This document shows, one piece after another, positions 1 through 64,000 of a DNA stretch of 64,000 nucleotides. The stretch is from Blautia parvula (GTDB lineage Bacteria > Bacillota > Clostridia > Lachnospirales > Lachnospiraceae). A model generated the notes under the pieces. The model worked only from the letters and a program-made list of their open reading frames with translations, did not search any database and was not told the DNA's origin. The stretch's first letter is position 1. Every line of letters begins with the position of its first letter. The stretch spans positions 2,388,001 through 2,452,000 of the forward strand of contig NZ_CP084061.1 of NCBI RefSeq assembly GCF_020215665.1, given 5' to 3'. The translations under genes were made by a program, and so were the position numbers.

Positions 1-1014
1 GCTCACATCTTTATTGAAATTGTCGATCAGTCCCCAGACCTCCAGCCCCTTTTCATGGGCCAGGTTCACGTAATCCGCACTGGCAAGGGAGGAGATGGTT
101 CCCTCTGCCCCGGTAACGGAAAACCAGGTAGGTGAGATCACATTGATTCCCTTAATGCTCTCCAGTGTCTGGGCAAGTCCTGCATTGGCATCCTCTGATG
201 TAACCTGGTGCCATGCCAGATTGATCTTGTGGTCTCTTGTCAGGCTGGTAAACTCCTCTTTATAGCTGCCGTCATATTCTGCCTTCTTCTCCTCAGGGGC
301 TGTGAGTTCCTCCTTGGACACATAGCCGTTGAAGCCGTCAGAAGTTGCTACCTGGGACCAGTTGTCCAGCTCTTCTATAAGCGTCAGCTCCGTTCCCTTT
401 GCCACATCCGTCAGAATATCACTCTTGATGCCGCCGCGGTAACGGATCACGGTATCGTTCTTTGCTTTTACGATCTTTTCACTGCCCCACTGATAGCGGA
501 TCACCGCTTTGTTTGGACTTTCGGTCACCGTACTGGTGATCTCCATATATTTCTGAATAAAATCAAGGGCCAGATAAATTTTATCATCTGTCTGGCGGAT
601 GATTTTATAACCTTCATCTTTATTTTCACCATTCACCGTATAAGACGTGCTCTCCGGTGCTATGGCAAGAATCTCCTTTGGTGTGGTGTAGAGCATCTGG
701 CTGCTGTCCGCTTCCCAGTAAAAACGCCCTCCCAGCACATTTGACACTGTTTCATAATCCAGATAGACCCTTCCGTCCATCCATTTGCCCTTCGTATCAC
801 TCACTGTATTCTGGAGCACCAGGGCCACGTCATCCTCTTTCTCCAATCCATAGTAAGTGTTCAGATCCATTCTCGTATCGGAAGGTGTATGTCTCTTGAT
901 CGCGGCAGTCAGCACTCCCACAGCTGCAACCACAACGATCAGAAGGATGACTACCAGCACCATAACGGCATTGCTGTTCCTTCTTCTCCTCCGCCTTCTC
1001 TTCTTTTGACTCAT
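1..1014 (-). CDS. SH3 and glycoside hydrolase family 18-like protein, 3' end outside window
   Basis: The first 338 codons of a gene that runs off the left edge. The start is ATG behind AAGGAG. An Arg-rich cytoplasmic start and one hydrophobic segment (about residues 12-35) indicate a membrane-anchored extracellular protein. Residues about 55-150 resemble the N-terminal domain of copper amine oxidases (a wall-associated module), residues about 175-215 look like a bacterial SH3 domain ending FNGYVSKEEL, and from about residue 230 the sequence (INLAWHQV, INVISPTWF, VWGLIDNF) matches the start of a GH18 barrel. Such proteins are related to spore or cell-wall N-acetylglucosaminidases (YaaH type). 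The catalytic DxxDxDxE motif would lie beyond the window, so activity cannot be judged here. Confidence 0.8.
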   Translation of the reverse strand, partial: MSQKKRRRRRRRNSNAVMVLVVILLIVVVAAVGVLTAAIKRHTPSDTRMDLNTYYGLEKEDDVALVLQNTVSDTKGKWMDGRVYLDYETVSNVLGGRFYWEADSSQMLYTTPKEILAIAPESTSYTVNGENKDEGYKIIRQTDDKIYLALDFIQKYMEITSTVTESPNKAVIRYQWGSEKIVKAKNDTVIRYRGGIKSDILTDVAKGTELTLIEELDNWSQVATSDGFNGYVSKEELTAPEEKKAEYDGSYKEEFTSLTRDHKINLAWHQVTSEDANAGLAQTLESIKGINVISPTWFSVTGAEGTISSLASADYVNLAHEKGLEVWGLIDNFNKDVS

Positions 1015-1152
1015 AATTAAACTCCTTATTTTTTCTCGCATTTCTCCACCATTATAACATACTTTTTCCGTTCGTCATTACTTTCTTCGACAATTTATAT
1101 TTTTTTAATAGTAGGAAATTCGGGAAAACTTAACAGCCGGATTGGGGAAAAG

Positions 1153-1173
1153 CCCTGAAACTCCCAGGGTTTT
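1153..1173. terminator. weak hairpin with flanking T and A runs
   Basis: Arms CCCTG and CAGGG are separated by 7 nt and followed by TTTTT on the plus strand and by CTTTTCC on the minus strand. It is a weak candidate terminator for the small minus-strand gene at 1238. The stem is only 5 bp. Confidence 0.35.
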
Positions 1174-1237
1174 TCCCTGTTCCGGCCCCCTGTTATACAT
1201 ACCGGGAACGCAAATATTACAGGGTTACATCTATGGC

Positions 1238-1576
1238 TTACTCATTTTTCACGAAATCAAACTGCAGTCTTTCCACCTCCCCTCTTTCGTTCTGCACATA
1301 GTCGCGCATATAGACACCTTCCTCTGCGATACTGCATGCCTGTTCAATCTCTTCCGGCGTGCTGGGGCTTCCGTTTAGTAAAAGGGGAATCCCCTGACGC
1401 CGGTAAGTCTCCAGCTCACATCGGAGCGCTCTGGTTTCCTTGTCTTTCTTCATGTTTGCTGTGGACAAAAGTTCGTGATATATTATACCTCTGTCCTCTC
1501 CTTTCTTCTTGAAACGCGGTTCCAGTATTACAGATAAAGAAAGGCGCTGTAATCCCCATAATAAAAATAAATCCAT
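1238..1576 (-). CDS. small conserved-looking protein of unknown function
   Basis: I do not recognise a family. The last 71 residues, from an internal ATG at 1453 (MKKDKETRALRCELETYRRQ), are charged and look like a real soluble alpha-helical protein with a central GIPLLLNGSPSTPEEIEQA segment. The first 41 residues of the longest frame look less protein-like. Neither the ATG at 1576 nor the one at 1453 has a good ribosome binding site, so the start is uncertain. A candidate promoter and an 18-bp palindrome lie upstream (1711-1783), and a weak terminator lies downstream, so the gene is probably transcribed alone with a long leader. Confidence 0.5.
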   Translation of the reverse strand: MDLFLLWGLQRLSLSVILEPRFKKKGEDRGIIYHELLSTANMKKDKETRALRCELETYRRQGIPLLLNGSPSTPEEIEQACSIAEEGVYMRDYVQNERGEVERLQFDFVKNE

Positions 1577-1710
1577 GGTCTTAGTGTTCTGTCACATGGG
1601 ATCATGCAAATCGTACAGAATGTACTCTCTGCCTGCGGTCAGACGCCGCCTGAAATGAAAACTTAGAATATTGTCATTGACGAAGGCCTACGGGATATCA
1701 TCACTCCCCT

Positions 1711-1728
1711 CTGTAAAATATTTTACAG
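1711..1728. repeat. 18-bp perfect palindrome, candidate operator
   Basis: CTGTAAAATATTTTACAG is perfectly self-complementary. It lies about 25 nt downstream of the -10 of the minus-strand promoter at 1754-1783, inside the expected leader, where a bound dimeric repressor would block transcription. The regulator is unknown. Confidence 0.5.
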
Positions 1729-1753
1729 CACTCCTTCTTTGTCTGTGAAAATC

Positions 1754-1783
1754 ATTATATCATACATGAATTTGTCTTAGCAA
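1754..1783 (-). promoter_or_regulatory. candidate sigma-A promoter for the small gene at 1238
   Basis: On the minus strand, -35 TTGCTA and -10 TATAAT are separated by 18 bp. It points away from the mecA promoter, making this a divergent promoter region. Confidence 0.5.
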
Positions 1784-1859
1784 GCTGTTTTATGTAATTA
1801 TTTCCCTTTTTTATCATATTTTTTATTTTTTCCACATATATGAAAAAAGTATGAAGCGC

Positions 1860-1889
1860 TTTACATACCGGCGTTTCATAGTATATAAT
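1860..1889 (+). promoter_or_regulatory. candidate sigma-A promoter of mecA
   Basis: -35 TTTACA and -10 TATAAT with an 18-bp spacer, about 70 nt before the mecA start codon. The 1577-1957 gene-free stretch holds this promoter, the divergent one and the palindrome. Nothing else is evident in it. Confidence 0.6.
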
Positions 1890-1957
1890 ATAAATGAGAT
1901 ACCAGCATCTTTGTTTTGCCAGACGGCAGAACCGACAGATAGACAGGATGTGATAAA

Positions 1958-2701
1958 ATGAAGATAGAAAAAATCAACGACAACCAGATACGTTGCACGC
2001 TCACAAAGGCTGATTTGGAAGACCGTCAGATTCGTTTAAGTGAACTGGCTTATGGTACGGAAAAGGCCAAAGACCTGTTCCGTGATATGATGCAGCAGGC
2101 AAACTATGAATTCGGTTTTGAGGCCGACAATATACCGCTGATGATCGAGGCAATCCCGGTTTCTGCCGACAGCATTATCCTGATCATCACCAAGGTGGAA
2201 GACCCGGAGGAACTGGACACACGTTTTTCCAAGTTCACACCTTTCGGCGGACCTGCAGGAGACAATGCCCAGCCTCCTTTAGAATTTGAGGGAGCCGATG
2301 ATATCATCGATGTATTCCAGAAAATCTACGAGGCAAAAGCAAAAAATGCAGCCAAGAAAAAAGGAGTAAAAACCCCGGCACCATCTGAGACACCGGAAGT
2401 ACCTGTCCGTCTCATACGGCAGTACCGTTTTCAGGACCTGGACGGCGTGATCCGTGCAGCCCGCGGCCTGAACAACTTCTTCCAGGGCGTAAACTCCCTG
2501 TACAAAGACAGTGCAACAGGGGAATATGAGCTGGTGATCCACCAGTCCGAAAATACTCCATCCGATTTCAATAAAGTCTGCAACATGCTCTCCGAGTACG
2601 GAAAAGGCAGTGCCTTCTCACAGGCAGGGGAAGCCTATCTCCAGGAGCACAGCGAACGCATCATTGCGGATAAAGCACTACAGAAATTAGCAGCCCTATA
2701 A
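1958..2701 (+). CDS. mecA: MecA-type Clp adaptor protein
   Basis: Cytoplasmic adaptor of the MecA/YpbH/NegA family, which delivers substrates to ClpC-ClpP. The N-terminal domain begins MKIEKINDNQIRCTLTKADL, the usual family opening, which is the substrate-binding part. The C-terminal domain (about residues 155-245, starting RQYRFQDLDGVIRAARG and ending in paired helices) is the ClpC-binding fold. The linker at residues about 95-150 is rich in Lys, Ala and Pro. At 247 residues the length is typical. The start ATG follows AGGATG. The gene stands alone between a good promoter and a strong terminator. No clpC or clpP lies in the window, although a ClpX-like unfoldase is encoded at 60477. Confidence 0.85.
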   Translation: MKIEKINDNQIRCTLTKADLEDRQIRLSELAYGTEKAKDLFRDMMQQANYEFGFEADNIPLMIEAIPVSADSIILIITKVEDPEELDTRFSKFTPFGGPAGDNAQPPLEFEGADDIIDVFQKIYEAKAKNAAKKKGVKTPAPSETPEVPVRLIRQYRFQDLDGVIRAARGLNNFFQGVNSLYKDSATGEYELVIHQSENTPSDFNKVCNMLSEYGKGSAFSQAGEAYLQEHSERIIADKALQKLAAL

Positions 2702-2720
2702 CCGGATGCTGGTAAAAGTA

Positions 2721-2769
2721 AAAAGCCCCGGCGGACCTCCACTTCTTTGTGGAGACCGCCGGGGCTTTT
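2721..2769. terminator. strong bidirectional terminator
   Basis: A long GC-rich stem (arms AAAAGCCCCGGCGG and CCGCCGGGGCTTTT plus an inner CTCCAC/GTGGAG stem) flanked by A and T runs on both sides. It separates convergent mecA and the DUF1858 gene. Confidence 0.9.
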
Positions 2770-2778
2770 CACTTTTCA

Positions 2779-2979
2779 TTATTTATCTGCCAGGAAATCG
2801 TTGATCTGAGCAGTCAGAACATCTGCGTCAATTCCATGAACCATGGCAGCTTCTTCCAGGCTTTCACCCTGAGCGGAAGGACAGCCGATGCAGTGCATAC
2901 CGGCTCTCATCAGAATCGGAACAATATTTTCATCCACACGGAGTAATTCGCCGATTGTCATATCTTTGGAAATTGTCAT
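2779..2979 (-). CDS. DUF1858 domain protein
   Basis: A complete 66-residue DUF1858 protein. The family pattern is clear: the opening [10 protein letters not shown], then [35 protein letters not shown] with a CxxC pair at about residues 30-33. These small proteins occur alone or fused to redox enzymes in anaerobes. The cysteines suggest metal, cluster or persulfide chemistry, but no function is established. The start ATG follows AAAGGAGG. A minus-strand promoter lies directly upstream, and a ferredoxin gene diverges from it about 260 bp away, which fits a redox role but proves nothing. Confidence 0.85.
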
Positions 2980-3011
2980 GATAGTTTCCTCCTTTTTTCG
3001 TACTGTGTATT

Positions 3012-3040
3012 ATTATAAACTCTTTTTCTCCTATATTCAA
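3012..3040 (-). promoter_or_regulatory. candidate promoter of the DUF1858 gene
   Basis: On the minus strand, -35 TTGAAT and -10 TATAAT are spaced 17 bp apart, just before the AAAGGAGG ribosome binding site. Confidence 0.6.
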
Positions 3041-3100
3041 CTGTTTTTCTCCGGTTTTCTTTTTCTTCTCGAAATTCACGGATTGTTTAGAAATAAAGAC

Positions 3101-3130
3101 TTGTATTCTAATACCAAATATATTAGAATA
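3101..3130 (+). promoter_or_regulatory. ferredoxin promoter filled by a perfect inverted repeat
   Basis: -35 TTGTAT (3101-3106) and -10 TAGAAT (3124-3129) are 17 bp apart. The 10-bp arms TATTCTAATA (3104-3113) and TATTAGAATA (3121-3130) with a 7-nt spacer cover nearly the whole promoter, so a dimer bound there would exclude RNA polymerase. The regulator is not identified. Confidence 0.55.
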
Positions 3131-3208
3131 TGCGTAAGAGCTGAATCTTATACCATCGAATTTTCCCAATGTACTGCTGCGGCAGGTCCTGGGCCAGATC
3201 AGGTATGA

Positions 3209-3409
<201 letters not shown>

Positions 3410-3417
3410 TAACTTTA

Positions 3418-3457
3418 AAAAAACACAAACCTGTATCACGCAGGTTTGTGTTTTTTA
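3418..3457. terminator. bidirectional terminator after the ferredoxin gene
   Basis: The 13-bp stem AAACACAAACCTG / CAGGTTTGTGTTT has A and T runs on both sides. It serves the ferredoxin gene and the convergent MerR-type gene. Confidence 0.9.
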
Positions 3458-4183
3458 TTATCTTTTTTTCTTAAACAACTTTTTATTCTTCTGCCGCTCC
3501 TGTTCCATGGCTGCTGCCACTTCCCTGCGGGATTTCTGACATATTCTGATTCTCTCATCCAGCCTTTTATAACGCTCTTCCCCGGAATGAAGGGTCCGCA
3601 TCCGTTCCTTTACCAGCCTGTCCAGTATTTCCATAAATTCAGCCGGTACCCGGTTGTCCGCTTCTGTTGTCTCGGCCTTTCCTACAGACTGCGGCGGCCT
3701 GCCTGTCACGGCTCTGTTCTGAGCTGCCCGGTTCTTTTTGCCGGATGCTTTTCTTGCAGATGCCTTTCTGTTTTTTCTGGCAGCGGACATTTCCCTTTTC
3801 TGCTCTGCAGGCTCTGCGGTCCTCTGCCGTACCGGTTCACATGGCTTGTCCTGGTTATGGTTTGGTCTTTCCTGACTTTTCACAGGCTGCGGCTGTTTAG
3901 GTGCATTTTCTTGTGTCTTTTTACTGTGTACTGCCTCTTCCCGGTTTTCTTCATCCTTATATAAAAAGGGAATCAGGCTGCCAATCTCTTTTAATGCAAG
4001 TCCCTTTTTCTTCAGTTCTTTAATAGCCAGAAGTACCTGGATATCATATCGGGTGTAGTATCTGTGTCCCATTTCGTTTCTGTCAATCGGCAGGTGCAGC
4101 TCATCTTCCCAAAAGCGCAGGACATGGGACTGCACGTCCAAAAGCTTCGCCGTCTCAGAAACCGAATAGCTGGTTTCACTCAT
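3458..4183 (-). CDS. MerR-type HTH regulator with long basic C-terminus
   Basis: Residues 5-75 are a MerR-family winged helix-turn-helix: YSVSETAKLLDVQSHVLRFWEDEL, then GHRYYTRYDIQVLLAIKELKKKGLALKEI. The rest (about 95-200) is low-complexity and rich in Lys, Arg, Gln and Ala, followed by a helical end with LDRLVKERMRTLH. There is no recognisable ligand domain and no MerR metal-binding cysteines, so the signal sensed is unknown. It is monocistronic with about 100 bp to the next gene upstream. MerR regulators usually act on promoters with long spacers, but no target is evident here. Confidence 0.8.
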   Translation of the reverse strand: MSETSYSVSETAKLLDVQSHVLRFWEDELHLPIDRNEMGHRYYTRYDIQVLLAIKELKKKGLALKEIGSLIPFLYKDEENREEAVHSKKTQENAPKQPQPVKSQERPNHNQDKPCEPVRQRTAEPAEQKREMSAARKNRKASARKASGKKNRAAQNRAVTGRPPQSVGKAETTEADNRVPAEFMEILDRLVKERMRTLHSGEERYKRLDERIRICQKSRREVAAAMEQERQKNKKLFKKKR

Positions 4184-4281
4184 ATACTGACCCCTTCCAT
4201 TTTGCGTCTTTCTTTAAGAAACATTATAGCAGGGCATGGAAAAATTGCAAGAAAATGTGTTCGACAAAACCTGCCGGAATA

Positions 4282-5064
4282 TCACTGGCAGACATAGGCG
4301 CCGTCCACAATCAGGTCGGTTCCGGTCGTATACGCGGAAGAATCCCCGGCAAGATATAAAACCGCCCCGATAAGTTCCTCAGGAGTCCCCATCCTGCCGT
4401 ATGGCATCATCCCTTTCCAGGCGTCCTTCAGCTCCTGGGGGGTGTCTACGGACATAGGCGTGGAGATGTATCCCGGACTTAAACTGTTCACCCGGATGCC
4501 ATAGGGAATCCATTCCAGGGCCAGGGACTTTGTCAGATGGATAACTCCCGCCTTCGATGCATTGTAGGAAGCCTGCCACTGAGGTATATTTACAATGGTC
4601 CCTGACATGGATGCCATGTTGATGATGCTGCCGTGTATCTTTTTCTGTACCATAAGGCGTGCAGCGCTCCGCGCCATAATGTACTCCCCGGTCAGATTCA
4701 CGTCAACCACCTGCCTGAACTCCTCTATGCTGGCCTCAAAGGTGCTTTTGTGAATGCAGATGCCGGCATTGTTAAACAATACATGAATACCGCCGCTTCT
4801 CTTTTCAATCTCCTCCACTGCCCGGTCCACACTCTTCTCATCGGTTACATCAGCCTTGATGTCATAGGCTTTATTGCCGTCCTCCAAAATGAGTTTCACC
4901 GTTTCCGCTCCTCCCGAACGGCTTATAACGACAACCTCGGCTCCCGCGCTGGCCAGCCCTCTGGCCACTACCTGTCCGATTCCCCTGTTTCCGCCTGTTA
5001 CAACAGCGGTCCTGCCTTCAAGTCCAAAAAGTTTGTCAAGATAACTTGCTGATTTTTCAGACAC
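4282..5064 (-). CDS. short-chain dehydrogenase/reductase (SDR)
   Basis: A classical 260-residue SDR. It has the NAD(P)-binding motif TGGNRGIG (about residues 23-30), NNAG (about 97-100), a Ser in NMASMSG and the catalytic YNASK (about 165-169). The ending GTDLIVDGAY is typical of sugar, polyol or keto-acid dehydrogenases. The substrate is not predictable; in a fucosidase operon a fucose or polyol dehydrogenase is reasonable. The start is GTG behind AAGGAGGG, and GTGTCTGA overlaps the stop of an alcohol dehydrogenase remnant. This preserves the junction of an ancestral operon in which the intact dehydrogenase was translationally coupled to this gene. Confidence 0.85.
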   Translation of the reverse strand: MSEKSASYLDKLFGLEGRTAVVTGGNRGIGQVVARGLASAGAEVVVISRSGGAETVKLILEDGNKAYDIKADVTDEKSVDRAVEEIEKRSGGIHVLFNNAGICIHKSTFEASIEEFRQVVDVNLTGEYIMARSAARLMVQKKIHGSIINMASMSGTIVNIPQWQASYNASKAGVIHLTKSLALEWIPYGIRVNSLSPGYISTPMSVDTPQELKDAWKGMMPYGRMGTPEELIGAVLYLAGDSSAYTTGTDLIVDGAYVCQ

Positions 5065-5268
5065 GGTTATATCCCTCCTTTAGTTCTGTGTAGATTTCTT
5101 CAATATCTGCGATTCTGGGGTTTGCCTGATAATCAGGCAGTTCATGTCCCCTTTCTGCTATTTTTCTAAGTATATCATATGCAACACCGAATTGGCGGAA
5201 ATTCAGCCACATTCCCATATCTTTCATTAGTTTCTCTATTTCTCCGCAGCACTCCGATGCAGCCCTGA
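5049..5268 (-). repeat. direct repeat copy A flanking the UroD-like gene
   Basis: About 220 bp that match 6286-6506 at roughly 89% identity by eye. It contains the last 70 codons of an iron-type alcohol dehydrogenase and the first codons of the SDR gene. The two copies are 1237 bp apart. Confidence 0.85.
5057..5268 (-). pseudogene. 3' fragment of an iron-containing alcohol dehydrogenase gene
   Basis: Read on the minus strand, this segment encodes about 70 residues (RAASECCGEIEKLMKDMGMW ... EGYNRV, then a stop) closely matching the C-terminus of the intact dehydrogenase encoded upstream at 6294. The frame is still open, and most differences are silent or conservative. It has no start and begins right after the stop of the UroD-like gene, so it is a leftover of a duplication or recombination and probably not translated. 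Its stop overlaps the SDR start. Confidence 0.85.
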
Positions 5269-5275
5269 AACCGAT

Positions 5276-6229
5276 TTATATACTTCCGTATTTATGCCAT
5301 GCTTCCAACATTGCCCTGTAATTCTCAATTGGTGTCTCAATCGCAACGGCATTGGAGTTGCCGAAGATAAAACCCGGATACTCCCTGCACTCCAAAAGAA
5401 TTCTCTTTGCCTCTTCATACACCTGGTCCGGCGTTGCAGTCAGCATTATTCCACAGTCCAGATTACCACAGAGTGTCACTCGATTTTCCATAAATTCCTG
5501 AACTCTCCTGATATCCATACCCGCAAGCGGATCAATTGCCTGAAGGCCATCCACACCTGAATTCCTAATATCCTCCAGCAGCAGATCAATGTTACCATCC
5601 GTATGTAAAATTGCCGGAACCCCTTGACTGTGCAAATAATCTGAAAATTTCCGCAAATATGGAAAATACCATCGCTGCTGCTGTTCACGATTGAAAAACG
5701 GTGCCCGATTGTCCGCTACATCAGATCCTGTATAAATTGCATCCGCACCTGCATCAATCAGACGTTTCGAGTTTTCCAAAAAGCTGTCATAAATCTTTTT
5801 GCACATCTCATCAATTACTTCCGGTTCATCAAACATCTGAAAACAGAATTCCTCGAATTCTTCACCAGAAGGCATTGCAATCACGCCGGCACAGGAACAT
5901 ACAACAGCAAAATCAGGTGCAAGCCTCCTAATATTCCTAACAAGTTGCACCCTATCCAAGTCCGGAAGTGTATAAAAACAATTCCAGGGATTGTCAGGGA
6001 TTGACACTGCCGAAAATCCCAGTTCTTCACCACACTTCACCAGGATTTCTGCATCCTTTTGCAGCGCACGGCTTCTTTCTGTCTCCGTCAGACTCAAATA
6101 CTCTTTTCCGGACACAAAATGTTCGCCTCCCACCTGATCCCAAATATGAAAATGCAACTCCCACAGAGGTATTTCCTTCTGTGCTTCCCCATGCCTCAGC
6201 ACTCTTAAAAAATTTTCTCTTCTGGACAA
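5276..6229 (-). CDS. uroporphyrinogen decarboxylase-fold (UroD/MtaA-like) protein
   Basis: A 317-residue member of the UroD superfamily, closer to the cobalamin- or folate-linked methyltransferases (MtaA, CmuA) than to heme-pathway HemE. Visible are the N-terminal MSRRENFLRVLRHGEAQKEIP, the central GADAIYTGSDVADNRAPFFN, HTDG (His209, Asp211) and CGNLDC (Cys254, Cys259). MtaA-type enzymes bind zinc through His-x-Cys and a later Cys; here the first Cys is Asp, so zinc binding is possible but altered. The start is TTG behind GGAGGA. It sits between two direct repeats in a fucosidase operon and looks like a late insertion. No corrinoid protein is nearby. The substrate is unknown. Confidence 0.75.
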   Translation of the reverse strand: MSRRENFLRVLRHGEAQKEIPLWELHFHIWDQVGGEHFVSGKEYLSLTETERSRALQKDAEILVKCGEELGFSAVSIPDNPWNCFYTLPDLDRVQLVRNIRRLAPDFAVVCSCAGVIAMPSGEEFEEFCFQMFDEPEVIDEMCKKIYDSFLENSKRLIDAGADAIYTGSDVADNRAPFFNREQQQRWYFPYLRKFSDYLHSQGVPAILHTDGNIDLLLEDIRNSGVDGLQAIDPLAGMDIRRVQEFMENRVTLCGNLDCGIMLTATPDQVYEEAKRILLECREYPGFIFGNSNAVAIETPIENYRAMLEAWHKYGSI

Positions 6230-6285
6230 CGTTTCTGCTCCTCCATTTCCTTTGTCGAAATTTTCTTATTTGCCTTCTAAACCTT

Positions 6286-6506
6286 CTGATTTTTCAGACA
6301 CGGTCATATCCTTCACTCAGCTCTCTGTATATTTCTTCAATATCCGCGATTCTGGGGTTCGCCTGATAATCAGGCAATTCATGTCCCCTGTCTGCTATTC
6401 TTCTAAGCATCTCATATTCAACACCGAATTGGCGGAAATTCAGCCACATTCCGATATCTTTCATCAGTTTTTCTATTTCTTCGCAGCACTCCGATGCGGC
6501 CCTGGA
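6286..6506 (-). repeat. direct repeat copy B flanking the UroD-like gene
   Basis: The partner of 5049-5268. It is the true 3' end of the alcohol dehydrogenase gene followed by a vestigial SDR start: GTG TCT GAA AAA TCA, which then diverges and stops after 11 codons. Confidence 0.85.
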
Positions 6507-7463
6507 ATCAGAGACATCTTTCAGGGCAGGATTGAAAATGCGTCCCACCTCTGCAAATTTTTTCTCTGCTGCCAGACAGGTGAACCGTAAAAAGGACGGA
6601 TATGTCAAGGCCAGGGATTCCCCATGCATGATCTGAGGGCAATGTCCGCTGATCGTCATACCCACACCGTGGGGAAGTGTCACGCCTGCGTTGGCAATAG
6701 CCAGGCCTCCGCAGGTATCTGCCCAGGCCATCCCTTCCCTGGCTTCCATATCTTCACCATTCTTTACCGCCCTTCTCAGATATTGGGCAGCATATTTTAT
6801 CCCTTCAAGTGCGATCATGTCCGTATACGGAGAAGCTTTTACATTGATATAGCTCTCAAAGCAGTGACAAAAAGCGTCAAAACCGGTGGATGCAGTTATA
6901 TGGGCAGGCATGGATACTGCAAGCTCCGGGTCGATCAGCGCAACACGGGGATAAATCAGGTTGTTAAAAATAGCACTCTTAGTACAGGTCTTTGTCTCCG
7001 TCATGACTGCAACCTGCGTGACCTGTGACCCTGTCCCCGCTGTTGTGGGAACTGCGATCACAGGCAGCGTTGCCTGCGGCTGCGGATTTTTAAAAAACAG
7101 ATAATCCCACGCCGTGCCTTCGTTTGCGGCTGCCACGGCAATGGCTTTTGCCGTATCCATGGCAGAACCACCCCCAAGACCGATCACAACCTGGCAGCCT
7201 TCTTTTTCGGCAATAGCAGTTCCCTCCTCCACACATTTTGTAGTGGGATTCTGCGATACTTTGTCAAAATGAAAAACGGTAAGGCCGCTGTTTCGCAGGC
7301 TTTCTGTAATCCTGTCATATAACTTTTCCCTGGAAGACTTTTTTTTGCCGGTAACCAAAAGGATTTTATTTCCAAGGCCTGCTGCCAGACCGGGAAGCTC
7401 TTTAATACAGCCGCTTCCGAAAATAATTTTTGTTGTCTGTTCATATTCAAACTTTTTCTTCAT
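6294..7463 (-). CDS. iron-containing alcohol dehydrogenase
   Basis: A group III metal-dependent alcohol dehydrogenase of about 389 residues, related to FucO (lactaldehyde reductase), butanol and 1,3-propanediol dehydrogenases. It shows the NAD-binding GLGGGSAMDTAKA, the family motif VPTTAGTGSQVT, and the metal-ligand region with Asp in STGFDAFCHCFE, then His in CHC, LPHGVG and HGESLAL. It would reduce an aldehyde with NADH; in a fucosidase operon lactaldehyde is an obvious guess only. I prefer the ATG at 7463, preceded by GGGGGG, over the GTG at 7481 that overlaps the fucosidase stop. A diverged copy of its 3' end lies at 5057-5268. Confidence 0.88.
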   Translation of the reverse strand: MKKKFEYEQTTKIIFGSGCIKELPGLAAGLGNKILLVTGKKKSSREKLYDRITESLRNSGLTVFHFDKVSQNPTTKCVEEGTAIAEKEGCQVVIGLGGGSAMDTAKAIAVAAANEGTAWDYLFFKNPQPQATLPVIAVPTTAGTGSQVTQVAVMTETKTCTKSAIFNNLIYPRVALIDPELAVSMPAHITASTGFDAFCHCFESYINVKASPYTDMIALEGIKYAAQYLRRAVKNGEDMEAREGMAWADTCGGLAIANAGVTLPHGVGMTISGHCPQIMHGESLALTYPSFLRFTCLAAEKKFAEVGRIFNPALKDVSDSRAASECCEEIEKLMKDIGMWLNFRQFGVEYEMLRRIADRGHELPDYQANPRIADIEEIYRELSEGYDRV

Positions 7464-7477
7464 ACGCACGCCCCCCG

Positions 7478-8965
7478 TCACATATAAATATTCTTTCTCT
7501 TGATTTTCAGGACAGTAGCAATGTTGTTTTTCCTGGCCTTTGCCGTGTCGATAAGAAGAACATCACCTTCTGCACTCCATGTAAGCGGCTGTCCGTCACC
7601 TAAAACGGTTATGCTTTCAATCTCCTCCTTATAGACCATTGGAAGTATATGATGCAGCGCCACCTGGTCTCCTATTCTTCCCAGCGCAGATGCATAGATA
7701 TACTCATCTCTCATGGTATACCGGATGTCCCTCGGTGTATATTCCACTTCATCCATCTCACTAAAGGCACCGGAACCGGTCATTTTAGTAGGACCCTCCT
7801 CTGCTGTACGCCACGGTGTGGTATCATAGACTGCCTCTCCGTTTTCCTCCAGCCATGCCCCCATTTCCAGCAGTATTTTCCTGGCTTCTTCCGGGATGGT
7901 TCCATCCGGCTTTGGCCCCACGTTCAAAAGCAGATATCCATTTTTGCTTACATTGTCCAGCAGATAATGGATCAGAGATTTGGCTGATTTATATTCTGCA
8001 TCCTGCATATATCCCCAGGCTTCTCCCGCGTCCACTGTAGTGTCCGTGATCCAGTCATGGTATGTAGCTTCCGCGAACCTTCCCTGTTCCAGGTCAATCA
8101 GACCCGTGCCCACAGGCAGGTGGTTCCATTTGTAGGAGACAACTGTCTTCTGACCATTTTTCTCCGCCATATCCCTGTAGTAAGTGAGAAATTTTCTCTG
8201 ATAATAATCATTGATAAAAGCCAAACCGAAATCAAACCATATGTAATCCGGGCTGTATGCATCTATGACTTCTTTCAGCTTAATAAACCATTTCTCATGA
8301 AACGCCGCGCTCGGAAGGTCCTGTGCGATCCACTGCCTGTCTATAGCGCCGTCCATGGTATCGGACCAGCGGATCGGTTCCGGAAGATATCTTTTGTCAG
8401 ATCCCCAGTCCATATTATGCGCCTCGCCGTACAGACCTGCGTATCTTGGGTCTGAGGTGTCATATTCCTTTACCCAGTGAGGATAGAATTTCCAATTTTC
8501 CGCATGGTGGAAAGCTGTCATGAAGTGCATACCCTGCTTCCGCACTGCTTTTTCCAGTTCTCCTACCACATCCGTCTTAGGCCCCATGGCTGCTGCATTC
8601 CATTCATTGACACGGCTGTCCCACATGCTGAATCCATCGTGGTGTTCCGCCACAGGACCTGCAAATCTCGCACCTGCTTTTTTAAATAATTCTGCCCATT
8701 CCGCAGCGTCAAATTTTTCCCCGGTAAACATGGGGATCAAATCTTTATATCCCGTCTTGGAAGGGTGTCCGAAATGCTTGCAGTGATAGGCAAACTGGTC
8801 GGTCCCCTCCTGATACATCTTATACGGATACCAGGAAACATTTGGACCAAATGCCGGCACACTGTAAACACCCCAGTGTGTGTAAATCCCGAATTTTGCT
8901 TTTTTCATCCAGTCCGGTGTCCGGTAATCCGTCAGTTCTTTCCAATCCTTTACTTTTATCCCCAT
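7478..8965 (-). CDS. alpha-L-fucosidase, GH29
   Basis: Cleaves terminal alpha-L-fucose from glycans. The 495-residue protein has the GH29 features FGIYTHWGVYSVPAFG (residues 25-40), EHHDGF (about 107-112), the nucleophile Asp245 in WFDFG, and YLLLNVGPKPDGTIPEEA near the end of the catalytic domain. A small C-terminal beta domain follows. No signal peptide is present, so it probably acts in the cytoplasm on small fucosylated oligosaccharides taken up by the adjacent ABC transporter. I chose the ATG at 8965 because AAGGAG lies 9 nt before it; an in-frame GTG exists at 8995. It lies 16 bp after the permease gene. Confidence 0.92.
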   Translation of the reverse strand: MGIKVKDWKELTDYRTPDWMKKAKFGIYTHWGVYSVPAFGPNVSWYPYKMYQEGTDQFAYHCKHFGHPSKTGYKDLIPMFTGEKFDAAEWAELFKKAGARFAGPVAEHHDGFSMWDSRVNEWNAAAMGPKTDVVGELEKAVRKQGMHFMTAFHHAENWKFYPHWVKEYDTSDPRYAGLYGEAHNMDWGSDKRYLPEPIRWSDTMDGAIDRQWIAQDLPSAAFHEKWFIKLKEVIDAYSPDYIWFDFGLAFINDYYQRKFLTYYRDMAEKNGQKTVVSYKWNHLPVGTGLIDLEQGRFAEATYHDWITDTTVDAGEAWGYMQDAEYKSAKSLIHYLLDNVSKNGYLLLNVGPKPDGTIPEEARKILLEMGAWLEENGEAVYDTTPWRTAEEGPTKMTGSGAFSEMDEVEYTPRDIRYTMRDEYIYASALGRIGDQVALHHILPMVYKEEIESITVLGDGQPLTWSAEGDVLLIDTAKARKNNIATVLKIKRKNIYM

Positions 8966-8981
8966 AATTTTCTTCTCCTTT

Positions 8982-9815
8982 TTATTTGTTAGCACCGCTT
9001 GTCAGCCCTTTCACTACATTTTCCTGCAGTACCAGATACATGGTAAGAGGCGGCAGAATGGCTATGAAGATAGCTGCCATCAATGCGCCGTAATCACTTT
9101 TCCTGGCTCCCACAAAATTAAGCAGACCCACCGAGATGGTTCTGAGTTCCGCCTTACCTATAAACACCATGGAGACCAGAAGGTCATTCCATGTGTACAT
9201 AAATACAAATATACCAACTGTTGCGATCGCAGGCTTCACAAGGGGCAGAACAATCCTTGTAAATACCTTATATATACTGCATCCGTCAATGATTGCGGCT
9301 TCCTCCAGGGATGTGGGAAGGCTGTTCATGGAGCCTGTTATGATAAAGGTAGCCAGCGGCATATGGGACGCTGTAAAAAGCAGAATCAAGATCAGATAAT
9401 TATCTCTGATATCAAAATTATTGATCGCCCAGGCCAAAGGTACAATGATACTCTGGATTGGCACCATCATTCCCATGACAAAATAAACTCTGACAGCACC
9501 CTGTCCCTTAAAACGCAGGCGGGAGATTGCAAAAGAAACCATACTTGCAGCCAGAGCCGTAAGTACCAGTGTCACAATCGCCAGAAACATGCTGTTTAAA
9601 AACTGCCTTCCTATATTTCCTATTTCAATGGCTGTCTTATAATTTTCAAAATGAAATTCCGAAGGAAATTTGAATGGTGAAGTAAAAATTTCTGTATTTG
9701 TCTTAATAGATGAAATTATAACGAAATACAGCGGATAAATGAAAATAAAAAGAAAGAAAAAAGAAACCAGGTATAATATTATTTTTTTCGTTATTTTTCT
9801 AGTATGATCGTTCAT
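8982..9815 (-). CDS. carbohydrate ABC transporter permease, MalG type
   Basis: Inner half of a sugar importer, 277 residues with about six membrane segments. The EAA loop EEAAIIDGCSIYKVFTRIVLPLVKPA (about residues 178-203), which contacts the ATPase, is intact. The start ATG follows AAGGAGGA. It pairs with the permease gene 11 bp upstream and the lipoprotein encoded before that. No ATPase is encoded in the operon, as is usual for this family in Firmicutes, where a shared MsmK/MsiK-type ATPase drives several importers. Confidence 0.9.
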   Translation of the reverse strand: MNDHTRKITKKIILYLVSFFFLFIFIYPLYFVIISSIKTNTEIFTSPFKFPSEFHFENYKTAIEIGNIGRQFLNSMFLAIVTLVLTALAASMVSFAISRLRFKGQGAVRVYFVMGMMVPIQSIIVPLAWAINNFDIRDNYLILILLFTASHMPLATFIITGSMNSLPTSLEEAAIIDGCSIYKVFTRIVLPLVKPAIATVGIFVFMYTWNDLLVSMVFIGKAELRTISVGLLNFVGARKSDYGALMAAIFIAILPPLTMYLVLQENVVKGLTSGANK

Positions 9816-9826
9816 TTTCTTCCTCC

Positions 9827-10711
9827 TTAATACTCCAGCCGTTCCCGTTTTGTAATGCGGAGACTTATGACAGTAAATATAACGCTCAAAATAAAGATAT
9901 AAACACCGATAACAGATGCCTTTCCGAAGTCATTGTACCGGAAAGCCTCTTTGTATAAAAGTGTACTGGGCACATCGGTCAGACCGTTTGGACCTCCCTC
10001 TGTCATAACATAGACCAGATCAAACGTTTTCAATACTGCGGTTACGATCACAACGATGCTGGAAATGATCGATTCCCATATCATTGGAATGATAATATGG
10101 AACACTTTTTTTAATCCCACCGCTCCGTCCAGTTTTGCTGCCTCCACCACATCGTCAGGAATCCCTGAAATAGCAGCGTAACTGACAGTCATATGAAACC
10201 CGATGCCGCACCATGTATTCACCAGAATAATAGTTGTCATGGCCGTATTCTTATCTACCAGCCAGCTTTTCACCAGACTGTCAAGACCAATTCCCTGAAG
10301 CATGGTATTCAGAACTCCTGTGGGCATCAGAATAAAGTACCAAAGAAGACCAATAACGGTTGTGGAAAGTACCTGAGGTACAAAATACGCAAACTTAAAA
10401 AAACGATATCCCCTAAACCGCTCACTGAGCATAACCGCCAGCAGAAGCCCAATGGGAAGCTGCGTACACAATGTCAGCACCATGAACCACATAATATTTT
10501 TGATGGAATGCCAGAACATGGCATCTGTAATAACCGCCTTAAAATTACTGAATCCCACAAATACCATGGGGACATTTTTGATTCCATTCCACTTAAAAAA
10601 GGACATGACCAGGGAACCGCCGATAGGAACCATTAAAAGTACTGTATATAAAAGGAATCCCGGCATCAGAAAACATAACACTGCCTTTTTATTCCTTCTT
10701 ATTCTCTCCAT
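9827..10711 (-). CDS. carbohydrate ABC transporter permease, MalF type
   Basis: A 294-residue partner permease with about six membrane helices. The EAA motif VVEAAKLDGAVGLKKVFHIIIPMI is at about residues 190-213. The ATG follows AAAGGAGGT. Its gene is separated from the binding-protein gene by 67 bp that contain a strong hairpin (10735-10763), likely to reduce permease expression relative to the binding protein. The substrate is probably a fucosylated oligosaccharide, inferred from the downstream fucosidase. Confidence 0.9.
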   Translation of the reverse strand: MERIRRNKKAVLCFLMPGFLLYTVLLMVPIGGSLVMSFFKWNGIKNVPMVFVGFSNFKAVITDAMFWHSIKNIMWFMVLTLCTQLPIGLLLAVMLSERFRGYRFFKFAYFVPQVLSTTVIGLLWYFILMPTGVLNTMLQGIGLDSLVKSWLVDKNTAMTTIILVNTWCGIGFHMTVSYAAISGIPDDVVEAAKLDGAVGLKKVFHIIIPMIWESIISSIVVIVTAVLKTFDLVYVMTEGGPNGLTDVPSTLLYKEAFRYNDFGKASVIGVYIFILSVIFTVISLRITKRERLEY

Positions 10712-10734
10712 TGCTGTACCTCCTTTTCTGAAAA

Positions 10735-10763
10735 GGCCGCTGCAGAGCCAAACTGCAGCGGCC
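10735..10763 (-). terminator. intra-operon hairpin between binding-protein and permease genes
   Basis: Perfect 11-bp arms GGCCGCTGCAG / CTGCAGCGGCC with a 7-nt loop, followed on the minus strand by TTTTC. The T run is short, so it is probably a partial terminator or an mRNA 3'-end stabiliser. Confidence 0.75.
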
Positions 10764-10778
10764 TGATGTTACTTCCGG

Positions 10779-12179
10779 TTACTGGCCTGAACCAGCCGCT
10801 TCCAACCGGCTTTGAATCTGTTCTGCCGCTTCATCTGCTGTCATTCCGGTAAGTGCGCCGATAAATGCTTCTCCCACAATATCCTCCAATACTGCCACTG
10901 TGTCGTAAGCCCAGGCATCACTGCCCCATACCTTAACATCATTTTCCTTTATCGTGAGCAGATCAGCAAGAAGAGGACTCATCTTGTCAGTTTCCAGTTC
11001 AACATCATTTCTGACTGGAATGTTGCCGCAGTCATAGGCATATCTCTGCTGGGTCTCCTTGCTGGCAAACATGCTGGCAAGCTCCCACACATATTTGAGT
11101 TTCTCCGGTTCATCCTTCAGGTGACCGCCCAATTCCAACTGTGACGGATATGCAATATCATTGTCCTTAAATTCTTCCCTGTCAGTGAAATACGGCATGC
11201 GGAATACACCTACATTGTCCTCCATGTCTTTAAGTTCTGCGATCCTCCAGCTTCCGTCAAATGACATGGCTGTCTGTCCGCTGACAAACATAGCTTTTTC
11301 TGTCTCATAATCAAGGCCCAGATAATCTTCCCCGAAGATCCCTCTGTCTGCCAGGTCCTGTATAAACGCAATCGTTTCCACTACATCTTCATCTGTCCAT
11401 TTTGCTTTTCTTCCGCCCAGTTCCTTTGCCTTTTCCACTCCGCACATCTTGTAGAGAAGTCCTGTCTGGATATGTACTACCCGCCATGCATTGGTAGCAC
11501 CTACAACCCATGGCGTGACCCCTGACTCTTTAAGTTTATCGCATACATCATAGAATTCATCCCAGGTCTCCGGTGCTTTTTCAATCCCTGCTTTCTGGAA
11601 CAGTTCTTTGTTGTAATAGAAGACTTCCATCTGATTGTTAATGGGCAGTGCGTATGTCCCCTCTGTTCCGACAGACGACAGTTCCATCATATCAAGAAGT
11701 GTGGAATCCACATTGTCTTTGATATCCGGTGTCTCTGCAATTAAATCGGTCAGGTCCAGAAAAACTCCCGTGTCTGCATATTCCTTCATGATACTGATGC
11801 CGGGCCACTGGATAATGTCCGCCACATTGCCGGATGCAACATCTGTTTTGAACTGGTTCGTAAAGCTGTTGCTGTCATTTGTACTCTCATCCTGGATAGT
11901 GATATCCGGGTATTTTTCCTGAAATTCCTGAAGGACCTCCTCTTTCAGCTTAGTTCCGCTGTCAGCGCCTGACATTCTTGTAAGAAGACGGATAGTGATC
12001 TCCTCCCCGCTTCCCTCTTTTTCAGAATCTGTCTTCGCCTCATCTGTCTTTGTCTCTGTCTTACTTTCAGCATCCTGGCCCCCGTCCGCGCCTGTATTGC
12101 CGCCGCAGGCAGAGAGTCCTGCTGATGCCATAACTGCTGCCAAAAGCACTGCGATTTTCTTTCTCATTCCTTTACTCAT
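10779..12179 (-). CDS. extracellular sugar-binding lipoprotein of ABC transporter
   Basis: A family 1 solute-binding protein of about 466 residues. The signal peptide has a lipobox ending ASAGLSAC at about residue 25, followed by a Gly/Asp/Glu/Lys/Thr-rich linker, so it is anchored outside the membrane. The mature part has typical segments such as DIIQWPGI, YALPINNQMEVFYYNKELFQKAGIEKAPETWDE and AMSFDGSWRIAEL. I chose the ATG at 12179 because GGAGGT sits 7 nt before it; an upstream ATG in the same frame overlaps that site. The gene starts 51 bp after the ROK repressor gene, and both are probably on one transcript. Confidence 0.9.
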   Translation of the reverse strand: MSKGMRKKIAVLLAAVMASAGLSACGGNTGADGGQDAESKTETKTDEAKTDSEKEGSGEEITIRLLTRMSGADSGTKLKEEVLQEFQEKYPDITIQDESTNDSNSFTNQFKTDVASGNVADIIQWPGISIMKEYADTGVFLDLTDLIAETPDIKDNVDSTLLDMMELSSVGTEGTYALPINNQMEVFYYNKELFQKAGIEKAPETWDEFYDVCDKLKESGVTPWVVGATNAWRVVHIQTGLLYKMCGVEKAKELGGRKAKWTDEDVVETIAFIQDLADRGIFGEDYLGLDYETEKAMFVSGQTAMSFDGSWRIAELKDMEDNVGVFRMPYFTDREEFKDNDIAYPSQLELGGHLKDEPEKLKYVWELASMFASKETQQRYAYDCGNIPVRNDVELETDKMSPLLADLLTIKENDVKVWGSDAWAYDTVAVLEDIVGEAFIGALTGMTADEAAEQIQSRLEAAGSGQ

Positions 12180-12230
12180 AATTAATACCTCCATAATTTT
12201 TGCTGTACCCTTAGGACATTTTTTCCGGAT

Positions 12231-13433
12231 CTAATTCCCATATTTTATAAACTTCTTCAGCACCAGGGATGCGGATCCGACTGCGGTGCCGTTCTCACCC
12301 ATCTGAGAAATAACCAATTTCACCTGCCTTCCTGCAAATTTCATCTGCCTCTCGCGAAGCACTTCCTTTACTTTCTTTAAAAAAATATCACCTGCGTTGG
12401 TCAGACCCCCAAATAAAATGATCAGGTCTGGGTCCAGCAGATTAATATAATTTGCCAGTCCGATTCCAATATACTGCATGGCCCGTTCTGTTATCTGTAT
12501 TGCCAGACGATCCCCCAGACGCGCCGCTTCAAATACTGTTTTCGCTTCAATACGATTGATATCTTCATTAACCAGTTCCATTATTTTCGTTGCATTGCCT
12601 TCCAATACAGCGATCTTGGCATCTCTGGCGATAGCATTTCCCGACGCGATAGCCTCCAGACAGCCAAGGTTGCCGCAGTTACATTTTGGCCCGTTTTTCT
12701 CCAGGATGATATGGCCAATCTCTCCGCTGCTTCCTGAACTTCCCCTGTAAAACTCCCCTTCCCGCATGATAGCAGAACCAATTCCGTGTCCCAGATTTAC
12801 CACCAGAAAATTTCTGGAATCCACACCTGCCCCGAAATAATATTCTCCCATAGCCAGTGCCCGGTTTGCGTTCTCAATTGTAATGTCCATCTTAAACCGT
12901 TCACGGATGGGTGTTAACATGTCAACATTCTCCCATTTAAAATCAGGGGAAAACAGAACCTTTCCGCTTTTCTCATCCAGAATTCCCGGCATGCCGATTC
13001 CCATACCTAATATCTGCTTCCTGGACAGTCCGCTCTCGCGTATCACATTCTCTATCACCTGAATCAGCCTGGATATCCATACCTCAGGCACAGCTGTGCC
13101 TCCAGTCTCCATGATTTCACGGATAAATACCTCCCCGGCAAGATTCATCATCAGCACATTGGTTTTACTGCGCCCTACCCCTACTCCGATAATATATTTC
13201 GAGTCTGGTACCAGCTCCAATAACTCCGGGCGCTTTCCCCCGCTGGATTCACCCTTTCCCACATCCTGCACAAACTGTTTATGAGAAAATTCCTCTGTTA
13301 TTTTCATGACTGTTGGAATACTAAGGCCGATAGTCCGCGCAATCTCCGCGCGGCTGATAGGCCCTTTTCTTCTTATCAGATCAAAAACCATACTCCGGTT
13401 CATCTGCGCCATTGCAAATTTATCATATTTCAC
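12231..13433 (-). CDS. ROK family transcriptional regulator (NagC/XylR type)
   Basis: A sugar-responsive repressor of 400 residues. The N-terminal winged HTH contains ISRAEIARTIGLSIPTVMKITEEF (about 26-49). The ROK domain follows, with a sugar-kinase-like NLGHGIGSA and the zinc motif CNCGNLGCLEAIASG (about 250-265). Start GTG behind AAGGAG. It is the first gene of the fucosidase transport operon and is preceded by a consensus promoter with an A/T-rich repeat directly downstream of the -10, which suggests autorepression relieved by the transported sugar. It is clearly paralogous to the next ROK protein. Confidence 0.9.
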   Translation of the reverse strand: MKYDKFAMAQMNRSMVFDLIRRKGPISRAEIARTIGLSIPTVMKITEEFSHKQFVQDVGKGESSGGKRPELLELVPDSKYIIGVGVGRSKTNVLMMNLAGEVFIREIMETGGTAVPEVWISRLIQVIENVIRESGLSRKQILGMGIGMPGILDEKSGKVLFSPDFKWENVDMLTPIRERFKMDITIENANRALAMGEYYFGAGVDSRNFLVVNLGHGIGSAIMREGEFYRGSSGSSGEIGHIILEKNGPKCNCGNLGCLEAIASGNAIARDAKIAVLEGNATKIMELVNEDINRIEAKTVFEAARLGDRLAIQITERAMQYIGIGLANYINLLDPDLIILFGGLTNAGDIFLKKVKEVLRERQMKFAGRQVKLVISQMGENGTAVGSASLVLKKFIKYGN

Positions 13434-13452
13434 TTTTATCTGCTCCTTACCA

Positions 13453-13478
13453 ACTTACTTAATTTAACTAACTAACTG
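13453..13478 (-). promoter_or_regulatory. second ROK operator candidate
   Basis: On the minus strand, a GTTAGTTAGTTAAATTAAGT-type sequence closely resembles the repeat at 13562-13585. It lies just before the ribosome binding site of the first ROK gene. Two such sites about 110 bp apart would allow looping. Confidence 0.5.
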
Positions 13479-13561
13479 AATAAAAAAAATAATTTCGCTA
13501 TATTTAGACAAATTATCTTTTTTTTCTTTCCGGTACGCTCAGATGTCTTCCATATTTCGGA

Positions 13562-13585
13562 GTTACTTAATTAACTTAACTAACT
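13562..13585 (-). promoter_or_regulatory. ROK operator candidate next to the promoter
   Basis: An imperfect inverted, TTAGTTAA-rich repeat immediately downstream of the -10 at 13596, where XylR-type ROK operators are found. The match to the known XylR half-site style (TTAGTTT) is loose. Confidence 0.55.
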
Positions 13586-13595
13586 TTATATGTGA

Positions 13596-13624
13596 ATTAT
13601 AACGTACTGTCCTTTCATTGTCAA
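13596..13624 (-). promoter_or_regulatory. consensus promoter of the ROK-fucosidase operon
   Basis: Minus-strand -35 TTGACA and -10 TATAAT with exactly 17 bp between them. Confidence 0.85.
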
Positions 13625-13685
13625 CCCCTTTTTGTGCATTTTAACATTAATTATGGAGAGATGATTCGAGCGCCGAAAAGTCCCT

Positions 13686-13725
13686 GAAAAACTTCGCGGG
13701 GCGTCCGACTTCTCAGAACGCCCCG
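13686..13725 (-). terminator. terminator overlapping the end of the second ROK gene
   Basis: Stem CGGGGCGT / ACGCCCCG overlaps the last codons and is followed on the minus strand by CGAAGTTTTT. It separates the second ROK gene from the operon downstream. Confidence 0.65.
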
Positions 13726-14927
13726 CCCTTTTCTATAAACAGCCTTGTCAGCATAGTGGCAGCGCCAATGGCTGTGGCATATTCTCCCAATGTACCAATT
13801 CTTATCACAACATTTTTTCCGGTATACTTCATTTTATATTTCTCAACGGTTTTCTGCATCTGCTCAAAAAATAAATCCTGGGATTTTGTCAGACCGCCGG
13901 CAAGAATGATCGTATCCGGGTCCAGCAGGTTAATACTGCTGGCTATGGCTATTCCCACATACTCCATTGCCTCCTCTATAACTTTCCGGCTTAATATATC
14001 CCCCGCCCTGGCTGCCTCAAACACCATCTCTGCTTCTATTCTTCCCTGTTCAGATACCATTCTGCTGACCAGACTCTGCTTTCCCTCTTTTATTTCCTGC
14101 TCCATCCGTTTCGCAATGGCATTGCCGGAAGCCAGCGCCTCCAGGCATCCTCGATTGCCGCAGTCGCAGAGCGGTCCGTCAGACTCCATGATCATATGCC
14201 CGAATTCACCGCAGGTTCCGCTTTTTCCATACAGTAACTCTCCGTTCTCAATAATAGCAGCTCCTATGCCGTACCCCAGATTGATGCATAATATATATTC
14301 TGCGTTCTTTGCTGCACCGTAGGTGTATTCTCCAATTGCCAGAGCACGGTTTGCATTTTCTAAAAGAATCCTGAAATCCGGAAGGCGGTTTTGAAAAATG
14401 CGCATCAGAGGCACATTTACCCAGTTAAAATCAGGCGAGAAGATAACATCCCCTTTTGCATAATCCAGAATGCCCGGCATACCGATGCCGATTCCCATAA
14501 AACGTTCTTTGGAAATACCGCTTTTTATGATCAGGGCCTCCACATGGGATGCTATTTTTTCCAGAAACTGTTCCGGCTTTTTGATATCCTCCTCTGTGGT
14601 AGGAAAACATTCCTTTGACATAATGACAGCCGCCATATCGATAATCACGATCTTCACGTAATGGCGGCCGATATCTATTCCTGTTATGTAATAAGCGTTT
14701 GAAACAAATTCCAGTAAATCAGGTCTTTTTCCTCCTGTAGACTCACCTTTTCCGATAGTTTTCACCAGATTCTGCCGTTCAAATTCCTCTGTGATCTTCA
14801 TCACTGTAGGAATACTCAGCTCAGCCTTCCTTGCGATCTCCGCTTTGTTGATCGGGCCTTGTGTCCGAATCATCTCCAGCACTATCTTCTTGTTCAACTG
14901 TGCCATCATAGCCTTGTTATATGACAT
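13713..14927 (-). CDS. ROK family transcriptional regulator, paralog
   Basis: A 404-residue protein with the same architecture as its neighbour: HTH INKAEIARKAELSIPTVMKITEEF and zinc motif CDCGNRGCLEALASG. The two share long stretches, including VKTIGKGESTGGKRPDLLEFV versus the first protein's matching segment, so they probably arose by tandem duplication. Start ATG follows GAGGGAAGAG. It has its own terminator and is apparently not part of the transport operon, so it may control the same operon, itself, or a distant target. Confidence 0.9.
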   Translation of the reverse strand: MSYNKAMMAQLNKKIVLEMIRTQGPINKAEIARKAELSIPTVMKITEEFERQNLVKTIGKGESTGGKRPDLLEFVSNAYYITGIDIGRHYVKIVIIDMAAVIMSKECFPTTEEDIKKPEQFLEKIASHVEALIIKSGISKERFMGIGIGMPGILDYAKGDVIFSPDFNWVNVPLMRIFQNRLPDFRILLENANRALAIGEYTYGAAKNAEYILCINLGYGIGAAIIENGELLYGKSGTCGEFGHMIMESDGPLCDCGNRGCLEALASGNAIAKRMEQEIKEGKQSLVSRMVSEQGRIEAEMVFEAARAGDILSRKVIEEAMEYVGIAIASSINLLDPDTIILAGGLTKSQDLFFEQMQKTVEKYKMKYTGKNVVIRIGTLGEYATAIGAATMLTRLFIEKGGAF

Positions 14928-15130
14928 TCTCTTCCCTCATTTTTCTCCCTGACGGACTCTCGTAATTCCTTGGTGTTTTTTTCCAGAGTTTCTTCTTTTA
15001 TTTTAATCTAGGCTATTCATTTTTTCAACTGTTGATTTGCAGCTTCTGTGTAATAAGTCCAGGCAGGTCTGCGTATATACAGACATCCAGCCCATCCCAA
15101 AGCGATTTTCTGTTCTCTGCTTTTGCAGAC

Positions 15131-15154
15131 GGCCGGCAGAAATTTCTGCCGGCC
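15131..15154. repeat. 24-bp perfect palindrome
   Basis: Arms GGCCGGCAGAAA / TTTCTGCCGGCC with no spacer. It lies about 35 nt after the stop of the YdcZ-type gene. No T run follows on either strand, so an intrinsic terminator is unlikely. It could be a processing hairpin or a protein site. Confidence 0.5.
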
Positions 15155-15186
15155 ATCCAAAATACATCTTTCCTGTTCTTCCATTG

Positions 15187-15621
15187 TCATGTTTCCCACT
15201 TAAATATGACGATACCAGCAATAGCCACTGCCATGCCGATCAGCTTTCTCCATTCAAAACCAACCTTCTCCACGCCGAAGATACCGAATACTTCAATCAG
15301 ATACGCCACGGCAAGCTGTGCGATCACAATGAGCATTGCCGCACGGGCCGGGCCCAGGGAAGACATGCTCTGGATAACGGTTACAGTGATAAAAGCGCCT
15401 ATGACTCCGCCCAGTAAGATGTATTTATGATCCACTCTTGCCAGGTCGGTTATCTTGTCTCTTCCTGTAAAGAGCCAGGCTGCAATACAGACCAGAAACG
15501 CTGAGATCTGCACCCATCCTGTGGATACCCACAAGCTCGTCTGTTTTGTCAGCGCTGTATTGAATACACCCTGTACGCTCATCAGCGCACCTGACAGAAG
15601 TGCAACTAAAAGACCCCACAT
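15187..15621 (-). CDS. DMT-superfamily small transporter, YdcZ/DUF606 type
   Basis: A membrane protein of about 144 residues with roughly five hydrophobic segments, matching the YdcZ (DUF606) family of half-size drug/metabolite transporters: MSVQGVFNTALTKQTSLWVSTG at the start and LIGMAVAIAGIVIFKW at the end. These usually work as pairs or homodimers, but no partner gene is adjacent. I chose the ATG at 15621, 7 nt after GGAGGG, over an in-frame GTG at 15636. The substrate is unknown. The gene is monocistronic. Confidence 0.85.
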   Translation of the reverse strand: MWGLLVALLSGALMSVQGVFNTALTKQTSLWVSTGWVQISAFLVCIAAWLFTGRDKITDLARVDHKYILLGGVIGAFITVTVIQSMSSLGPARAAMLIVIAQLAVAYLIEVFGIFGVEKVGFEWRKLIGMAVAIAGIVIFKWET

Positions 15622-15747
15622 AAAAAATCCCTCCACATCCTTTTTCTAACTAGAATGTCCCGATAGGCTGTTTTTATGCGAATCTTTATGGAAATGGCAA
15701 AACGGACCATCCATTTCGGACAGTCCGCTCACTCTTTTATAAGAATG

Positions 15748-15780
15748 CAGCAGGTCTGCGCATTTCCTGTGCTGACCGTA
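15748..15780 (-). repeat. copy of a short dispersed intergenic sequence
   Basis: On the minus strand it reads ACGGTCAGCACAGGAAATGC followed by GCAGACCTG, nearly the same as plus-strand 22005-22035 (ACGGTCAGCGCAGTAAATGC, then GCAGACCTG). It lies just after argD. Confidence 0.55.
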
Positions 15781-15788
15781 AAAAATCA

Positions 15789-16967
15789 TCAGTCAGGCAA
15801 AAAGCTTTTCTCCAGCTTTTCAATCATTTCATCCACATCCGCCTCTGTGATAACAAGCGGAGGTACAAGACGAAGAACATCACTTCCTGCAGAAATGACA
15901 AGAAGGCCGTTCTCTATGGCTTTTGTCACGATCTCTCCCACCGGGCGGCTGGAGACAACAAGACCCTGCATCAGGCCTTTTCCCCTTCTGGCTGTGAGGA
16001 AATCATATTTTTCTGTCAGGGCATCCAGCTTTTTCTCCAGATATGCAGACACTTCTTTTACATGCTCTGTGATTTTTTCACTCTCAAACAGGTCAAAAAC
16101 TTTGCTGACTGCCGCGCAGGCAAAAGGATTTCCGCCGTATGTGGTTCCGTGGTCACCGGGTACCAGGGAATTCTCTGCTGTCTTTTTATTCAGCACAAAG
16201 GCCCCGACAGGAACACCACAGCCCAGAGCTTTTGCGGTTGTCATCACATCCGGCTCCACGCCGTAATCCTGGAAGGCAAACATACATCCGGTCCTGCCCA
16301 TGCCGCACTGGATCTCATCCAGGATAAGCAGGATATCATGTTCGTCACACAGGGCACGCACACATTTTAAGAACTCCGGTTCTGCCGGGTAGATGCCGCC
16401 CTCACCCTGGACAGTCTCCATAATGACGGCACAGGTCTTCTCCGTGATCTGGCTTTTCACACTCTCCAGATCATTGAAGTCGGCAAATTTAATACCGCCG
16501 ATCAGAGGCTTGAATGGCTCCTGATAGTGAGTATTTCCCGTTACGGACAGAGCGCCTAAGCTTCTGCCGTGGAAGGAATGCCTCATGGCAATGATCTCGT
16601 GGTCTGTTTTCTTGTCCTTCAGCCAGGCATATTTCCTGGCCACCTTGATCGCACCCTCAATGGCTTCTGTGCCGCTGTTGGTGAAAAACGCCTTGTCAAG
16701 GCCGGAGGCTTTTGTAAGCTTCTCAGCCGCTTCCACCATGGGCACATTGTAGAACAGATTTGACGTGTGGATCACTTTATCGATCTGGTCTTTCAGTGCC
16801 CGGTTATATGCCTGGTTGTTGTAGCCCAGAGCAAAAACAGCAATGCCCGCTGCAAAATCCAGATATTCTTTTCCGTCCACATCGTAAAGACGGACGCCGT
16901 CTCCCTTTTCAAGAACCACCGGAAAACGGTTGTAGGTGTGGAGAACTACATTCTCCGCCCGTTCCAT
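15789..16967 (-). CDS. argD: acetylornithine aminotransferase
   Basis: A PLP enzyme converting N-acetylglutamate semialdehyde to N-acetylornithine with glutamate as donor. It shows class III aminotransferase features: FTNSGTEAIEGAIKVARKY, MRHSFHGRSLGALSVTG, LILDEIQCGMGRTG and the PLP lysine in TTAKALGCGVPVGAF. Length is about 392 residues. I chose the ATG at 16967 because AGGAG at the end of argB sits 10 nt before it; a longer frame begins at 16991 and overlaps argB. It is the last gene of the argC-J-B-D operon. Confidence 0.95.
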   Translation of the reverse strand: MERAENVVLHTYNRFPVVLEKGDGVRLYDVDGKEYLDFAAGIAVFALGYNNQAYNRALKDQIDKVIHTSNLFYNVPMVEAAEKLTKASGLDKAFFTNSGTEAIEGAIKVARKYAWLKDKKTDHEIIAMRHSFHGRSLGALSVTGNTHYQEPFKPLIGGIKFADFNDLESVKSQITEKTCAVIMETVQGEGGIYPAEPEFLKCVRALCDEHDILLILDEIQCGMGRTGCMFAFQDYGVEPDVMTTAKALGCGVPVGAFVLNKKTAENSLVPGDHGTTYGGNPFACAAVSKVFDLFESEKITEHVKEVSAYLEKKLDALTEKYDFLTARRGKGLMQGLVVSSRPVGEIVTKAIENGLLVISAGSDVLRLVPPLVITEADVDEMIEKLEKSFLPD

Positions 16968-16974
16968 ATATGCA

Positions 16975-17874
16975 TTACTCCTGGTCATCATGATAATATT
17001 TCCCCTCGCCTTTCCTCAGGATCGCTGTACCGATCCCTTTATTTGTGAAAATTTCCAAAAGCAGGCAGTGCGGAATCCTGCCGTCCAGAATATGGACTCT
17101 GGAAACTCCCTCCTCTATGGCATCAATGCAGTTCTGCAGCTTTGGAATCATACCGCCTCCCACATTGCCGTTTTCGATCAGGTTCTTCGCGTCTTTTACA
17201 AAAAGTTCGGAGATGAGGCTGGAAGGGTCCTCCGGATCTCTGTACACGCCCTCAATATCTGTGAGGAATGCCAGCTTCTCCGCTTTCATGGAGCATGCTA
17301 TGGCACATGCCGCGTCATCCGCATTGATATTGTAAGTGGCAAAATCATCTCCCAGGCCGATCGGACACACGATGGGAAGGAAATCCTTTTCCAGCAGATC
17401 ATAGAGAATCTTTGGATTTACGGTTTTTACATCGCCCACATAGCCGATATCCTGACCGTCGGAGAGTTTTTTGCTGACATTCAGGAGGCTGCCGTCTTTT
17501 CCGCTGATTCCCACTGCCTTTACACCCAGGGACTGCACTAGGGTCACAAGCTCCTTGTTCACTTTTCCAAGGACCATCTCCGCGATTTCCATAGTCTCAT
17601 CGTCTGTCACGCGAAGGCCGTTTACAAACTTTGCCTCTTTTCCGACCTTCCCCACCCAGCGGCTGATCTCCTTGCCGCCGCCGTGGACAATGATGGGTTT
17701 AAAGCCAACCAGCTTTAAAAGTACCACATCCTTGATCACGTCGCGTTTGAGCTGTTCATCCACCATGGCGCTTCCGCCGTATTTTACAACAATGACTTTC
17801 CTGTTAAAACGCTGTATGTACGGGAGCGCCTCGATCAGCACCTCCGCTTTATCAAGATATTTCTGATTCACCAT
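16975..17874 (-). CDS. argB: acetylglutamate kinase
   Basis: Phosphorylates N-acetylglutamate, the second step of the acetylated arginine pathway. The 299-residue protein shows VVKYGGSAM (phosphate loop), [13 protein letters not shown] (substrate binding), VGLVGD-like [10 protein letters not shown], and [12 protein letters not shown]. The N-terminal helix (residues 1-20) is of the type present in arginine-sensitive hexameric enzymes, so feedback inhibition is possible. It starts 58 bp after argJ and its end carries the ribosome binding site for argD. Confidence 0.96.
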
Positions 17875-17932
17875 TTCTCTATATCCTCCGTCAAATATTT
17901 GTGTAACTGTTCCGTCTTTGAGACATTATGTA

Positions 17933-19156
17933 TTATGAGCGGTAATCCGCATTGATCTTTACATAGTCATACGTCAGGTCACATCCCCATGCGGTAGCTT
18001 CGGCATCCCCCATCTTGATATCCGCAATGGCAGTCACTTCTTTTTCTGACAGGATCTTTGTGGCCTCCTCCTCGCTGTAACCGGTTGCCACGCCGTCCTC
18101 TATGATCTTCAGGCTGCCCGCTGCGCTCTCAAAGTATAAATCCACTTTTTCAGGGTCAAACTGCGCTCCGGAATATCCCATGGCGCACAGGATACGTCCC
18201 CAGTTGGCGTCGTGCCCGAAAATAGCGGCTTTCGTAAGGTTTGAGGTGATGATGGATTTGCTCAGGGTCACTGCCTGTTCTTTGCTTTCGGCGTGGATCA
18301 CCTTTACCTCGAACAGTGCGGTGGCTCCCTCTCCGTCTGCTGCGATGTGTTTTGCCAGCCAGGTATTTACATAGCCGAGAGCCTCTGTGAATTTGGCATA
18401 ATCTTCATTTTTTTCTGTGATCTCCGCGTTCTGTGCCTGTGCGTTTGCCAGAAGGAGAACCGTGTCATTGGTGGAGGTGTCGCCATCCACGGAAACCATG
18501 TTGTAGGTATCCTTTACACTGTCGCTGAGTGCTTCCTGGAGCAGTTCTTTGCTGATATTCACATCCGTGGTCACAAATCCCAGCATGGTGCACATATTGG
18601 GATGGATCATGCCGGAGCCTTTGCACATTCCGCCGATGGTCACTTTCTTTCCGTCTATCTCCGTCTCCACCGCGATTTCCTTCTTCACAGTGTCTGTAGT
18701 CATGATGGATTCCGCGGCCAGGGTGCCTGCTGCTGCCGTTTCCGAGAGCAGGGGCACCATTTTCTTCACGCCTGCTTCCAGAATATCCATGGGAAGCTGT
18801 TTTCCGATCACGCCTGTGGAAGCCACCAGCACAGAATCTTCCGGGATTCCCAGGATCTCGGCCGCCGCCTGAGCTGTCTTTTTGCAGTATCCAAAGCCCT
18901 CTTCCCCTGTACAGGCATTGGCGATCCCACTGTTGCAGACAACCGCCTGCGCTGCCGGCGCATGATAGACAATCTGCTGGTCCCATTTGACAGGGGCTGC
19001 TTTTACAACATTTGTGGTGAAAGTACCGGCCGCTTTGCAGGGTACTGTACTGTATATCATAGCCATGTCCTTGGCATTTCCTTTTTTGATTCCCGCCGCG
19101 ATTCCCGCTGCCTGAAATCCCTGTGCTGCGGTCACGCCGCCGTTAATAACTTTCAT
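17933..19156 (-). CDS. argJ: bifunctional glutamate N-acetyltransferase / ornithine acetyltransferase
   Basis: Recycles the acetyl group from acetylornithine to glutamate, and may also acetylate glutamate with acetyl-CoA. The 407-residue precursor self-cleaves before the Thr in KGSGMIHPNMCTMLGFVTTD (about residue 190), yielding alpha and beta chains. Other family features are STGVIG and GHDANWGRIL. No argE or separate argA is in the cluster, consistent with the cyclic pathway. It starts 20 bp after argC. Confidence 0.96.
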   Translation of the reverse strand: MKVINGGVTAAQGFQAAGIAAGIKKGNAKDMAMIYSTVPCKAAGTFTTNVVKAAPVKWDQQIVYHAPAAQAVVCNSGIANACTGEEGFGYCKKTAQAAAEILGIPEDSVLVASTGVIGKQLPMDILEAGVKKMVPLLSETAAAGTLAAESIMTTDTVKKEIAVETEIDGKKVTIGGMCKGSGMIHPNMCTMLGFVTTDVNISKELLQEALSDSVKDTYNMVSVDGDTSTNDTVLLLANAQAQNAEITEKNEDYAKFTEALGYVNTWLAKHIAADGEGATALFEVKVIHAESKEQAVTLSKSIITSNLTKAAIFGHDANWGRILCAMGYSGAQFDPEKVDLYFESAAGSLKIIEDGVATGYSEEEATKILSEKEVTAIADIKMGDAEATAWGCDLTYDYVKINADYRS

Positions 19157-19176
19157 CTGCTTCGTCCTCCTATCAC

Positions 19177-20217
19177 TTACGGGAACATGGGCACCAGCTT
19201 CAGGCCCTCTGTCTCCTCAAATCCAAACATCAGATTCATATTCTGCACCGCCTGGCCTGCCGCACCTTTTACCAGGTTATCAATAGCGCCCATCATGATC
19301 ACGCGGTTTGTTCTCTTGTCGATCTTAAAATTCACATCCACAAAATTGCTGCCCTCCACCCATTTCGTCTGCGGGCATACATCCTGATCCAGGATGCGGA
19401 TGAAATACTCACTGCCGTAATATTTTTCATAGACTGCACGGATGGTGTCATAGTCTGCGTCCTTTGTCAGGGACGCATAGGCAGTCACCAGGATTCCCCT
19501 GTTCATGGGCACCAGATGGGGGGTAAAATTCAGACAGAACGCTCTGCCTGCCGCGTACCCAAGCTGTTCTTCTATTTCCGGTGTATGGCGGTGGGTTGCC
19601 ACACCGTATGCCTTGATATTTTCATTGACTTCACAGTAGAGATTGTCAATCTTTGCTCCCCTGCCCGCTCCTGAGGTTCCTGACTTTGCGTCAATGATCA
19701 GTGTCTCCGGCCGAATCAGACCTTCTTTTACCAGAGGATAACAGGTTAAAATGCTGCATGTGGTATAACAGCCCGGGTTTGCCACCAGGCGGGCCTTTTT
19801 CACGTCCTCCCGGTTGAGTTCACAGAGGCCGTAGACGGCTTCTTCTATAAAGGACGGGGATTTATGCTGGATTTTGTACCACTCCTCGTATACTTTCACA
19901 TCCTTTAAACGGAAGTCTGCGCTCAGATCCACAATCTTTACTTTGGAGAGGATCTCTTCATTCACCAGAGACGCGCATAAGCCCTGGGGTGTTGCTGTGA
20001 AGATCACATCCACTTCGTCGGCCAGAGCCTCCATATTGTCATCCATACATTTGTCATCCACCAGCTTGAACATATTCTGGTAGACCTCGTAGTATTTTTT
20101 ATCTATGTAGCTTCTGGAACCGTACCATTTGATTTCCACTTCTTTATGATTTAAAAGTAATCTGACAAGTTCGCCGCCGGCGTAGCCGGTTGCCCCGATG
20201 ATTCCTGCTTTTATCAT
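19177..20217 (-). CDS. argC: N-acetyl-gamma-glutamyl-phosphate reductase
   Basis: NADPH-dependent reduction of acetylglutamyl phosphate, the third step of the pathway. It has the dinucleotide motif GIIGATGYAGGELVRLL at the start, the catalytic Cys in ANPGCYTT, and HRHTPEIEEQL. Length is 346 residues from the ATG at 20217, the canonical MIKAGIIG start; a TTG at 20229 is in frame but adds non-family residues. It is the first biosynthetic gene of the operon, after a leader that holds a candidate 34-codon reading frame. Confidence 0.95.
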   Translation of the reverse strand: MIKAGIIGATGYAGGELVRLLLNHKEVEIKWYGSRSYIDKKYYEVYQNMFKLVDDKCMDDNMEALADEVDVIFTATPQGLCASLVNEEILSKVKIVDLSADFRLKDVKVYEEWYKIQHKSPSFIEEAVYGLCELNREDVKKARLVANPGCYTTCSILTCYPLVKEGLIRPETLIIDAKSGTSGAGRGAKIDNLYCEVNENIKAYGVATHRHTPEIEEQLGYAAGRAFCLNFTPHLVPMNRGILVTAYASLTKDADYDTIRAVYEKYYGSEYFIRILDQDVCPQTKWVEGSNFVDVNFKIDKRTNRVIMMGAIDNLVKGAAGQAVQNMNLMFGFEETEGLKLVPMFP

Positions 20218-20246
20218 GTTCTTCAACAACCTTTCTTAAGTAATCT

Positions 20247-20351
20247 TTATCTTCTTTCATTTCCGTAGCGCTTTGGCCGCTTGTGTATACCTTTATCATA
20301 CTCCAGTTGTTTTGCATAGTAAAGCTTTATCCTGTCTGCAGCATGATGCAT
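20247..20351 (-). CDS. possible arginine-rich leader peptide before argC
   Basis: A 34-codon frame starting MHHAADRIKLYYAKQLEYDK and ending KRYGNERR. It has five Arg codons, the last two (AGA AGA) directly before the stop, and ends 29 bp before argC. GGGAAA precedes the ATG, a weak ribosome binding site. It lies wholly within the transcript expected from the promoter at 20374-20402. It could be a regulatory leader peptide for arginine biosynthesis or a chance frame. Confidence 0.35.
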   Translation of the reverse strand: MHHAADRIKLYYAKQLEYDKGIHKRPKRYGNERR

Positions 20352-20373
20352 AAAAGTTTCCCTCGATTGCATA

Positions 20374-20402
20374 ATCATACATCTTTTCCGTATAATATGC
20401 AA
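20374..20402 (-). promoter_or_regulatory. candidate promoter of argCJBD
   Basis: Minus-strand -35 TTGCAT and -10 TATGAT, 17 bp apart. ATGCAA-containing sequences at both elements resemble half of an ArgR box. Confidence 0.6.
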
Positions 20403-20531
20403 GCCTTTTTTTGAGAAATTTTCCAGTTTTTTTCTGACACACACATTTGTTATTCCATATATTAATTAAGGAAACTTTGATATCAGGTAAAATGATACAT
20501 AAAATTTTTTTACATTTTTTTCATTTTACTA

Positions 20532-20560
20532 TTGCATAAATATTAAAGTTGTTGTATAGT
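20532..20560 (+). promoter_or_regulatory. argG promoter with an overlapping ARG-box-like sequence
   Basis: -35 TTGCAT and -10 TATAGT, 17 bp apart. On the minus strand the -35 region reads TTTAATATTTATGCAA, close to the Firmicute ARG box core (GAATAAAAATKCAA, with A or T tolerated in the middle). ArgR repression of argG is therefore likely. The 20230-20673 interval holds the two divergent arg promoters and the leader frame. Confidence 0.6.
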
Positions 20561-20673
20561 AAATCATGTCGAAAGCAAATACAAAATTTTAGAACGGGGC
20601 ACACGGGCTGCGGGAATGCAGATTCGGATATGCTCCGGTACATAGAAAAAGGAAAATACAGGAGGAATTTATC

Positions 20674-21903
20674 ATGAAAGAAAAGGTTATCTTAGCATAT
20701 TCAGGCGGACTGGACACAACAGCACTGATTCCGTGGCTGAAAGAAAATTTTGATTATGAAGTTATCTGCTGCTGTGTAGACTGCGGACAGGGAAATGAGC
20801 TGGACGGATTGGACGAACGTGCCAAATTATCAGGCGCATCCAAATTATATATTGAAAACATCATCGACGAGTTCTGTGACGATTACATTGTTCCCTGCGT
20901 TCAGGCAGGTGCTGTCTATGAGCACAAATATCTGCTTGGTACCTCCATGGCCCGTCCCGGAATCGCCAAAAAACTGGTTGAGATCGCAAGGAAAGAAGGC
21001 GCCACTGCTGTCTGCCACGGTGCTACCGGAAAAGGAAATGATCAGATTCGTTTTGAGCTTGGGATCAAAGCTCTGGCTCCTGATCTGAAGATCATTGCTC
21101 CATGGCGTATGACCGATGTATGGACCATGCAGTCACGTGAGGATGAGATAGAGTTCTGTAAAGCACACGGCATCAACCTTCCTTTTGACGCAAGTCACAG
21201 CTACAGCCGTGACCGTAACTTATGGCACATCAGCCATGAGGGACTGGAACTGGAAGACCCGGCACAGGAGCCCAACTATGATGACCTGCTGGTTCTCGGC
21301 GTAACACCGGAGAAAGCTCCGGATGAAGGGGAATATGTGACCATGACCTTTGAAAAAGGTATTCCCACAAGCCTGAACGGAAAATCCATGAAGGTTTCCG
21401 AAATCATTACAGAGCTGAATGCCATGGGCGGAAAGCATGGTATCGGTATCATTGATATCGTGGAAAACCGTGTTGTAGGCATGAAATCCCGCGGCGTATA
21501 TGAGACACCGGGCGGAACCATCCTGATGGAGGCTCATGACCAGTTGGAAGAACTGATCCTGGACCGCGATACCATGGAGACAAAGAAAAAACTGGGCAGC
21601 CAGTTTGCCCAGATTGTATATGAAGGAAAATGGTTCACACCGCTGCGCGAAGCGATCCAGGCATTTGTGGAAAGCACACAGCAGTATGTGACAGGTGAAG
21701 TGAAATTCAAACTGTACAAAGGCAATATCATCAAAGCCGGTACCACTTCTCCGTACAGCCTGTACAGCGAGTCACTGGCATCCTTCACAACCGGAGACCT
21801 GTATGACCACCACGATGCAGATGGATTTATCACTCTGTTCGGTCTGCCGCTGAAGGTTCGCGCCATGAAAATGGCAGAGGCTGCAAAGAGCCAGAATAAA
21901 TAA
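20674..21903 (+). CDS. argG: argininosuccinate synthase
   Basis: Joins citrulline and aspartate using ATP. The 409-residue protein has the PP-loop motif SGGLDT at residues 11-16, the family segment CHGATGKGNDQIRFE, and SHSYSRDRNLWHISHEG. The ATG follows AGGAGG. It is divergent from argCJBD and has its own promoter. argH is not in the window, so the last step is encoded elsewhere. It is followed by structured repeats and a terminator. Confidence 0.97.
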   Translation: MKEKVILAYSGGLDTTALIPWLKENFDYEVICCCVDCGQGNELDGLDERAKLSGASKLYIENIIDEFCDDYIVPCVQAGAVYEHKYLLGTSMARPGIAKKLVEIARKEGATAVCHGATGKGNDQIRFELGIKALAPDLKIIAPWRMTDVWTMQSREDEIEFCKAHGINLPFDASHSYSRDRNLWHISHEGLELEDPAQEPNYDDLLVLGVTPEKAPDEGEYVTMTFEKGIPTSLNGKSMKVSEIITELNAMGGKHGIGIIDIVENRVVGMKSRGVYETPGGTILMEAHDQLEELILDRDTMETKKKLGSQFAQIVYEGKWFTPLREAIQAFVESTQQYVTGEVKFKLYKGNIIKAGTTSPYSLYSESLASFTTGDLYDHHDADGFITLFGLPLKVRAMKMAEAAKSQNK

Positions 21904-21912
21904 GCCTGTATT

Positions 21913-22050
21913 GTAACGATTCAGCCAGCTGAATCGTTACGGGTATTCGCCCATTAAAAATCGCTTCGCGATGGGGCGAATACCTGCCGCCATTACTCTT
22001 TTGCACGGTCAGCGCAGTAAATGCGCAGACCTGACTGAACAGTTACCCTA
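21913..22050. repeat. cluster of intergenic hairpin repeats
   Basis: A perfect hairpin GTAACGATTCAG-CCAG-CTGAATCGTTAC (21913-21940) is followed by a second long hairpin, GGTATTCGCCCAT pairing with ATGGGGCGAATACC (21942-21984), and then by GCGCA-GTAAA-TGCGC within 22005-22040 and CTGAACAGTTAC. Related pieces appear at 15748, 29477 and 61968. It is probably a mosaic repeat element rather than a gene. Confidence 0.6.
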
Positions 22051-22084
22051 TATTTTCTTTTACTTATATTTTTATGCGGAAGGC

Positions 22085-22112
22085 AGCCGGGAGATATCCC
22101 GGCTGTCTTTTT
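22085..22112 (+). terminator. terminator downstream of argG
   Basis: Stem AGCCGGGA / TCCCGGCT with loop GATA, followed by GTCTTTTT. Confidence 0.8.
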
Positions 22113-22370
22113 GTATGGCAAAATCCGGTCAGGTGGGTAATCTATAGATGCAGTCTGCCAGACGGGCCCCCCCCGCCTGACGCTGCCAAGAAATTTATAG
22201 AAATGGTATACTAGAAATGCAGTTTTTTCATAACCAGGCCCCCATTTCGGAGTTTTTTTCTGGTTTTCAAAAGAAATCTTTCTCTATCTGCTTTCTATTA
22301 TGAAGAATATTCTTTATCTTGTCAACGCAAAGGCTCCGACAAGATAAGCAAAAATTCATCTTTTTATACC
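22113..22370. other. gene-free interval
   Basis: Contains a GC-rich tract with a run of eight C near 22166, then A/T-rich sequence. I see no reading frame, RNA or operator that can be supported. Confidence 0.4.
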
Positions 22371-22398
22371 AAAAAGACCCGGCGTTCAGACCGGGTCT
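22371..22398 (-). terminator. terminator of nrdD
   Basis: Stem AGACCCGG / CCGGGTCT with an 8-nt loop, followed on the minus strand by TTTTTGG. Confidence 0.8.
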
Positions 22399-22404
22399 CT
22401 GTTA

Positions 22405-24777
22405 TTAATCTTCGTCCACGTATCTCTGAATATTGGACGCATTGACATATTTCTTTGTCTCCTCACCATTGATGACAATGAGGGTCGGTGCCTGCATCAC
22501 ACCGAATTTCCGTGCCAGCTCCGGGTTCTTCTCCGCATCCACCAGCTCGTAGTCCTCGCCTTCCAGCATCTGCTTGGCGATCTTACAGTTGGGGCAGGTC
22601 TCTGTGGTAAAGAGATACTTTGCCGTTACCTGTCCGTTCCTGGTCTCCTCTATCCTCACATCCTCTGCTGTCATGGCCACCGTTTTAGTGCTGCCCTTAA
22701 AGTCCGAGTGGGCAATATCATAAACGGTACGGTTCTTGTACTCCTGGCTCTTTCCGTCATTCCAGTTCTGCACCGGACGGTAATAGCCTGTAATACGGCT
22801 GTAAACCTCAGCCTTCTTACCGCATTTCGGACAGATAAAATGTTCGCCGGAGAGATAACCGTGGTCTTTGCAGACAGAATATGTAGGTGACAGTGTATAG
22901 TATGGCAGACGGTAATTCTGCGCTATTTTTCTTACAAGAGCAGCAGCGGCTTTCCAGTCAGGCAGCTTTTCTCCCAGGAACGCATGGAATACGGTACCGG
23001 AGGTATACAGAGTCTGCAGTTCGTCCTGAATATCCAGGGCATCGAAAATATCCGCTGTGTAGTCCACCGGAAGATGGGAGCTGTTGGTGTAATACGGTGT
23101 GTCCCCTTCGTTTCCTGCTGTTTTGATATCCGGCCAGCGTTTTCTGTCGTGCTTTGCCAGACGGTAGGAGGTGGATTCTGCCGGAGTTGCTTCCAGGTTG
23201 TATAAATCACCGTACTCTTCCTGATAATCTTTCAGGCGCTCTCTCATGTGGTTCAGCACACGTTTGGAGAATTCCTGAGTTCTCTCATCAGACATGTCGC
23301 ATTTCAGCCATCTGGCATTTAAGCCGGCCTCATTCATGCCCAGAAGACCAATGGTGGAAAAATGATTCTCAAAGCTTCCCAGATATCTTCTGGTATACGG
23401 GTAGAGTCCCTCGTCCAGAAGTTTTGTGATCACATCCCTCTTGATTTTCAGGGAACGGGCTGAAATATCCATCATATGGTCCAGTCTGCGGAAGAAATCT
23501 TCCTCATCCTCTGCCAGATATGCGATCCTCGGCATATTGATGGTCACAACGCCCACGGAACCGGTACTCTCCCCTGAACCGAAGAAACCGCCTGTTTTCT
23601 TTCTCAGCTCTCTCAAATCAAGGCGGAGACGGCAGCACATACTCCGGACATCACTCGGCTCCATATCACTGTTGATATAGTTTGAAAAATACGGGGTGCC
23701 GTATTTGGAAGTCATCTCAAACAACAGCTTATTGTTCTCTGTATCTGACCAGTCAAAATCCCTGGTGATGGAGTAAGTGGGAATGGGATACTGGAAACCG
23801 CGTCCATTGGCATCTCCCTCGATCATGGTCTCAATGAAAGCTTTATTCACCATATCCATCTCTTTTTTACAGTCTTTGTATTTAAACGGCATCTCTTCCC
23901 CGCCTACAATGGCCGGAAGCTCTGCCAGATCATTCGGTACGGTCCAGTCCAGAGTGATATTGGAGAAGGGTGCCTGGGTACCCCAGCGGCTCGGTGTATT
24001 GACGCCGTAGATAAAGGACTCCACACATTTTTTCACCTCAGGATAGCTTAAGTTGTCAGTCTTGACAAAAGGTGCCAGGTACGTGTCAAAGGAGGAAAAT
24101 GCCTGGGCGCCTGCCCATTCATTCTGCATAATTCCCAGGAAATTCACCATCTGGTTGCAGAGCACACTCAGATGCTTGGCCGGGGAGGAGGTGATTTTTC
24201 CTTCAATGCCCCCAAGACCTTCCTTGATAAGCTGTTTTAAGGACCAGCCTGCGCAGTATCCTGTCAGCATGGACAGGTCATGGATATGGATATCCGCGTT
24301 TCTGTGTGCCTCAGCGATCTCCGTATCGTAAATCTCAGACAGCCAGTAATTGGCCGTTACGGCACCGGAATTGCTCAGAATCAGTCCCCCCACGGAGTAG
24401 GTCACTGTGGAGTTCTCCTTGACTCTCCAGTCCTCCACCTTCACATAGCTGTTTACAATCTCTTTGTAGTCCAGAATGGTGGACTTCATATTGCGGATTT
24501 TTTCTCTCTGTTTTCTGTACAGGATATAGGACTTCGCCACATCAGAGTAACCTGCCTGAATCAGAACATTCTCCACACTGTCCTGAATATCCTCAACAGA
24601 AACCTTTCCCTTTACAATTTTCTTCTGGAAATCTGAAGTCACACGGAGTGCCAGCAGATCCAGCATGTCACTGCTGTATTCATTCTCCGTGGCATCGAAT
24701 GCCTTCTTGACTGCTTCGGCAATCTTATCCAGCTTAAATTCTGCGATTTCCCCATCACGTTTTACTACCTGAAACAT
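22405..24777 (-). CDS. nrdD: anaerobic (class III) ribonucleotide reductase with fused redoxin domain
   Basis: Reduces ribonucleoside triphosphates to deoxy forms under anoxia using a glycyl radical. Residues 1-90 are an ATP-cone (VVKRDGEIAEFKLDKI), which gives allosteric control. The catalytic core contains SMCCRLRLDL, and the C-terminal part has CPKC and the radical site Gly664 in RITGYYRPVQNW. Residues about 721-790 form an extra glutaredoxin/thioredoxin-like domain with active site CPNC (728-731) and cis-Pro in QAPT. That is unlike formate-using E. coli NrdD and suggests thiol-driven turnover with a built-in reductant. nrdG, the activase gene, is not adjacent. A promoter with paired NrdR boxes lies upstream. 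Confidence 0.95.
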   Translation of the reverse strand: MFQVVKRDGEIAEFKLDKIAEAVKKAFDATENEYSSDMLDLLALRVTSDFQKKIVKGKVSVEDIQDSVENVLIQAGYSDVAKSYILYRKQREKIRNMKSTILDYKEIVNSYVKVEDWRVKENSTVTYSVGGLILSNSGAVTANYWLSEIYDTEIAEAHRNADIHIHDLSMLTGYCAGWSLKQLIKEGLGGIEGKITSSPAKHLSVLCNQMVNFLGIMQNEWAGAQAFSSFDTYLAPFVKTDNLSYPEVKKCVESFIYGVNTPSRWGTQAPFSNITLDWTVPNDLAELPAIVGGEEMPFKYKDCKKEMDMVNKAFIETMIEGDANGRGFQYPIPTYSITRDFDWSDTENNKLLFEMTSKYGTPYFSNYINSDMEPSDVRSMCCRLRLDLRELRKKTGGFFGSGESTGSVGVVTINMPRIAYLAEDEEDFFRRLDHMMDISARSLKIKRDVITKLLDEGLYPYTRRYLGSFENHFSTIGLLGMNEAGLNARWLKCDMSDERTQEFSKRVLNHMRERLKDYQEEYGDLYNLEATPAESTSYRLAKHDRKRWPDIKTAGNEGDTPYYTNSSHLPVDYTADIFDALDIQDELQTLYTSGTVFHAFLGEKLPDWKAAAALVRKIAQNYRLPYYTLSPTYSVCKDHGYLSGEHFICPKCGKKAEVYSRITGYYRPVQNWNDGKSQEYKNRTVYDIAHSDFKGSTKTVAMTAEDVRIEETRNGQVTAKYLFTTETCPNCKIAKQMLEGEDYELVDAEKNPELARKFGVMQAPTLIVINGEETKKYVNASNIQRYVDED

Positions 24778-24870
24778 TCCTTTTCCTCCTTATATGTAAA
24801 GAAGCAGGACCATCTTGCCGCCCCGCCTCGCATTCACAGAGAATAGCCTCTGTATAAACGCTGTAGGTCT

Positions 24871-24899
24871 ATTGTAGCAAAGGTTATACTTTTCGTCAA
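24871..24899 (-). promoter_or_regulatory. promoter of nrdD
   Basis: Minus-strand -35 TTGACG and -10 TACAAT with a 17-bp spacer. Confidence 0.8.
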
Positions 24900-24907
24900 C
24901 CGTAAAA

Positions 24908-24955
24908 ACTACCATATATTGTAAACATTCTTTGAATTTTCCAATATATGGTAGT
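24908..24955 (-). promoter_or_regulatory. paired NrdR boxes upstream of nrdD
   Basis: ACTACCATATATTGTA (24908-24923) and TCCAATATATGGTAGT (24940-24955) both match the NrdR consensus ACACWATATATWGTGT well and are 32 bp apart centre to centre, about three helical turns, as NrdR sites usually are. They lie just upstream of the -35. Confidence 0.8.
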
Positions 24956-25021
24956 TTTATTAATCAAATTATTAATTCCTGCGTTACTCTTCTGCGGCCT
25001 TTGACCGGTCGGTATAACGGC

Positions 25022-26263
25022 TTACAGACGTCCGAAAATATCCTTTGGAACCCTTGCTTTTACTGCGATTCCGCCGTCTGTATACTCCTCCTCCATGAGC
25101 TGTCCGTACTTGCGGATCTGCTGCAGAATCCCTGCATCTTTATAAGGAATCACGCGCTCCAGATAGATCTGGTCTTCCGTCACGATTTTTTCCAGCACTT
25201 CTTTCAGCCGCTCCAGGCCCTCCCCTGTTTTGGCAGAAATGCGCAGCACATGGTCAGCATTAAAATCACTGAGGATCTGTTCTCCGGAAAGTTTATCCTG
25301 CTTGTTGAAAAGTGTCACCACCTTTTTATTGGTCACTTCCAGTTCCCGGAGGGTATCATATACCACACGCATCTGGTCTTCCATCTGAGGATTGGAAGCA
25401 TCCACCACATGCAGAATGATATCCGCGTATTTTGCTTCCTCCAGGGTACTTTTAAATGCCTCGATCAAGTGATGGGGCAGCTTCCGAATAAAGCCAACGG
25501 TATCCGTCAGATAGACTCTGGTTCCCCCGGAAAGCTCCAGCATTCTGGTTGTCGGGTCCAGTGTGGCAAACAGTTTGTCCTCAGAAAGGACCCCGGCATC
25601 TGTCAGTGTATTCAAAAGGGTAGACTTACCCGCATTGGTATACCCTACAATAGCGGCTGTCATGACACGGTCCCTTTTCCGGCCCTCACGCAAAAGCTCC
25701 CTGTGGCGCTTCACCTGCTCAAGCTCCCGCTTTAACTGGGAAATGCGCTCCTTGATCAGACGCCTGTCCATCTCCAGCTTCTTCTCACCGGGACCTCTGG
25801 TTCCGATACCGCCGCCCAGACGGGAAAGGGAATTGCGCAGCCCCACAAGCCGCACTGCCCGGTAGCGAAGCTGTGCCAGCTCCACCTGGATCTTTCCTTC
25901 GCTGGTGGAGGCGTGATCCGCAAAAATATCAAGTATCAGAAGAGTCCTGTCCATCACCTTACAGTCCAGCTCCTGCTGCAGGTTGTTCATCTGCACCGGC
26001 GACAGCTCATCATCGCAGATAATGCCTGTGGCATCCAGCGCCGTGAGCAGCATTTTCAGCTCCTCCATCTTGCCCTTTCCCACATAGGTACCGGGATGGA
26101 TCCGCTCTCTTTTCTGGATCACCGTTCCCACCACCAGTGCACCTGCTGTTTTTGTAAGCTCCGCAAGTTCTTCCACGGATTCCTCCGTATCGTCGCCGTC
26201 TCCCTCCTGAACGCCTACCAGGATGACACGCTCCTCTGCTTCGTTTAAATCGTATAACTGCAT
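25022..26263 (-). CDS. hflX: ribosome-associated GTPase HflX
   Basis: A GTPase that binds the 50S subunit and splits stalled ribosomes under stress. The N-terminal HflX domain has GTYVGKGKMEEL, ICDDELSPVQMNNLQ and the Gly-rich SRLGGGIGTRGPGEKKLEMDRR. The G domain has G1 GYTNAGKST, G3 DTVGF and G4 NKQD. Length is 413 residues, typical. It stands alone in the minus-strand direction, about 240 bp downstream of the nrdD promoter region. Confidence 0.95.
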   Translation of the reverse strand: MQLYDLNEAEERVILVGVQEGDGDDTEESVEELAELTKTAGALVVGTVIQKRERIHPGTYVGKGKMEELKMLLTALDATGIICDDELSPVQMNNLQQELDCKVMDRTLLILDIFADHASTSEGKIQVELAQLRYRAVRLVGLRNSLSRLGGGIGTRGPGEKKLEMDRRLIKERISQLKRELEQVKRHRELLREGRKRDRVMTAAIVGYTNAGKSTLLNTLTDAGVLSEDKLFATLDPTTRMLELSGGTRVYLTDTVGFIRKLPHHLIEAFKSTLEEAKYADIILHVVDASNPQMEDQMRVVYDTLRELEVTNKKVVTLFNKQDKLSGEQILSDFNADHVLRISAKTGEGLERLKEVLEKIVTEDQIYLERVIPYKDAGILQQIRKYGQLMEEEYTDGGIAVKARVPKDIFGRL

Positions 26264-26495
26264 AAAAATCTCCTATAATATGTCTCTGTCAACTTGTCTT
26301 CCTGCTGTCCGCAGAGATAATCTGTAAAACTGTCTTATCATCATAACGCTTTTTCTATATGCTGACAAGGGGACATTTTTCACAAAAACATCTTGCAGTA
26401 CCGTGATGGTTTTCTTTTCGGTAATATGATAAGATAACAGAATAAGAAGAAATTTCCTAATGACGGGCAGTTTCAGAATAGAAGAGGTGAAGCAA

Positions 26496-27389
26496 ATGAA
26501 ATGTTCCATTCACGGCAGCACATACGATTTTTATAAAAATTATCAGCAGAATGACGTTCTGAGAGATCGTCTGAATTTACTGGCCGGAAATACCTTCGGA
26601 GGGTTATCCTTTGAAAAATGGTACCGGGAGGGTTACTGGACCGGGAAGTGTATGCCGTATACACTCTTTGACGGAAATGACTGTGCGGCAAATATCCTGG
26701 CCTCTGTTTTTCCTGTTGTTCTGAATAACGAGAAGAAAACGTATCTTCAGCTTGGCACGGTCATGACTGCACCCAAGTACAGAAACAGGGGATTGGTCCG
26801 ATTTCTGATGAATGAAATATTAAAAGACCAAAAGGACAACTGTGATGCGGTCTATCTGTATGCCAACGACCAGGTCGTCGACTTTTATCCCAAATTCGGC
26901 TTTACGGAGGAACGGGAATACCAGTACAGTAGACCTGTTTTTCCCAAGAAAGGAAGCATACGGAAACTTCAAGTGGATGATCCCGGCGACAGAAATATTA
27001 TGGAAAAAAGAATACCATGCGGCAATCCCTACACCTTGATCGAAATGCCTGACAGCACAGAATTTGTTATGTTCCACTGCCTCACATTCCAAAAAGACAA
27101 TCTTTACTTTCTGCCGGAATACGATGCTGTTGTTGTGGCCAAACAGGAGAACGATACTCTGCACTGCTACGGCATTTTCTGTGAAGACGGCAGCCATCTG
27201 GAGGATATTTTCTCTGTCGCCGCAGAGGAAAACTGCAGCAGAGTCTGTTTGGGTTTTACGCCGAAGGATTCCTGTCTGTTTGAAGCGGAGCAGTCAGAGG
27301 AGGAGGATACGCATTTATTCGTCTTTCAGGGTAAAGAAAATATTTTTAAGGACAATAAAATCATGTTTCCCGTACTTTGCCGAACATAA
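26496..27389 (+). CDS. GNAT family N-acetyltransferase
   Basis: A 297-residue protein. The GNAT acetyl-CoA site is visible in LQLGTVMTAPKYRNRGLVRFLMNEIL (about residues 80-105), with the R/Q-x-x-G motif as RNRGL, and DQVVDFYPKFGFTEERE follows. The remaining C-terminal half has no recognisable domain and may be a second, degenerate GNAT-like fold as in Eis-type proteins. The substrate is unknown. I chose the ATG at 26496, which has GAGGTG 6 nt before it, over an upstream in-frame ATG at 26460. Monocistronic, with a hairpin terminator downstream. Confidence 0.8.
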   Translation: MKCSIHGSTYDFYKNYQQNDVLRDRLNLLAGNTFGGLSFEKWYREGYWTGKCMPYTLFDGNDCAANILASVFPVVLNNEKKTYLQLGTVMTAPKYRNRGLVRFLMNEILKDQKDNCDAVYLYANDQVVDFYPKFGFTEEREYQYSRPVFPKKGSIRKLQVDDPGDRNIMEKRIPCGNPYTLIEMPDSTEFVMFHCLTFQKDNLYFLPEYDAVVVAKQENDTLHCYGIFCEDGSHLEDIFSVAAEENCSRVCLGFTPKDSCLFEAEQSEEEDTHLFVFQGKENIFKDNKIMFPVLCRT

Positions 27390-27409
27390 TGTTCCCCCAA
27401 TACAGAACC

Positions 27410-27464
27410 AGGCGGATTTGTCAACAGCGTGAATACAGCTTCACACATGTCGGCAAATCCGCCT
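27410..27464. terminator. hairpin between convergent genes
   Basis: Perfect 11-bp arms AGGCGGATTTG / CAAATCCGCCT with a 33-nt loop, between the acetyltransferase gene and the ABC permease gene. Confidence 0.6.
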
Positions 27465-27482
27465 GAATTTCCATAAAGACAT

Positions 27483-28127
27483 CTATACACATTCTTTTCT
27501 CTCATATATTTTTGAAGAGATCATATAGGATGCCAGCAGAAATACAATACAAAATACTCCAAATCCTGCCACTGCCATGTTCTGGTTCCGATACAGAAAG
27601 TCTGTCATAGAGTTGTAAAATGCGGAATTTGTAAACATAGAGCTGAAAAATCCCACTACCACAACGGTTCCTGAAAGTAAGTACTGAACTTTTACCACTC
27701 CTACTTTATATACGACGGGAATGAAAATTCCCATTAACAGAATGTAAACAGACAATGCCTGCATGATCTGCCATACATGCAAAACGTCTCGATTCATGAT
27801 AAGACAGACTGCCTCATATCCCGCTGTGCAGAGCAGAAAAAACAAGGTCATGATCAAATACCTCACAGCCACCAGTATTTTCTTTGAACAGGGCGCACAT
27901 AAAAGTATAACTTCACCTCCGGGATATTTTTCCTCTTCCGTACAAATATTTCCAAACAATATCAATCCCAAAATGTTGACTATCATCAGAAGCGGCACAG
28001 CCCCCACATCTATCTGAGCATCAAGTCTCCAGTTCAGGAAAACCGGCATACCGATAATCATCACAAGCATGATCAAAAGATTCTTTTTAACGAGTCTGAC
28101 ATCTTTCATAAACAGTGCTCTTACCAT
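27483..28127 (-). CDS. ABC-2 type transporter membrane subunit
   Basis: A polytopic membrane protein of about 214 residues with roughly six hydrophobic segments, of the ABC-2 permease type found with YtrA-family operons. It pairs with the ATPase encoded directly upstream, whose gene overlaps it by about 40 nt. I chose the ATG at 28127 with GGGGAG upstream; a GTG lies 9 nt earlier in frame. Export or peptide/antibiotic self-protection is likely, but the substrate is not known. Confidence 0.82.
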   Translation of the reverse strand: MVRALFMKDVRLVKKNLLIMLVMIIGMPVFLNWRLDAQIDVGAVPLLMIVNILGLILFGNICTEEEKYPGGEVILLCAPCSKKILVAVRYLIMTLFFLLCTAGYEAVCLIMNRDVLHVWQIMQALSVYILLMGIFIPVVYKVGVVKVQYLLSGTVVVVGFFSSMFTNSAFYNSMTDFLYRNQNMAVAGFGVFCIVFLLASYMISSKIYERKECV

Positions 28128-28998
28128 ACTCTTCACTCCCCTTTCCCATACATGCCATCAGTATCTCCTCCATATCCGGCCTCTCAAACACCACATCCGG
28201 AATCAGACGCTTCATTTCCTCTGTCCTGCTGGTGACAGCGGTAAATCCGTATTGGGTTTTCCTAAGACTGATGCACAGTTCTTCTGCCTCCCCGGTCAAA
28301 TCCCTGCTGTCACCCTTTGCGATCCTGTATTCCTCCATCAGGGCATCCTTCTCCTTCTGGAATACAATCCTGCCCTTGTCAATGAGAATAACAATATCTG
28401 CCACCTTCTCAATATCAGTCGCAATATGAGTAGAAAAAAATACACCTCTGCCCTCCCGCTCCATATACTCCCTGAGACTTTCCAGGATCTGTGCCCTGGT
28501 GAGCAGGTCAAGGCCGCTGGAGGGTTCATCCATGATCAAAAACTCCGCATGGTGTGACATGGCAAGCGCCAGGGAAAACTTCACTTTCATTCCTCTTGAC
28601 AATTCCTGTATCTTCTGTTTCTCGTTCAGGGAGAATTTACGTATCCAGTCCTTATACACGGAATCGTCCCAGTTCTTATACAGGGAAGCAAAAAGAGATG
28701 CCGTCTCCTTCAAGGTAAACATTCCGTAAAAGCCTCCGTTATCCGTAACCACACCGATCCGGTTCTTGATCTCCTGTTCGCTCTCCTTCCCTCCATACAT
28801 ATCCATTCCAAGAATATTCGCCTGGCCGCCGTCTCTATGTATCAGATTTAAGATGCCTCGGATGGTGGTTGTCTTGCCGGCACCGTTGTTTCCCACAAAT
28901 CCCGCAATACACCCCTCCGGTACGGTAAAGCTGACATCCTGAAGTTCAAACCTGCTATAGTTTTTCCTTAGATTCCTTACTTCCAGCACATTATCCAT
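28087..28998 (-). CDS. ABC transporter ATP-binding protein
   Basis: A 303-residue ATPase: Walker A GNNGAGKTT (about 37-45), signature LSRGMKVKFSLALAMS, Walker B LIMDEPSSGLD, and a switch His in FFSTHI. The signature has SR in place of the usual SGGQ pair, common in YtrB/BcrA-like subunits. The start ATG at 28998 overlaps the GntR stop and has GGAG upstream, so the genes are translationally coupled. Operon order is GntR regulator, ATPase, permease. Confidence 0.9.
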   Translation of the reverse strand: MDNVLEVRNLRKNYSRFELQDVSFTVPEGCIAGFVGNNGAGKTTTIRGILNLIHRDGGQANILGMDMYGGKESEQEIKNRIGVVTDNGGFYGMFTLKETASLFASLYKNWDDSVYKDWIRKFSLNEKQKIQELSRGMKVKFSLALAMSHHAEFLIMDEPSSGLDLLTRAQILESLREYMEREGRGVFFSTHIATDIEKVADIVILIDKGRIVFQKEKDALMEEYRIAKGDSRDLTGEAEELCISLRKTQYGFTAVTSRTEEMKRLIPDVVFERPDMEEILMACMGKGSEEYGKSTVYERCQTR

Positions 28999-29374
28999 TT
29001 CCAATCTCCTCGCTTAAAATGTCCAGCATCTCCATGATCTCCTCTTTGCTGATATCCAGCATAGATGCCAGTTTCAAGGCTTCCGTAAGCTTTTCCTCAA
29101 TCATTCTGCGTTTGGATTCCCTGAAAAGTTCTGTGTTACCGGCCTTTACAAAAGTTCCCAGTCCAACCTGACTGACCACAAACCCCTCTTTTTCCAGCTC
29201 CTCATAGACTCTTCGGATGGTCAGCACACTGACCTTCAGATCATTGGCAAAACTGCGGATAGATGGAAGCAGCTCCCCCTCCTGCAGCTCACCGCTCAGG
29301 ATATTCTCCTTTATCTGCTCCATGATCTGCTGGTACAGCGGTTCGTTGGCCGTGTTTGATATTGTTATCTTCAT
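28991..29374 (-). CDS. GntR family regulator, YtrA subfamily
   Basis: A 127-residue repressor. The winged HTH is complete (PLYQQIMEQIKENILSGELQEGELLPSIRSFANDLKVSVLTIRRVYEELEKEGFV) and a short C-terminal helical dimerisation tail of about 50 residues follows, with no ligand domain. This layout is the YtrA subfamily, whose members repress linked ABC transporter genes and respond to cell-wall-active antibiotics. The start ATG follows GGGGTGAG. The promoter and repeat directly upstream look like an autoregulated control region. Confidence 0.92.
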   Translation of the reverse strand: MKITISNTANEPLYQQIMEQIKENILSGELQEGELLPSIRSFANDLKVSVLTIRRVYEELEKEGFVVSQVGLGTFVKAGNTELFRESKRRMIEEKLTEALKLASMLDISKEEIMEMLDILSEEIGNG

Positions 29375-29387
29375 GACTCACCCCTTT

Positions 29388-29438
29388 AGTGTGTATCTCT
29401 ATACATCACACTATACACTTACATATCTCTTGTGTCAA
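29388..29438 (-). promoter_or_regulatory. promoter and operator of the GntR-ABC operon
   Basis: Minus-strand -35 TTGACA and -10 TATAGT, 17 bp apart (29410-29438). An imperfect inverted repeat with outer arms AGTGTAT / ATACACACT (29388-29419) covers the -10 and start site, and TGTATAG occurs twice within it. This is a likely YtrA-type operator. Confidence 0.65.
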
Positions 29439-29476
29439 TAGCTGAATGAAAAAAGCTGCCGCATGATTCCTGTTGA

Positions 29477-29618
29477 GTTACTGTTCACTGCGTGCCCAGT
29501 AACACGCTTCGCGATGCACAGATATGGAGCATTCTGCTCCATATCGCGCTGGCTGCCTCGGGATTTTCATGCCTGCGGCCTGAAAACACCTCGCGGGACA
29601 GTGGCGTGTTAACAGTAA
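29477..29618. repeat. structured intergenic repeat
   Basis: Hairpin GTTACTG / CAGTAAC (29477-29503), then a perfect hairpin GATATGGAGCA-TTC-TGCTCCATATC (29521-29545), and an outer pair GTTACTGTT with AACAGTAAC at the two ends of the element. No coding potential. Related in style to the element after argG. Confidence 0.55.
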
Positions 29619-31753
29619 CCCTTTTGATACAAAGCGATTCTCCCATCCTCCTTTATCACTTTCAACTGCTTTCCTCCAAAGGGGACGGTAAGGCAGAATT
29701 CTTTTATGGAATCCGGAATATGTGGTTCAAACCTGTATCCATTATGCTCTCCCGGGTCCGGATGGATCCCCGCCAGTTCCTCGATCAAAATACTGACAGG
29801 CGCTGTGGCCCAGGGATGGCATAAGCTGGTATTCCACTTCTGTTCCTTTCCCCATGCCTCAAAACAGGCGGAAGCCCCCTCCCGCAGCATGTTGACCCAG
29901 CCGTGTTCCCCTTCATTGACCAGAAGCCTGTATACGCTCTCATAACGTCCTGCATCCGCAAGAGCTTTGAGAACAAAATAACTTGGCATGACACCGCAGC
30001 AGAACCCTTTTTCCTCCAGAAAATCCGCTACACGGTCCGCTGCCTCCCCGGGTACCAGCCCGAAATACAGCGCGTACAGATTGGAGTGGAGAGAACAGTG
30101 TCCGCTCTGCTTACTGTCTGCAAACAGTTTTCTGTCCGGTCGATAAAAAGCATCTATATAGGCAGCCCGTATTTTTTCAAAGGAACAGGATGCGGGTATT
30201 CCCAGAATCCGCTCTATCTCTGTCAACGCCCTGAATGCCCCTGCATACAGAGCATTGATGACATTGTGGCAGCCTTTTGCCACCACCGGGCGGCTCAGGG
30301 TAAAATCATACCCGTCACGCAGATTTTCAGGCCAGTCCACCAGATTCCACTTCTCTGACACCCGGTCTAAAAGCCCGCTTTCGTCCTCATACACAGAAAA
30401 ATAATTTACAACACCTCTGGCAGTATCATAATATTTTCTCAGAAATCCCTTGTCCCCGGTGAATGCATAGTCTGTCAGCAGAAGCTGTGACCACAGCAGG
30501 GAAAAATCAGCGATTTCCTGCATAAATGCCCCCGGAGCCACTGCCATAAGGCCGGGACAGATGTCTTTTGTAAGGGCAAACTGGTCAATACATTTTCTCA
30601 GCATCTCTGTCTTTCCCGTCAGCCACACCTGGGAACGTGACGTGACCACCGCGTCCCCCAGATACTGCCCCTTCTCTCTTGTGGGGCAGTCAAGATATGC
30701 CTCCTGAGTGCCGTATTTTACCGTATTTCTGCACAGGGAAAATATACCCGCCAGTTTTTCCTCCGTGGTCCTCAGTGTACACAGGGAATCCTCCATGGGA
30801 TAATGACGGATCAGGGCGCGGATTTCCAGAATCTTTACGCTGCTTCCAAAACGGATTTCCGCGTATCGGAATCCTTTGTAGTCATACGGCTCCAGCTCGC
30901 AGATTCCGCCGTCCAGTGTCCATATCTCCCGGTATGTGCAGCCACAGCGCATGTCACAGCGGACACTGCCGTCCTTGCGCAGCTCCTCCCCGCAGAGAAT
31001 CTCCACTTCCGCTCCGGGCGGACCTGAGGCTTTGATCCGCAGACTGCCTGTAATCTCACGGCCTATATCCACATACCAGCAGCCTTCCTCTTTTTTTACT
31101 GTTTCCGGTGCCCTCTCGTATACGGCCAGCATTTTTGTGGGCTGTCTGACACAAGTATAGTCTGCCCACTCTGCCTTTATCATAGGCTCCCACCGGCTGT
31201 CATCAAACCCGGCAAGATTCCAGTCCGCATCCCAGCGCCGGCTGTCAAAGTTCTCCAAGAACTGCGTCTCATAGCCTGTTGTCTCCCCTATATAGGCCTC
31301 GGATATTTTGTATTTCCAGGAAAGGGGGAGGCATTCCTCCGAACTTCTGCAGATTAGCTGTGCGGTAAGGGCAAAGCGTCCGTCCCCGCTGTTCCACACA
31401 CGGTTGATAAGTCCCTGATAATAGAGATGTACTGCCAGCACATTTTTTCCGGGATGCAGAAATTCTGTAATATCTATCTCATTGTAATAATATTTCTCCG
31501 GCCACGCCGGGGCAGGGCCCTGTCCTGCAAATCTGCCGTTGACCCACAGCTTGTAGTAATCATCTGCGGATATGCGCAGCAGATACTTCTCTCCGTTCCC
31601 CTCTGTCTCCACATCTGAGCGGGCAAGAACATGGAGATTCTGCACCGGAAACACCTGCATGGTGCGCTTTTGGTGTTCTTTGTGATAAGGCTTTTCCGGT
31701 TTTATGCCGTCAAACAGAGGGATAGTCAGCCAAACCGGTTCAAATTTTGTCAT
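29609..31753 (-). CDS. alpha-L-rhamnosidase-like protein (GH78-type)
   Basis: A 714-residue protein. Residues about 55-115 form a beta-sandwich carbohydrate-binding module (YLLRISADDYYKLWVNGRFAGQGP). From about residue 320 is an (alpha/alpha)6 barrel containing YLDCPTREKGQYLGDA (about 353-368), the acidic cluster typical of GH78 and related six-hairpin glycosidases. A C-terminal beta domain ends with LTVPFGGKQLKVIKEDG. No signal peptide, so it is cytoplasmic. Activity on rhamnosides is the best guess, though related six-hairpin enzymes act on other sugars. Start ATG at 31753 has AGGAGTG upstream. No transporter gene adjoins it. Confidence 0.8.
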   Translation of the reverse strand: MTKFEPVWLTIPLFDGIKPEKPYHKEHQKRTMQVFPVQNLHVLARSDVETEGNGEKYLLRISADDYYKLWVNGRFAGQGPAPAWPEKYYYNEIDITEFLHPGKNVLAVHLYYQGLINRVWNSGDGRFALTAQLICRSSEECLPLSWKYKISEAYIGETTGYETQFLENFDSRRWDADWNLAGFDDSRWEPMIKAEWADYTCVRQPTKMLAVYERAPETVKKEEGCWYVDIGREITGSLRIKASGPPGAEVEILCGEELRKDGSVRCDMRCGCTYREIWTLDGGICELEPYDYKGFRYAEIRFGSSVKILEIRALIRHYPMEDSLCTLRTTEEKLAGIFSLCRNTVKYGTQEAYLDCPTREKGQYLGDAVVTSRSQVWLTGKTEMLRKCIDQFALTKDICPGLMAVAPGAFMQEIADFSLLWSQLLLTDYAFTGDKGFLRKYYDTARGVVNYFSVYEDESGLLDRVSEKWNLVDWPENLRDGYDFTLSRPVVAKGCHNVINALYAGAFRALTEIERILGIPASCSFEKIRAAYIDAFYRPDRKLFADSKQSGHCSLHSNLYALYFGLVPGEAADRVADFLEEKGFCCGVMPSYFVLKALADAGRYESVYRLLVNEGEHGWVNMLREGASACFEAWGKEQKWNTSLCHPWATAPVSILIEELAGIHPDPGEHNGYRFEPHIPDSIKEFCLTVPFGGKQLKVIKEDGRIALYQKGYC

Positions 31754-31762
31754 ATGTCTCAC

Positions 31763-31931
31763 TCCTGTTGATAAGCTGAAAATTTCCTAAAATTCATTGT
31801 TTCTGCTCTATCATAAGGCATTCAGGTTTTTAAGTACATGTAACTTTTTTGGATTATATGTACTATTTCTCTCTTTCTTATCTCCGAAGGTATGAAAAAA
31901 GAATCCAGCAGAAGACATCTATAGTCCAAAT
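31763..31931. other. gene-free interval
   Basis: Mostly A/T-rich upstream sequence of the GH78-type gene. No convincing promoter pair or operator was found by eye. Confidence 0.3.
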
Positions 31932-31978
31932 TGAAAAACAAAATGCCGGCAGATGGATGACACTTCCGCCGACATTTT
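31932..31978 (-). terminator. terminator of the AbiE operon
   Basis: On the minus strand, AAAATGTCGGC pairs with GCCGGCATTTT with a 17-nt loop, followed by GTTTTTC. Confidence 0.75.
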
Positions 31979-32066
31979 TGTATCTGTATTCCTAATTATT
32001 CCCACTGTTCCCTTATGAAATCATATTTGAATTTTGACTGCTGTTATGTAGCAATACCTTTATATT

Positions 32067-32987
32067 TCACTTACAGATCTCCGGCAAACTTTCTTGCCAT
32101 TCTCCCTTTGCGGCAGACCAATCTGCTGTATATTCTATACCTTCTATTGCCGCGGCAAATGGTTTGGCAAGAAATACATTTATTGTTTCCAGAACGGTGC
32201 CATAATCATCCGTATTGGTATTGATCTTACGGACAAAAGCTTTCCACTTCTTCTGCATTGCCGCATCATCGCCAAATCCCATAACCTGTTCAAACTGTTT
32301 TATACTGAACGTATGTCCACGGTTTACAAAAGTTCTGTGCAATGCTTCTGACAACACTCTGCCTTCAAAATCAAACTTATTTACAATATAATATATATCG
32401 TAATAGTCTTTCATTCTGCTGGAAAACTCCATTAAACTAAGGATTGCATCAATTTTTTCAGCGATAGTTGTCTCTAGTGAATATGTATTGATCATAGGTG
32501 CATTATAGTCAGGAAGCTGCGTCGGTATCTTGCGCTTTTCCTGTTTTGGTACGATTATGTCTCCCACACCGAAATCAATCCCAAATGGCGTGCGAGTGTT
32601 TTTAATATAAGCCACGACTGAAGCTCCGATACCCGCATATTTTTTTGCGAGAGCGATTGGTGCAACATCTTTGATTTCAAAAGTCACAAAATCATGCTCA
32701 GTAGGGGAAGCAATGATTTCTTCCAGCACCACTTTCAACTGTTCCGGTGTATTTGGAATTTTCTGAAGCAGAAAATCTACATCTACGGTAACACGACTGT
32801 CAAAACCGGTAAGCGAATAGATGAAAAGTCCGCCCTTTAATACAAGATTTTCCGCGTATTTCGATTTCTCTAAACGGCGCAGAAACTCCTCTTGGCAAAA
32901 GAGCTGCAGACAAAGTTGGTAACTTCTCCCGCTTTCTTTGGCAATCTTTTTAAGGCGTGCAAGTACAGACGCAGCTACATCAGCCAT
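32067..32987 (-). CDS. AbiEii-type nucleotidyltransferase toxin
   Basis: A 306-residue member of the AbiEii/AbiGii family, the toxin half of type IV toxin-antitoxin and abortive phage infection systems. It shows a nucleotidyltransferase core: LVLKGGLFIYSLTGFDSRVTVDVDFLL (GG...DxD, about residues 45-72) and, further on, TYSLETTIAEKIDAILS, a family signature around the conserved lysine. Related toxins add nucleotides to tRNA acceptor ends or other targets. The start ATG overlaps the antitoxin stop by 8 nt, so the two are translationally coupled. Confidence 0.88.
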   Translation of the reverse strand: MADVAASVLARLKKIAKESGRSYQLCLQLFCQEEFLRRLEKSKYAENLVLKGGLFIYSLTGFDSRVTVDVDFLLQKIPNTPEQLKVVLEEIIASPTEHDFVTFEIKDVAPIALAKKYAGIGASVVAYIKNTRTPFGIDFGVGDIIVPKQEKRKIPTQLPDYNAPMINTYSLETTIAEKIDAILSLMEFSSRMKDYYDIYYIVNKFDFEGRVLSEALHRTFVNRGHTFSIKQFEQVMGFGDDAAMQKKWKAFVRKINTNTDDYGTVLETINVFLAKPFAAAIEGIEYTADWSAAKGEWQESLPEICK

Positions 32988-33606
32988 TCAACAGCACCTC
33001 CATTACATTCATTACTTTTGTGTAAAGACGCATTGTTTTCGCATATTTGGAAAGATTGGCAAGATTCTTTTTCTCATCTGCCGCATAAGCATTGACTGCC
33101 TTATTAAAGAGTTCATTATCAAGCTTTGTGCGATATTTAAAGCAATCACAAAGTGTACGTTCTCGGTCATAGACAGGCAAAGAAATACCGCTGAAGTTTT
33201 CCATCGTCTTGCCAAGATTTAAAAACTCTCTTTGAATGTAATAGGTTTTCATGGATATCTCCTGCACACGCTTAACTGTCCTGACTGCCGTTCGCGGCAC
33301 CGCAATCGACCACTCGCGCGGGGCAAAGTCACTATATCCATAATGAAAAAGGGCTGATTCGACACAAATAATTCCCTGAGGGAGCAGTTCTTTAATCAGC
33401 TGTTCTTCTGTTATCATGGTATTATCAGGAAGTTGATAATATCCATGCCGGATTCGCTCTATTATTCCTTCTCTGCAAAGTGCGGCAACCTCATAATTTT
33501 TCATACCGGCTGCAAGAAAATCAGAAGTTCTTACAATACCGCCCTTTTCCTTTATTATGTTTCGTACAATTTCCTTTTTATTCAAACAGGCACCAACTTT
33601 CAGCAT
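32980..33606 (-). CDS. AbiEi-type antitoxin and autorepressor
   Basis: A 208-residue antitoxin. The N-terminal winged helix (KEIVRNIIKEKGGIVRTSDFLAAGMKNYEVAALCREGIIERIRHGYYQL) is the DNA-binding part, and the C-terminal part (about 85-205, including ERTLCDCFKYR and LDNELFNKAVNAYA) carries the toxin-neutralising function in studied members. The ATG lies inside a perfect inverted repeat and has no ribosome binding site; a TTG at residue 8, giving MNKKEIVRN, is an alternative start. Autorepression through that repeat is likely. Confidence 0.85.
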   Translation of the reverse strand: MLKVGACLNKKEIVRNIIKEKGGIVRTSDFLAAGMKNYEVAALCREGIIERIRHGYYQLPDNTMITEEQLIKELLPQGIICVESALFHYGYSDFAPREWSIAVPRTAVRTVKRVQEISMKTYYIQREFLNLGKTMENFSGISLPVYDRERTLCDCFKYRTKLDNELFNKAVNAYAADEKKNLANLSKYAKTMRLYTKVMNVMEVLLNG

Positions 33607-33628
33607 ACAATTTTACATTTTTGTATGC
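33603..33628 (-). promoter_or_regulatory. inverted repeat overlapping the AbiEi start codon
   Basis: Perfect 8-bp arms GCATACAA / TTGTATGC with a 10-bp spacer. One arm contains the ATG of the antitoxin and the other lies at the predicted transcription start. This is a likely AbiEi operator. Confidence 0.7.
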
Positions 33629-33631
33629 TTT

Positions 33632-33660
33632 ATTGTAGCATAAAATCAAAAAAATCACAA
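33632..33660 (-). promoter_or_regulatory. promoter of the AbiE operon
   Basis: Minus-strand -35 TTGTGA and -10 TACAAT with a 17-bp spacer. The implied leader before the ATG is only about 20 nt. Confidence 0.65.
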
Positions 33661-33697
33661 TGCCCAATGTTTCATATCGTCAACGCCGGACTCTTTT

Positions 33698-35710
33698 TTA
33701 CAAAACTGCCTTTTTAAAAGAAATATACGCACTCAGACAGTAAACCAGATAGATGCTGAAAAACACCCCCGCCGTCACTCCCAGGATACCTATTCCCTCT
33801 CCAAATCCTACCAGCGTCATTCCCTGGTACGCATCCCAGTTGACGCTGCCTGTGATCGCCATATACACTGCGGCACCTCCCACAGCGGCGGGAAGTACGG
33901 GGAAGGAGTAATAGACGGCAAAATATCTCTGCAGAATCTTCCTCTGTTCTGCCTTATCCATGCCACATTCCTGAAGTATACGGAACTGCTGCCGCTCCTG
34001 CTCCAGATCACTCAGTATCTGCACAGTCATGATAGTTGCCGCCGCAGCCAGCAGGATAAATGCCAGATAAAACAGAGGGAAGGAAAGACTCATGACAATA
34101 GAGGCCCCGCTCTCCCGGATTTCCGCCTTGCCGGTCACATGCATCTGATTTTCCCACGCTATGGCTGCGATTCCCTTATATACTTCCATGGAGAGCTCTT
34201 TTGGCGCCACTCCCACATACAGTTCCTCAATCACCTGCATGTTTTTGGCCACCCGGTCCGGCACGATCAGCAGATAGTAGCTCCCATTCCCGAAAAATTC
34301 CTGCTGGAAAAACGCACCTGTGAATGCCCCGCCAAAGGAGAGTGCCGCGTCCTTTTCCCTGTCTGTGCCGGCCGGAATGCTCCGGCCGCTTCCTGTCAGC
34401 GCCCGGGTATCGGCATACCGCTCCAGCTTTTCTTTTGCAAAGCCGCTGCAGTGCATATAATACTTGTCTTCCTCCAGATTTACCTTCTCCATACCCAGCA
34501 TATCTCTTAATTCTTTGTACACGGACATTGCCATATAACAGTCATTTTCCATGGCGTCCATGTGGGAAAATGCCATGAATTTTCCCATATTTTCCGTGGA
34601 AAAATACGCGCCGAAATCACGCCTGCCGGAGGTGTATACCTGATAATCGGCAGTGGCAGCTTCCGGTATTTCCTTCTGTACATACTCTTTAAAAGGCTGC
34701 AGATTCTTCTGCCCGTACAGGGACCCTACAGCAAAGTCAAATGCCGTCTCATTCACCCGGCCATCCACGCGCCTGTTAAAAAACAACCCCAGGCTCACTG
34801 CCAGAAATACCAGGAGAAACAAAATGCTGACACTGGCAAAGGTCAGACTGAGATTCCGAATCTTGCCTGAATATATGCGCCCCAGAACCAGATTCCTGCC
34901 CCTGTATTTCCATTTCACTTTATTAAGCTTCTGTTCCAGAACCACAGGAAAACTCATAAAGAGACCGAACACGGAAAGCACGATCATGGACAGCCCGAAT
35001 AAGGCTGCCGCACCCCCGGCGTCGTTGCTGATCTCACAGTACAGAAGTGCCCCAAAAGAACAGCATCCCAGCAGCAAAGCGAGCAGGGAGAGCAGAAAAA
35101 GTATCCTCTTCTGTTTCTTATTCTTTAAAGGCGCCTTCTCATTCTCCGCGTCCATAGAGAGCAGTTCCCGGATGCTGACTGCCATTACTTTCTTTTTTAC
35201 CTTTCTGCCTGACAGCCAAAAGATACAGACCAGGTACACACTGGTCAGACAAAACGCTCCCCATGAAAATTCCAGCCCCATGTGGAAAGGCCGCAGAAAT
35301 AAGTGCATCACCATGGCCTTTAAGATCTGGTAAAAATAAGTACCTCCCACCAGTCCTGCAAGCCATGCCGCGGCTCCTATGGTTATGCTCTCCCGGGCAA
35401 ACATTCCGGCAATCTCCCGGTTCTCAATGCCCAGCATCATATAAGTCCCGAACTCACGGCTTCTTTTCCTGAATATAAACTCCGTAATATAGCTCACCAG
35501 CCTGCCCAGGATCAGTACAATGATAACACTGATAAAAATAATGATAAAAGGCATCATGGACCACTCACCCAGAATGGCTTTTATCTCCTCTGAAAACACC
35601 AGCAGGTGAAAGGAATACATCAATGTCACAGACAGAATCAATGTCAGAAGATACACCGCATAATCCCGCATCTGGCGCAGCGCATTCCTCCTTGAAAGTT
35701 TTCTCAGCAT
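33698..35710 (-). CDS. BceB-type ABC transporter permease (FtsX-like)
   Basis: A 670-residue permease with ten predicted membrane segments and the large extracellular domain (about residues 310-520) between segments 7 and 8 that is characteristic of BceB/VraG proteins. FtsX domains appear at residues about 55-200 and 560-665. Such transporters free lipid II-cycle targets from peptide antibiotics such as bacitracin and also act as the sensor for the partner histidine kinase. The gene overlaps the ATPase gene by 7 nt. The specific antibiotic is not predictable. Confidence 0.88.
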   Translation of the reverse strand: MLRKLSRRNALRQMRDYAVYLLTLILSVTLMYSFHLLVFSEEIKAILGEWSMMPFIIIFISVIIVLILGRLVSYITEFIFRKRSREFGTYMMLGIENREIAGMFARESITIGAAAWLAGLVGGTYFYQILKAMVMHLFLRPFHMGLEFSWGAFCLTSVYLVCIFWLSGRKVKKKVMAVSIRELLSMDAENEKAPLKNKKQKRILFLLSLLALLLGCCSFGALLYCEISNDAGGAAALFGLSMIVLSVFGLFMSFPVVLEQKLNKVKWKYRGRNLVLGRIYSGKIRNLSLTFASVSILFLLVFLAVSLGLFFNRRVDGRVNETAFDFAVGSLYGQKNLQPFKEYVQKEIPEAATADYQVYTSGRRDFGAYFSTENMGKFMAFSHMDAMENDCYMAMSVYKELRDMLGMEKVNLEEDKYYMHCSGFAKEKLERYADTRALTGSGRSIPAGTDREKDAALSFGGAFTGAFFQQEFFGNGSYYLLIVPDRVAKNMQVIEELYVGVAPKELSMEVYKGIAAIAWENQMHVTGKAEIRESGASIVMSLSFPLFYLAFILLAAAATIMTVQILSDLEQERQQFRILQECGMDKAEQRKILQRYFAVYYSFPVLPAAVGGAAVYMAITGSVNWDAYQGMTLVGFGEGIGILGVTAGVFFSIYLVYCLSAYISFKKAVL

Positions 35711-36489
35711 GACACGTCACCTCCCAGAAAGGACTGTACCTGCAGGATCTCCTCATAGAACTCCTGCTGTTCCTTTTTGCCGCGGACAATCTCATTAAAA
35801 ATTCTTCCGTCTTTCAAAAAAAGGACACGTTTTCCAAAGCTGGCACAGTAAGAATCATGGGTCACCATGAGTATCGTCACCTGCAGTTCCCGGTTCAGTT
35901 CCCCCAAAAGCCCCATAAGCTGCCGGGAACTGCGGGAATCCAGCGCCCCGGTAGGCTCATCTGCCAGAAGGATTCTCGGCTTTTTGATCAGCGCCCTCGC
36001 GCAGGCACATCTCTGCTTCTGCCCTCCTGATACCTGGTAAGGAAATCTGGAGGCAATTTCCCCGATTCCAAGCCGCTCCATCATCTCCACACTTTTGGCG
36101 TGCACCTTTTCTGCCGGCAGTCCCAGCAAAACCAGGGGAAGGGCAATGTTCTCCTCAATGGTCAGACGATCCAGAAGGTTAAAATCCTGTACCACAAACC
36201 CCAGATTTTCCCTGCGGAACTTTGCCTGTGCTCCCTGTTCCACTGCAGTGATATCCATAATCCCGGAAGGCCCCTGCTTCCCTGTGTTCAGATAAATATG
36301 CCCTGCACTCACACAGTCCACAGTGGAAATGCAGTTGAGCAGTGTTGTCTTGCCTGAGCCGGAAGCCCCCATTATACTGGTGAACTCCCCTTCCTCCACC
36401 TGGAAACTCAGACCATCCAGTGCCTTTTTCAGATTATCCTTTGTACCGTAATATTTTTCTATCTGTTCCGCTCTCAGAACTTCCGCCAT
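35704..36489 (-). CDS. BceA-type ABC transporter ATPase
   Basis: A 261-residue ATPase of the MacB/LolD-like group: Walker A GASGSGKTT, signature VSGGQKQRCACARAL, Walker B ILLADEPTGALD, and switch His in MVTHD. I start at the ATG at 36489 (MAEVLRAEQIEKYYG), preceded by an AGGGAATGG stretch; an upstream ATG at 36531 adds a Cys/Lys-rich run unlike the family. A BceR-like box and a TATAAT -10 lie just upstream, so the transporter genes are likely induced separately from the regulator genes. Confidence 0.92.
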   Translation of the reverse strand: MAEVLRAEQIEKYYGTKDNLKKALDGLSFQVEEGEFTSIMGASGSGKTTLLNCISTVDCVSAGHIYLNTGKQGPSGIMDITAVEQGAQAKFRRENLGFVVQDFNLLDRLTIEENIALPLVLLGLPAEKVHAKSVEMMERLGIGEIASRFPYQVSGGQKQRCACARALIKKPRILLADEPTGALDSRSSRQLMGLLGELNRELQVTILMVTHDSYCASFGKRVLFLKDGRIFNEIVRGKKEQQEFYEEILQVQSFLGGDVSC

Positions 36490-36550
36490 ATTCCATTCCC
36501 TGCCTTTCTTCTTCCATTGGCAACTGCACAAGTGTTCCTTTTACTCCTCT

Positions 36551-36617
36551 ATTATAGAAAACAGGAGGGCAGGTTACCTGTGATTTTACCGAATGTTATC
36601 TTACATATTCGTAAGAT
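36551..36617 (-). promoter_or_regulatory. bceAB-like promoter with a BceR-type box
   Basis: A -10 TATAAT (36551-36556) has no good -35, as expected for an activated promoter. About 62 bp before the presumed start is TTACA-TATT-CGTAA (36601-36614), which matches the BceR-type consensus TNACA-N4-TGTAA at all but one position, inside the wider inverted repeat ATCTTAC / GTAAGAT (36598-36617). Confidence 0.7.
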
Positions 36618-36643
36618 GAGGCAGAGGATGCATTGGCCGGCCC

Positions 36644-37669
36644 TCATACCTTGTGAACAGACATCACAGATGCCTGTTCCGCTATGGGAATCTCAAATAC
36701 GACCCTTGTATATTCCCCCCATACAGATTCCGCCCGGACAGCCATCCCCAGCTTTTTACAGAGCTCCCTGCAGATATACAGTCCCATCCCTGTGGATTCC
36801 CTGTTCTTTCTCCCATTGCTGCCCGTGAACCCCTTGTTGAAGATTCTTCCCATCTCGCTTTCACGGATTCCGCATCCGTTGTCCTCCACGATTAAGAGCA
36901 CGGTATTTTCTTTCCGCCGTGCCCGGACTTTTATACAGGGGGATTCCTCCATGTATTTCAGGCTGTTGGACAGTACCTGACGCAGCATAAAAGTCAGCCA
37001 CTTGCTGTCCGTACAGGCTTCTGTCTCCAGACCTTCCGTCTCAATTTTTACGCCTCTCTGCCTGAACGTCTCCTGGTCGGCAGCAACTGCCCGGGCCACG
37101 CAGGATTCCATTGTTATCCTTCGTATGATGTAATCCTGCTCCGGATTTTCCATGCGGCTCATATAAAGGACCTGCTCAATCTCCCTGTCTATGTTTTCCA
37201 GGCTTTTTAAGATGCGGCGGTTCTCTCTGCTTTTCTCGTTTTCACATACAAGCTGTGCCGCTGTGAGAGGCAGCTTGACCTGATGGACCCAGTTTTCCAC
37301 GTATTCCCGGTATGCCCTCTGCTTCTGCTCTGCCTCAGACACCTGCTCCTCCATGGCCTTCATGGAAATTCTCATGGCTTCCCAGTATTTCTTTCCCTCA
37401 AAGGTATCCGGTACTTTTAAGATCTCTGTGACCAGCCATGGTTTTTCCATTTCCCTGACCGTATCCATAAGCTCTGTAAAATATTTCTTCTCCCTGTAAA
37501 AAGAAAACCCGGTCCAGGCAGCAAAAATCCCGAACCAGGTAATGAGAAGCAGGGCTGCTTCCCTTGACTGTACCCCAAGCGCTGTTAAAAACACAAAAAG
37601 AGCCCAGGCTGCACCAAGCTGCAAAAGCACTACGCCTGTCCTGTCCCCCAAAAACTCTCTGAACTTCAT
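36644..37669 (-). CDS. BceS-like sensor histidine kinase
   Basis: A 341-residue intramembrane-sensing kinase. Two membrane helices (about residues 12-58) are separated by almost no extracellular loop, so it cannot sense ligand directly and probably reads the state of the BceB-like transporter. The phospho-acceptor region is WVHQVKLPLTAAQL (His about 129), a variant of the usual HEIKTPL. The ATPase part shows DNGCGI and GMGLYICRELCKKLG. It overlaps the response regulator by ATGA. Confidence 0.92.
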   Translation of the reverse strand: MKFREFLGDRTGVVLLQLGAAWALFVFLTALGVQSREAALLLITWFGIFAAWTGFSFYREKKYFTELMDTVREMEKPWLVTEILKVPDTFEGKKYWEAMRISMKAMEEQVSEAEQKQRAYREYVENWVHQVKLPLTAAQLVCENEKSRENRRILKSLENIDREIEQVLYMSRMENPEQDYIIRRITMESCVARAVAADQETFRQRGVKIETEGLETEACTDSKWLTFMLRQVLSNSLKYMEESPCIKVRARRKENTVLLIVEDNGCGIRESEMGRIFNKGFTGSNGRKNRESTGMGLYICRELCKKLGMAVRAESVWGEYTRVVFEIPIAEQASVMSVHKV

Positions 37670-38331
37670 ACCTTATACCCCATCCCCCTTTTTGTCTGTA
37701 TCAGGCCGGGCAGACCTATGGAGGCCAGCTTCTCCCGGAGTCTGCGCACATTTACGCTGAGTGTATTGTCATCAATATAAATCTGGTTTTCCCAGAGATA
37801 ATCCACCAGTTCCTCCCGGCTCACAATATTTCCGGCATGCTCAAAGAGCCGGTGTAATATCTTCTGCTCATTTCTGCCAAGCTCCAGGCTTTTTTCTCCG
37901 TAAGTCAGCCGGGCAGCCCCCAGGTCAAGAGTGATGCCCCGATACTGAAGCACCGCAGGCTTTGACGGGCCTTTTACTCTGCGCAGCACAGTCTGAATCC
38001 GCGCCAGCAGAATGGGTGCCTTATACGGCTTTGTGATGAAGTCATCCCCGCCGCTTTGCAGTGCTTCCAGCTCGTCCATGGAGGTGCTGCGGCCTGTGAG
38101 GAAGATAACAGGCAGGGAGCAGGCATTTCTGATTTCCCTGCACAGAGCAAATCCATCCTGCCCCGGCAGATTGATATCCATCAGGATCAGGTCAGGAGCT
38201 GTTTCTCTTATGATCTCCACTGCATTTCCTCTTCCGTCCCAGCCATCGCATACATATCCCTGGTTCTTCAAAAGAGAGGACAGCCCGCAGGCAATCTCTT
38301 CCTCGTCCTCCACGATCAGAATCTTTTCCAC
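37666..38331 (-). CDS. BceR-like response regulator (OmpR family)
   Basis: A 221-residue two-domain regulator. The receiver domain has acidic VEDEEE near the start, the phospho-acceptor Asp in LILMDINLPGQDGF (about residue 53) and a Lys in ITKPYKAP. The C-terminal winged helix has the OmpR pattern YLWENQIYIDDNTLSVNVRRLREKL. Start GTG is behind AAGGAGG. It would bind the box at 36601 and activate the transporter genes. It lies 24 bp after the second Pip gene, so the Pip genes and the two-component system may share a transcript. Confidence 0.93.
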   Translation of the reverse strand: MEKILIVEDEEEIACGLSSLLKNQGYVCDGWDGRGNAVEIIRETAPDLILMDINLPGQDGFALCREIRNACSLPVIFLTGRSTSMDELEALQSGGDDFITKPYKAPILLARIQTVLRRVKGPSKPAVLQYRGITLDLGAARLTYGEKSLELGRNEQKILHRLFEHAGNIVSREELVDYLWENQIYIDDNTLSVNVRRLREKLASIGLPGLIQTKRGMGYKV

Positions 38332-38355
38332 GTTCCATCCTCCTTCGTTTTACCC

Positions 38356-40536
38356 TTACATAATTTTCGTACTTTCCAGTTTTTCCATAAATGCATGGTT
38401 CAGACGAATCACCGGCTTTCTGAGTACCAGCCCCAAAAGCAGGGATGCTGCCAGGAAAAGTCCCAGTCTGCCCATCTCCGTCCAATAGGTATTTCCGTAT
38501 AACCCGCCGATACATTCCCGCATGGCAGCCATGCTGTGCGTAAAGGGCAAAAACAGATATACTTTCTTAAAGAACGCAGGCGCCACCTCTATGGGGAAGG
38601 TTCCGCCGGAGCCTGCCACCTGGATGACGAGGAGCACCACACATATGGCTTTGCCGATATCCCCAAAAGAAACCGTAAGGGTATAGATCAGGTTCACAAA
38701 TGCCACACTTGCCATCCATCCGGCCAGCACGAACAAAAACGGATGCTCACACTGGATTCCAAGATAATACAGGTCTCCCAGACAGATCAGTCCGCTCTGC
38801 AGAAGTCCCATGAGGAAAAACAGAATATACCTGCCCAGATACATCTGGTATTCCTTCACATTTTTCAGGCTGTCCGTGGTCTTTTTGGAGACGTTTACCT
38901 TCATCATTGCTACCAGCACGATTCCGCCCACCCAGATTGCCAGGGAGGAATAGAAAGGCGCCATGGAGGAGCCGTAATTCTCCACGGAATACACAGCCGT
39001 GCGGTTGAGTTTCACAGGCGCTGCCAACACCGAACTTAAAGATGCCGGGTCGCTGCCGATCAGATTTTTCAGCACATCCGAATCCTGGCTGTCCACAGCG
39101 TCCCCCAGTGTTTTTGACACGCCCTCAATCTTATCCGCAGCCTCTGTCAGAAGGGAAGCTGAGGTGTCCAGCGCTTTTCTCACTTCTGCCAGGTCCGAGG
39201 AGGCACTGTCTGAGATATTGCCAAGACCGGAAATGCTGTCATCCAGTTTTTCCATCACATTTGCCACAGATGTGCCTGTATCACCCAGGGTTCCGAAAAG
39301 TTCCCCGAGCTCTGCCTGCAGGTTTTCCTCATAGTCACTCTGTACAGACGATATCTGCTGTACGCTGTCATCCGCCATCTGCTGAAGCTGGCCATGGTAT
39401 GTGCCTATATCCGCAGCCGTATCTGTGATTTTTCCTGCCGTCTCATCCAGTTTATCTTTTAATGCCTGTTGTCCTGCGGTCAGTTCCTCCATATTGCTGA
39501 TCAGGGGATTCAGAAGCTCTCCTCCCACGGGAAGGGCATCCCGGACAGCGGCCAGGCTGTCCCTGAAATCCGTATATTTGTCAATCACACTCTGGGTCAC
39601 ATCAGACAGTCCCAAAAGGCTGGATGCTGCATTCTGGGAATTATCCTCCATGGAGGCAAAGGTTTCGTCGATCACCTGGGAGACAGCCTGGTAATAGGAA
39701 CCACTGTCCTCAAGTACCTGGCTGATTACCTCTGTGGTTCCGGAAAGGCTGCTGCTCAGGCCCTCCATGCCCTCCCCGGTATCCTTAAGTACATCCAGTC
39801 CGGCCTCTGTACTCTCTCCGGACTGCTTCAGCAGGGAAGATGTGGTATCCAAAATCCCCTGCATGGAATCCATCATATCCGAAAATGCTGTCATGGTGGA
39901 AGCCAGCCCTCTCAGATCATCCGCGCTGTTCTTTGTATTTCCTGCAAGATTTCCGATCATGGTCCTTGTGCCGTCCTGATTCAAATAGGAGGACAGGGAA
40001 TTCATCACATCCAGTCCAATCTGGCTGATCGTCTTTGTAAAGATTTCGTCAATCTGCGCCCGTATGGAGTCCGCCCCTTTATCCGTGACCTTGGGTGCAA
40101 TGGCATTCTCCTTCTGGTTGGAATAATAGATCAGACTGGAGTGTGTCACATCATCGGAAAAGACTGTCATCATATCTTTGCTGAATGCTTTCGGTATGAC
40201 GATCGCCGCATAGTATTTTCCGGACCTCACACCTTCCACTGCTTTCTTTTTGTCAGTGAAGACCCAGTCCATCTGCTCATTTGCCCTGAGGCTTGAGATG
40301 ACTGTATCTCCCATATTGATCTTGACAGGAACAATGCTGCTCTCATATCCCTCATCCGCGTTTGCCACAGCCACCCGGATCCCCCCTGTATTGCTGTAGG
40401 GGTCCCAGCTTGCAGCTATGTTAAACCACGCATAGAGGGCAGGCACAACCGTGAGTCCCAGAATGACGATCAGCGCAATGACATTGTTTTTAATATGGCT
40501 TACATCTGCCCGGAAAATTTTCCATATATTTTTCAT
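38356..40536 (-). CDS. YhgE/Pip-family membrane protein
   Basis: A 726-residue member of the phage infection protein (Pip/YhgE) family, related in its C-terminal half to ABC-2 permeases. One N-terminal membrane helix (about 18-38, with VIALIVILGLTVVPALYAWFNI) is followed by a long extracellular region of about 480 residues rich in Ser, Asp and Gln heptads, then about five or six membrane helices from residue 535 onward. In Lactococcus, Pip is needed for phage c2 entry; cellular roles in the envelope are less clear. Its start overlaps the upstream paralog by ATGA. Confidence 0.88.
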   Translation of the reverse strand: MKNIWKIFRADVSHIKNNVIALIVILGLTVVPALYAWFNIAASWDPYSNTGGIRVAVANADEGYESSIVPVKINMGDTVISSLRANEQMDWVFTDKKKAVEGVRSGKYYAAIVIPKAFSKDMMTVFSDDVTHSSLIYYSNQKENAIAPKVTDKGADSIRAQIDEIFTKTISQIGLDVMNSLSSYLNQDGTRTMIGNLAGNTKNSADDLRGLASTMTAFSDMMDSMQGILDTTSSLLKQSGESTEAGLDVLKDTGEGMEGLSSSLSGTTEVISQVLEDSGSYYQAVSQVIDETFASMEDNSQNAASSLLGLSDVTQSVIDKYTDFRDSLAAVRDALPVGGELLNPLISNMEELTAGQQALKDKLDETAGKITDTAADIGTYHGQLQQMADDSVQQISSVQSDYEENLQAELGELFGTLGDTGTSVANVMEKLDDSISGLGNISDSASSDLAEVRKALDTSASLLTEAADKIEGVSKTLGDAVDSQDSDVLKNLIGSDPASLSSVLAAPVKLNRTAVYSVENYGSSMAPFYSSLAIWVGGIVLVAMMKVNVSKKTTDSLKNVKEYQMYLGRYILFFLMGLLQSGLICLGDLYYLGIQCEHPFLFVLAGWMASVAFVNLIYTLTVSFGDIGKAICVVLLVIQVAGSGGTFPIEVAPAFFKKVYLFLPFTHSMAAMRECIGGLYGNTYWTEMGRLGLFLAASLLLGLVLRKPVIRLNHAFMEKLESTKIM

Positions 40537-43067
40537 TTGCTGCTGCCCTCCTTCTTACTTTCCAGTACCTGATGCAGTTCCTCCCTGCTCATCTTACTGA
40601 GCCGCATCTGCCGGTTCAGGCTCTCATGAATATATTCCAGACAGATGAGATAAAGCGCAATGCCTATGATGGAGGCGATCCAGAGTACCAGGAAGACCAT
40701 CTTGGAATCAATGCTGAACATAAGCACCAGGAAAATGAGAGGGATCACAAGGATAGCCAAAAATCCCCGTCTGATTCTCTTCTCATAGCCGATCTCAAAT
40801 TCTGCCGCTTTTTCATACAGCTGCGCCTTAAACTCCTCCTGCCCTGCAAGCATACGCACCACAGAAGACAGGCGTATCCTCTCATTTGGTATCCCGTTTT
40901 CTTCACAGAGCATCAGGTCCGTCTGTGCCAGTTTCTTGTCAAAAAGCAGATTTAAATTCAGCAGCAGAGGCCGCACAGCAACGCCGATCAAAAGTGCTAT
41001 GGGAATGTAAACGGTCAGGCACAGCATATCTTCCAGATAATGGTACCGATAAATACCTGCCACTGCTTCCCGCATGGCATTTATGCCGTAGGTAAAGGGC
41101 AGCAGAGGATGAAGCGCCTGGAAAAATCCCGGGGTCATCTCTATGGGATATGTCCCTGCAGAGCCGGGTATCTGTACAATGACCAAGATCACACAGATTG
41201 CTTTTCCGATATGTTTGAAGGTAATGGACAGTGCATAAATAATATTTACATACACAAAAGAAGCAAATACCCCGGCAAATAAAAATGCTGCCGGGTCTGC
41301 GCACTGTATTTTAAGCAGATATAAATCTCCCAGGCATATGATCAGGGATTGTACGACTCCGAAAGCCACAAAGAGCAGCCATCTCCCGAAATATCCCTGT
41401 ACAGCCGAAAATTTCCCCACTTTTTCTTTATCTGCCTCCAGCTTGAAAATGGCGATCAGAACAATACCTCCCACCCAGATTGCCAGGTTCGTATAAAAGG
41501 GCGCTAAAGCAGAGCCATAGTTTTCAATACTATAGACTTCCTTTGTCTCCACCTCCACCGGCGAGGACATGAAATCTGCCACAGATTCCCCGTCAATGCC
41601 GGAAAGATCCATAAGTACTTCCATGGATTTGGAATTTTCCAGTGCCTTTAAATCTGTCTGAGCGTTTTCCAGTATGTTCTGCACACTGTCAAGGGAGTCT
41701 CCCGTGCTCACCAGGACTGCCTGTATGTCATCCAGGCTTGCGGCAAGCTCGTCCAGAACAGATTTTACCTGTTCCGCAGACGGCTCCACCCCGTCCAGAA
41801 GGCCGGAAAGCCTGCCCGACAGTCCGGAAAAAGCATCCAGGTTTCCGCTGATCCCCGGCAGAATCTGCCGGTCAAAGGTATCCCTGGAACTAAGGAACTG
41901 CTCCCCTGCCTCCTGAAGGATGGAATCCACCTGGGTCAGGGCACCGGATGCTGTCTCCACAGAACTGCCGATACTGTCATTCCCCTGTCTGAGACTTGAA
42001 ACGACCTGTCTCTGTCCCTCCAGCTCAGCCTCCAGGGAGGCGATCACAGACGCCATGGCATCTGTTGGGTATGCTTCCTGAAAGGATACAAGGTTATCAA
42101 GGACACTTTCTCCCAGGGAAACCGCCTGATCCGCTCTGGTGATCATCCCGTCCACCTGGCCGTTTATTTCCAGGATCTTTCCGTTGATCTCACCGATCGC
42201 GGATTTTGACGCAGCGTTTATATCCGCCAGCGCAGTCTGCCCCTCCGAGAGAGCGGATGACATCCCTGCGGAAAATTCAGACGCTGCTGTCCTTGCGTGT
42301 TCCAGGATTTCACTGCTCTTGTCAATGGCACGGCTGCCCTCCCCGGCTGCCTCTTTCAGCGCGTCCAGCGTTCCTTGGGTGTCCTCTATGGTCTCATTAG
42401 AACTGTCCGCAGTGATCCCAAATTTTTCCAGTCCATTCTGGTATTCCCTGATATTTTCCGATACGCGGCTGATCTTTTCAAGCAGACTGTCCTGGGAACC
42501 GGAAAGTTTCTCCGACAGGGAGCCTGTGGATTTTTCTATTATGTCAGCCACTGCTTTTGACGCGGTGGCAGTGAAGGTGCTGTTGATCTCCTTCTCCACA
42601 GTCTCTGCCCCGGTATCTGTTATTTTAGGGGCAATGGCATTTTTCTTCTCGTTGATGTAATATGTAAATTCCGGCCTGTGGAAGTCTCCGCTTACAATGC
42701 TCAGCATATCCCGGCTGAAGGTTTCCGGAATGACAATGGCTGCATAATATTCTCCTGATCTTACGCCCTCCACTGCCTTCTTCTCATCTGTAAAAACCCA
42801 GCCCAGCGCATCGTTCTCTTTCAGATTGCTGACAATCTCACCGCCTGCATCCAGTCTCCCTGTCAGCTCATTCTCTGCGCCTTTATCACTGTTTGCCACT
42901 GCCACCTTGATATCCCCTGTACTTGCATAAGGGTCAAAATTGGCTGCAATGTTGAACCACGCGTACAGTGACGGAATGATGCAGATCCCTACTGCCACGA
43001 TCACTGCTACGGGGTTGCGCAGCAGCCTTCTGCAGTCTCTGATGAATATCTGCCATACCTTCTTCAT
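40533..43067 (-). CDS. YhgE/Pip-family membrane protein, longer paralog
   Basis: An 844-residue paralog of the next protein with the same plan: N-terminal helix VAVIVAVGICIIPSLYAWFNI, a coiled-coil-rich extracellular region of about 520 residues, and a cluster of membrane helices near residues 560-730. It differs in a C-terminal extension of about 100 residues that holds two more membrane helices and a charged cytoplasmic tail. The start ATG follows AGGAGG. The tandem pair is the head of a run of same-strand genes leading into the Bce-like regulators. Confidence 0.88.
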   Translation of the reverse strand: MKKVWQIFIRDCRRLLRNPVAVIVAVGICIIPSLYAWFNIAANFDPYASTGDIKVAVANSDKGAENELTGRLDAGGEIVSNLKENDALGWVFTDEKKAVEGVRSGEYYAAIVIPETFSRDMLSIVSGDFHRPEFTYYINEKKNAIAPKITDTGAETVEKEINSTFTATASKAVADIIEKSTGSLSEKLSGSQDSLLEKISRVSENIREYQNGLEKFGITADSSNETIEDTQGTLDALKEAAGEGSRAIDKSSEILEHARTAASEFSAGMSSALSEGQTALADINAASKSAIGEINGKILEINGQVDGMITRADQAVSLGESVLDNLVSFQEAYPTDAMASVIASLEAELEGQRQVVSSLRQGNDSIGSSVETASGALTQVDSILQEAGEQFLSSRDTFDRQILPGISGNLDAFSGLSGRLSGLLDGVEPSAEQVKSVLDELAASLDDIQAVLVSTGDSLDSVQNILENAQTDLKALENSKSMEVLMDLSGIDGESVADFMSSPVEVETKEVYSIENYGSALAPFYTNLAIWVGGIVLIAIFKLEADKEKVGKFSAVQGYFGRWLLFVAFGVVQSLIICLGDLYLLKIQCADPAAFLFAGVFASFVYVNIIYALSITFKHIGKAICVILVIVQIPGSAGTYPIEMTPGFFQALHPLLPFTYGINAMREAVAGIYRYHYLEDMLCLTVYIPIALLIGVAVRPLLLNLNLLFDKKLAQTDLMLCEENGIPNERIRLSSVVRMLAGQEEFKAQLYEKAAEFEIGYEKRIRRGFLAILVIPLIFLVLMFSIDSKMVFLVLWIASIIGIALYLICLEYIHESLNRQMRLSKMSREELHQVLESKKEGSSK

Positions 43068-43154
43068 AACCTGCCTCCTGTGTTCATTTTTCTGCCGGTG
43101 CCCGCAGCGCTGTATCCGGCGCCTCTGTATGCAGCAGCAGATTTTATCTGTATA

Positions 43155-43194
43155 AAAAGATAAAAGAACAGAGTATTATGCCATACTCTGTTCT
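43155..43194 (-). terminator. terminator of the TPR lipoprotein gene
   Basis: Perfect 12-bp arms AGAACAGAGTAT / ATACTCTGTTCT with a 6-nt loop, followed on the minus strand by TTTATCTTTTT. It isolates the Pip genes from the glmM group. Confidence 0.88.
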
Positions 43195-43219
43195 GATATA
43201 TCGGAAATCCGGCGTTTCT

Positions 43220-44254
43220 TTACCTTGTCTCCAGAAAATAATTTTCTTTCACTGCTCTCTCATCTGTAGGATAAGCCTCCAGATATGCAGTGATTTTTTC
43301 TTTTGCAGACGCATAGTCCATCTTCTTTTCATAGGCCACGATTTCATTGAACAGAAGTGCCTGTTTCTCGTCCTGGTCCCCCGTGTCCAGTCCCTTCTGA
43401 ATATTGGAGAGGGCACTGTCATAGTCTCCGTCCAGGATATCGCAGTAAGCCATACCGTTGTAAGCTTTTGCCTGTAGTGACTGCTCACTCAGGCTCTCTT
43501 TATAATTTGCCCGGGCATTGGCCGTATCGCCCTGTTCCGCGTATACCTTGCCCAGATAAATGGCTGCCTCTTTATATCCGTCATTGTAGGCTGTGGTCAG
43601 CTCTTTTTTTGCCTTATCATACTCCTCCAGATAGTAGTAGACACGGCCTCTGTCATAGTGGTCCCGCTCATCACCGGCCTCTATATCCAGGGCCATCTCC
43701 AGATAAGACTCTCCGTCAGCCTTCATGTCACACTCTTCGTATACACGGTAGATTTCCAGATAGTCATTATACTCTTTGGAATCTGCAGCCACTTTTCCAA
43801 AGTCGGATGCCGCCTTATCATACTGATCCAGATGGAGATAGGCCGTTCCCCTGAGGAAATATCCCTCTTTACTGTTCTTCACATCCAGCATCTGGTCGCA
43901 GGTGGCTGCACTTCCCTCAAAGTCACCTCTTTGGTACTGCACCACAGCCAGATATGCCAAAATGTCGGCTCTCATGGCCTTCTCCGAATCAGCGGCCAGG
44001 TCCCTGGCTTTTTCCAGAGCCTGCTGTGCCTCTTCGTATTTTCCCATTTTCAGATAGGCAATGCCCTCTCCCCTGAGAGCCTCCACCTCATATTTCTCCT
44101 CGGCGATGGCCAGCTCAAAGTTTTCGATGGCACTCTGATATTTTTTCCCCTCTAAATCTTCCGCGCCCAGTTCATAATAGCTGGGTGTCTCTTTTCCGCA
44201 TCCTGCCATAAGACAGAGGATGCATCCTGTCAGAACAATAAATTTTCCCTTCAC
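43220..44254 (-). CDS. tetratricopeptide-repeat lipoprotein
   Basis: A 344-residue protein. The signal peptide ends in a lipobox, CLMAGC (Cys about 19), so it is tethered to the outside of the membrane. About eight TPR units follow (for example YQSAIENFELAIAEEKYEVEALRGEGIAYLKMGKYEEAQQALEKARDLA), a scaffold for protein contacts. No catalytic motif is visible. The start is GTG with only a weak upstream GGGG. It lies 19 bp after glmM on the same strand and is probably cotranscribed, which may link it to envelope synthesis, but that is only context. Confidence 0.82.
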   Translation of the reverse strand: MKGKFIVLTGCILCLMAGCGKETPSYYELGAEDLEGKKYQSAIENFELAIAEEKYEVEALRGEGIAYLKMGKYEEAQQALEKARDLAADSEKAMRADILAYLAVVQYQRGDFEGSAATCDQMLDVKNSKEGYFLRGTAYLHLDQYDKAASDFGKVAADSKEYNDYLEIYRVYEECDMKADGESYLEMALDIEAGDERDHYDRGRVYYYLEEYDKAKKELTTAYNDGYKEAAIYLGKVYAEQGDTANARANYKESLSEQSLQAKAYNGMAYCDILDGDYDSALSNIQKGLDTGDQDEKQALLFNEIVAYEKKMDYASAKEKITAYLEAYPTDERAVKENYFLETR

Positions 44255-44273
44255 AAATAAATTCCCCGTTCGT

Positions 44274-45620
44274 TTACTGTACGATCAGATTCTCAGACCT
44301 CATGACAGCAATCACTTTATCTACATTTTCTTCACAGATCTCATTGGAAGCTGCTTCCACCATTACGCGGATCACAGGCTCTGTACCGCTCTCGCGCACC
44401 AGAATCCTTCCGTCATCGCCCAGGGCTTTTTCCACCTCTGCAATGGCTTTCACCACTTCCGGATTCTCTCTGGCTTCCTTCTTATCATATACCCGCACAT
44501 TTTTCAGTACCTGCGGATAAATCTTCACTTCTTTGGTCAGCATGCTGAGAGGCTGTTTTTTCTCAATGATGACTTCCATCAGCTTCAGAGAAGTCAGAAT
44601 GCCGTCACCTGTAGTGGCGTGTTTGGAGAAGATAATGTGGCCGGACTGCTCGCCTCCGATGGAGTGGCCGTTTGCCATCATATTCTCGCAGACGTATTTG
44701 TCGCCCACGGCTGTCTTCTCGTATGCAATGCCTTCTCTCTCGCAGGCTTTGTAAAGACCCAGGTTGGACATGATGGTGGTGACAATGGTGTTGTTGTTTA
44801 ACTTGCCCTGCTCCTGCATGTATTTTCCGCATACATACATGATCAGGTCACCGTTCACTTCATCGCCGTTCTCATCCACTGCGATACAGCGGTCAGCATC
44901 TCCGTCATAGGCAAAGCCCACATCCAGATGATTTTCCCTGACAAAATTTTTCAGTTCCTCAATATGTGTGGAACCGCAGTTTGTATTGATATTGGTTCCG
45001 TCCGGGTCATTGTGGATCACATAGGTCTTGGCACCCAGCGCATCAAATACACTCTTTGCAATGGCAGATGCGCTGCCGTTTGCGCAGTCAAGGCCCACTC
45101 TTTTATTCTTAAAGGCACGTGTCGGAATGGAGATGAGATATCCGATATAGCGGTTTCTTCCTGCGGAGAAGTCCACTGTGCGGCCGATATCCTCTCTCTT
45201 TGCCAGAGGCAGCTCCGGTACCTTTCCGTCAATATACGCTTCGATCTGCTCCTCAACGGATGCTTCCATCTTCTGTCCGTTGCCGTTGATGATCTTAATT
45301 CCATTGTCATAGAATGGATTGTGGCTGGCTGAGATCATGATACCACAGTCAAAGTTCTCTGTGCGCACAACGTAGGAAACGCTGGGTGTGGTGGTCACAT
45401 GCAGAAGATATACATCTGCGCCGGACGCTGTCAGACCTGCAACCAGTGAATATTCAAACATATAGCTGCTTCTTCTGGTGTCCTTGCCGATCACGATCTG
45501 CGCCTTATGCTCCTGTCCGAAATACCATCCCAGGAAACGTCCCACTTTAAATGCATGCTCTACTGTCAGGTTTACGTTAGCTTCCCCGCGGAAACCGTCT
45601 GTTCCAAAATATTTTCCCAT
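44274..45620 (-). CDS. glmM: phosphoglucosamine mutase
   Basis: Converts glucosamine 6-phosphate to glucosamine 1-phosphate for peptidoglycan precursors. The 448-residue protein has the start KYFGTDGFRGEAN, the phosphoserine site in GIMISASHNPFYDNGIKI, the metal loop DGDADRC and the phosphate-binding end RESGTEPVIRVMVEA. I chose the ATG at 45620 with AAGGAG 6 nt before it; a longer frame begins at 45638. Precedes the TPR lipoprotein gene. Confidence 0.96.
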   Translation of the reverse strand: MGKYFGTDGFRGEANVNLTVEHAFKVGRFLGWYFGQEHKAQIVIGKDTRRSSYMFEYSLVAGLTASGADVYLLHVTTTPSVSYVVRTENFDCGIMISASHNPFYDNGIKIINGNGQKMEASVEEQIEAYIDGKVPELPLAKREDIGRTVDFSAGRNRYIGYLISIPTRAFKNKRVGLDCANGSASAIAKSVFDALGAKTYVIHNDPDGTNINTNCGSTHIEELKNFVRENHLDVGFAYDGDADRCIAVDENGDEVNGDLIMYVCGKYMQEQGKLNNNTIVTTIMSNLGLYKACEREGIAYEKTAVGDKYVCENMMANGHSIGGEQSGHIIFSKHATTGDGILTSLKLMEVIIEKKQPLSMLTKEVKIYPQVLKNVRVYDKKEARENPEVVKAIAEVEKALGDDGRILVRESGTEPVIRVMVEAASNEICEENVDKVIAVMRSENLIVQ

Positions 45621-45741
45621 AACTGACTCCTTATACAAATGTCCAATTTCTTTATCTTTTCGTTACCGTATTATAAAATATCACATTTTTTGTGATTTGT
45701 CACTGTTATTGTGGAATCCGGATGCCTGCGGCACTGCCTGT

Positions 45742-46662
45742 CTATGCGTATAAATCCTTTTTGTATACGCCCTGCTCTACCAGATCTGCGAAAGCTTCCA
45801 TTACTTTTTCCTTGTCTTCCTGATATGTAACGCCAAACCAGGTGTCATGTGTCTTGAGCACAGCCACATCTGCCTTGTTCTCTTTGATGAGCTTATCCAC
45901 GATAGTGGGAAGAAGATATTCCTTCTTCAGATCCTCCGGACCGCATTCCTTTAAGAATTCCACAAAACCCTCTTCCAGTGTTCTTAAAAATGCAGGTGTC
46001 AACCCCCACATATTCATGGATACCAGGTTCTTGGGGTCCAGCATACAAAGGCCGCCGTCCTCTGTCTCCACGGCCGGACCCTCTTCTGTCTTCTTAATAT
46101 TGTAGGTCTCCGCGATTCCCACCAGATTCTTATTCTCATCCAGAGAGCAAATGCCCCTGGTCACAGAACCGTTGTCGCTCAGTGTGTTCTCCAGAATAAA
46201 TCCGGCCATGCAGATATCCAGCTTACCTGTATCCTCATGCTCTTCCACCAGATAGTCATGGATCTTTACATAAGCTTCCTTGCCGTAGTAATCGTCTGCG
46301 TTGATGACGATAAACGGCTCTTTGAGCACTTCTCTGGCTGCCAGGATGGCCTGTCCGGTTCCCCATGGCTTTGTGCGCTCCTTCGGGCAGGTAAATCCTT
46401 CGGGCAGGTCCTGCAGATCCTGAAATACATATTCCACCTCTGCCACCTTCTCGATCCTGTTTCCGATCACTTCACGGAATTCTTCCTCTATGTCTTTCCT
46501 GATGATGAATACGATTTTGTTGAATCCTGCCTCCAGGGCATCGTGAATGGAATAATCCATGATGATCTCACCGCTCGGCCCCACTTTTGCAAGCTGCTTG
46601 ATTCCTTTTCCAAAGCGGCTGCCGATTCCGGCTGCCATGATTACCAGTGCTGTTTTTTTCAT
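45742..46662 (-). CDS. sugar-phosphate nucleotidyltransferase
   Basis: A 306-residue nucleotidyltransferase with the Rossmann-like signature MAAGIGSRFGKGIKQLAKVGPSGEII, GTGQAILAAREVL and the metal-binding VINADDYYG. The overall layout resembles UDP-sugar or NDP-sugar pyrophosphorylase-like proteins in Firmicutes, but no acceptor sugar can be named. The C-terminal third is unlike the GlmU hexapeptide domain. Same strand as glmM, with about 120 bp between them. Confidence 0.82.
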   Translation of the reverse strand: MKKTALVIMAAGIGSRFGKGIKQLAKVGPSGEIIMDYSIHDALEAGFNKIVFIIRKDIEEEFREVIGNRIEKVAEVEYVFQDLQDLPEGFTCPKERTKPWGTGQAILAAREVLKEPFIVINADDYYGKEAYVKIHDYLVEEHEDTGKLDICMAGFILENTLSDNGSVTRGICSLDENKNLVGIAETYNIKKTEEGPAVETEDGGLCMLDPKNLVSMNMWGLTPAFLRTLEEGFVEFLKECGPEDLKKEYLLPTIVDKLIKENKADVAVLKTHDTWFGVTYQEDKEKVMEAFADLVEQGVYKKDLYA

Positions 46663-46935
46663 GATTTTTCTCCCGTTCCTCGTTTATAAATTCTATATGT
46701 TACCAGTCTGTCCGCCTGGAGATCAGGCGTCAGAATACCAATTACCACTCTTACCATAAAATACTTACTTCCATAATATATTACAATTTACCGGGAAATG
46801 CAATGTCATTTTCCTTATGGTAACAGGAAGCAACTCTGATTATGCTTCCTATTGTATCATAGATGTGTTGTCATATACAACCTGGAATTATCGTGCAGGC
46901 AACAGCATATCTCTTTTTTCTTCATAATAAAATAT
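46663..46935. other. gene-free interval
   Basis: A/T-rich region upstream of the nucleotidyltransferase gene. I see no convincing reading frame or operator. The terminator at 46936 closes the sugar operon that follows. Confidence 0.35.
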
Positions 46936-46973
46936 GCCGGGCAAAAAGTATCATCCCATACTTTTTGCCCGGC
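46936..46973 (-). terminator. terminator of the second sugar-transport operon
   Basis: Perfect 16-bp stem, arms GCCGGGCAAAAAGTAT / ATACTTTTTGCCCGGC with a 6-nt loop, followed on the minus strand by ATATTTTATTATG. Confidence 0.85.
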
Positions 46974-46998
46974 AGTTCCACTTTAATTCTTTGCTACA

Positions 46999-47988
46999 TC
47001 AGCAGTTTTTCATAAAATCAATTTCCTGTCTCAGTTGTGCTTCCGTCATATGGATTGCCGCCGGCTGCGGATAAGCTTTGTACATAAAGCCTCCTTTTTC
47101 CGTACTCAGAGCCTGTACCATATCCCTGATATAGCTGCCCATCTCCTCCTTTGTCATCTGCACACTATGCTGGATATCCACAGGGCACAGGAAACATATC
47201 TTACCGTTCCATTTGCCCAGCAGTTCCAAGCCCATATTCATCTGCTGGTCCATCTGAATCACGTCCACACCAAATTCAACAAAAACGTCCAGAAGGTATG
47301 TAATATGCCCGCAGGAGTGAAGGAAATATTTCATTCCTTTTTTATGGATGTAATCCACAAAACTCTTCATCCTGTCATAATAATACTCTTCCCACATTCC
47401 GTATGACATCATAGGCCCTCTCTGCAGCCCCCAGTCCTCCCATGCCATAACAGCATCCATACCGGCCTCAGCATAACCGTCCACCATCTGTTTTCCCACT
47501 TCATAGAGACAGTCGATCAATCGGTTTATATTTTCTTCCTCTTCATAATAATCCACCATGCAGTTGGCATATCCCCGCAGATTGATTATTTCTTCCATCA
47601 TCATGCCAAGCCCCCCTACCAGAAACTTATCCGGATAAAGCTGCCTGAGCCTTTTGGCCTCTGTATATCTGCTGGGCGCTGTGAAATCCGGCAGATGATT
47701 TTTCCAGTTCTCGAAATTATCCCAGGACTCCAGAGGCGGATTCTTTACCTCCCCCATAGTCTCTCCAAAGGTCTCCATCTTATATCCCCACTGGCTGTAT
47801 CCTTCCGCAACAGGTACAAATTCAGGGTCATAGCTGGATACAATGTAAATGTCCGCATCGTACTCCTTCAATATATCCTTTGTGATTGCCTGATTCAAAG
47901 CGTCTGAATCAAAATCCAGACAGATGGGAATTCTGTCAGGTCCTTTTCCCTCTATGGCATTCAGTACACATTCTTTTGATGTCTGCAT
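46999..47988 (-). CDS. UroD/MtaA-like methyltransferase-family protein
   Basis: A 329-residue UroD-superfamily protein, opening MQTSKECVLNAIEGKGPDRIPICLDFD. It has MtaA-like metal-ligand candidates: His224 and Cys226 in FLHSCGH, and Cys265/Cys268 in ICFLCPVD. Those match the His-x-Cys...Cys zinc site of corrinoid:CoM or CmuA-type methyltransferases, unlike the first UroD-like protein in this window, which has Asp in the first Cys position. It is the last gene of a sugar-uptake operon. Start ATG has AAAGGAG upstream. No corrinoid protein lies nearby, and the substrate is unknown. Confidence 0.82.
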   Translation of the reverse strand: MQTSKECVLNAIEGKGPDRIPICLDFDSDALNQAITKDILKEYDADIYIVSSYDPEFVPVAEGYSQWGYKMETFGETMGEVKNPPLESWDNFENWKNHLPDFTAPSRYTEAKRLRQLYPDKFLVGGLGMMMEEIINLRGYANCMVDYYEEEENINRLIDCLYEVGKQMVDGYAEAGMDAVMAWEDWGLQRGPMMSYGMWEEYYYDRMKSFVDYIHKKGMKYFLHSCGHITYLLDVFVEFGVDVIQMDQQMNMGLELLGKWNGKICFLCPVDIQHSVQMTKEEMGSYIRDMVQALSTEKGGFMYKAYPQPAAIHMTEAQLRQEIDFMKNC

Positions 47989-48013
47989 TGTCTTTAATCT
48001 CCTTTACATTTAT

Positions 48014-48835
48014 TTACTTTAACACAGCTCCTGCTGCAAAACTTTTCTCCACCTGCTCGCTGCAGATACAATAAAACAGAATCAGCGGTATACACGTTAT
48101 GACAATTGCCGCAGCCATGGGGCCCAGTGCAGTTGAATAGGCGCCTCGAAAAGCAGTCAGACCAATAGGCAGGGTATACAGTTCAGAAGTCTGCAGATAA
48201 GTGGATGCCATAATAAACTCGTTCCAGTTGCTCATGAAGGTGAAGATAGCTACAGTGGCAACTGCCGGTTTCAGTACCGGAATAATAATATGTACAAACG
48301 ATTTGATCACACCGCATCCGTCAATAAATGCGGCCTCCTCCAGTTCATGAGGGATACTTCTGAGAAAATTACTGATTATAAATACTGCCAGCGGCAGACC
48401 CGCGGCTATATATGGGATAATGATGCACCAATGTGTATTCAGCAGTCCTGCTTTCTGCATGATCAAAAACAGAGGAATCAGGGTTGCATGTATGGGAACC
48501 ATCATCCCCAGCATCAGGAATCCCAATGCGGCATTGCTTCCCCTCCATTTCATTCTCGTGATCGCATATCCCATCATACAGCTCAGCGCAACTGTGATGG
48601 CTACACTTACAAAAGTAACCAGCACACTGTTCAAAAAATATTCCGCCACATTTCCTTTCAGCCATGCCTCCGCATAATTGCCAAATACAGGAGTTTCCGG
48701 CAGCCTTAATGAGCTGGCCGTATAAATTTCACTGTTATTTTTCAGAGAAAAATTAATAAGCCATAGAAGCGGAAATATCTGAATCACTGAAAATATTATT
48801 AAAATTATGATTTTGACTGTATTCTTCTTCTTCAT
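48014..48835 (-). CDS. carbohydrate ABC transporter permease, MalG type
   Basis: A 273-residue permease with six predicted helices and EAA loop LEEAAFIDGCGVIKSFVHIIIPVLKPA. I chose the ATG at 48835, 8 nt after GGAGG, instead of the ATG 6 nt earlier, which is too close to that site. It follows the MalF-type permease by 15 bp. No ATPase gene is present. Confidence 0.9.
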   Translation of the reverse strand: MKKKNTVKIIILIIFSVIQIFPLLWLINFSLKNNSEIYTASSLRLPETPVFGNYAEAWLKGNVAEYFLNSVLVTFVSVAITVALSCMMGYAITRMKWRGSNAALGFLMLGMMVPIHATLIPLFLIMQKAGLLNTHWCIIIPYIAAGLPLAVFIISNFLRSIPHELEEAAFIDGCGVIKSFVHIIIPVLKPAVATVAIFTFMSNWNEFIMASTYLQTSELYTLPIGLTAFRGAYSTALGPMAAAIVITCIPLILFYCICSEQVEKSFAAGAVLK

Positions 48836-48850
48836 TGCCATTTCCTCCTG

Positions 48851-49735
48851 TCAATATTCCATGGGTTCCCTTGACATAACCTTGTTGATCAGCAGATAAA
48901 CCCCAATACATACCACACAGAGCATTACTGCAATGGCACTGCCATAACCATAATTAAATTTCAAAAATGATTCCTTATACATATGAATCGCTATGGTTGT
49001 TGTAAGATTATAAGGACCACCTGCAGTCATAACATAAATATTGTCGAAAATCTTAATGCTTCCCACCACAGCAAGCACAAGGCAGACTTTTAATATATCC
49101 CGAAGCATTGGAAGAATAACACGGAATGTTACCTGAAAACCATTGGCTCCGTCCAGTTTTGCTGCCTCCTCATATTGTTCCGGGATTGCCTTTAGCCCCG
49201 CGTAGAGAATAATCATGTGGTAACCAATCCACTGCCATATAACCGGAACAATGGCTGCGATCAGGCAGGTACCTTTTTCCGACAGCCACTCATGCTGAAA
49301 ATTTGACAAGCCTACAACTCTTAGAAATTCATTTAAAAGTCCATAGTTTACATCGTAGATTTTCTGCCACATAAGCGCAATTGCTGTGGTAGATAAAAGC
49401 ACAGGTATGAAGAACGCGATTCTGAAAAAGCGCGTTCTCTTTTTCATACTTGATAAAAGCATGGCAAAAAACAGTGCTGGCACTAACTGCCCAATTACTG
49501 CAACTATCAGAATGACCAGCGTATTTAGAAGCGCTTTTCTAAAAACCATGTCACTGGAAAATAGTTTTATATAATTGTGAAGTCCCACATAATCCTTCGG
49601 ACCGATTCCCTTCCATGATGTAAAACTCAGGTTTACGGTATACAAAATGGGATAAACAAAAATAAAAGCGAATATAAGAAGTCCCGGAATCATAAACAGC
49701 GCAATAACAGGTTTGTTGGACAACATTTTTTTCAT
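48851..49735 (-). CDS. carbohydrate ABC transporter permease, MalF type
   Basis: A 294-residue permease with six predicted helices. EAA motif: YEEAAKLDGANGFQVTFRVILPML. The ATG at 49735 follows GGGGGA by 6 nt and gives the usual start MKKMLSNKPVIALFMIPG; an in-frame ATG at 49768 lacks such a site and overlaps a hairpin. It follows the binding-protein gene with a 62-bp gap that contains that hairpin. Confidence 0.9.
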   Translation of the reverse strand: MKKMLSNKPVIALFMIPGLLIFAFIFVYPILYTVNLSFTSWKGIGPKDYVGLHNYIKLFSSDMVFRKALLNTLVILIVAVIGQLVPALFFAMLLSSMKKRTRFFRIAFFIPVLLSTTAIALMWQKIYDVNYGLLNEFLRVVGLSNFQHEWLSEKGTCLIAAIVPVIWQWIGYHMIILYAGLKAIPEQYEEAAKLDGANGFQVTFRVILPMLRDILKVCLVLAVVGSIKIFDNIYVMTAGGPYNLTTTIAIHMYKESFLKFNYGYGSAIAVMLCVVCIGVYLLINKVMSREPMEY

Positions 49736-49755
49736 TCTTCTTCCCCCTTCAAACT

Positions 49756-49782
49756 GGACTGTCCTCATTTTAAGGACAGCCC
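49756..49782 (-). terminator. intra-operon hairpin between binding-protein and permease genes
   Basis: Stem GGGCTGTCCT / AGGACAGTCC on the minus strand, 10 bp with one G-T pair and a 7-nt loop. It is followed by AGTTTG, not a long T run. It sits at the same position as the hairpin in the first sugar operon (10735-10763). Confidence 0.6.
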
Positions 49783-49797
49783 TGCACTTCTTTTATA

Positions 49798-51075
49798 TCA
49801 TCCGCCTTTGATTATGCTTTCCAGCTGCTTGATAAAGTTATCTGCGTCCACTTCGCCAGCAAATTGCTGTTGGGATAAATCCCTCATAGGCTCACCGATT
49901 GCAGTATCCAGATATGTGAACCACCACAACTGTGTTTTCTCCATTTTTTTGAAATTCTCGATATATGTTTTCATCATTTCTGTTTGTCCGGCCTCTTCAA
50001 TGTCTGTCTCAAAATAGGTCTGCTCTCCGTTTTCAGCAAGGTGGTCATTCAAAATCTTGGAGTATTCCACTGCCAGTTTGGCTGCTGCTTCCTTGTTCTC
50101 TGAATTCGCGTTGACTGCAATTCCCGCATCCGCAGCATTTCCACAGCAGGATAGATATGGATCTTCTGCCCCTGTTTTAGGAAATACCGTACATCCTAAG
50201 TTCTCATCAGATTGCAGTGCGGATACCTGCCAGGAACCCGTAGGATACATTGCTATCTTTCCAGCTTTCAGCAGCTCTACACATTCTGATGGTGTTGCCT
50301 GCATATAACCGGTCTGAAATGCATTTCTTTCTATCAGTGTCTCCACCTTTTCCGCAGCCTCCACAAATGGTTTACTGGTAAAAGTACCTCCGTCTTTCAT
50401 AGCGTCTGCAAATGCATCTGCATCTTCCCGCACCACCATCATATTATAAAAGAGGTCGCCTTCCCATCGATCTTTATCTCCAAGTCCCATGGCCCCGATT
50501 CCCTTGGCATTGCACGCATCTACTACATCCAATAATGACTCCCAGTCTGCAGGAACCTCTTTGCCCATATCTTCAAAAACTGCTTTGTTATAAAAGAGAC
50601 AGTAGGATTCCAGGGCCCCTGTGGGCACAACATAGTTATGACCATTCTCGTCCTTTTGTGCATAGGTATCATAAAGTGTATAACCGGATTCCTCAATCGC
50701 ATCTTCTAAAGGATAAAGGGCATTCGCCGCTAAAAAAGGTTCACTATAAGAACCTCCCCATGTATAAAACAAATCCGGCAGCTCATTTGCCTGAAGCATA
50801 ACCCTGATTTTTGTTTTATAAGTTGCATCGTCCACACGCTCGATATTAATCTTATAACCAAGCTTATCCGCAGCCTCCTGAAAACTGTCTAACTTTGCGG
50901 GATTGTCCGTTTCCGGATCAAAATGTACCAAAATAGATATTTCGGCATTGGCTTCCGATTTACTGCCTTCATTACCAGCCGCATCATTTACCTCATCATT
51001 GCCTCCGCATCCCGCCAGCGTTCCAATCATTGCTGTTATTCCCAACAACATACTTATTTTTTTCGTCTTTCCCAT
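49798..51075 (-). CDS. extracellular sugar-binding lipoprotein
   Basis: A 425-residue family 1 solute-binding protein. The signal peptide with lipobox GTLAGC (Cys about 23) predicts membrane anchoring outside the cell. Features include ELPDLFYTWGG, YVVPTGALESYCLFYNKAVFEDMG and AMYPTGSWQVSAL, typical of oligosaccharide-binding proteins. Start ATG follows AAGGAGGT. It is the first gene of its operon, separated from the upstream two-component genes by a terminator, so its expression is probably activated by the YesN-type regulator. Confidence 0.9.
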   Translation of the reverse strand: MGKTKKISMLLGITAMIGTLAGCGGNDEVNDAAGNEGSKSEANAEISILVHFDPETDNPAKLDSFQEAADKLGYKINIERVDDATYKTKIRVMLQANELPDLFYTWGGSYSEPFLAANALYPLEDAIEESGYTLYDTYAQKDENGHNYVVPTGALESYCLFYNKAVFEDMGKEVPADWESLLDVVDACNAKGIGAMGLGDKDRWEGDLFYNMMVVREDADAFADAMKDGGTFTSKPFVEAAEKVETLIERNAFQTGYMQATPSECVELLKAGKIAMYPTGSWQVSALQSDENLGCTVFPKTGAEDPYLSCCGNAADAGIAVNANSENKEAAAKLAVEYSKILNDHLAENGEQTYFETDIEEAGQTEMMKTYIENFKKMEKTQLWWFTYLDTAIGEPMRDLSQQQFAGEVDADNFIKQLESIIKGG

Positions 51076-51196
51076 TTTCTTACCTCCTTGATTCGTGTTT
51101 TATCTATGTTTAGATTCTATCATTACAGATTAACGAAAAATATAGAATATATTCCGACTGCGTTAAATATATTCATCATTTTATTTTATATATATT

Positions 51197-51243
51197 AATA
51201 GGCTGCAGCCTTACATTTTCTGTAAAACTGCAACCTATTTTAT
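51197..51243 (-). terminator. terminator after the YesN-type gene
   Basis: Arms AATAGGTTGCAG / CTGCAGCCTATT on the minus strand, with an inner TTACAG/CTGTAA-like pairing, followed by A/T-rich sequence. It separates the regulator pair from the transport operon. Confidence 0.65.
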
Positions 51244-51256
51244 TCTTCCTATGGTT

Positions 51257-52849
51257 TTATTCACCGGCATAAATTTCTCTGTATTCACCGGCGGTAATTC
51301 CCGTATGTTTTTTAAACACCTGCGAAAAGTAAGGATAATCCGTATATCCCACCATTTCAGCGATTACATAAACTTTATGTTCCGTCCTCCGCAGAAGCTG
51401 CTTCGCACGATCCATCCTGACTTTGGTAAGATAAGAAAAGAACGTCTCACCCTGTTCTCTTTTAAATATACTGCACAAATAATTTTTACTCAGATGAACA
51501 GCGTCAGCCACATCTGCGAGGGAGATTTCTTCTCCAAGATGCTCGTCCACATAATGTACAATCTGCCCCATAATCTCCCTGTTTTTTCCCGCCGAATCTG
51601 CTGCCGCTTCATCCACGGTCTCCTCTGTAATTTCCAGAACAAGGTCTCTCAGCATATCGCCTGTTTTATAGTCATTAAGCGCAGCGATCACTTCCCTGAT
51701 TTTTTTCTTTCTCTCCTCATCCGGAGAGATATTAAACAGCTCTGTTAAGATAAGAATGGTCTGGCTGTAAAACTGCTGGTATATGGCTTTATTTTCTCTC
51801 ATCTCCACATATATTTTTTCAATCAGCTTAACTGCACTTTTTTTATTTAAAGCCCTGAGTTTCATACATATCTGGTTCATAAGTTCATGATCATATTCCA
51901 CACTTTCATTTGAAAATACTCTGACCTCATCATAGAAAATACAGCTTCCCTCTCCCAGATTGCATCTTTCCTCCAGAGCCGCCTCACAGTCCTTTCTCGC
52001 CATATATAATTTATGATAATCTTCATATACACAGCTGACTCCCACGGACAAACTAGTTCTTGTAAGATTTTTGAACTCACTCAGTATAATTTCAAGCAGT
52101 TCCTCCATGGATTTTCCCTCCGGCAGTGTATCAGAATCCTCAACTACATATAGCAAATGCTTTCCCTTTACAAAAGAATCACTGACAAACAGCCCTTTGG
52201 TATTTTCTCTGATGATCATCCTCAACTGTACCCACAACAGTTCACGCATTTCAGGTATAGTGTCACAAATTTCTTCCCGGTCCAAATCAAAACACCAGAG
52301 TCTGAATGGGTCTCCTTTCAGTTCTGAACCATAATACTTCAGACTCTCCATCAGGTTTTGCCCCTCTGGAATAATTTTATCTGCCAATTCACTAAAAAAC
52401 TGGTTTTTCAGTATGGGAATATTTTTCTCTGCCTCTTCCCTGAGTTCCCTGATATTTCTCTCCAGGTCCGCTTTTCTCTGAATCCTTTCATAGACCTTCT
52501 GCAGAGCCTGCTCCAGCTCTTCTTTTTTAGTGGGTTTCATAATATATTCCATGACCCCTGCCCGCATGGCAGAACGGGCAAAATCAAACTCATCATATCC
52601 GCTGATTATGATAACCTCTGTTTTTGGGTAATTTTCTCCTATAAATTCTGCCAGCTCAATACCGTTCATCTGCGGCATCATCACATCGGTTATCACAAGG
52701 TTCGGCCTGTACTCCTTCAGTAATCTGCATGCTTCCTCTCCACATTCTGCCGTTGCACAGATAGAAAACCCGAATTTTTCCCAATCAATGACTTTGCTTA
52801 TGTTTCTCAGAATCACAGGCTCATCATCCACCAATAACACCTGATACAT
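51257..52849 (-). CDS. YesN-type response regulator with AraC DNA-binding domain
   Basis: A 530-residue regulator. Receiver domain (1-120) with Asp in LVITDVMMPQMNG (about residue 55) and Lys in IMKPTKK. The central portion is helical, about 280 residues, without a recognisable domain. The C-terminus has two AraC helix-turn-helix units: ISLADVADAVHLSKNYLCSIFKREQGETF and AEMVGYTDYPYFSQVFKKHTGITAGEYR. It pairs with the sensor kinase 19 bp upstream and probably activates the adjacent sugar-uptake genes. Confidence 0.92.
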   Translation of the reverse strand: MYQVLLVDDEPVILRNISKVIDWEKFGFSICATAECGEEACRLLKEYRPNLVITDVMMPQMNGIELAEFIGENYPKTEVIIISGYDEFDFARSAMRAGVMEYIMKPTKKEELEQALQKVYERIQRKADLERNIRELREEAEKNIPILKNQFFSELADKIIPEGQNLMESLKYYGSELKGDPFRLWCFDLDREEICDTIPEMRELLWVQLRMIIRENTKGLFVSDSFVKGKHLLYVVEDSDTLPEGKSMEELLEIILSEFKNLTRTSLSVGVSCVYEDYHKLYMARKDCEAALEERCNLGEGSCIFYDEVRVFSNESVEYDHELMNQICMKLRALNKKSAVKLIEKIYVEMRENKAIYQQFYSQTILILTELFNISPDEERKKKIREVIAALNDYKTGDMLRDLVLEITEETVDEAAADSAGKNREIMGQIVHYVDEHLGEEISLADVADAVHLSKNYLCSIFKREQGETFFSYLTKVRMDRAKQLLRRTEHKVYVIAEMVGYTDYPYFSQVFKKHTGITAGEYREIYAGE

Positions 52850-52868
52850 TGCTTCCTCTGCTCCTTCC

Positions 52869-54644
52869 CTAATCGTCCTGCCTCAGTTTGTCTACAGGAA
52901 TCCGTATAGTGACCTTCGTCCCTCCATTTTTCCGGTTCTCGAACCTCAATGCGCTGTCTTCCCCGTAACGCATTTTCAATCGTTCATTTACATTATAAAT
53001 GCCATGTCTGTGCCTTTTTCCGCTGTTATCATAGGTATTTCCGTCCAGCAGCACAGCAACCTGTTTCTCATCGATTCCTGTTCCGTTATCCCAGACACAA
53101 ATCACCAGTTCTCTATCCTCTTCCTCGGCTGAGATACCAATATATCCTTTTTCAGGTTTTGACTGAATGCCATGCAGGATACTGTTCTCCACCAACGGCT
53201 GAAGAAAAAATTTGATAACCCGGTATTTCATCACAGACTCCGGTATATCAATAAGGTATACCAGCTTATCCTCAAATCTTTTTTTCTGCAGCAGGAGATA
53301 GTTTCTGGTGTTTTCCACTTCTTTTGACAGCTCAATTTCTTTTTCTCCCCTGCCCAAACTGAACCTGAACATTTTGGAAAGGCACTGAATCATTTCTGCT
53401 ATTTCTGTTTGGTCATTTGCCATTGCCTTCCAACTGATGCAGTCCAGCGTATTATAGAGAAAATGAGGATTGATCTGTGCCTGCAGGTTTTCAAGCTGGG
53501 CCTGCTTTGCATTTAACTTTTCCCTCATGACCTCGTTTACAAGAATATGTATGCGGTTGATCAACCTATTGTACGCATCTCCGAGTTGAATGAACTCATC
53601 AATCCTTCTGATTTTAATCTCTTCCTTAAAGTTCTGGTCCTCTGCGCGCCCCATAATCTCATTCAGATTTTGAAGCTCCCGCGTAACGCCATGCGAAAAC
53701 CGGCTGTATATGTAAGAGGCAATGATGATCACGAAACATGTGACAAGCGCCACGATTAGGATATTAATCCACTGACTGCTCAGGACAGCACTCACCATGC
53801 CTACACACAAATAGTTCCATTCCATGTGAGTGTCATAACATCCTGTAACAAAATATTTTCCATTTCTTTTACTATCTATTTCTTCTTTTTCTGCAGCTTT
53901 TATTTCGCTTATGAACTCCTGTACTTCCTGATTTTCTGTTTCAGGTCCAAACAATAACTCGCTCTCACCCCCATATATATAAAATTCCCCTATAGCAGGA
54001 TTGCTCAGGCTATCTACCATTTTAGACAGATATTCATTGTCAAGAACAACCATGAGAATTCCAATTCCGTCTACAGTGTCTCTTTTATTAATCACTCTGG
54101 CAAACAAAATTTTATTTTTCTGTTCTCTGATTCCACTAAAATCAGAACTTACCCATATAAAATTCCCTTTTTTCTGAATCACATCAGGGTACCAGCTCTG
54201 TTTCTTCCATACTGACAGATTGCTGATATAAGAAGGACTATCCCCAACTGTAAAACCATTTCCGTTTAAATCAAAAACAGAGAGTGATTCAATATAATCC
54301 TGTTCCATAATCAATCTGGTGATTTCCTCCTTAGCCTGCTGCAAAATATTATTATAGGAGGGATTCTGATGTTCTGCTGTCAGCATATTTTGGATGCTGG
54401 AGTCTGAAAGAATAAATCGTGATTTATTCTCTACATCAGTTGTAATATATTCCACATTCCTTGATAGGTCCTGAATGAACTGCGAAGCATATGTTGAATA
54501 GTTTTTCACGGTTATTTTACCTGTTATGATTGCCGAAGTGGCTAAGATTATAAGAACTGCCAATATAAAGATACTGTTGAAGGTCAGCATCAAAGATGGA
54601 TATAACTTTAGTTTATAAAACCAGTTTTTCATTTTAATTTTCAT
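52869..54644 (-). CDS. YesM-type sensor histidine kinase
   Basis: A 591-residue membrane kinase. Two membrane helices (about 18-40 and 292-315) enclose an extracellular sensor domain of about 250 residues, probably Cache-like, which would see an external sugar or a binding protein. A HAMP region is followed by a His-kinase domain of the LytS/YesM group, with INPHFLYNTLDCISWKAM (phospho-acceptor His about 396) and HATPase motifs LQPLVENSILHGI and WDNGTGI. Start is ATG at 54644; another ATG 12 nt downstream is possible. Confidence 0.92.
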   Translation of the reverse strand: MKIKMKNWFYKLKLYPSLMLTFNSIFILAVLIILATSAIITGKITVKNYSTYASQFIQDLSRNVEYITTDVENKSRFILSDSSIQNMLTAEHQNPSYNNILQQAKEEITRLIMEQDYIESLSVFDLNGNGFTVGDSPSYISNLSVWKKQSWYPDVIQKKGNFIWVSSDFSGIREQKNKILFARVINKRDTVDGIGILMVVLDNEYLSKMVDSLSNPAIGEFYIYGGESELLFGPETENQEVQEFISEIKAAEKEEIDSKRNGKYFVTGCYDTHMEWNYLCVGMVSAVLSSQWINILIVALVTCFVIIIASYIYSRFSHGVTRELQNLNEIMGRAEDQNFKEEIKIRRIDEFIQLGDAYNRLINRIHILVNEVMREKLNAKQAQLENLQAQINPHFLYNTLDCISWKAMANDQTEIAEMIQCLSKMFRFSLGRGEKEIELSKEVENTRNYLLLQKKRFEDKLVYLIDIPESVMKYRVIKFFLQPLVENSILHGIQSKPEKGYIGISAEEEDRELVICVWDNGTGIDEKQVAVLLDGNTYDNSGKRHRHGIYNVNERLKMRYGEDSALRFENRKNGGTKVTIRIPVDKLRQDD

Positions 54645-54770
54645 TTTATCATCCGCCCTCTACATTATATATAATTTGATTATAACAGATATAAAAATAA
54701 AAAAGAATAGTTGACAGGCAGATGGAAAATAATGTAAGTTCGCATTTTAAAACACCGTACAATTATAAAA

Positions 54771-54816
54771 TGGGGCTGCTACACCTATTATTCACCAGTG
54801 CAGCAGCCCCATTTTT
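54771..54816 (-). terminator. terminator of the prfA operon
   Basis: Stem GGGGCTGCT / AGCAGCCCC with a 21-nt loop, followed by ATTTTATAATTG on the minus strand. It also has T's on the plus side. Confidence 0.75.
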
Positions 54817-54839
54817 CACAGCACAACGGCTGTCTTATG

Positions 54840-55913
54840 TTATTTATCATTCATTTTCGTCAACTTAGCCGCCTGGTCTGCAGCCGTAAGACTGTCTATG
54901 ATCTCTTCCAGATCACCGTTCAGCACACCGTCTAGACGATGCAGTGTCAGTTTGATCCTGTGATCTGTCACACGTCCCTGGGGGAAATTATAGGTCCTGA
55001 TCTTCTCAGAGCGGTCCCCGGTACCCACCTGGCTTCTTCTGGCTTCTGCCTCCTCGTCGTGGCGCTTCTCCAGCTCCATCTCATACAGTCTGGAACGAAG
55101 CACCTTAAGCGCTTTGTCTTTGTTCTTGAGCTGTGACTTTTCATCCTGGCAGGAGATGACGATTCCTGTGGGGATATGGGTCAGACGTACCGCAGAATCT
55201 GTGGTGTTGACACACTGGCCGCCGTTTCCGGAAGCACGGAATACGTCGAACTTACAGTCATTCATATCAAGATGGAAGTCAATCTCCTCTGCCTCCGGCA
55301 TGATTGCCACCGTTATGGTGGAGGTATGGATACGGCCGCCGCTCTCTGTCTCAGGCACACGCTGGACGCGGTGTACACCGCTTTCATACTTCAGCCTGGA
55401 ATAAGCGCCTTTTCCGTTGATCATGAAAGTGACCTCTTTGAAACCGCCGATGCCGTTCTCATTGAGGCTCATCATATCTGTCTTCCAGTTCTGGGACTCC
55501 GCAAATTTCACATACATACGGTAGATCTCCGCCGCGAAAAGCGCTGCCTCGTCTCCGCCTGCACCTGCTCTGATTTCCACAATAACGTTCTTCTCATCAT
55601 TGGGGTCCTTCGGCAGAAGTAAGATCTTCAGCTCGCGCTCCAGCTCCTCAATACGCTTCTTGGCGTCTGAGAGTTCTTCTTTGAGCATCTCGCGCATCTC
55701 CGGGTCTGACTCTTCATCCAGCATCATAAGGCTGTCTTCTACTGTCTGTTTACAATTTTTATATTCACGATACGCGTCCGCTATGGGCTGCAGATCGCTC
55801 TGTTCCTTCATCAGCTTCTGGAAGCGCGCCGTGTCATTCGCAACTGTAGGCTCATTTAACTCATTTAAAATCTCCTCCAGACGAATCAAAATATCATCTA
55901 ACTTATCAAACAT
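54840..55913 (-). CDS. prfA: peptide chain release factor 1
   Basis: Terminates translation at UAA and UAG. The 357-residue protein has the GGQ loop in [10 protein letters not shown] (GGQ 231-233) and the PxT stop-recognition motif PET (187-189) in [14 protein letters not shown], common in Firmicute RF1. I start at [14 protein letters not shown] (ATG at 55913), behind AGGAGG; a longer frame adds 14 residues of no family match. It overlaps prmC by 8 nt. prmC modifies the Gln of GGQ, so the two are functionally linked. Confidence 0.97.
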
Positions 55914-56775
55914 GGTGTTCCTCCTGTTTCTTTCTTCCCAGCACCACCCTGTCAAGGCCTGCCAGGTCCTTCACTACTCTTATCTCTGTATATCCGGCGT
56001 CCTGCAGCATAAGGCGCACCGAGCCGCCCTGGTTATATCCAATCTCAAAAGCCAGAATCCCTCCGGGCTTCAGATACTCCCCCGCCTCGCCTGATATCCT
56101 TCTGTAAAAATACAGGCCGTCCGCAGTCCCGTCAAGGGCCATTCTCGGCTCGTGGTCTCTTACTTCCTCCATCAGGCTATCAACGACATGGCTCTCTATA
56201 TATGGCGGATTGGAAACAATAATGTCATATGTTCCACTGATATCTGCAAATAGATCACTTTTTTTCCATACAGCCGGTATTCCCAGCTCTCTGCTGTTTT
56301 TTGCTGCCACAGCAAGGGCTTCTTCGGACAGGTCCGCTCCAACCCCCTCCGCTTCTTTTAAAACGGACAAAAGAGCCAGCAAAATGCAGCCGCTGCCTGT
56401 GCACATATCCAGAATCCTGGATCTGCTGCTGCCCGCCTGCATCTTCCCGGCTTCGAGGAGCACTTCCTCTACCAGAACTTCCGTATCCTGCCGTGGAGTC
56501 AGCACATGCTCATCCACATAAAATTTCAATCCATAGAACCAGGCCTCGTGGGTGATGTGCTGGAGAGGAATGTGCTGTGCACGTCTCCTGATCATCTCCC
56601 TGTATTTCTCTGCCTGCTCCCGAGACATTTCCTCGTTCTCCCTAATAAAATAGGAAGCCCGTGTCATGCCTGTTATATATTCCATCAAAAGCCATGCATC
56701 AGTTGTACTGTCTGCGATTCCGGCTTCTTCCAGTGTCTTTCTTCCCTCCAGAAGAAGTTCTCTATGCGTCTGCAT
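55906..56775 (-). CDS. prmC: release factor glutamine methyltransferase
   Basis: Methylates the GGQ glutamine of release factors, including the downstream prfA product. The 289-residue enzyme has an N-terminal helical domain, the SAM-binding [13 protein letters not shown] (about 115-130) and the catalytic SNPPY (about 180). Start ATG at 56775 has AGGAG upstream; another ATG, 21 nt earlier, is in frame. It overlaps the DUF1385 gene by 14 nt and prfA by 8 nt, a tightly coupled group. Confidence 0.95.
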
Positions 56776-57808
56776 AACAACCCTCTCCTGTTTCACATCT
56801 GTGTGAAGCGGTCATACGGTCTTCTTCCGCCTGTGCGATCTTCTCACGGGCATCCGGGAAATTTTCCAGAAGATATGCCTTCCAGTCAAAGACTGCCTCC
56901 ACCGCCGCGATGGCAACCTCCGCCATATCCGGTGTGGGTTCTTTTGTGGTCAGCTTCTGCATAGCCATACCCGGCTTTGAAAGCGCACACACCACAGGAT
57001 TCTCACTTCTTCCCGCCAGCCTGATAATTTCATAGGAAATACCGGCGATCACCGGCACCAGCAGAATACGGATCACAACCCGCAGCCACATGGTATGTAC
57101 CGGCACAACAGCAAAAAATCCCAGGAAAAATATGATACTCACAACAATGACAAAAAACAGAAAACTGGTCCCGCAGCGTTTGTGGAGTCTGGAGCTCTCC
57201 ATAACGTTTTCCACGGTCAGGGCCTTTCCGTGTTCCACACAGTTAATACACTTGTGCTCTGCCCCATGGTACATGAACACTCTCTGGATATCCTCCATCT
57301 TGGAAATCAAAAGCAGATATCCCAAAAAGAGCAGGATTCTCACCAGCGCCTCCGCCAGGGTCACCCCCGTCTCCGAAGCGCCTACCCTGTGCAGCAGGCT
57401 GGCGATCAGATACGGCAGCACCATGAACAGACCTACAGAGAGAATCACAGAAAAGATTACGGTTCCTGTCATAAGGATACTTTCCTGTTTCTTCTGTTTT
57501 GCGTCGTATTTTTCCCGTTCTTCCTGATTCAGGGCTTCTCTCTTTTTAATCTCCTCCTCTTCCTCCTCAAAGAAGGTTGCGGAGTACATCAGGCATTTTG
57601 TGCCCACTACCAGCGAATCAATGAAATTGAACACGCCTCTGATAATAGGAAGAGAGAGTATCTTTTTGTTCTTAATAAAACTCTTGTAGTCTTCTATCTT
57701 AACTTCAATCTCTTTGTCCGGCTTTCTGACAGCTATGGAGTATTGATCCTGATGACGCATCATGATGCCTTCCATGACTGCCTGTCCGCCGATGTTAGAT
57801 GATTTCAT
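56762..57808 (-). CDS. DUF1385 (YqhQ-type) membrane protein
   Basis: A 348-residue member of the DUF1385 family, recognised by the opening NIGGQAVMEGIMMR and the central MYHGAEHKCINCVEHGKALTVENV. It has about five hydrophobic segments between residues 100 and 275. The invariant His/Glu/Cys cluster suggests metal binding, but no function is established. It lies at its usual Firmicute location next to rpmE and prmC-prfA. Overlaps the start of prmC. Confidence 0.93.
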   Translation of the reverse strand: MKSSNIGGQAVMEGIMMRHQDQYSIAVRKPDKEIEVKIEDYKSFIKNKKILSLPIIRGVFNFIDSLVVGTKCLMYSATFFEEEEEEIKKREALNQEEREKYDAKQKKQESILMTGTVIFSVILSVGLFMVLPYLIASLLHRVGASETGVTLAEALVRILLFLGYLLLISKMEDIQRVFMYHGAEHKCINCVEHGKALTVENVMESSRLHKRCGTSFLFFVIVVSIIFFLGFFAVVPVHTMWLRVVIRILLVPVIAGISYEIIRLAGRSENPVVCALSKPGMAMQKLTTKEPTPDMAEVAIAAVEAVFDWKAYLLENFPDAREKIAQAEEDRMTASHRCETGEGCYADA

Positions 57809-57890
57809 CTATACCTCCATATCATACAAATCCCCAAAAGCAGCAGCGATTTGCCAAAGCAGATACTATACTGCTCAGGATATACAATAA

Positions 57891-57918
57891 GAGGCTGAAG
57901 TCCTAAAACCTCAGCCTC
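57891..57918 (-). terminator. hairpin after rpmE
   Basis: Stem GAGGCTGA / TCAGCCTC with a 12-nt loop. The minus-strand T run is weak (TCTTATTG), and T's follow on the plus strand. It lies between rpmE and the DUF1385 gene. Confidence 0.55.
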
Positions 57919-57928
57919 TCCCGTTTTT

Positions 57929-58132
57929 TTATTTGTCCATGCCGTATTTTTTGTTGAACTTATCAATACGTCCACGAGCCTGTGCAGCTTTCTGCTGTCC
58001 TGTATAGAAAGGATGACATTTAGAGCAAACTTCTACGTGGAGTTCTTTCTTTGTAGAGCCTGTTTTAAATGTATTTCCACAGTTGCATACTACTGTACAT
58101 TCCTGGTAGTTTGGATGGATTCCTTCTTTCAT
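57929..58132 (-). CDS. rpmE: 50S ribosomal protein L31
   Basis: A 67-residue ribosomal protein of the zinc-binding (C+) type: Cys16 and Cys18 in VVCNCGN and Cys36 and Cys39 in [13 protein letters not shown] chose the ATG at 58132, giving the family start [10 protein letters not shown], behind AGAGGTG; a GTG 9 nt earlier is in frame and overlaps that site. Located between rho and the DUF1385 gene as in many Clostridia. The zinc type is normally made when zinc is available; no zinc-free paralog lies in the window. Confidence 0.97.
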
Positions 58133-58236
58133 CTTTTTCACCTCTTCTATCGTTTGTTATTTATCTTTATTTTGCGTTTTACAAATTCAAACAGCTTTTA
58201 AATTATAGCATATGATTTTTATAAATGCAAGCATTA

Positions 58237-59766
58237 TTATAGAAATCGTTGTTTTTTCACTGTCTGTACAAATTCATTGTTATTGCGGGTGTGTGCGAAC
58301 ATATTTAAGATGTTCTCAAGGGCATCATCTGCCTTCATTCCGTTCAGGGCTTTGCGCATGATATCCACTGCCTCATGCTCCTCTTTTGTGAGCAGAAGAT
58401 CCTCTCTTCTGGTACCTGATTTGGAAATATCAATAGCCGGGAATACGCGCTTTTCCTGAAGTCTTCTGTCCAGAACCAGCTCCATGTTGCCGGTACCCTT
58501 GAACTCCTCGTAAACCACATCATCCATCTTGCTTCCGGTATCCACAAGGGCTGTGGCAAGGATCGTCAGGCTTCCGCCCTCTCTCATATTTCTGGCAGCA
58601 CCGAAGAAGCGCTTTGGCATGTGCAGCGCCGCCGGGTCAAGACCGCCGGACAGCGTACGGCCGCTTGGCGGAACAGTCAGGTTGTAGGCTCTTGCCAGCC
58701 TTGTAATACTGTCTATGAATATGGTAACATCTTTCTTATGCTCCACCAGACGTTTTGCACGTTCTATGGTCATCTCGGAAACTCGCTTGTGGTGTTCCGG
58801 CAGCTCGTCAAAAGTGGAGTAGATAATCTCCACATTCGGTCCCTGAATGGCTTCCCTGATATCTGTTACCTCCTCAGGCCGCTCATCGATCAGCAGGATG
58901 ATCAGGTGCATCTCCGGATTGTTTTTCAAAATGGATTTGGCAGCGTCTTTTAAGAGGGTTGTCTTACCTGCTTTCGGAGGAGACACAATCATACCCCTCT
59001 GCCCTTTGCCGATTGGGCTGACTAAGTCCACAATACGCATGGCAAGGCTTCCGCCCGGACGCTCCAGGTGCAGTCTCTCATTGGGGAATATAGGGGTCAT
59101 GTCCTCAAAATTCAGCCTGCGCATCTCATTCGGTTTGATTCCGTTAATGGATGTCACGTAAAGGAGGGCAGAAAACTTTTCGTTCTGGCTCTTCACTCTT
59201 GTATTACCCCGGAGAATATCCCCGGTCTTCAGATTAAATCTGCGGATCTGTGAGGGAGACACATACACGTCGTTCTCACCCGGCAGATAATTCTCACTTC
59301 GGATAAACCCATAGCCGTCCGGCAGCACTTCCAGAATGCCGCTCACACTCATGCCGCTGTCCAAGTCTGACTGCTCCATAGGCGGGCGCTCTGTACGGCT
59401 CTCCTGCTTTTCTTCTTTTCTGACGTAGGTGCGGGACTCCTGACGATCTTCCTGGCGGCCGGACGTTCTTGTCTCCTGGCGCTCTTCCTGGCGGCCGGAT
59501 GCTCTTGTCTCCTGGCGCTCTTCCTGGCGACCGGATGCTCTTGACTCCTGGCGTTCTTCTGCCTTGCCCGCTCTTGACCCATTTCTGGATTCCTGTTCGC
59601 TTTCCTGGGGAGCACTGCTCTCCTTCATCTGGCGCTCCTTGTCATCTTCCTGCACCATGCGCTCCACCAATTCACTTTTTTTCAGGGTGGAAATTCCTCT
59701 CATTCCTCTGGCCTTGGCAATTTCTTTTAATGCCCCCAAAGACAGGGACTCATATTTTTCTCTCAT
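58237..59766 (-). CDS. rho: transcription termination factor Rho with repeat insert
   Basis: An RNA-dependent helicase that terminates transcription. An N-terminal SAP-like helical domain (about 1-48) is followed by a charged, repetitive linker (about 50-130), the cold-shock RNA-binding domain ([37 protein letters not shown]), Walker [11 protein letters not shown] and Walker [13 protein letters not shown], plus the R-loop region. The protein is 509 residues, longer than E. coli Rho (419), with the difference in the linker. The linker carries four near-identical 12-residue units (see repeat at 59392-59550). The start ATG follows AAAGGA. Confidence 0.96.
59392..59550 (-). repeat. tandem 36-bp repeats inside rho
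   Basis: Encodes [48 protein letters not shown] and a partial QESRT (residues about 73-125). The first three are nearly identical at DNA level. The region is Arg/Gln/Glu-rich and probably disordered. Confidence 0.85.
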
Positions 59767-59985
59767 TATATTAATCCTTTCTTTAAAAATCGCAACAAAT
59801 GGGTAATCGTCTGATTCGACATGAATAGATCTATGAATATTTCTCTTTCTTCTATAATCCTACCATACTTTCTGGAAAAAAGCAAAAGAATAATATGCAA
59901 TTTATAATTTTTTTCTTCCGGTGCCTTATTGTCATCTGCCCTTACTTATTTTATAATATAAAAAAAGAAAAGGAGGCTGTTTTTT

Positions 59986-60354
59986 ATGAAATTTCAAATG
60001 ATACATGAGAATTATAATGTAGCTGACTTGTCACGCTCTCTGACATTTTACCAGGAGGCACTGGGGCTTACGGAAAAAAAACGCATCACCGCGGATGACG
60101 GTTCCTTTATCATTGTGTACGTGGGAAATGATACTACAGACTTTGAACTGGAACTGACATGGCTCCGTGACAGAGAAGAACCATACAGCCTGGGCGACAA
60201 TGAATTCCATCTGGCATTTCAGGCTGATAACTATGAGGAGGCTCATGCGCTTCACGAAAAAATGGGCTGCATCTGTTTTGAAAACCACGATATGGGCATC
60301 TATTTCATCTCGGACCCGGATGGCTACTGGCTGGAGGTTGTTCCTGCCAAATAA
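59986..60354 (+). CDS. glyoxalase I-type VOC protein
   Basis: A 122-residue lactoylglutathione lyase-like enzyme of the VOC family. Candidate metal ligands line up with E. coli GloA: His7 (MIHENYNV), Glu56 (LELTW), His75 (EFHLAF) and Glu117 (YWLEVV). A nickel- or zinc-dependent glyoxalase acting on methylglyoxal adducts of a low-molecular-weight thiol is likely; whether the thiol is glutathione is doubtful in this kind of organism. The ATG follows AAGGAGG. It is monocistronic with its own strong terminator, and is one of few plus-strand genes here. Confidence 0.85.
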   Translation: MKFQMIHENYNVADLSRSLTFYQEALGLTEKKRITADDGSFIIVYVGNDTTDFELELTWLRDREEPYSLGDNEFHLAFQADNYEEAHALHEKMGCICFENHDMGIYFISDPDGYWLEVVPAK

Positions 60355-60390
60355 TACACCGCAGGTCTGCAGGATATCCTGTATCCGAAG

Positions 60391-60436
60391 GGCTGCTGCA
60401 TCAGGCCGATGGCTTCTGATGCAGCAGTCCTTTTTT
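60391..60436 (+). terminator. terminator of the glyoxalase gene
   Basis: Stem GGCTGCTGCATCAG / CTGATGCAGCAGTCC with an 11-nt loop, followed by TTTTTT. Confidence 0.9.
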
Positions 60437-60476
60437 ATACAGGTAAGCTGTAAAGTACTGCTCCTTCACATTACTG

Positions 60477-61913
60477 TCAGTTCATGCTGATCCTCGGAAT
60501 CTCCTGGCCCCGCAGAAGTATTCTGGGGCCTCCGGTGTGTTCAATATATTCCTTTGTGATTATGACTTCCCCGATATTCTCATCCTTTGGAATCTCATAC
60601 ATGATATCCAGCATATATTCCTCCAGGATCGCGCGCAGGGCTCTGGCGCCTGTATGTTTCTCCAGGGCCATCTTCGCAATCGCACCAAGGGCTCCGTCGT
60701 CAAATTCCAGCTTCACCTCATCCAGTGCCAGCAGCTTCTGGTACTGTTTTAAAATGGCGTTCTTAGGCTCCTTGAGAATCTGCACCAGCATCTCCTCTGT
60801 CAGACCGCTGAGTGTGAAGATAATGGGAAGACGTCCCAAAAACTCCGGAATCATGCCAAACTTTTTCAGGTCATCCACGATCACCTTATCCAGTATATTG
60901 GCATCATGGTCATACTTGTCTTTCAGGTCAGCAAAGAAACCGATGGATGCCTGCTTATTCAGACGCTCCTTGATAATATTCTCCAGATCCGGAAAAGCTC
61001 CGCCGCAGATAAAGAGAATATTCTTGGTATCCACAGTGGTCAGAGGCACCATGGCATTCTTGCTGTTGGCTCCCACCGGAACCTCCACCTCACTGCCCTC
61101 CAGCAGCTTCAGCATTCCCTGCTGTACGGCCTCACCGCTTACGTCTCTCTGGTTCGTGTTCTTTTTCTTTGCGATTTTGTCAATCTCATCAATAAAAATG
61201 ATTCCGTGCTCTGCACGCTCCACATCATTGCCTGCCGCTGCCAGAAGCTTGCTGACAACACTCTCAATATCATCGCCGATATATCCTGCCTCAGTCAATG
61301 AGGTAGCGTCTGTGATCGCCAGGGGTACATCTAAAAGTCTTGCCAGTGTCTTGACCAGGTAAGTCTTGCCGCTTCCTGTCGGCCCGATCATCAGCATATT
61401 GGACTTTTCAATTTCAATATCATCCGCCCTGTCCGCAAATACTCTCTTATAATGGTTGTAGACAGCTACTGACATGACCTTCTTGGCCCGTTCCTGTCCG
61501 ATCACGTATTCATCCAGGCTGGCTTTTATTTTGTGGGGCGCCGGGATACTTCGGATGTCAAATGCCTTGGATGCTGTATTTTCCTGCTTTGGTTCCTCTT
61601 TTTTCTTTTTCACCCGCTGACGCTTTGGAATCTGGTTCTGCAGCGTGTTCAGATCGATCATGCTCACGTTGGGCATGTTCTTCATTAAATCGTTATAGTC
61701 AATCGGTGCGTTGTTCATGGTGTCAAAGCTTTTCTGCATGCATTCCACACAGATATGGATATCGTTTGGCAGGTCAATCATTTTCCCTGCTTTGCTCTCC
61801 GGCCTTCTGCACATGAAACAGATTTTTTCATAGTCTTCCTCGTCATTTGAGGAATTATCTGCGGTTAACTTGTCTTTTTCGGATTTCTCCAAATAGTCCT
61901 TATCGTCTGCCAT
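60477..61913 (-). CDS. ClpX-like AAA+ unfoldase, atypical paralog
   Basis: A 478-residue ClpX-family protein. An N-terminal zinc domain (Cys32, Cys35, Cys55, Cys58) is followed by the AAA+ module: Walker A GPTGSGKT (177-184), pore loop GYIG (210-213), Walker B FIDEID (240-245), and IGF (324-326) for docking on ClpP. The position of the usual RKH substrate-entry loop reads SKN (284-286) in GANSKNAMVP, so ssrA-type tag binding may be reduced or changed. It is longer than normal ClpX (about 420), mainly through a linker at residues 65-118. It is not next to clpP or tig, so it is probably a second copy with specialised substrates. Confidence 0.85.
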   Translation of the reverse strand: MADDKDYLEKSEKDKLTADNSSNDEEDYEKICFMCRRPESKAGKMIDLPNDIHICVECMQKSFDTMNNAPIDYNDLMKNMPNVSMIDLNTLQNQIPKRQRVKKKKEEPKQENTASKAFDIRSIPAPHKIKASLDEYVIGQERAKKVMSVAVYNHYKRVFADRADDIEIEKSNMLMIGPTGSGKTYLVKTLARLLDVPLAITDATSLTEAGYIGDDIESVVSKLLAAAGNDVERAEHGIIFIDEIDKIAKKKNTNQRDVSGEAVQQGMLKLLEGSEVEVPVGANSKNAMVPLTTVDTKNILFICGGAFPDLENIIKERLNKQASIGFFADLKDKYDHDANILDKVIVDDLKKFGMIPEFLGRLPIIFTLSGLTEEMLVQILKEPKNAILKQYQKLLALDEVKLEFDDGALGAIAKMALEKHTGARALRAILEEYMLDIMYEIPKDENIGEVIITKEYIEHTGGPRILLRGQEIPRISMN

Positions 61914-61967
61914 TTCCTATTCTCCCTGCCTTTTCTATATAAAATTTGATTATTAGTGATTTTTTGT

Positions 61968-62000
61968 ATCTGTTCAGTAAACTGAATCGTTACATTTTTC
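61968..62000. repeat. short piece of the dispersed hairpin repeat
   Basis: TTCAGTAAACTGAATCGTTAC shares CTGAATCGTTAC with the hairpin after argG (21929-21940). TTCAG-TAAA-CTGAA is a small hairpin. Confidence 0.4.
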
Positions 62001-62080
62001 TATCGTTTGTGGGTATCTTATCACAAATTCATATGAGTAACAAGTAAACTTTTCATTAACTGCCTGTAAAGCCGGCGAAG

Positions 62081-62124
62081 AAAAAGGCATCTGCCTGCAC
62101 ACTTCCATGTACAGGCAGACACCT
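62081..62124 (-). terminator. terminator of the htrA-like gene
   Basis: Minus-strand AGGTGTCTGCCTG pairs with CAGGCAGATGCCT (13 bp with two non-Watson-Crick positions), followed by TTTTTC. Confidence 0.75.
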
Positions 62125-62144
62125 CTGTCTGCTGTTTTTTAACT

Positions 62145-63929
62145 TTAACGGCTCTTTTCCTCTTCCTGGGTTGTTGTCTTGGCGTCTTTCTTGGCCCCCA
62201 GTGTTACGGTTATGGTCTGTTCTTTGTACTCACCGTTCTGGGCACGTGAGATAACAAAATCCACGCTCTCCCCTGCTTCGTAATACTGCAGTCTCTCGAT
62301 CAGCTCATCTCTGGTATTCAGGCTTGTTCCGTCAATTTTCAGGATGACATCGCCCTTCTGGATACCGGCCTGTGCTGCCGGACCGTTTTCTTCCAGGCTG
62401 TATACAAAGACACCTACAGGCATACCGTACACCTGAACTGCCTCGGATGTCACATCCGTACATGTGATGCCGAGATATGATGCTTTATTTTCATCTTCCA
62501 CTTTATATCTGGTCTCTTTGCTCATCAGGTCATCCAGGATCGGTTCTGCTTTGGAGATTGGAATCGCGAAGCCCACACCCTCCACTTCATTGGAGGCGAT
62601 TTTCGCTGAATTGATGCCCACCAGCTCCCCATTCATATTCAGAAGGGCGCCGCCGCTGTTGCCCGGATTGATGGCTGCGTCTGTCTGGATAAATGTGCTG
62701 TCTGCATTCTCAGAGCTCACCTGACGGTTCAGGGCACTTACATAACCGCTGGTCACAGACTGCCCGTATCCCAGGGCATTGCCGATAGCCACTACTTGGT
62801 CACCCATAGTCAAAGAGTCGGAATCACCGATGGTGGCTACTTTGATCTCCTCCAGAATATCCTGAGGGATATCGGAAAGCTTTACAGAGATAACTGCAAG
62901 GTCATTATCAGCATCCGTACCTTTTACCTGAGCTGCCACTGCACTGCCCGGACTTTCCGTTTCTTCCCCGTCGACACCCTGTTCGCTGCTGGTTTTCTCC
63001 ACCTGGGAACTGGTAACCGCGCTGCCGTCCTGATTGGTGAAGAATACCGTCAGGGAATCCGCACCGCTTACCACGTGATTGTTGGTGGCGATCAGAAGCT
63101 CTGTGTCATTCTGGCTCACAATGATTCCCGAACCGTTGCTTGTGGCCTCCTGTGCCTGCTGTCCATAGAAATATTTGTAGATGTCAGGAAGCTCCTGAAC
63201 ACTCACCCCTACAATAGAGACAATGGAGGGCATGGCGTTCTTTGCCACCTGCGCTACAGTCGCACCGGATGTGTTGGAGCTGCCGGTGCTGATTGCATCC
63301 TTTCCCTTTGCGGGAGTATCTCCTGTTGTCTGAGTGTTTTCTATTTTTACATTCTCTTTCGGGTTTACTTTATCGCCCACATAATTGGTGGCCTGGAAGA
63401 CAATGCCTGCCACCAGACCGAACACTGCCGCACAGGCTGCCGCTGTTCCCAGTTTCTTGCCGATTCCGCCCTGGGATTTTCCGGGCTTTTCTTTTTTATT
63501 GTTTTCCGGAGGAATGGGGGAGGTAAATTTATAGGAATCATAGTTTTTCTTCCGTTCCTTCTCATACCATTCTTCTTTTCCGGACTCGCTTTTGTAGGAC
63601 CTGGCATATACAGGATTTTCCGGCGTAGGGGCCGGCGCAGGTTCTTCTGCTCTCTGCTGTCCACCTGCCGGCTGCTGAGGAGCACCGGCTTCAGCCGCTC
63701 CTGACGCTGTATCTGTATTTCCATATACCGGTGTTTCTGAAGCCGCTTCTGCGTTTCCATAACCCGGTGCTGTCTGCTCCTGCTCTGTTGTTTTTTCTTC
63801 TGCGGCTTCTTTCATGGTAAAGTTTACGCTGCCCGGAGTTTCCGTAATGGAAGGATTTTCTTCCGGTCCCTTATGTTCTTCCGCCATGCCGCGGTTCTCA
63901 TTCATGCCCTCATTGAATTCTTCACTCAT
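62145..63929 (-). CDS. htrA: HtrA/DegP-type membrane-anchored serine protease
   Basis: A 594-residue S1C protease. A long disordered N-terminal region rich in Glu, Pro and Ala (about 1-150) lies in the cytoplasm, followed by one membrane helix (about 160-178) and an extracellular linker. The trypsin-like domain has the triad His285 (NNHVV), Asp343 (NDLAVISV) and Ser425 (GNSGGALL). A C-terminal PDZ domain (about 480-570, KGDVILKIDGTSLNTRDELI) follows. A 30-residue Ser/Glu-rich insertion precedes the Asp. It would degrade or refold misfolded exported proteins. I chose the ATG at 63929 with GGGAGA upstream; a longer frame starts at 63947. Confidence 0.93.
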   Translation of the reverse strand: MSEEFNEGMNENRGMAEEHKGPEENPSITETPGSVNFTMKEAAEEKTTEQEQTAPGYGNAEAASETPVYGNTDTASGAAEAGAPQQPAGGQQRAEEPAPAPTPENPVYARSYKSESGKEEWYEKERKKNYDSYKFTSPIPPENNKKEKPGKSQGGIGKKLGTAAACAAVFGLVAGIVFQATNYVGDKVNPKENVKIENTQTTGDTPAKGKDAISTGSSNTSGATVAQVAKNAMPSIVSIVGVSVQELPDIYKYFYGQQAQEATSNGSGIIVSQNDTELLIATNNHVVSGADSLTVFFTNQDGSAVTSSQVEKTSSEQGVDGEETESPGSAVAAQVKGTDADNDLAVISVKLSDIPQDILEEIKVATIGDSDSLTMGDQVVAIGNALGYGQSVTSGYVSALNRQVSSENADSTFIQTDAAINPGNSGGALLNMNGELVGINSAKIASNEVEGVGFAIPISKAEPILDDLMSKETRYKVEDENKASYLGITCTDVTSEAVQVYGMPVGVFVYSLEENGPAAQAGIQKGDVILKIDGTSLNTRDELIERLQYYEAGESVDFVISRAQNGEYKEQTITVTLGAKKDAKTTTQEEEKSR

Positions 63930-64000
63930 GATACATTCTCCCTTCACTGCTATCTATCCTGAAATATCTTACTATTTATCTTTCTGAAACATAGTCTACC

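Follow-up and report, generated by a model that had tools for sequence, protein, structure and literature searches.

A UroD-family gene between two diverged copies of an alcohol dehydrogenase/SDR junction in a Blautia parvula fucosidase operon

A complete UroD-family gene in Blautia parvula lies between two diverged direct copies of the junction of an iron-containing alcohol dehydrogenase (ADH) gene and an SDR oxidoreductase gene, and in a relative of the same genus, G008, these two genes are joined directly at a single, clean junction. That the UroD gene was gained in the window's own lineage (the window being the whole 64,000-nucleotide stretch that was analysed, positions 2,388,001 to 2,452,000 of contig NZ_CP084061.1) is well supported, precise loss in G008 being the less parsimonious history. 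The gene was probably inserted at the ADH/SDR junction by homologous recombination with related, junction-bearing DNA; the import, the geometry of the crossover and the choice of which copy is native are what we infer.

Anatomy of the repeated junction

The genes concerned form a row on the minus strand that runs, in order of transcription, from ROK-type regulators through a solute-binding protein, two ABC permeases, an alpha-L-fucosidase, the ADH, the UroD gene and the SDR to a MerR-like gene, where fucosidase, ADH, UroD and SDR are named from Pfam and the other members from reading their translations. The genes for the two permeases, the solute-binding protein and a ROK-type regulator (8982 to 13433) are collinear in G008 and mostly so in L059, a more distant genome. 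Downstream of them stand the fucosidase (7478 to 8995; Alpha_L_fucos, 6.7e-94) and an intact ADH of 395 residues, counted from the listed GTG (6294 to 7481; Fe-ADH, 7.2e-55; ADH_Fe_C, 1.5e-40), which shares 87% amino acid identity with the ADH of G008. The UroD gene (5276 to 6229; URO-D, 7e-30) encodes 317 residues from a TTG start behind GGAGGAG, and it is followed by an intact SDR of 260 residues (4282 to 5064; adh_short_C2, 4.4e-63) with 95% amino acid identity to its G008 counterpart.

Pairwise alignment places the direct repeats at 5043 to 5270 (copy A) and 6280 to 6507 (copy B), each of 228 nucleotides, with 204 of 228 positions identical (89%), no gaps, a start-to-start distance of 1237 and a longest identical tract of 34 nucleotides. 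Each copy, on the minus strand, comprises the 3' end of the ADH gene and the start of the SDR gene: copy A holds a 68-codon ADH remnant and the true SDR start (89% identical to G008 over 219 nucleotides), and copy B holds the intact ADH 3' end and the first SDR codons (88% over 215 nucleotides). In the direction of transcription the UroD gene starts 50 bases past copy B and ends 5 bases short of copy A. The ADH stop and SDR start overlap in GTGTCTGA in copy A, in copy B and in G008. Behind the intact ADH, the sequence and its translation give a vestigial SDR start of 11 codons and a stop, MSEKSEGLEGK (6266 to 6301, minus strand), whose last five residues match the GLEGR/GLEGK motif of the SDR past a net gap of seven codons in an alignment made by reading, so that SDR homology extends slightly past the reported repeat. 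The initial annotation had described much of this by eye, and its repeats of about 89% identity at 5049 to 5268 and 6286 to 6506, the UroD-like gene between them, the overlap of the dehydrogenase stop with the SDR GTG in each copy, the 1237-bp spacing and the 11-codon vestige all hold in the alignment, with slightly wider repeat limits.

Searched as DNA at E <= 0.001, the whole own genome yields two copies of the junction only (E 1.3e-115 and 4.4e-83). One further repeat pair of at least 80 nucleotides occurs in the window, an 84-nucleotide direct repeat of 71% identity (38899 to 38982 against 41442 to 41525), perhaps in paralogous genes. We also note that the ADH remnant (5043 to 5278) consists of 68 open codons in frame with the UroD gene, beyond the UroD TAA stop.

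The Shine-Dalgarno sequence of the SDR gene, AAGGAGG, lies ahead of the GTG inside ADH codons for Lys-Glu-Gly, and is intact in copy A and in G008 and weakened to GTGAAGGAT in copy B. Since this signal sits within the last ADH codons, the duplicated ADH tail preserves the SDR start region. Judged from these start signals, the ADH remnant would supply the intact SDR with its usual start region, and it may have been kept by selection for that region.

The uninterrupted locus and the history of the two copies

When copy B with the adjoining spacer was used as query against 20 genomes of the genus, two matched, G000 and G008, the latter in the repeat part only. The row in G008 has the same order (ROK, solute-binding protein, two ABC genes, fucosidase, ADH, SDR), a single junction copy and no UroD gene at that place, and it is the one relative in which an intact junction could be compared. 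The order of ADH then SDR that the initial annotation took to be ancestral, and the UroD-free comparison locus that it called for, are thus both found in the clean fucosidase-ADH-SDR row of G008. At L059 (ADH 72%) the row begins with a ROK gene, includes one small additional gene and extends as far as the ADH, and neither an SDR nor a UroD gene is present at the locus within the 8.5 kb examined. Most of the row is absent from G009, where fragments of ROK2 and ROK1 are fused to residues 115 to 260 of the SDR (L022:10245-11143). A separate arrangement in G001 (L098:1806-7002) comprises an ADH relative of 51% identity followed by two UroD-family genes, a 421-residue protein that matches no Pfam family at 1e-8, and a B12-binding protein; ADH-UroD neighbours thus exist elsewhere in the genus.

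Under the reading that we favour, the recipient would have been a fucosidase-ABC transporter operon, which a complete UroD-family gene entered at the ADH/SDR junction, and the donor segment would have carried its own diverged ADH/SDR junction adjoining the UroD gene. A circle could have integrated by a single crossover of the Campbell type, or a linear piece could have entered through homology at one end and a non-homologous join at the other, and in the outcome two junction copies would stay. Copy A, beside the SDR and still with the SDR ribosome-binding site, would be native at least in its 3' part, and copy B, with the full-length ADH end and the SDR vestige, would be foreign at least in its 3' part.

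A less probable history, but one to be taken seriously, is an early tandem duplication of ADH and SDR in situ, after which a UroD gene took the place of most of the first SDR and most of the second ADH, and the remnants diverged in place. Over the 68 ADH codons, copies A and B differ at 21 of 204 sites, copy A and G008 at 23 and copy B and G008 at 25. These counts leave A and B marginally the closest pair, as in-situ duplication would have it, but a divergence near the level of G008 indicates that the copies did not arise by a fresh duplication, and divergence so near that between species leaves scant room for one that postdates the split. Polarisation by L059, an outgroup that itself differs at about one third of sites, likewise leans towards duplication in situ, with 7 of 12 sites placing A with B, 3 placing A with G008 and 2 placing B with G008. 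Nucleotide likelihood also slightly prefers A with B, although none of the three groupings is rejected by the AU test. When the same 68 codons are compared as protein, on the other hand, the tree prefers A with G008, and here the AU test rejects both alternatives (p 0.019 for A with B and 0.018 for the other), whereas by the KH and SH tests on the same data they are not rejected (p 0.066). On this short segment the nucleotide and protein trees conflict, and the import reading is weakened by the KH and SH results and by the outgroup-polarised sites. In-situ duplication would in addition require both a duplication and an insertion-deletion.

Other marks of an imported ADH were sought along the row. 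Raised synonymous divergence was rejected as such a mark, dS against G008 being 0.79 and inside the range of 0.72-1.0 for the row from ROK1 to SDR. The dN of the ADH, 0.067, is the highest in that row, the MerR-like gene beyond it reaching 0.100, and its ratio of window-G008 to outgroup protein distance, 0.46, is the highest of five genes (0.18-0.39 in the others). A crossover point inside the repeat was likewise rejected, permutation over split points giving p 0.15; a midpoint split of the 30 informative sites gave a Fisher p of 0.026, with the split chosen after the sites were seen. The proposal of the initial annotation that the second junction arrived with the UroD gene from related DNA therefore stands in part: the divergence fits it better than a recent duplication, and between import and an old duplication in situ the trees conflict. 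From these comparisons an imported junction seems to us likelier than an old in-situ duplicate, short of proof.

It is improbable that the common ancestor already had the UroD gene and both junctions and that recombination between the repeats then removed the segment from G008. Such a loss would restore a clean junction and yield the arrangement of G008, in an operon that is evidently labile, as the deletion in G009 joining ROK fragments to the SDR from residue 115 onward illustrates. It requires both a gain and a loss, however, and the G008 junction is no clear B-then-A chimera; at L059, moreover, the row up to the ADH contains no UroD gene, although the SDR is missing there too.

The inserted protein and the search for its source

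The UroD protein matches the UroD superfamily model PF01208 over residues 122 to 314 at 104.7 bits, against a gathering score of 23.9. It is not assigned as the uroporphyrinogen decarboxylase HemE (45.3 bits against an NCBIfam cut-off of 302.95), nor as one of the methylcobamide:CoM methyltransferases MtaA and MtbA (best model 65.9 bits against a cut-off of 244). MtaA and MtbA have HxC...C zinc ligands, and on these too the assignment to MtaA/MtbA was rejected: at the positions aligned with two MtaA cysteines, which read HICGN and PGCGI in chain 4ay7, the protein reads HTDGN and GNSNA. In an alignment of the protein with 12 of its 13 UroD-like matches (a 151-residue fragment was excluded), HTDG followed by N or D, together with a later SN pair, is present in nine of the 12 relatives, and HSCGN or HNCGN in the remaining three.

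Gene neighbourhoods were scanned at seven of the 14 places outside the own locus that a search at E 1e-24 had returned, covering selected neighbours in 3.5 to 6 kb of flanking sequence. A glycosidase gene was found near the UroD relative at five of these seven loci, a frequency for which the background was not controlled, the Pfam families being GH29, GH38, GH43, GH3 and GH4 (loci L100, L101, L103, L104 and L105) and the relatives having the HTDGN motif. AraC-type and transporter-like genes stand near the relative at L102, and neither these nor a glycosidase at L099. The relatives with this motif possibly form a carbohydrate-linked UroD group, and one might guess that the inserted protein handles sugars released by the fucosidase. 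A described function for this UroD-like group was not found, and at the level of titles and the openings of abstracts we recognised no paper that deals with the locus or with UroD genes of glycosidase operons.

The search for the origin of the gene extended from its nearest relatives to the phylum. At E 1e-5 the protein has 12 matches in G008 (the best 28% identical over part of its length, E 8e-14) and 17 in its own genome, itself included (next best 28% over part, E 7e-14); as the best others are partial matches of 28%, neither an ortholog in G008 nor a parent copy in the own genome was found. A second, distant match lies in the window itself at 47224 to 47673 on the minus strand, with 23% identity. 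Among 397 genomes sampled from the family, the own genome was the sole match at E 1e-40, none of the other 396 matching. Eight of 299 genomes, again with the own genome included, matched at E 1e-24, identity being 26-32% at the 14 places outside the own locus, and 31 of 398 genomes of a phylum sample, the own among them, did so at E 1e-20, the best-scoring other at 30%. Pattern scans gave 23 matches in a collection of 84,980 species, with no UroD relative among them, and none for the UroD gene in viral contigs. A mobile carrier was considered and rejected, since the six plasmid records and one phage record returned were partial matches of about 21-27% identity. Neither a close relative of the UroD gene nor a donor for the gene or its junction was found in the genomes and collections searched, which consist of sampled genomes and pattern scans and may omit records very near the window. 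Foreign composition was also rejected, GC and GC3 not being distinctive: the GC3 of the UroD gene, 0.421, is the lowest of ten genes compared but barely under that of an ABC permease (0.428), and so is no mark of foreignness.

Precedents, loss and significance

Homology-facilitated illegitimate recombination or Campbell-type integration would explain homology flanking imported DNA on both sides, although at the UroD locus neither donor nor intermediate has been seen. As in insertions with a duplicated target, direct repeats are found at both ends of the gene, and the orthologous site in G008, the one relative compared, has a single repeat and no gene. A report on Arabidopsis describes transposed genes flanked by direct repeats derived from the target, for which integration of circles was proposed (Woodhouse et al. 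2010, PMC2869330). That system shares with the UroD locus single genes between genic direct repeats and the presence of the repeat sequence at the orthologous site of a sister species; it differs in being a plant genome with parent sites known for some of the genes, where none was found for UroD, and in that the repeat at the UroD locus is an operon junction (PMC2869330).

In Salmonella Typhimurium, wzy lies between identical 113-bp intergenic direct repeats, and its deletion was demonstrated experimentally and reported to be reversible (PMC12074656). The likeness is a short one-gene segment that recombination between its flanking direct repeats would delete, and the difference is that the repeats of the UroD locus are 89% identical, coding and known from sequence alone (PMC12074656). 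That the UroD repeats are an attachment-like pair of an excising and re-integrating unit such as wzy, which a single gene flanked by direct repeats would suit, is highly improbable, because the wzy repeats as described are identical (PMC12074656), the UroD gene fills nearly all of the space between its repeats and leaves no room for a recombinase gene, and the repeat here is coding sequence present once in G008. By repeat identity, too, a reversibly excising cassette of the wzy type was rejected. A crossover between the repeats, by which the gene may be reversibly lost according to the initial annotation, would nevertheless be predicted to delete 1237 bp and leave an ADH-SDR junction like that of G008; with a longest identical tract of 34 nucleotides, such crossovers may be rare.

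The locus is an ordinary gain of an operon gene that has left a neat footprint. This clear single-gene footprint indicates that a catabolic operon can acquire a gene and leave the next one in the row unbroken, and insertion with a copy of the junction would spare the downstream gene because its ribosome-binding site sits in the last codons of the gene upstream. It is a doubtful extension that operons in these bacteria gain single genes via circles or segments carrying a junction copy, which would leave the downstream gene unsilenced and provide a route for later loss. If the repeats do recombine, presence of the UroD gene would vary among strains, and could be tracked.
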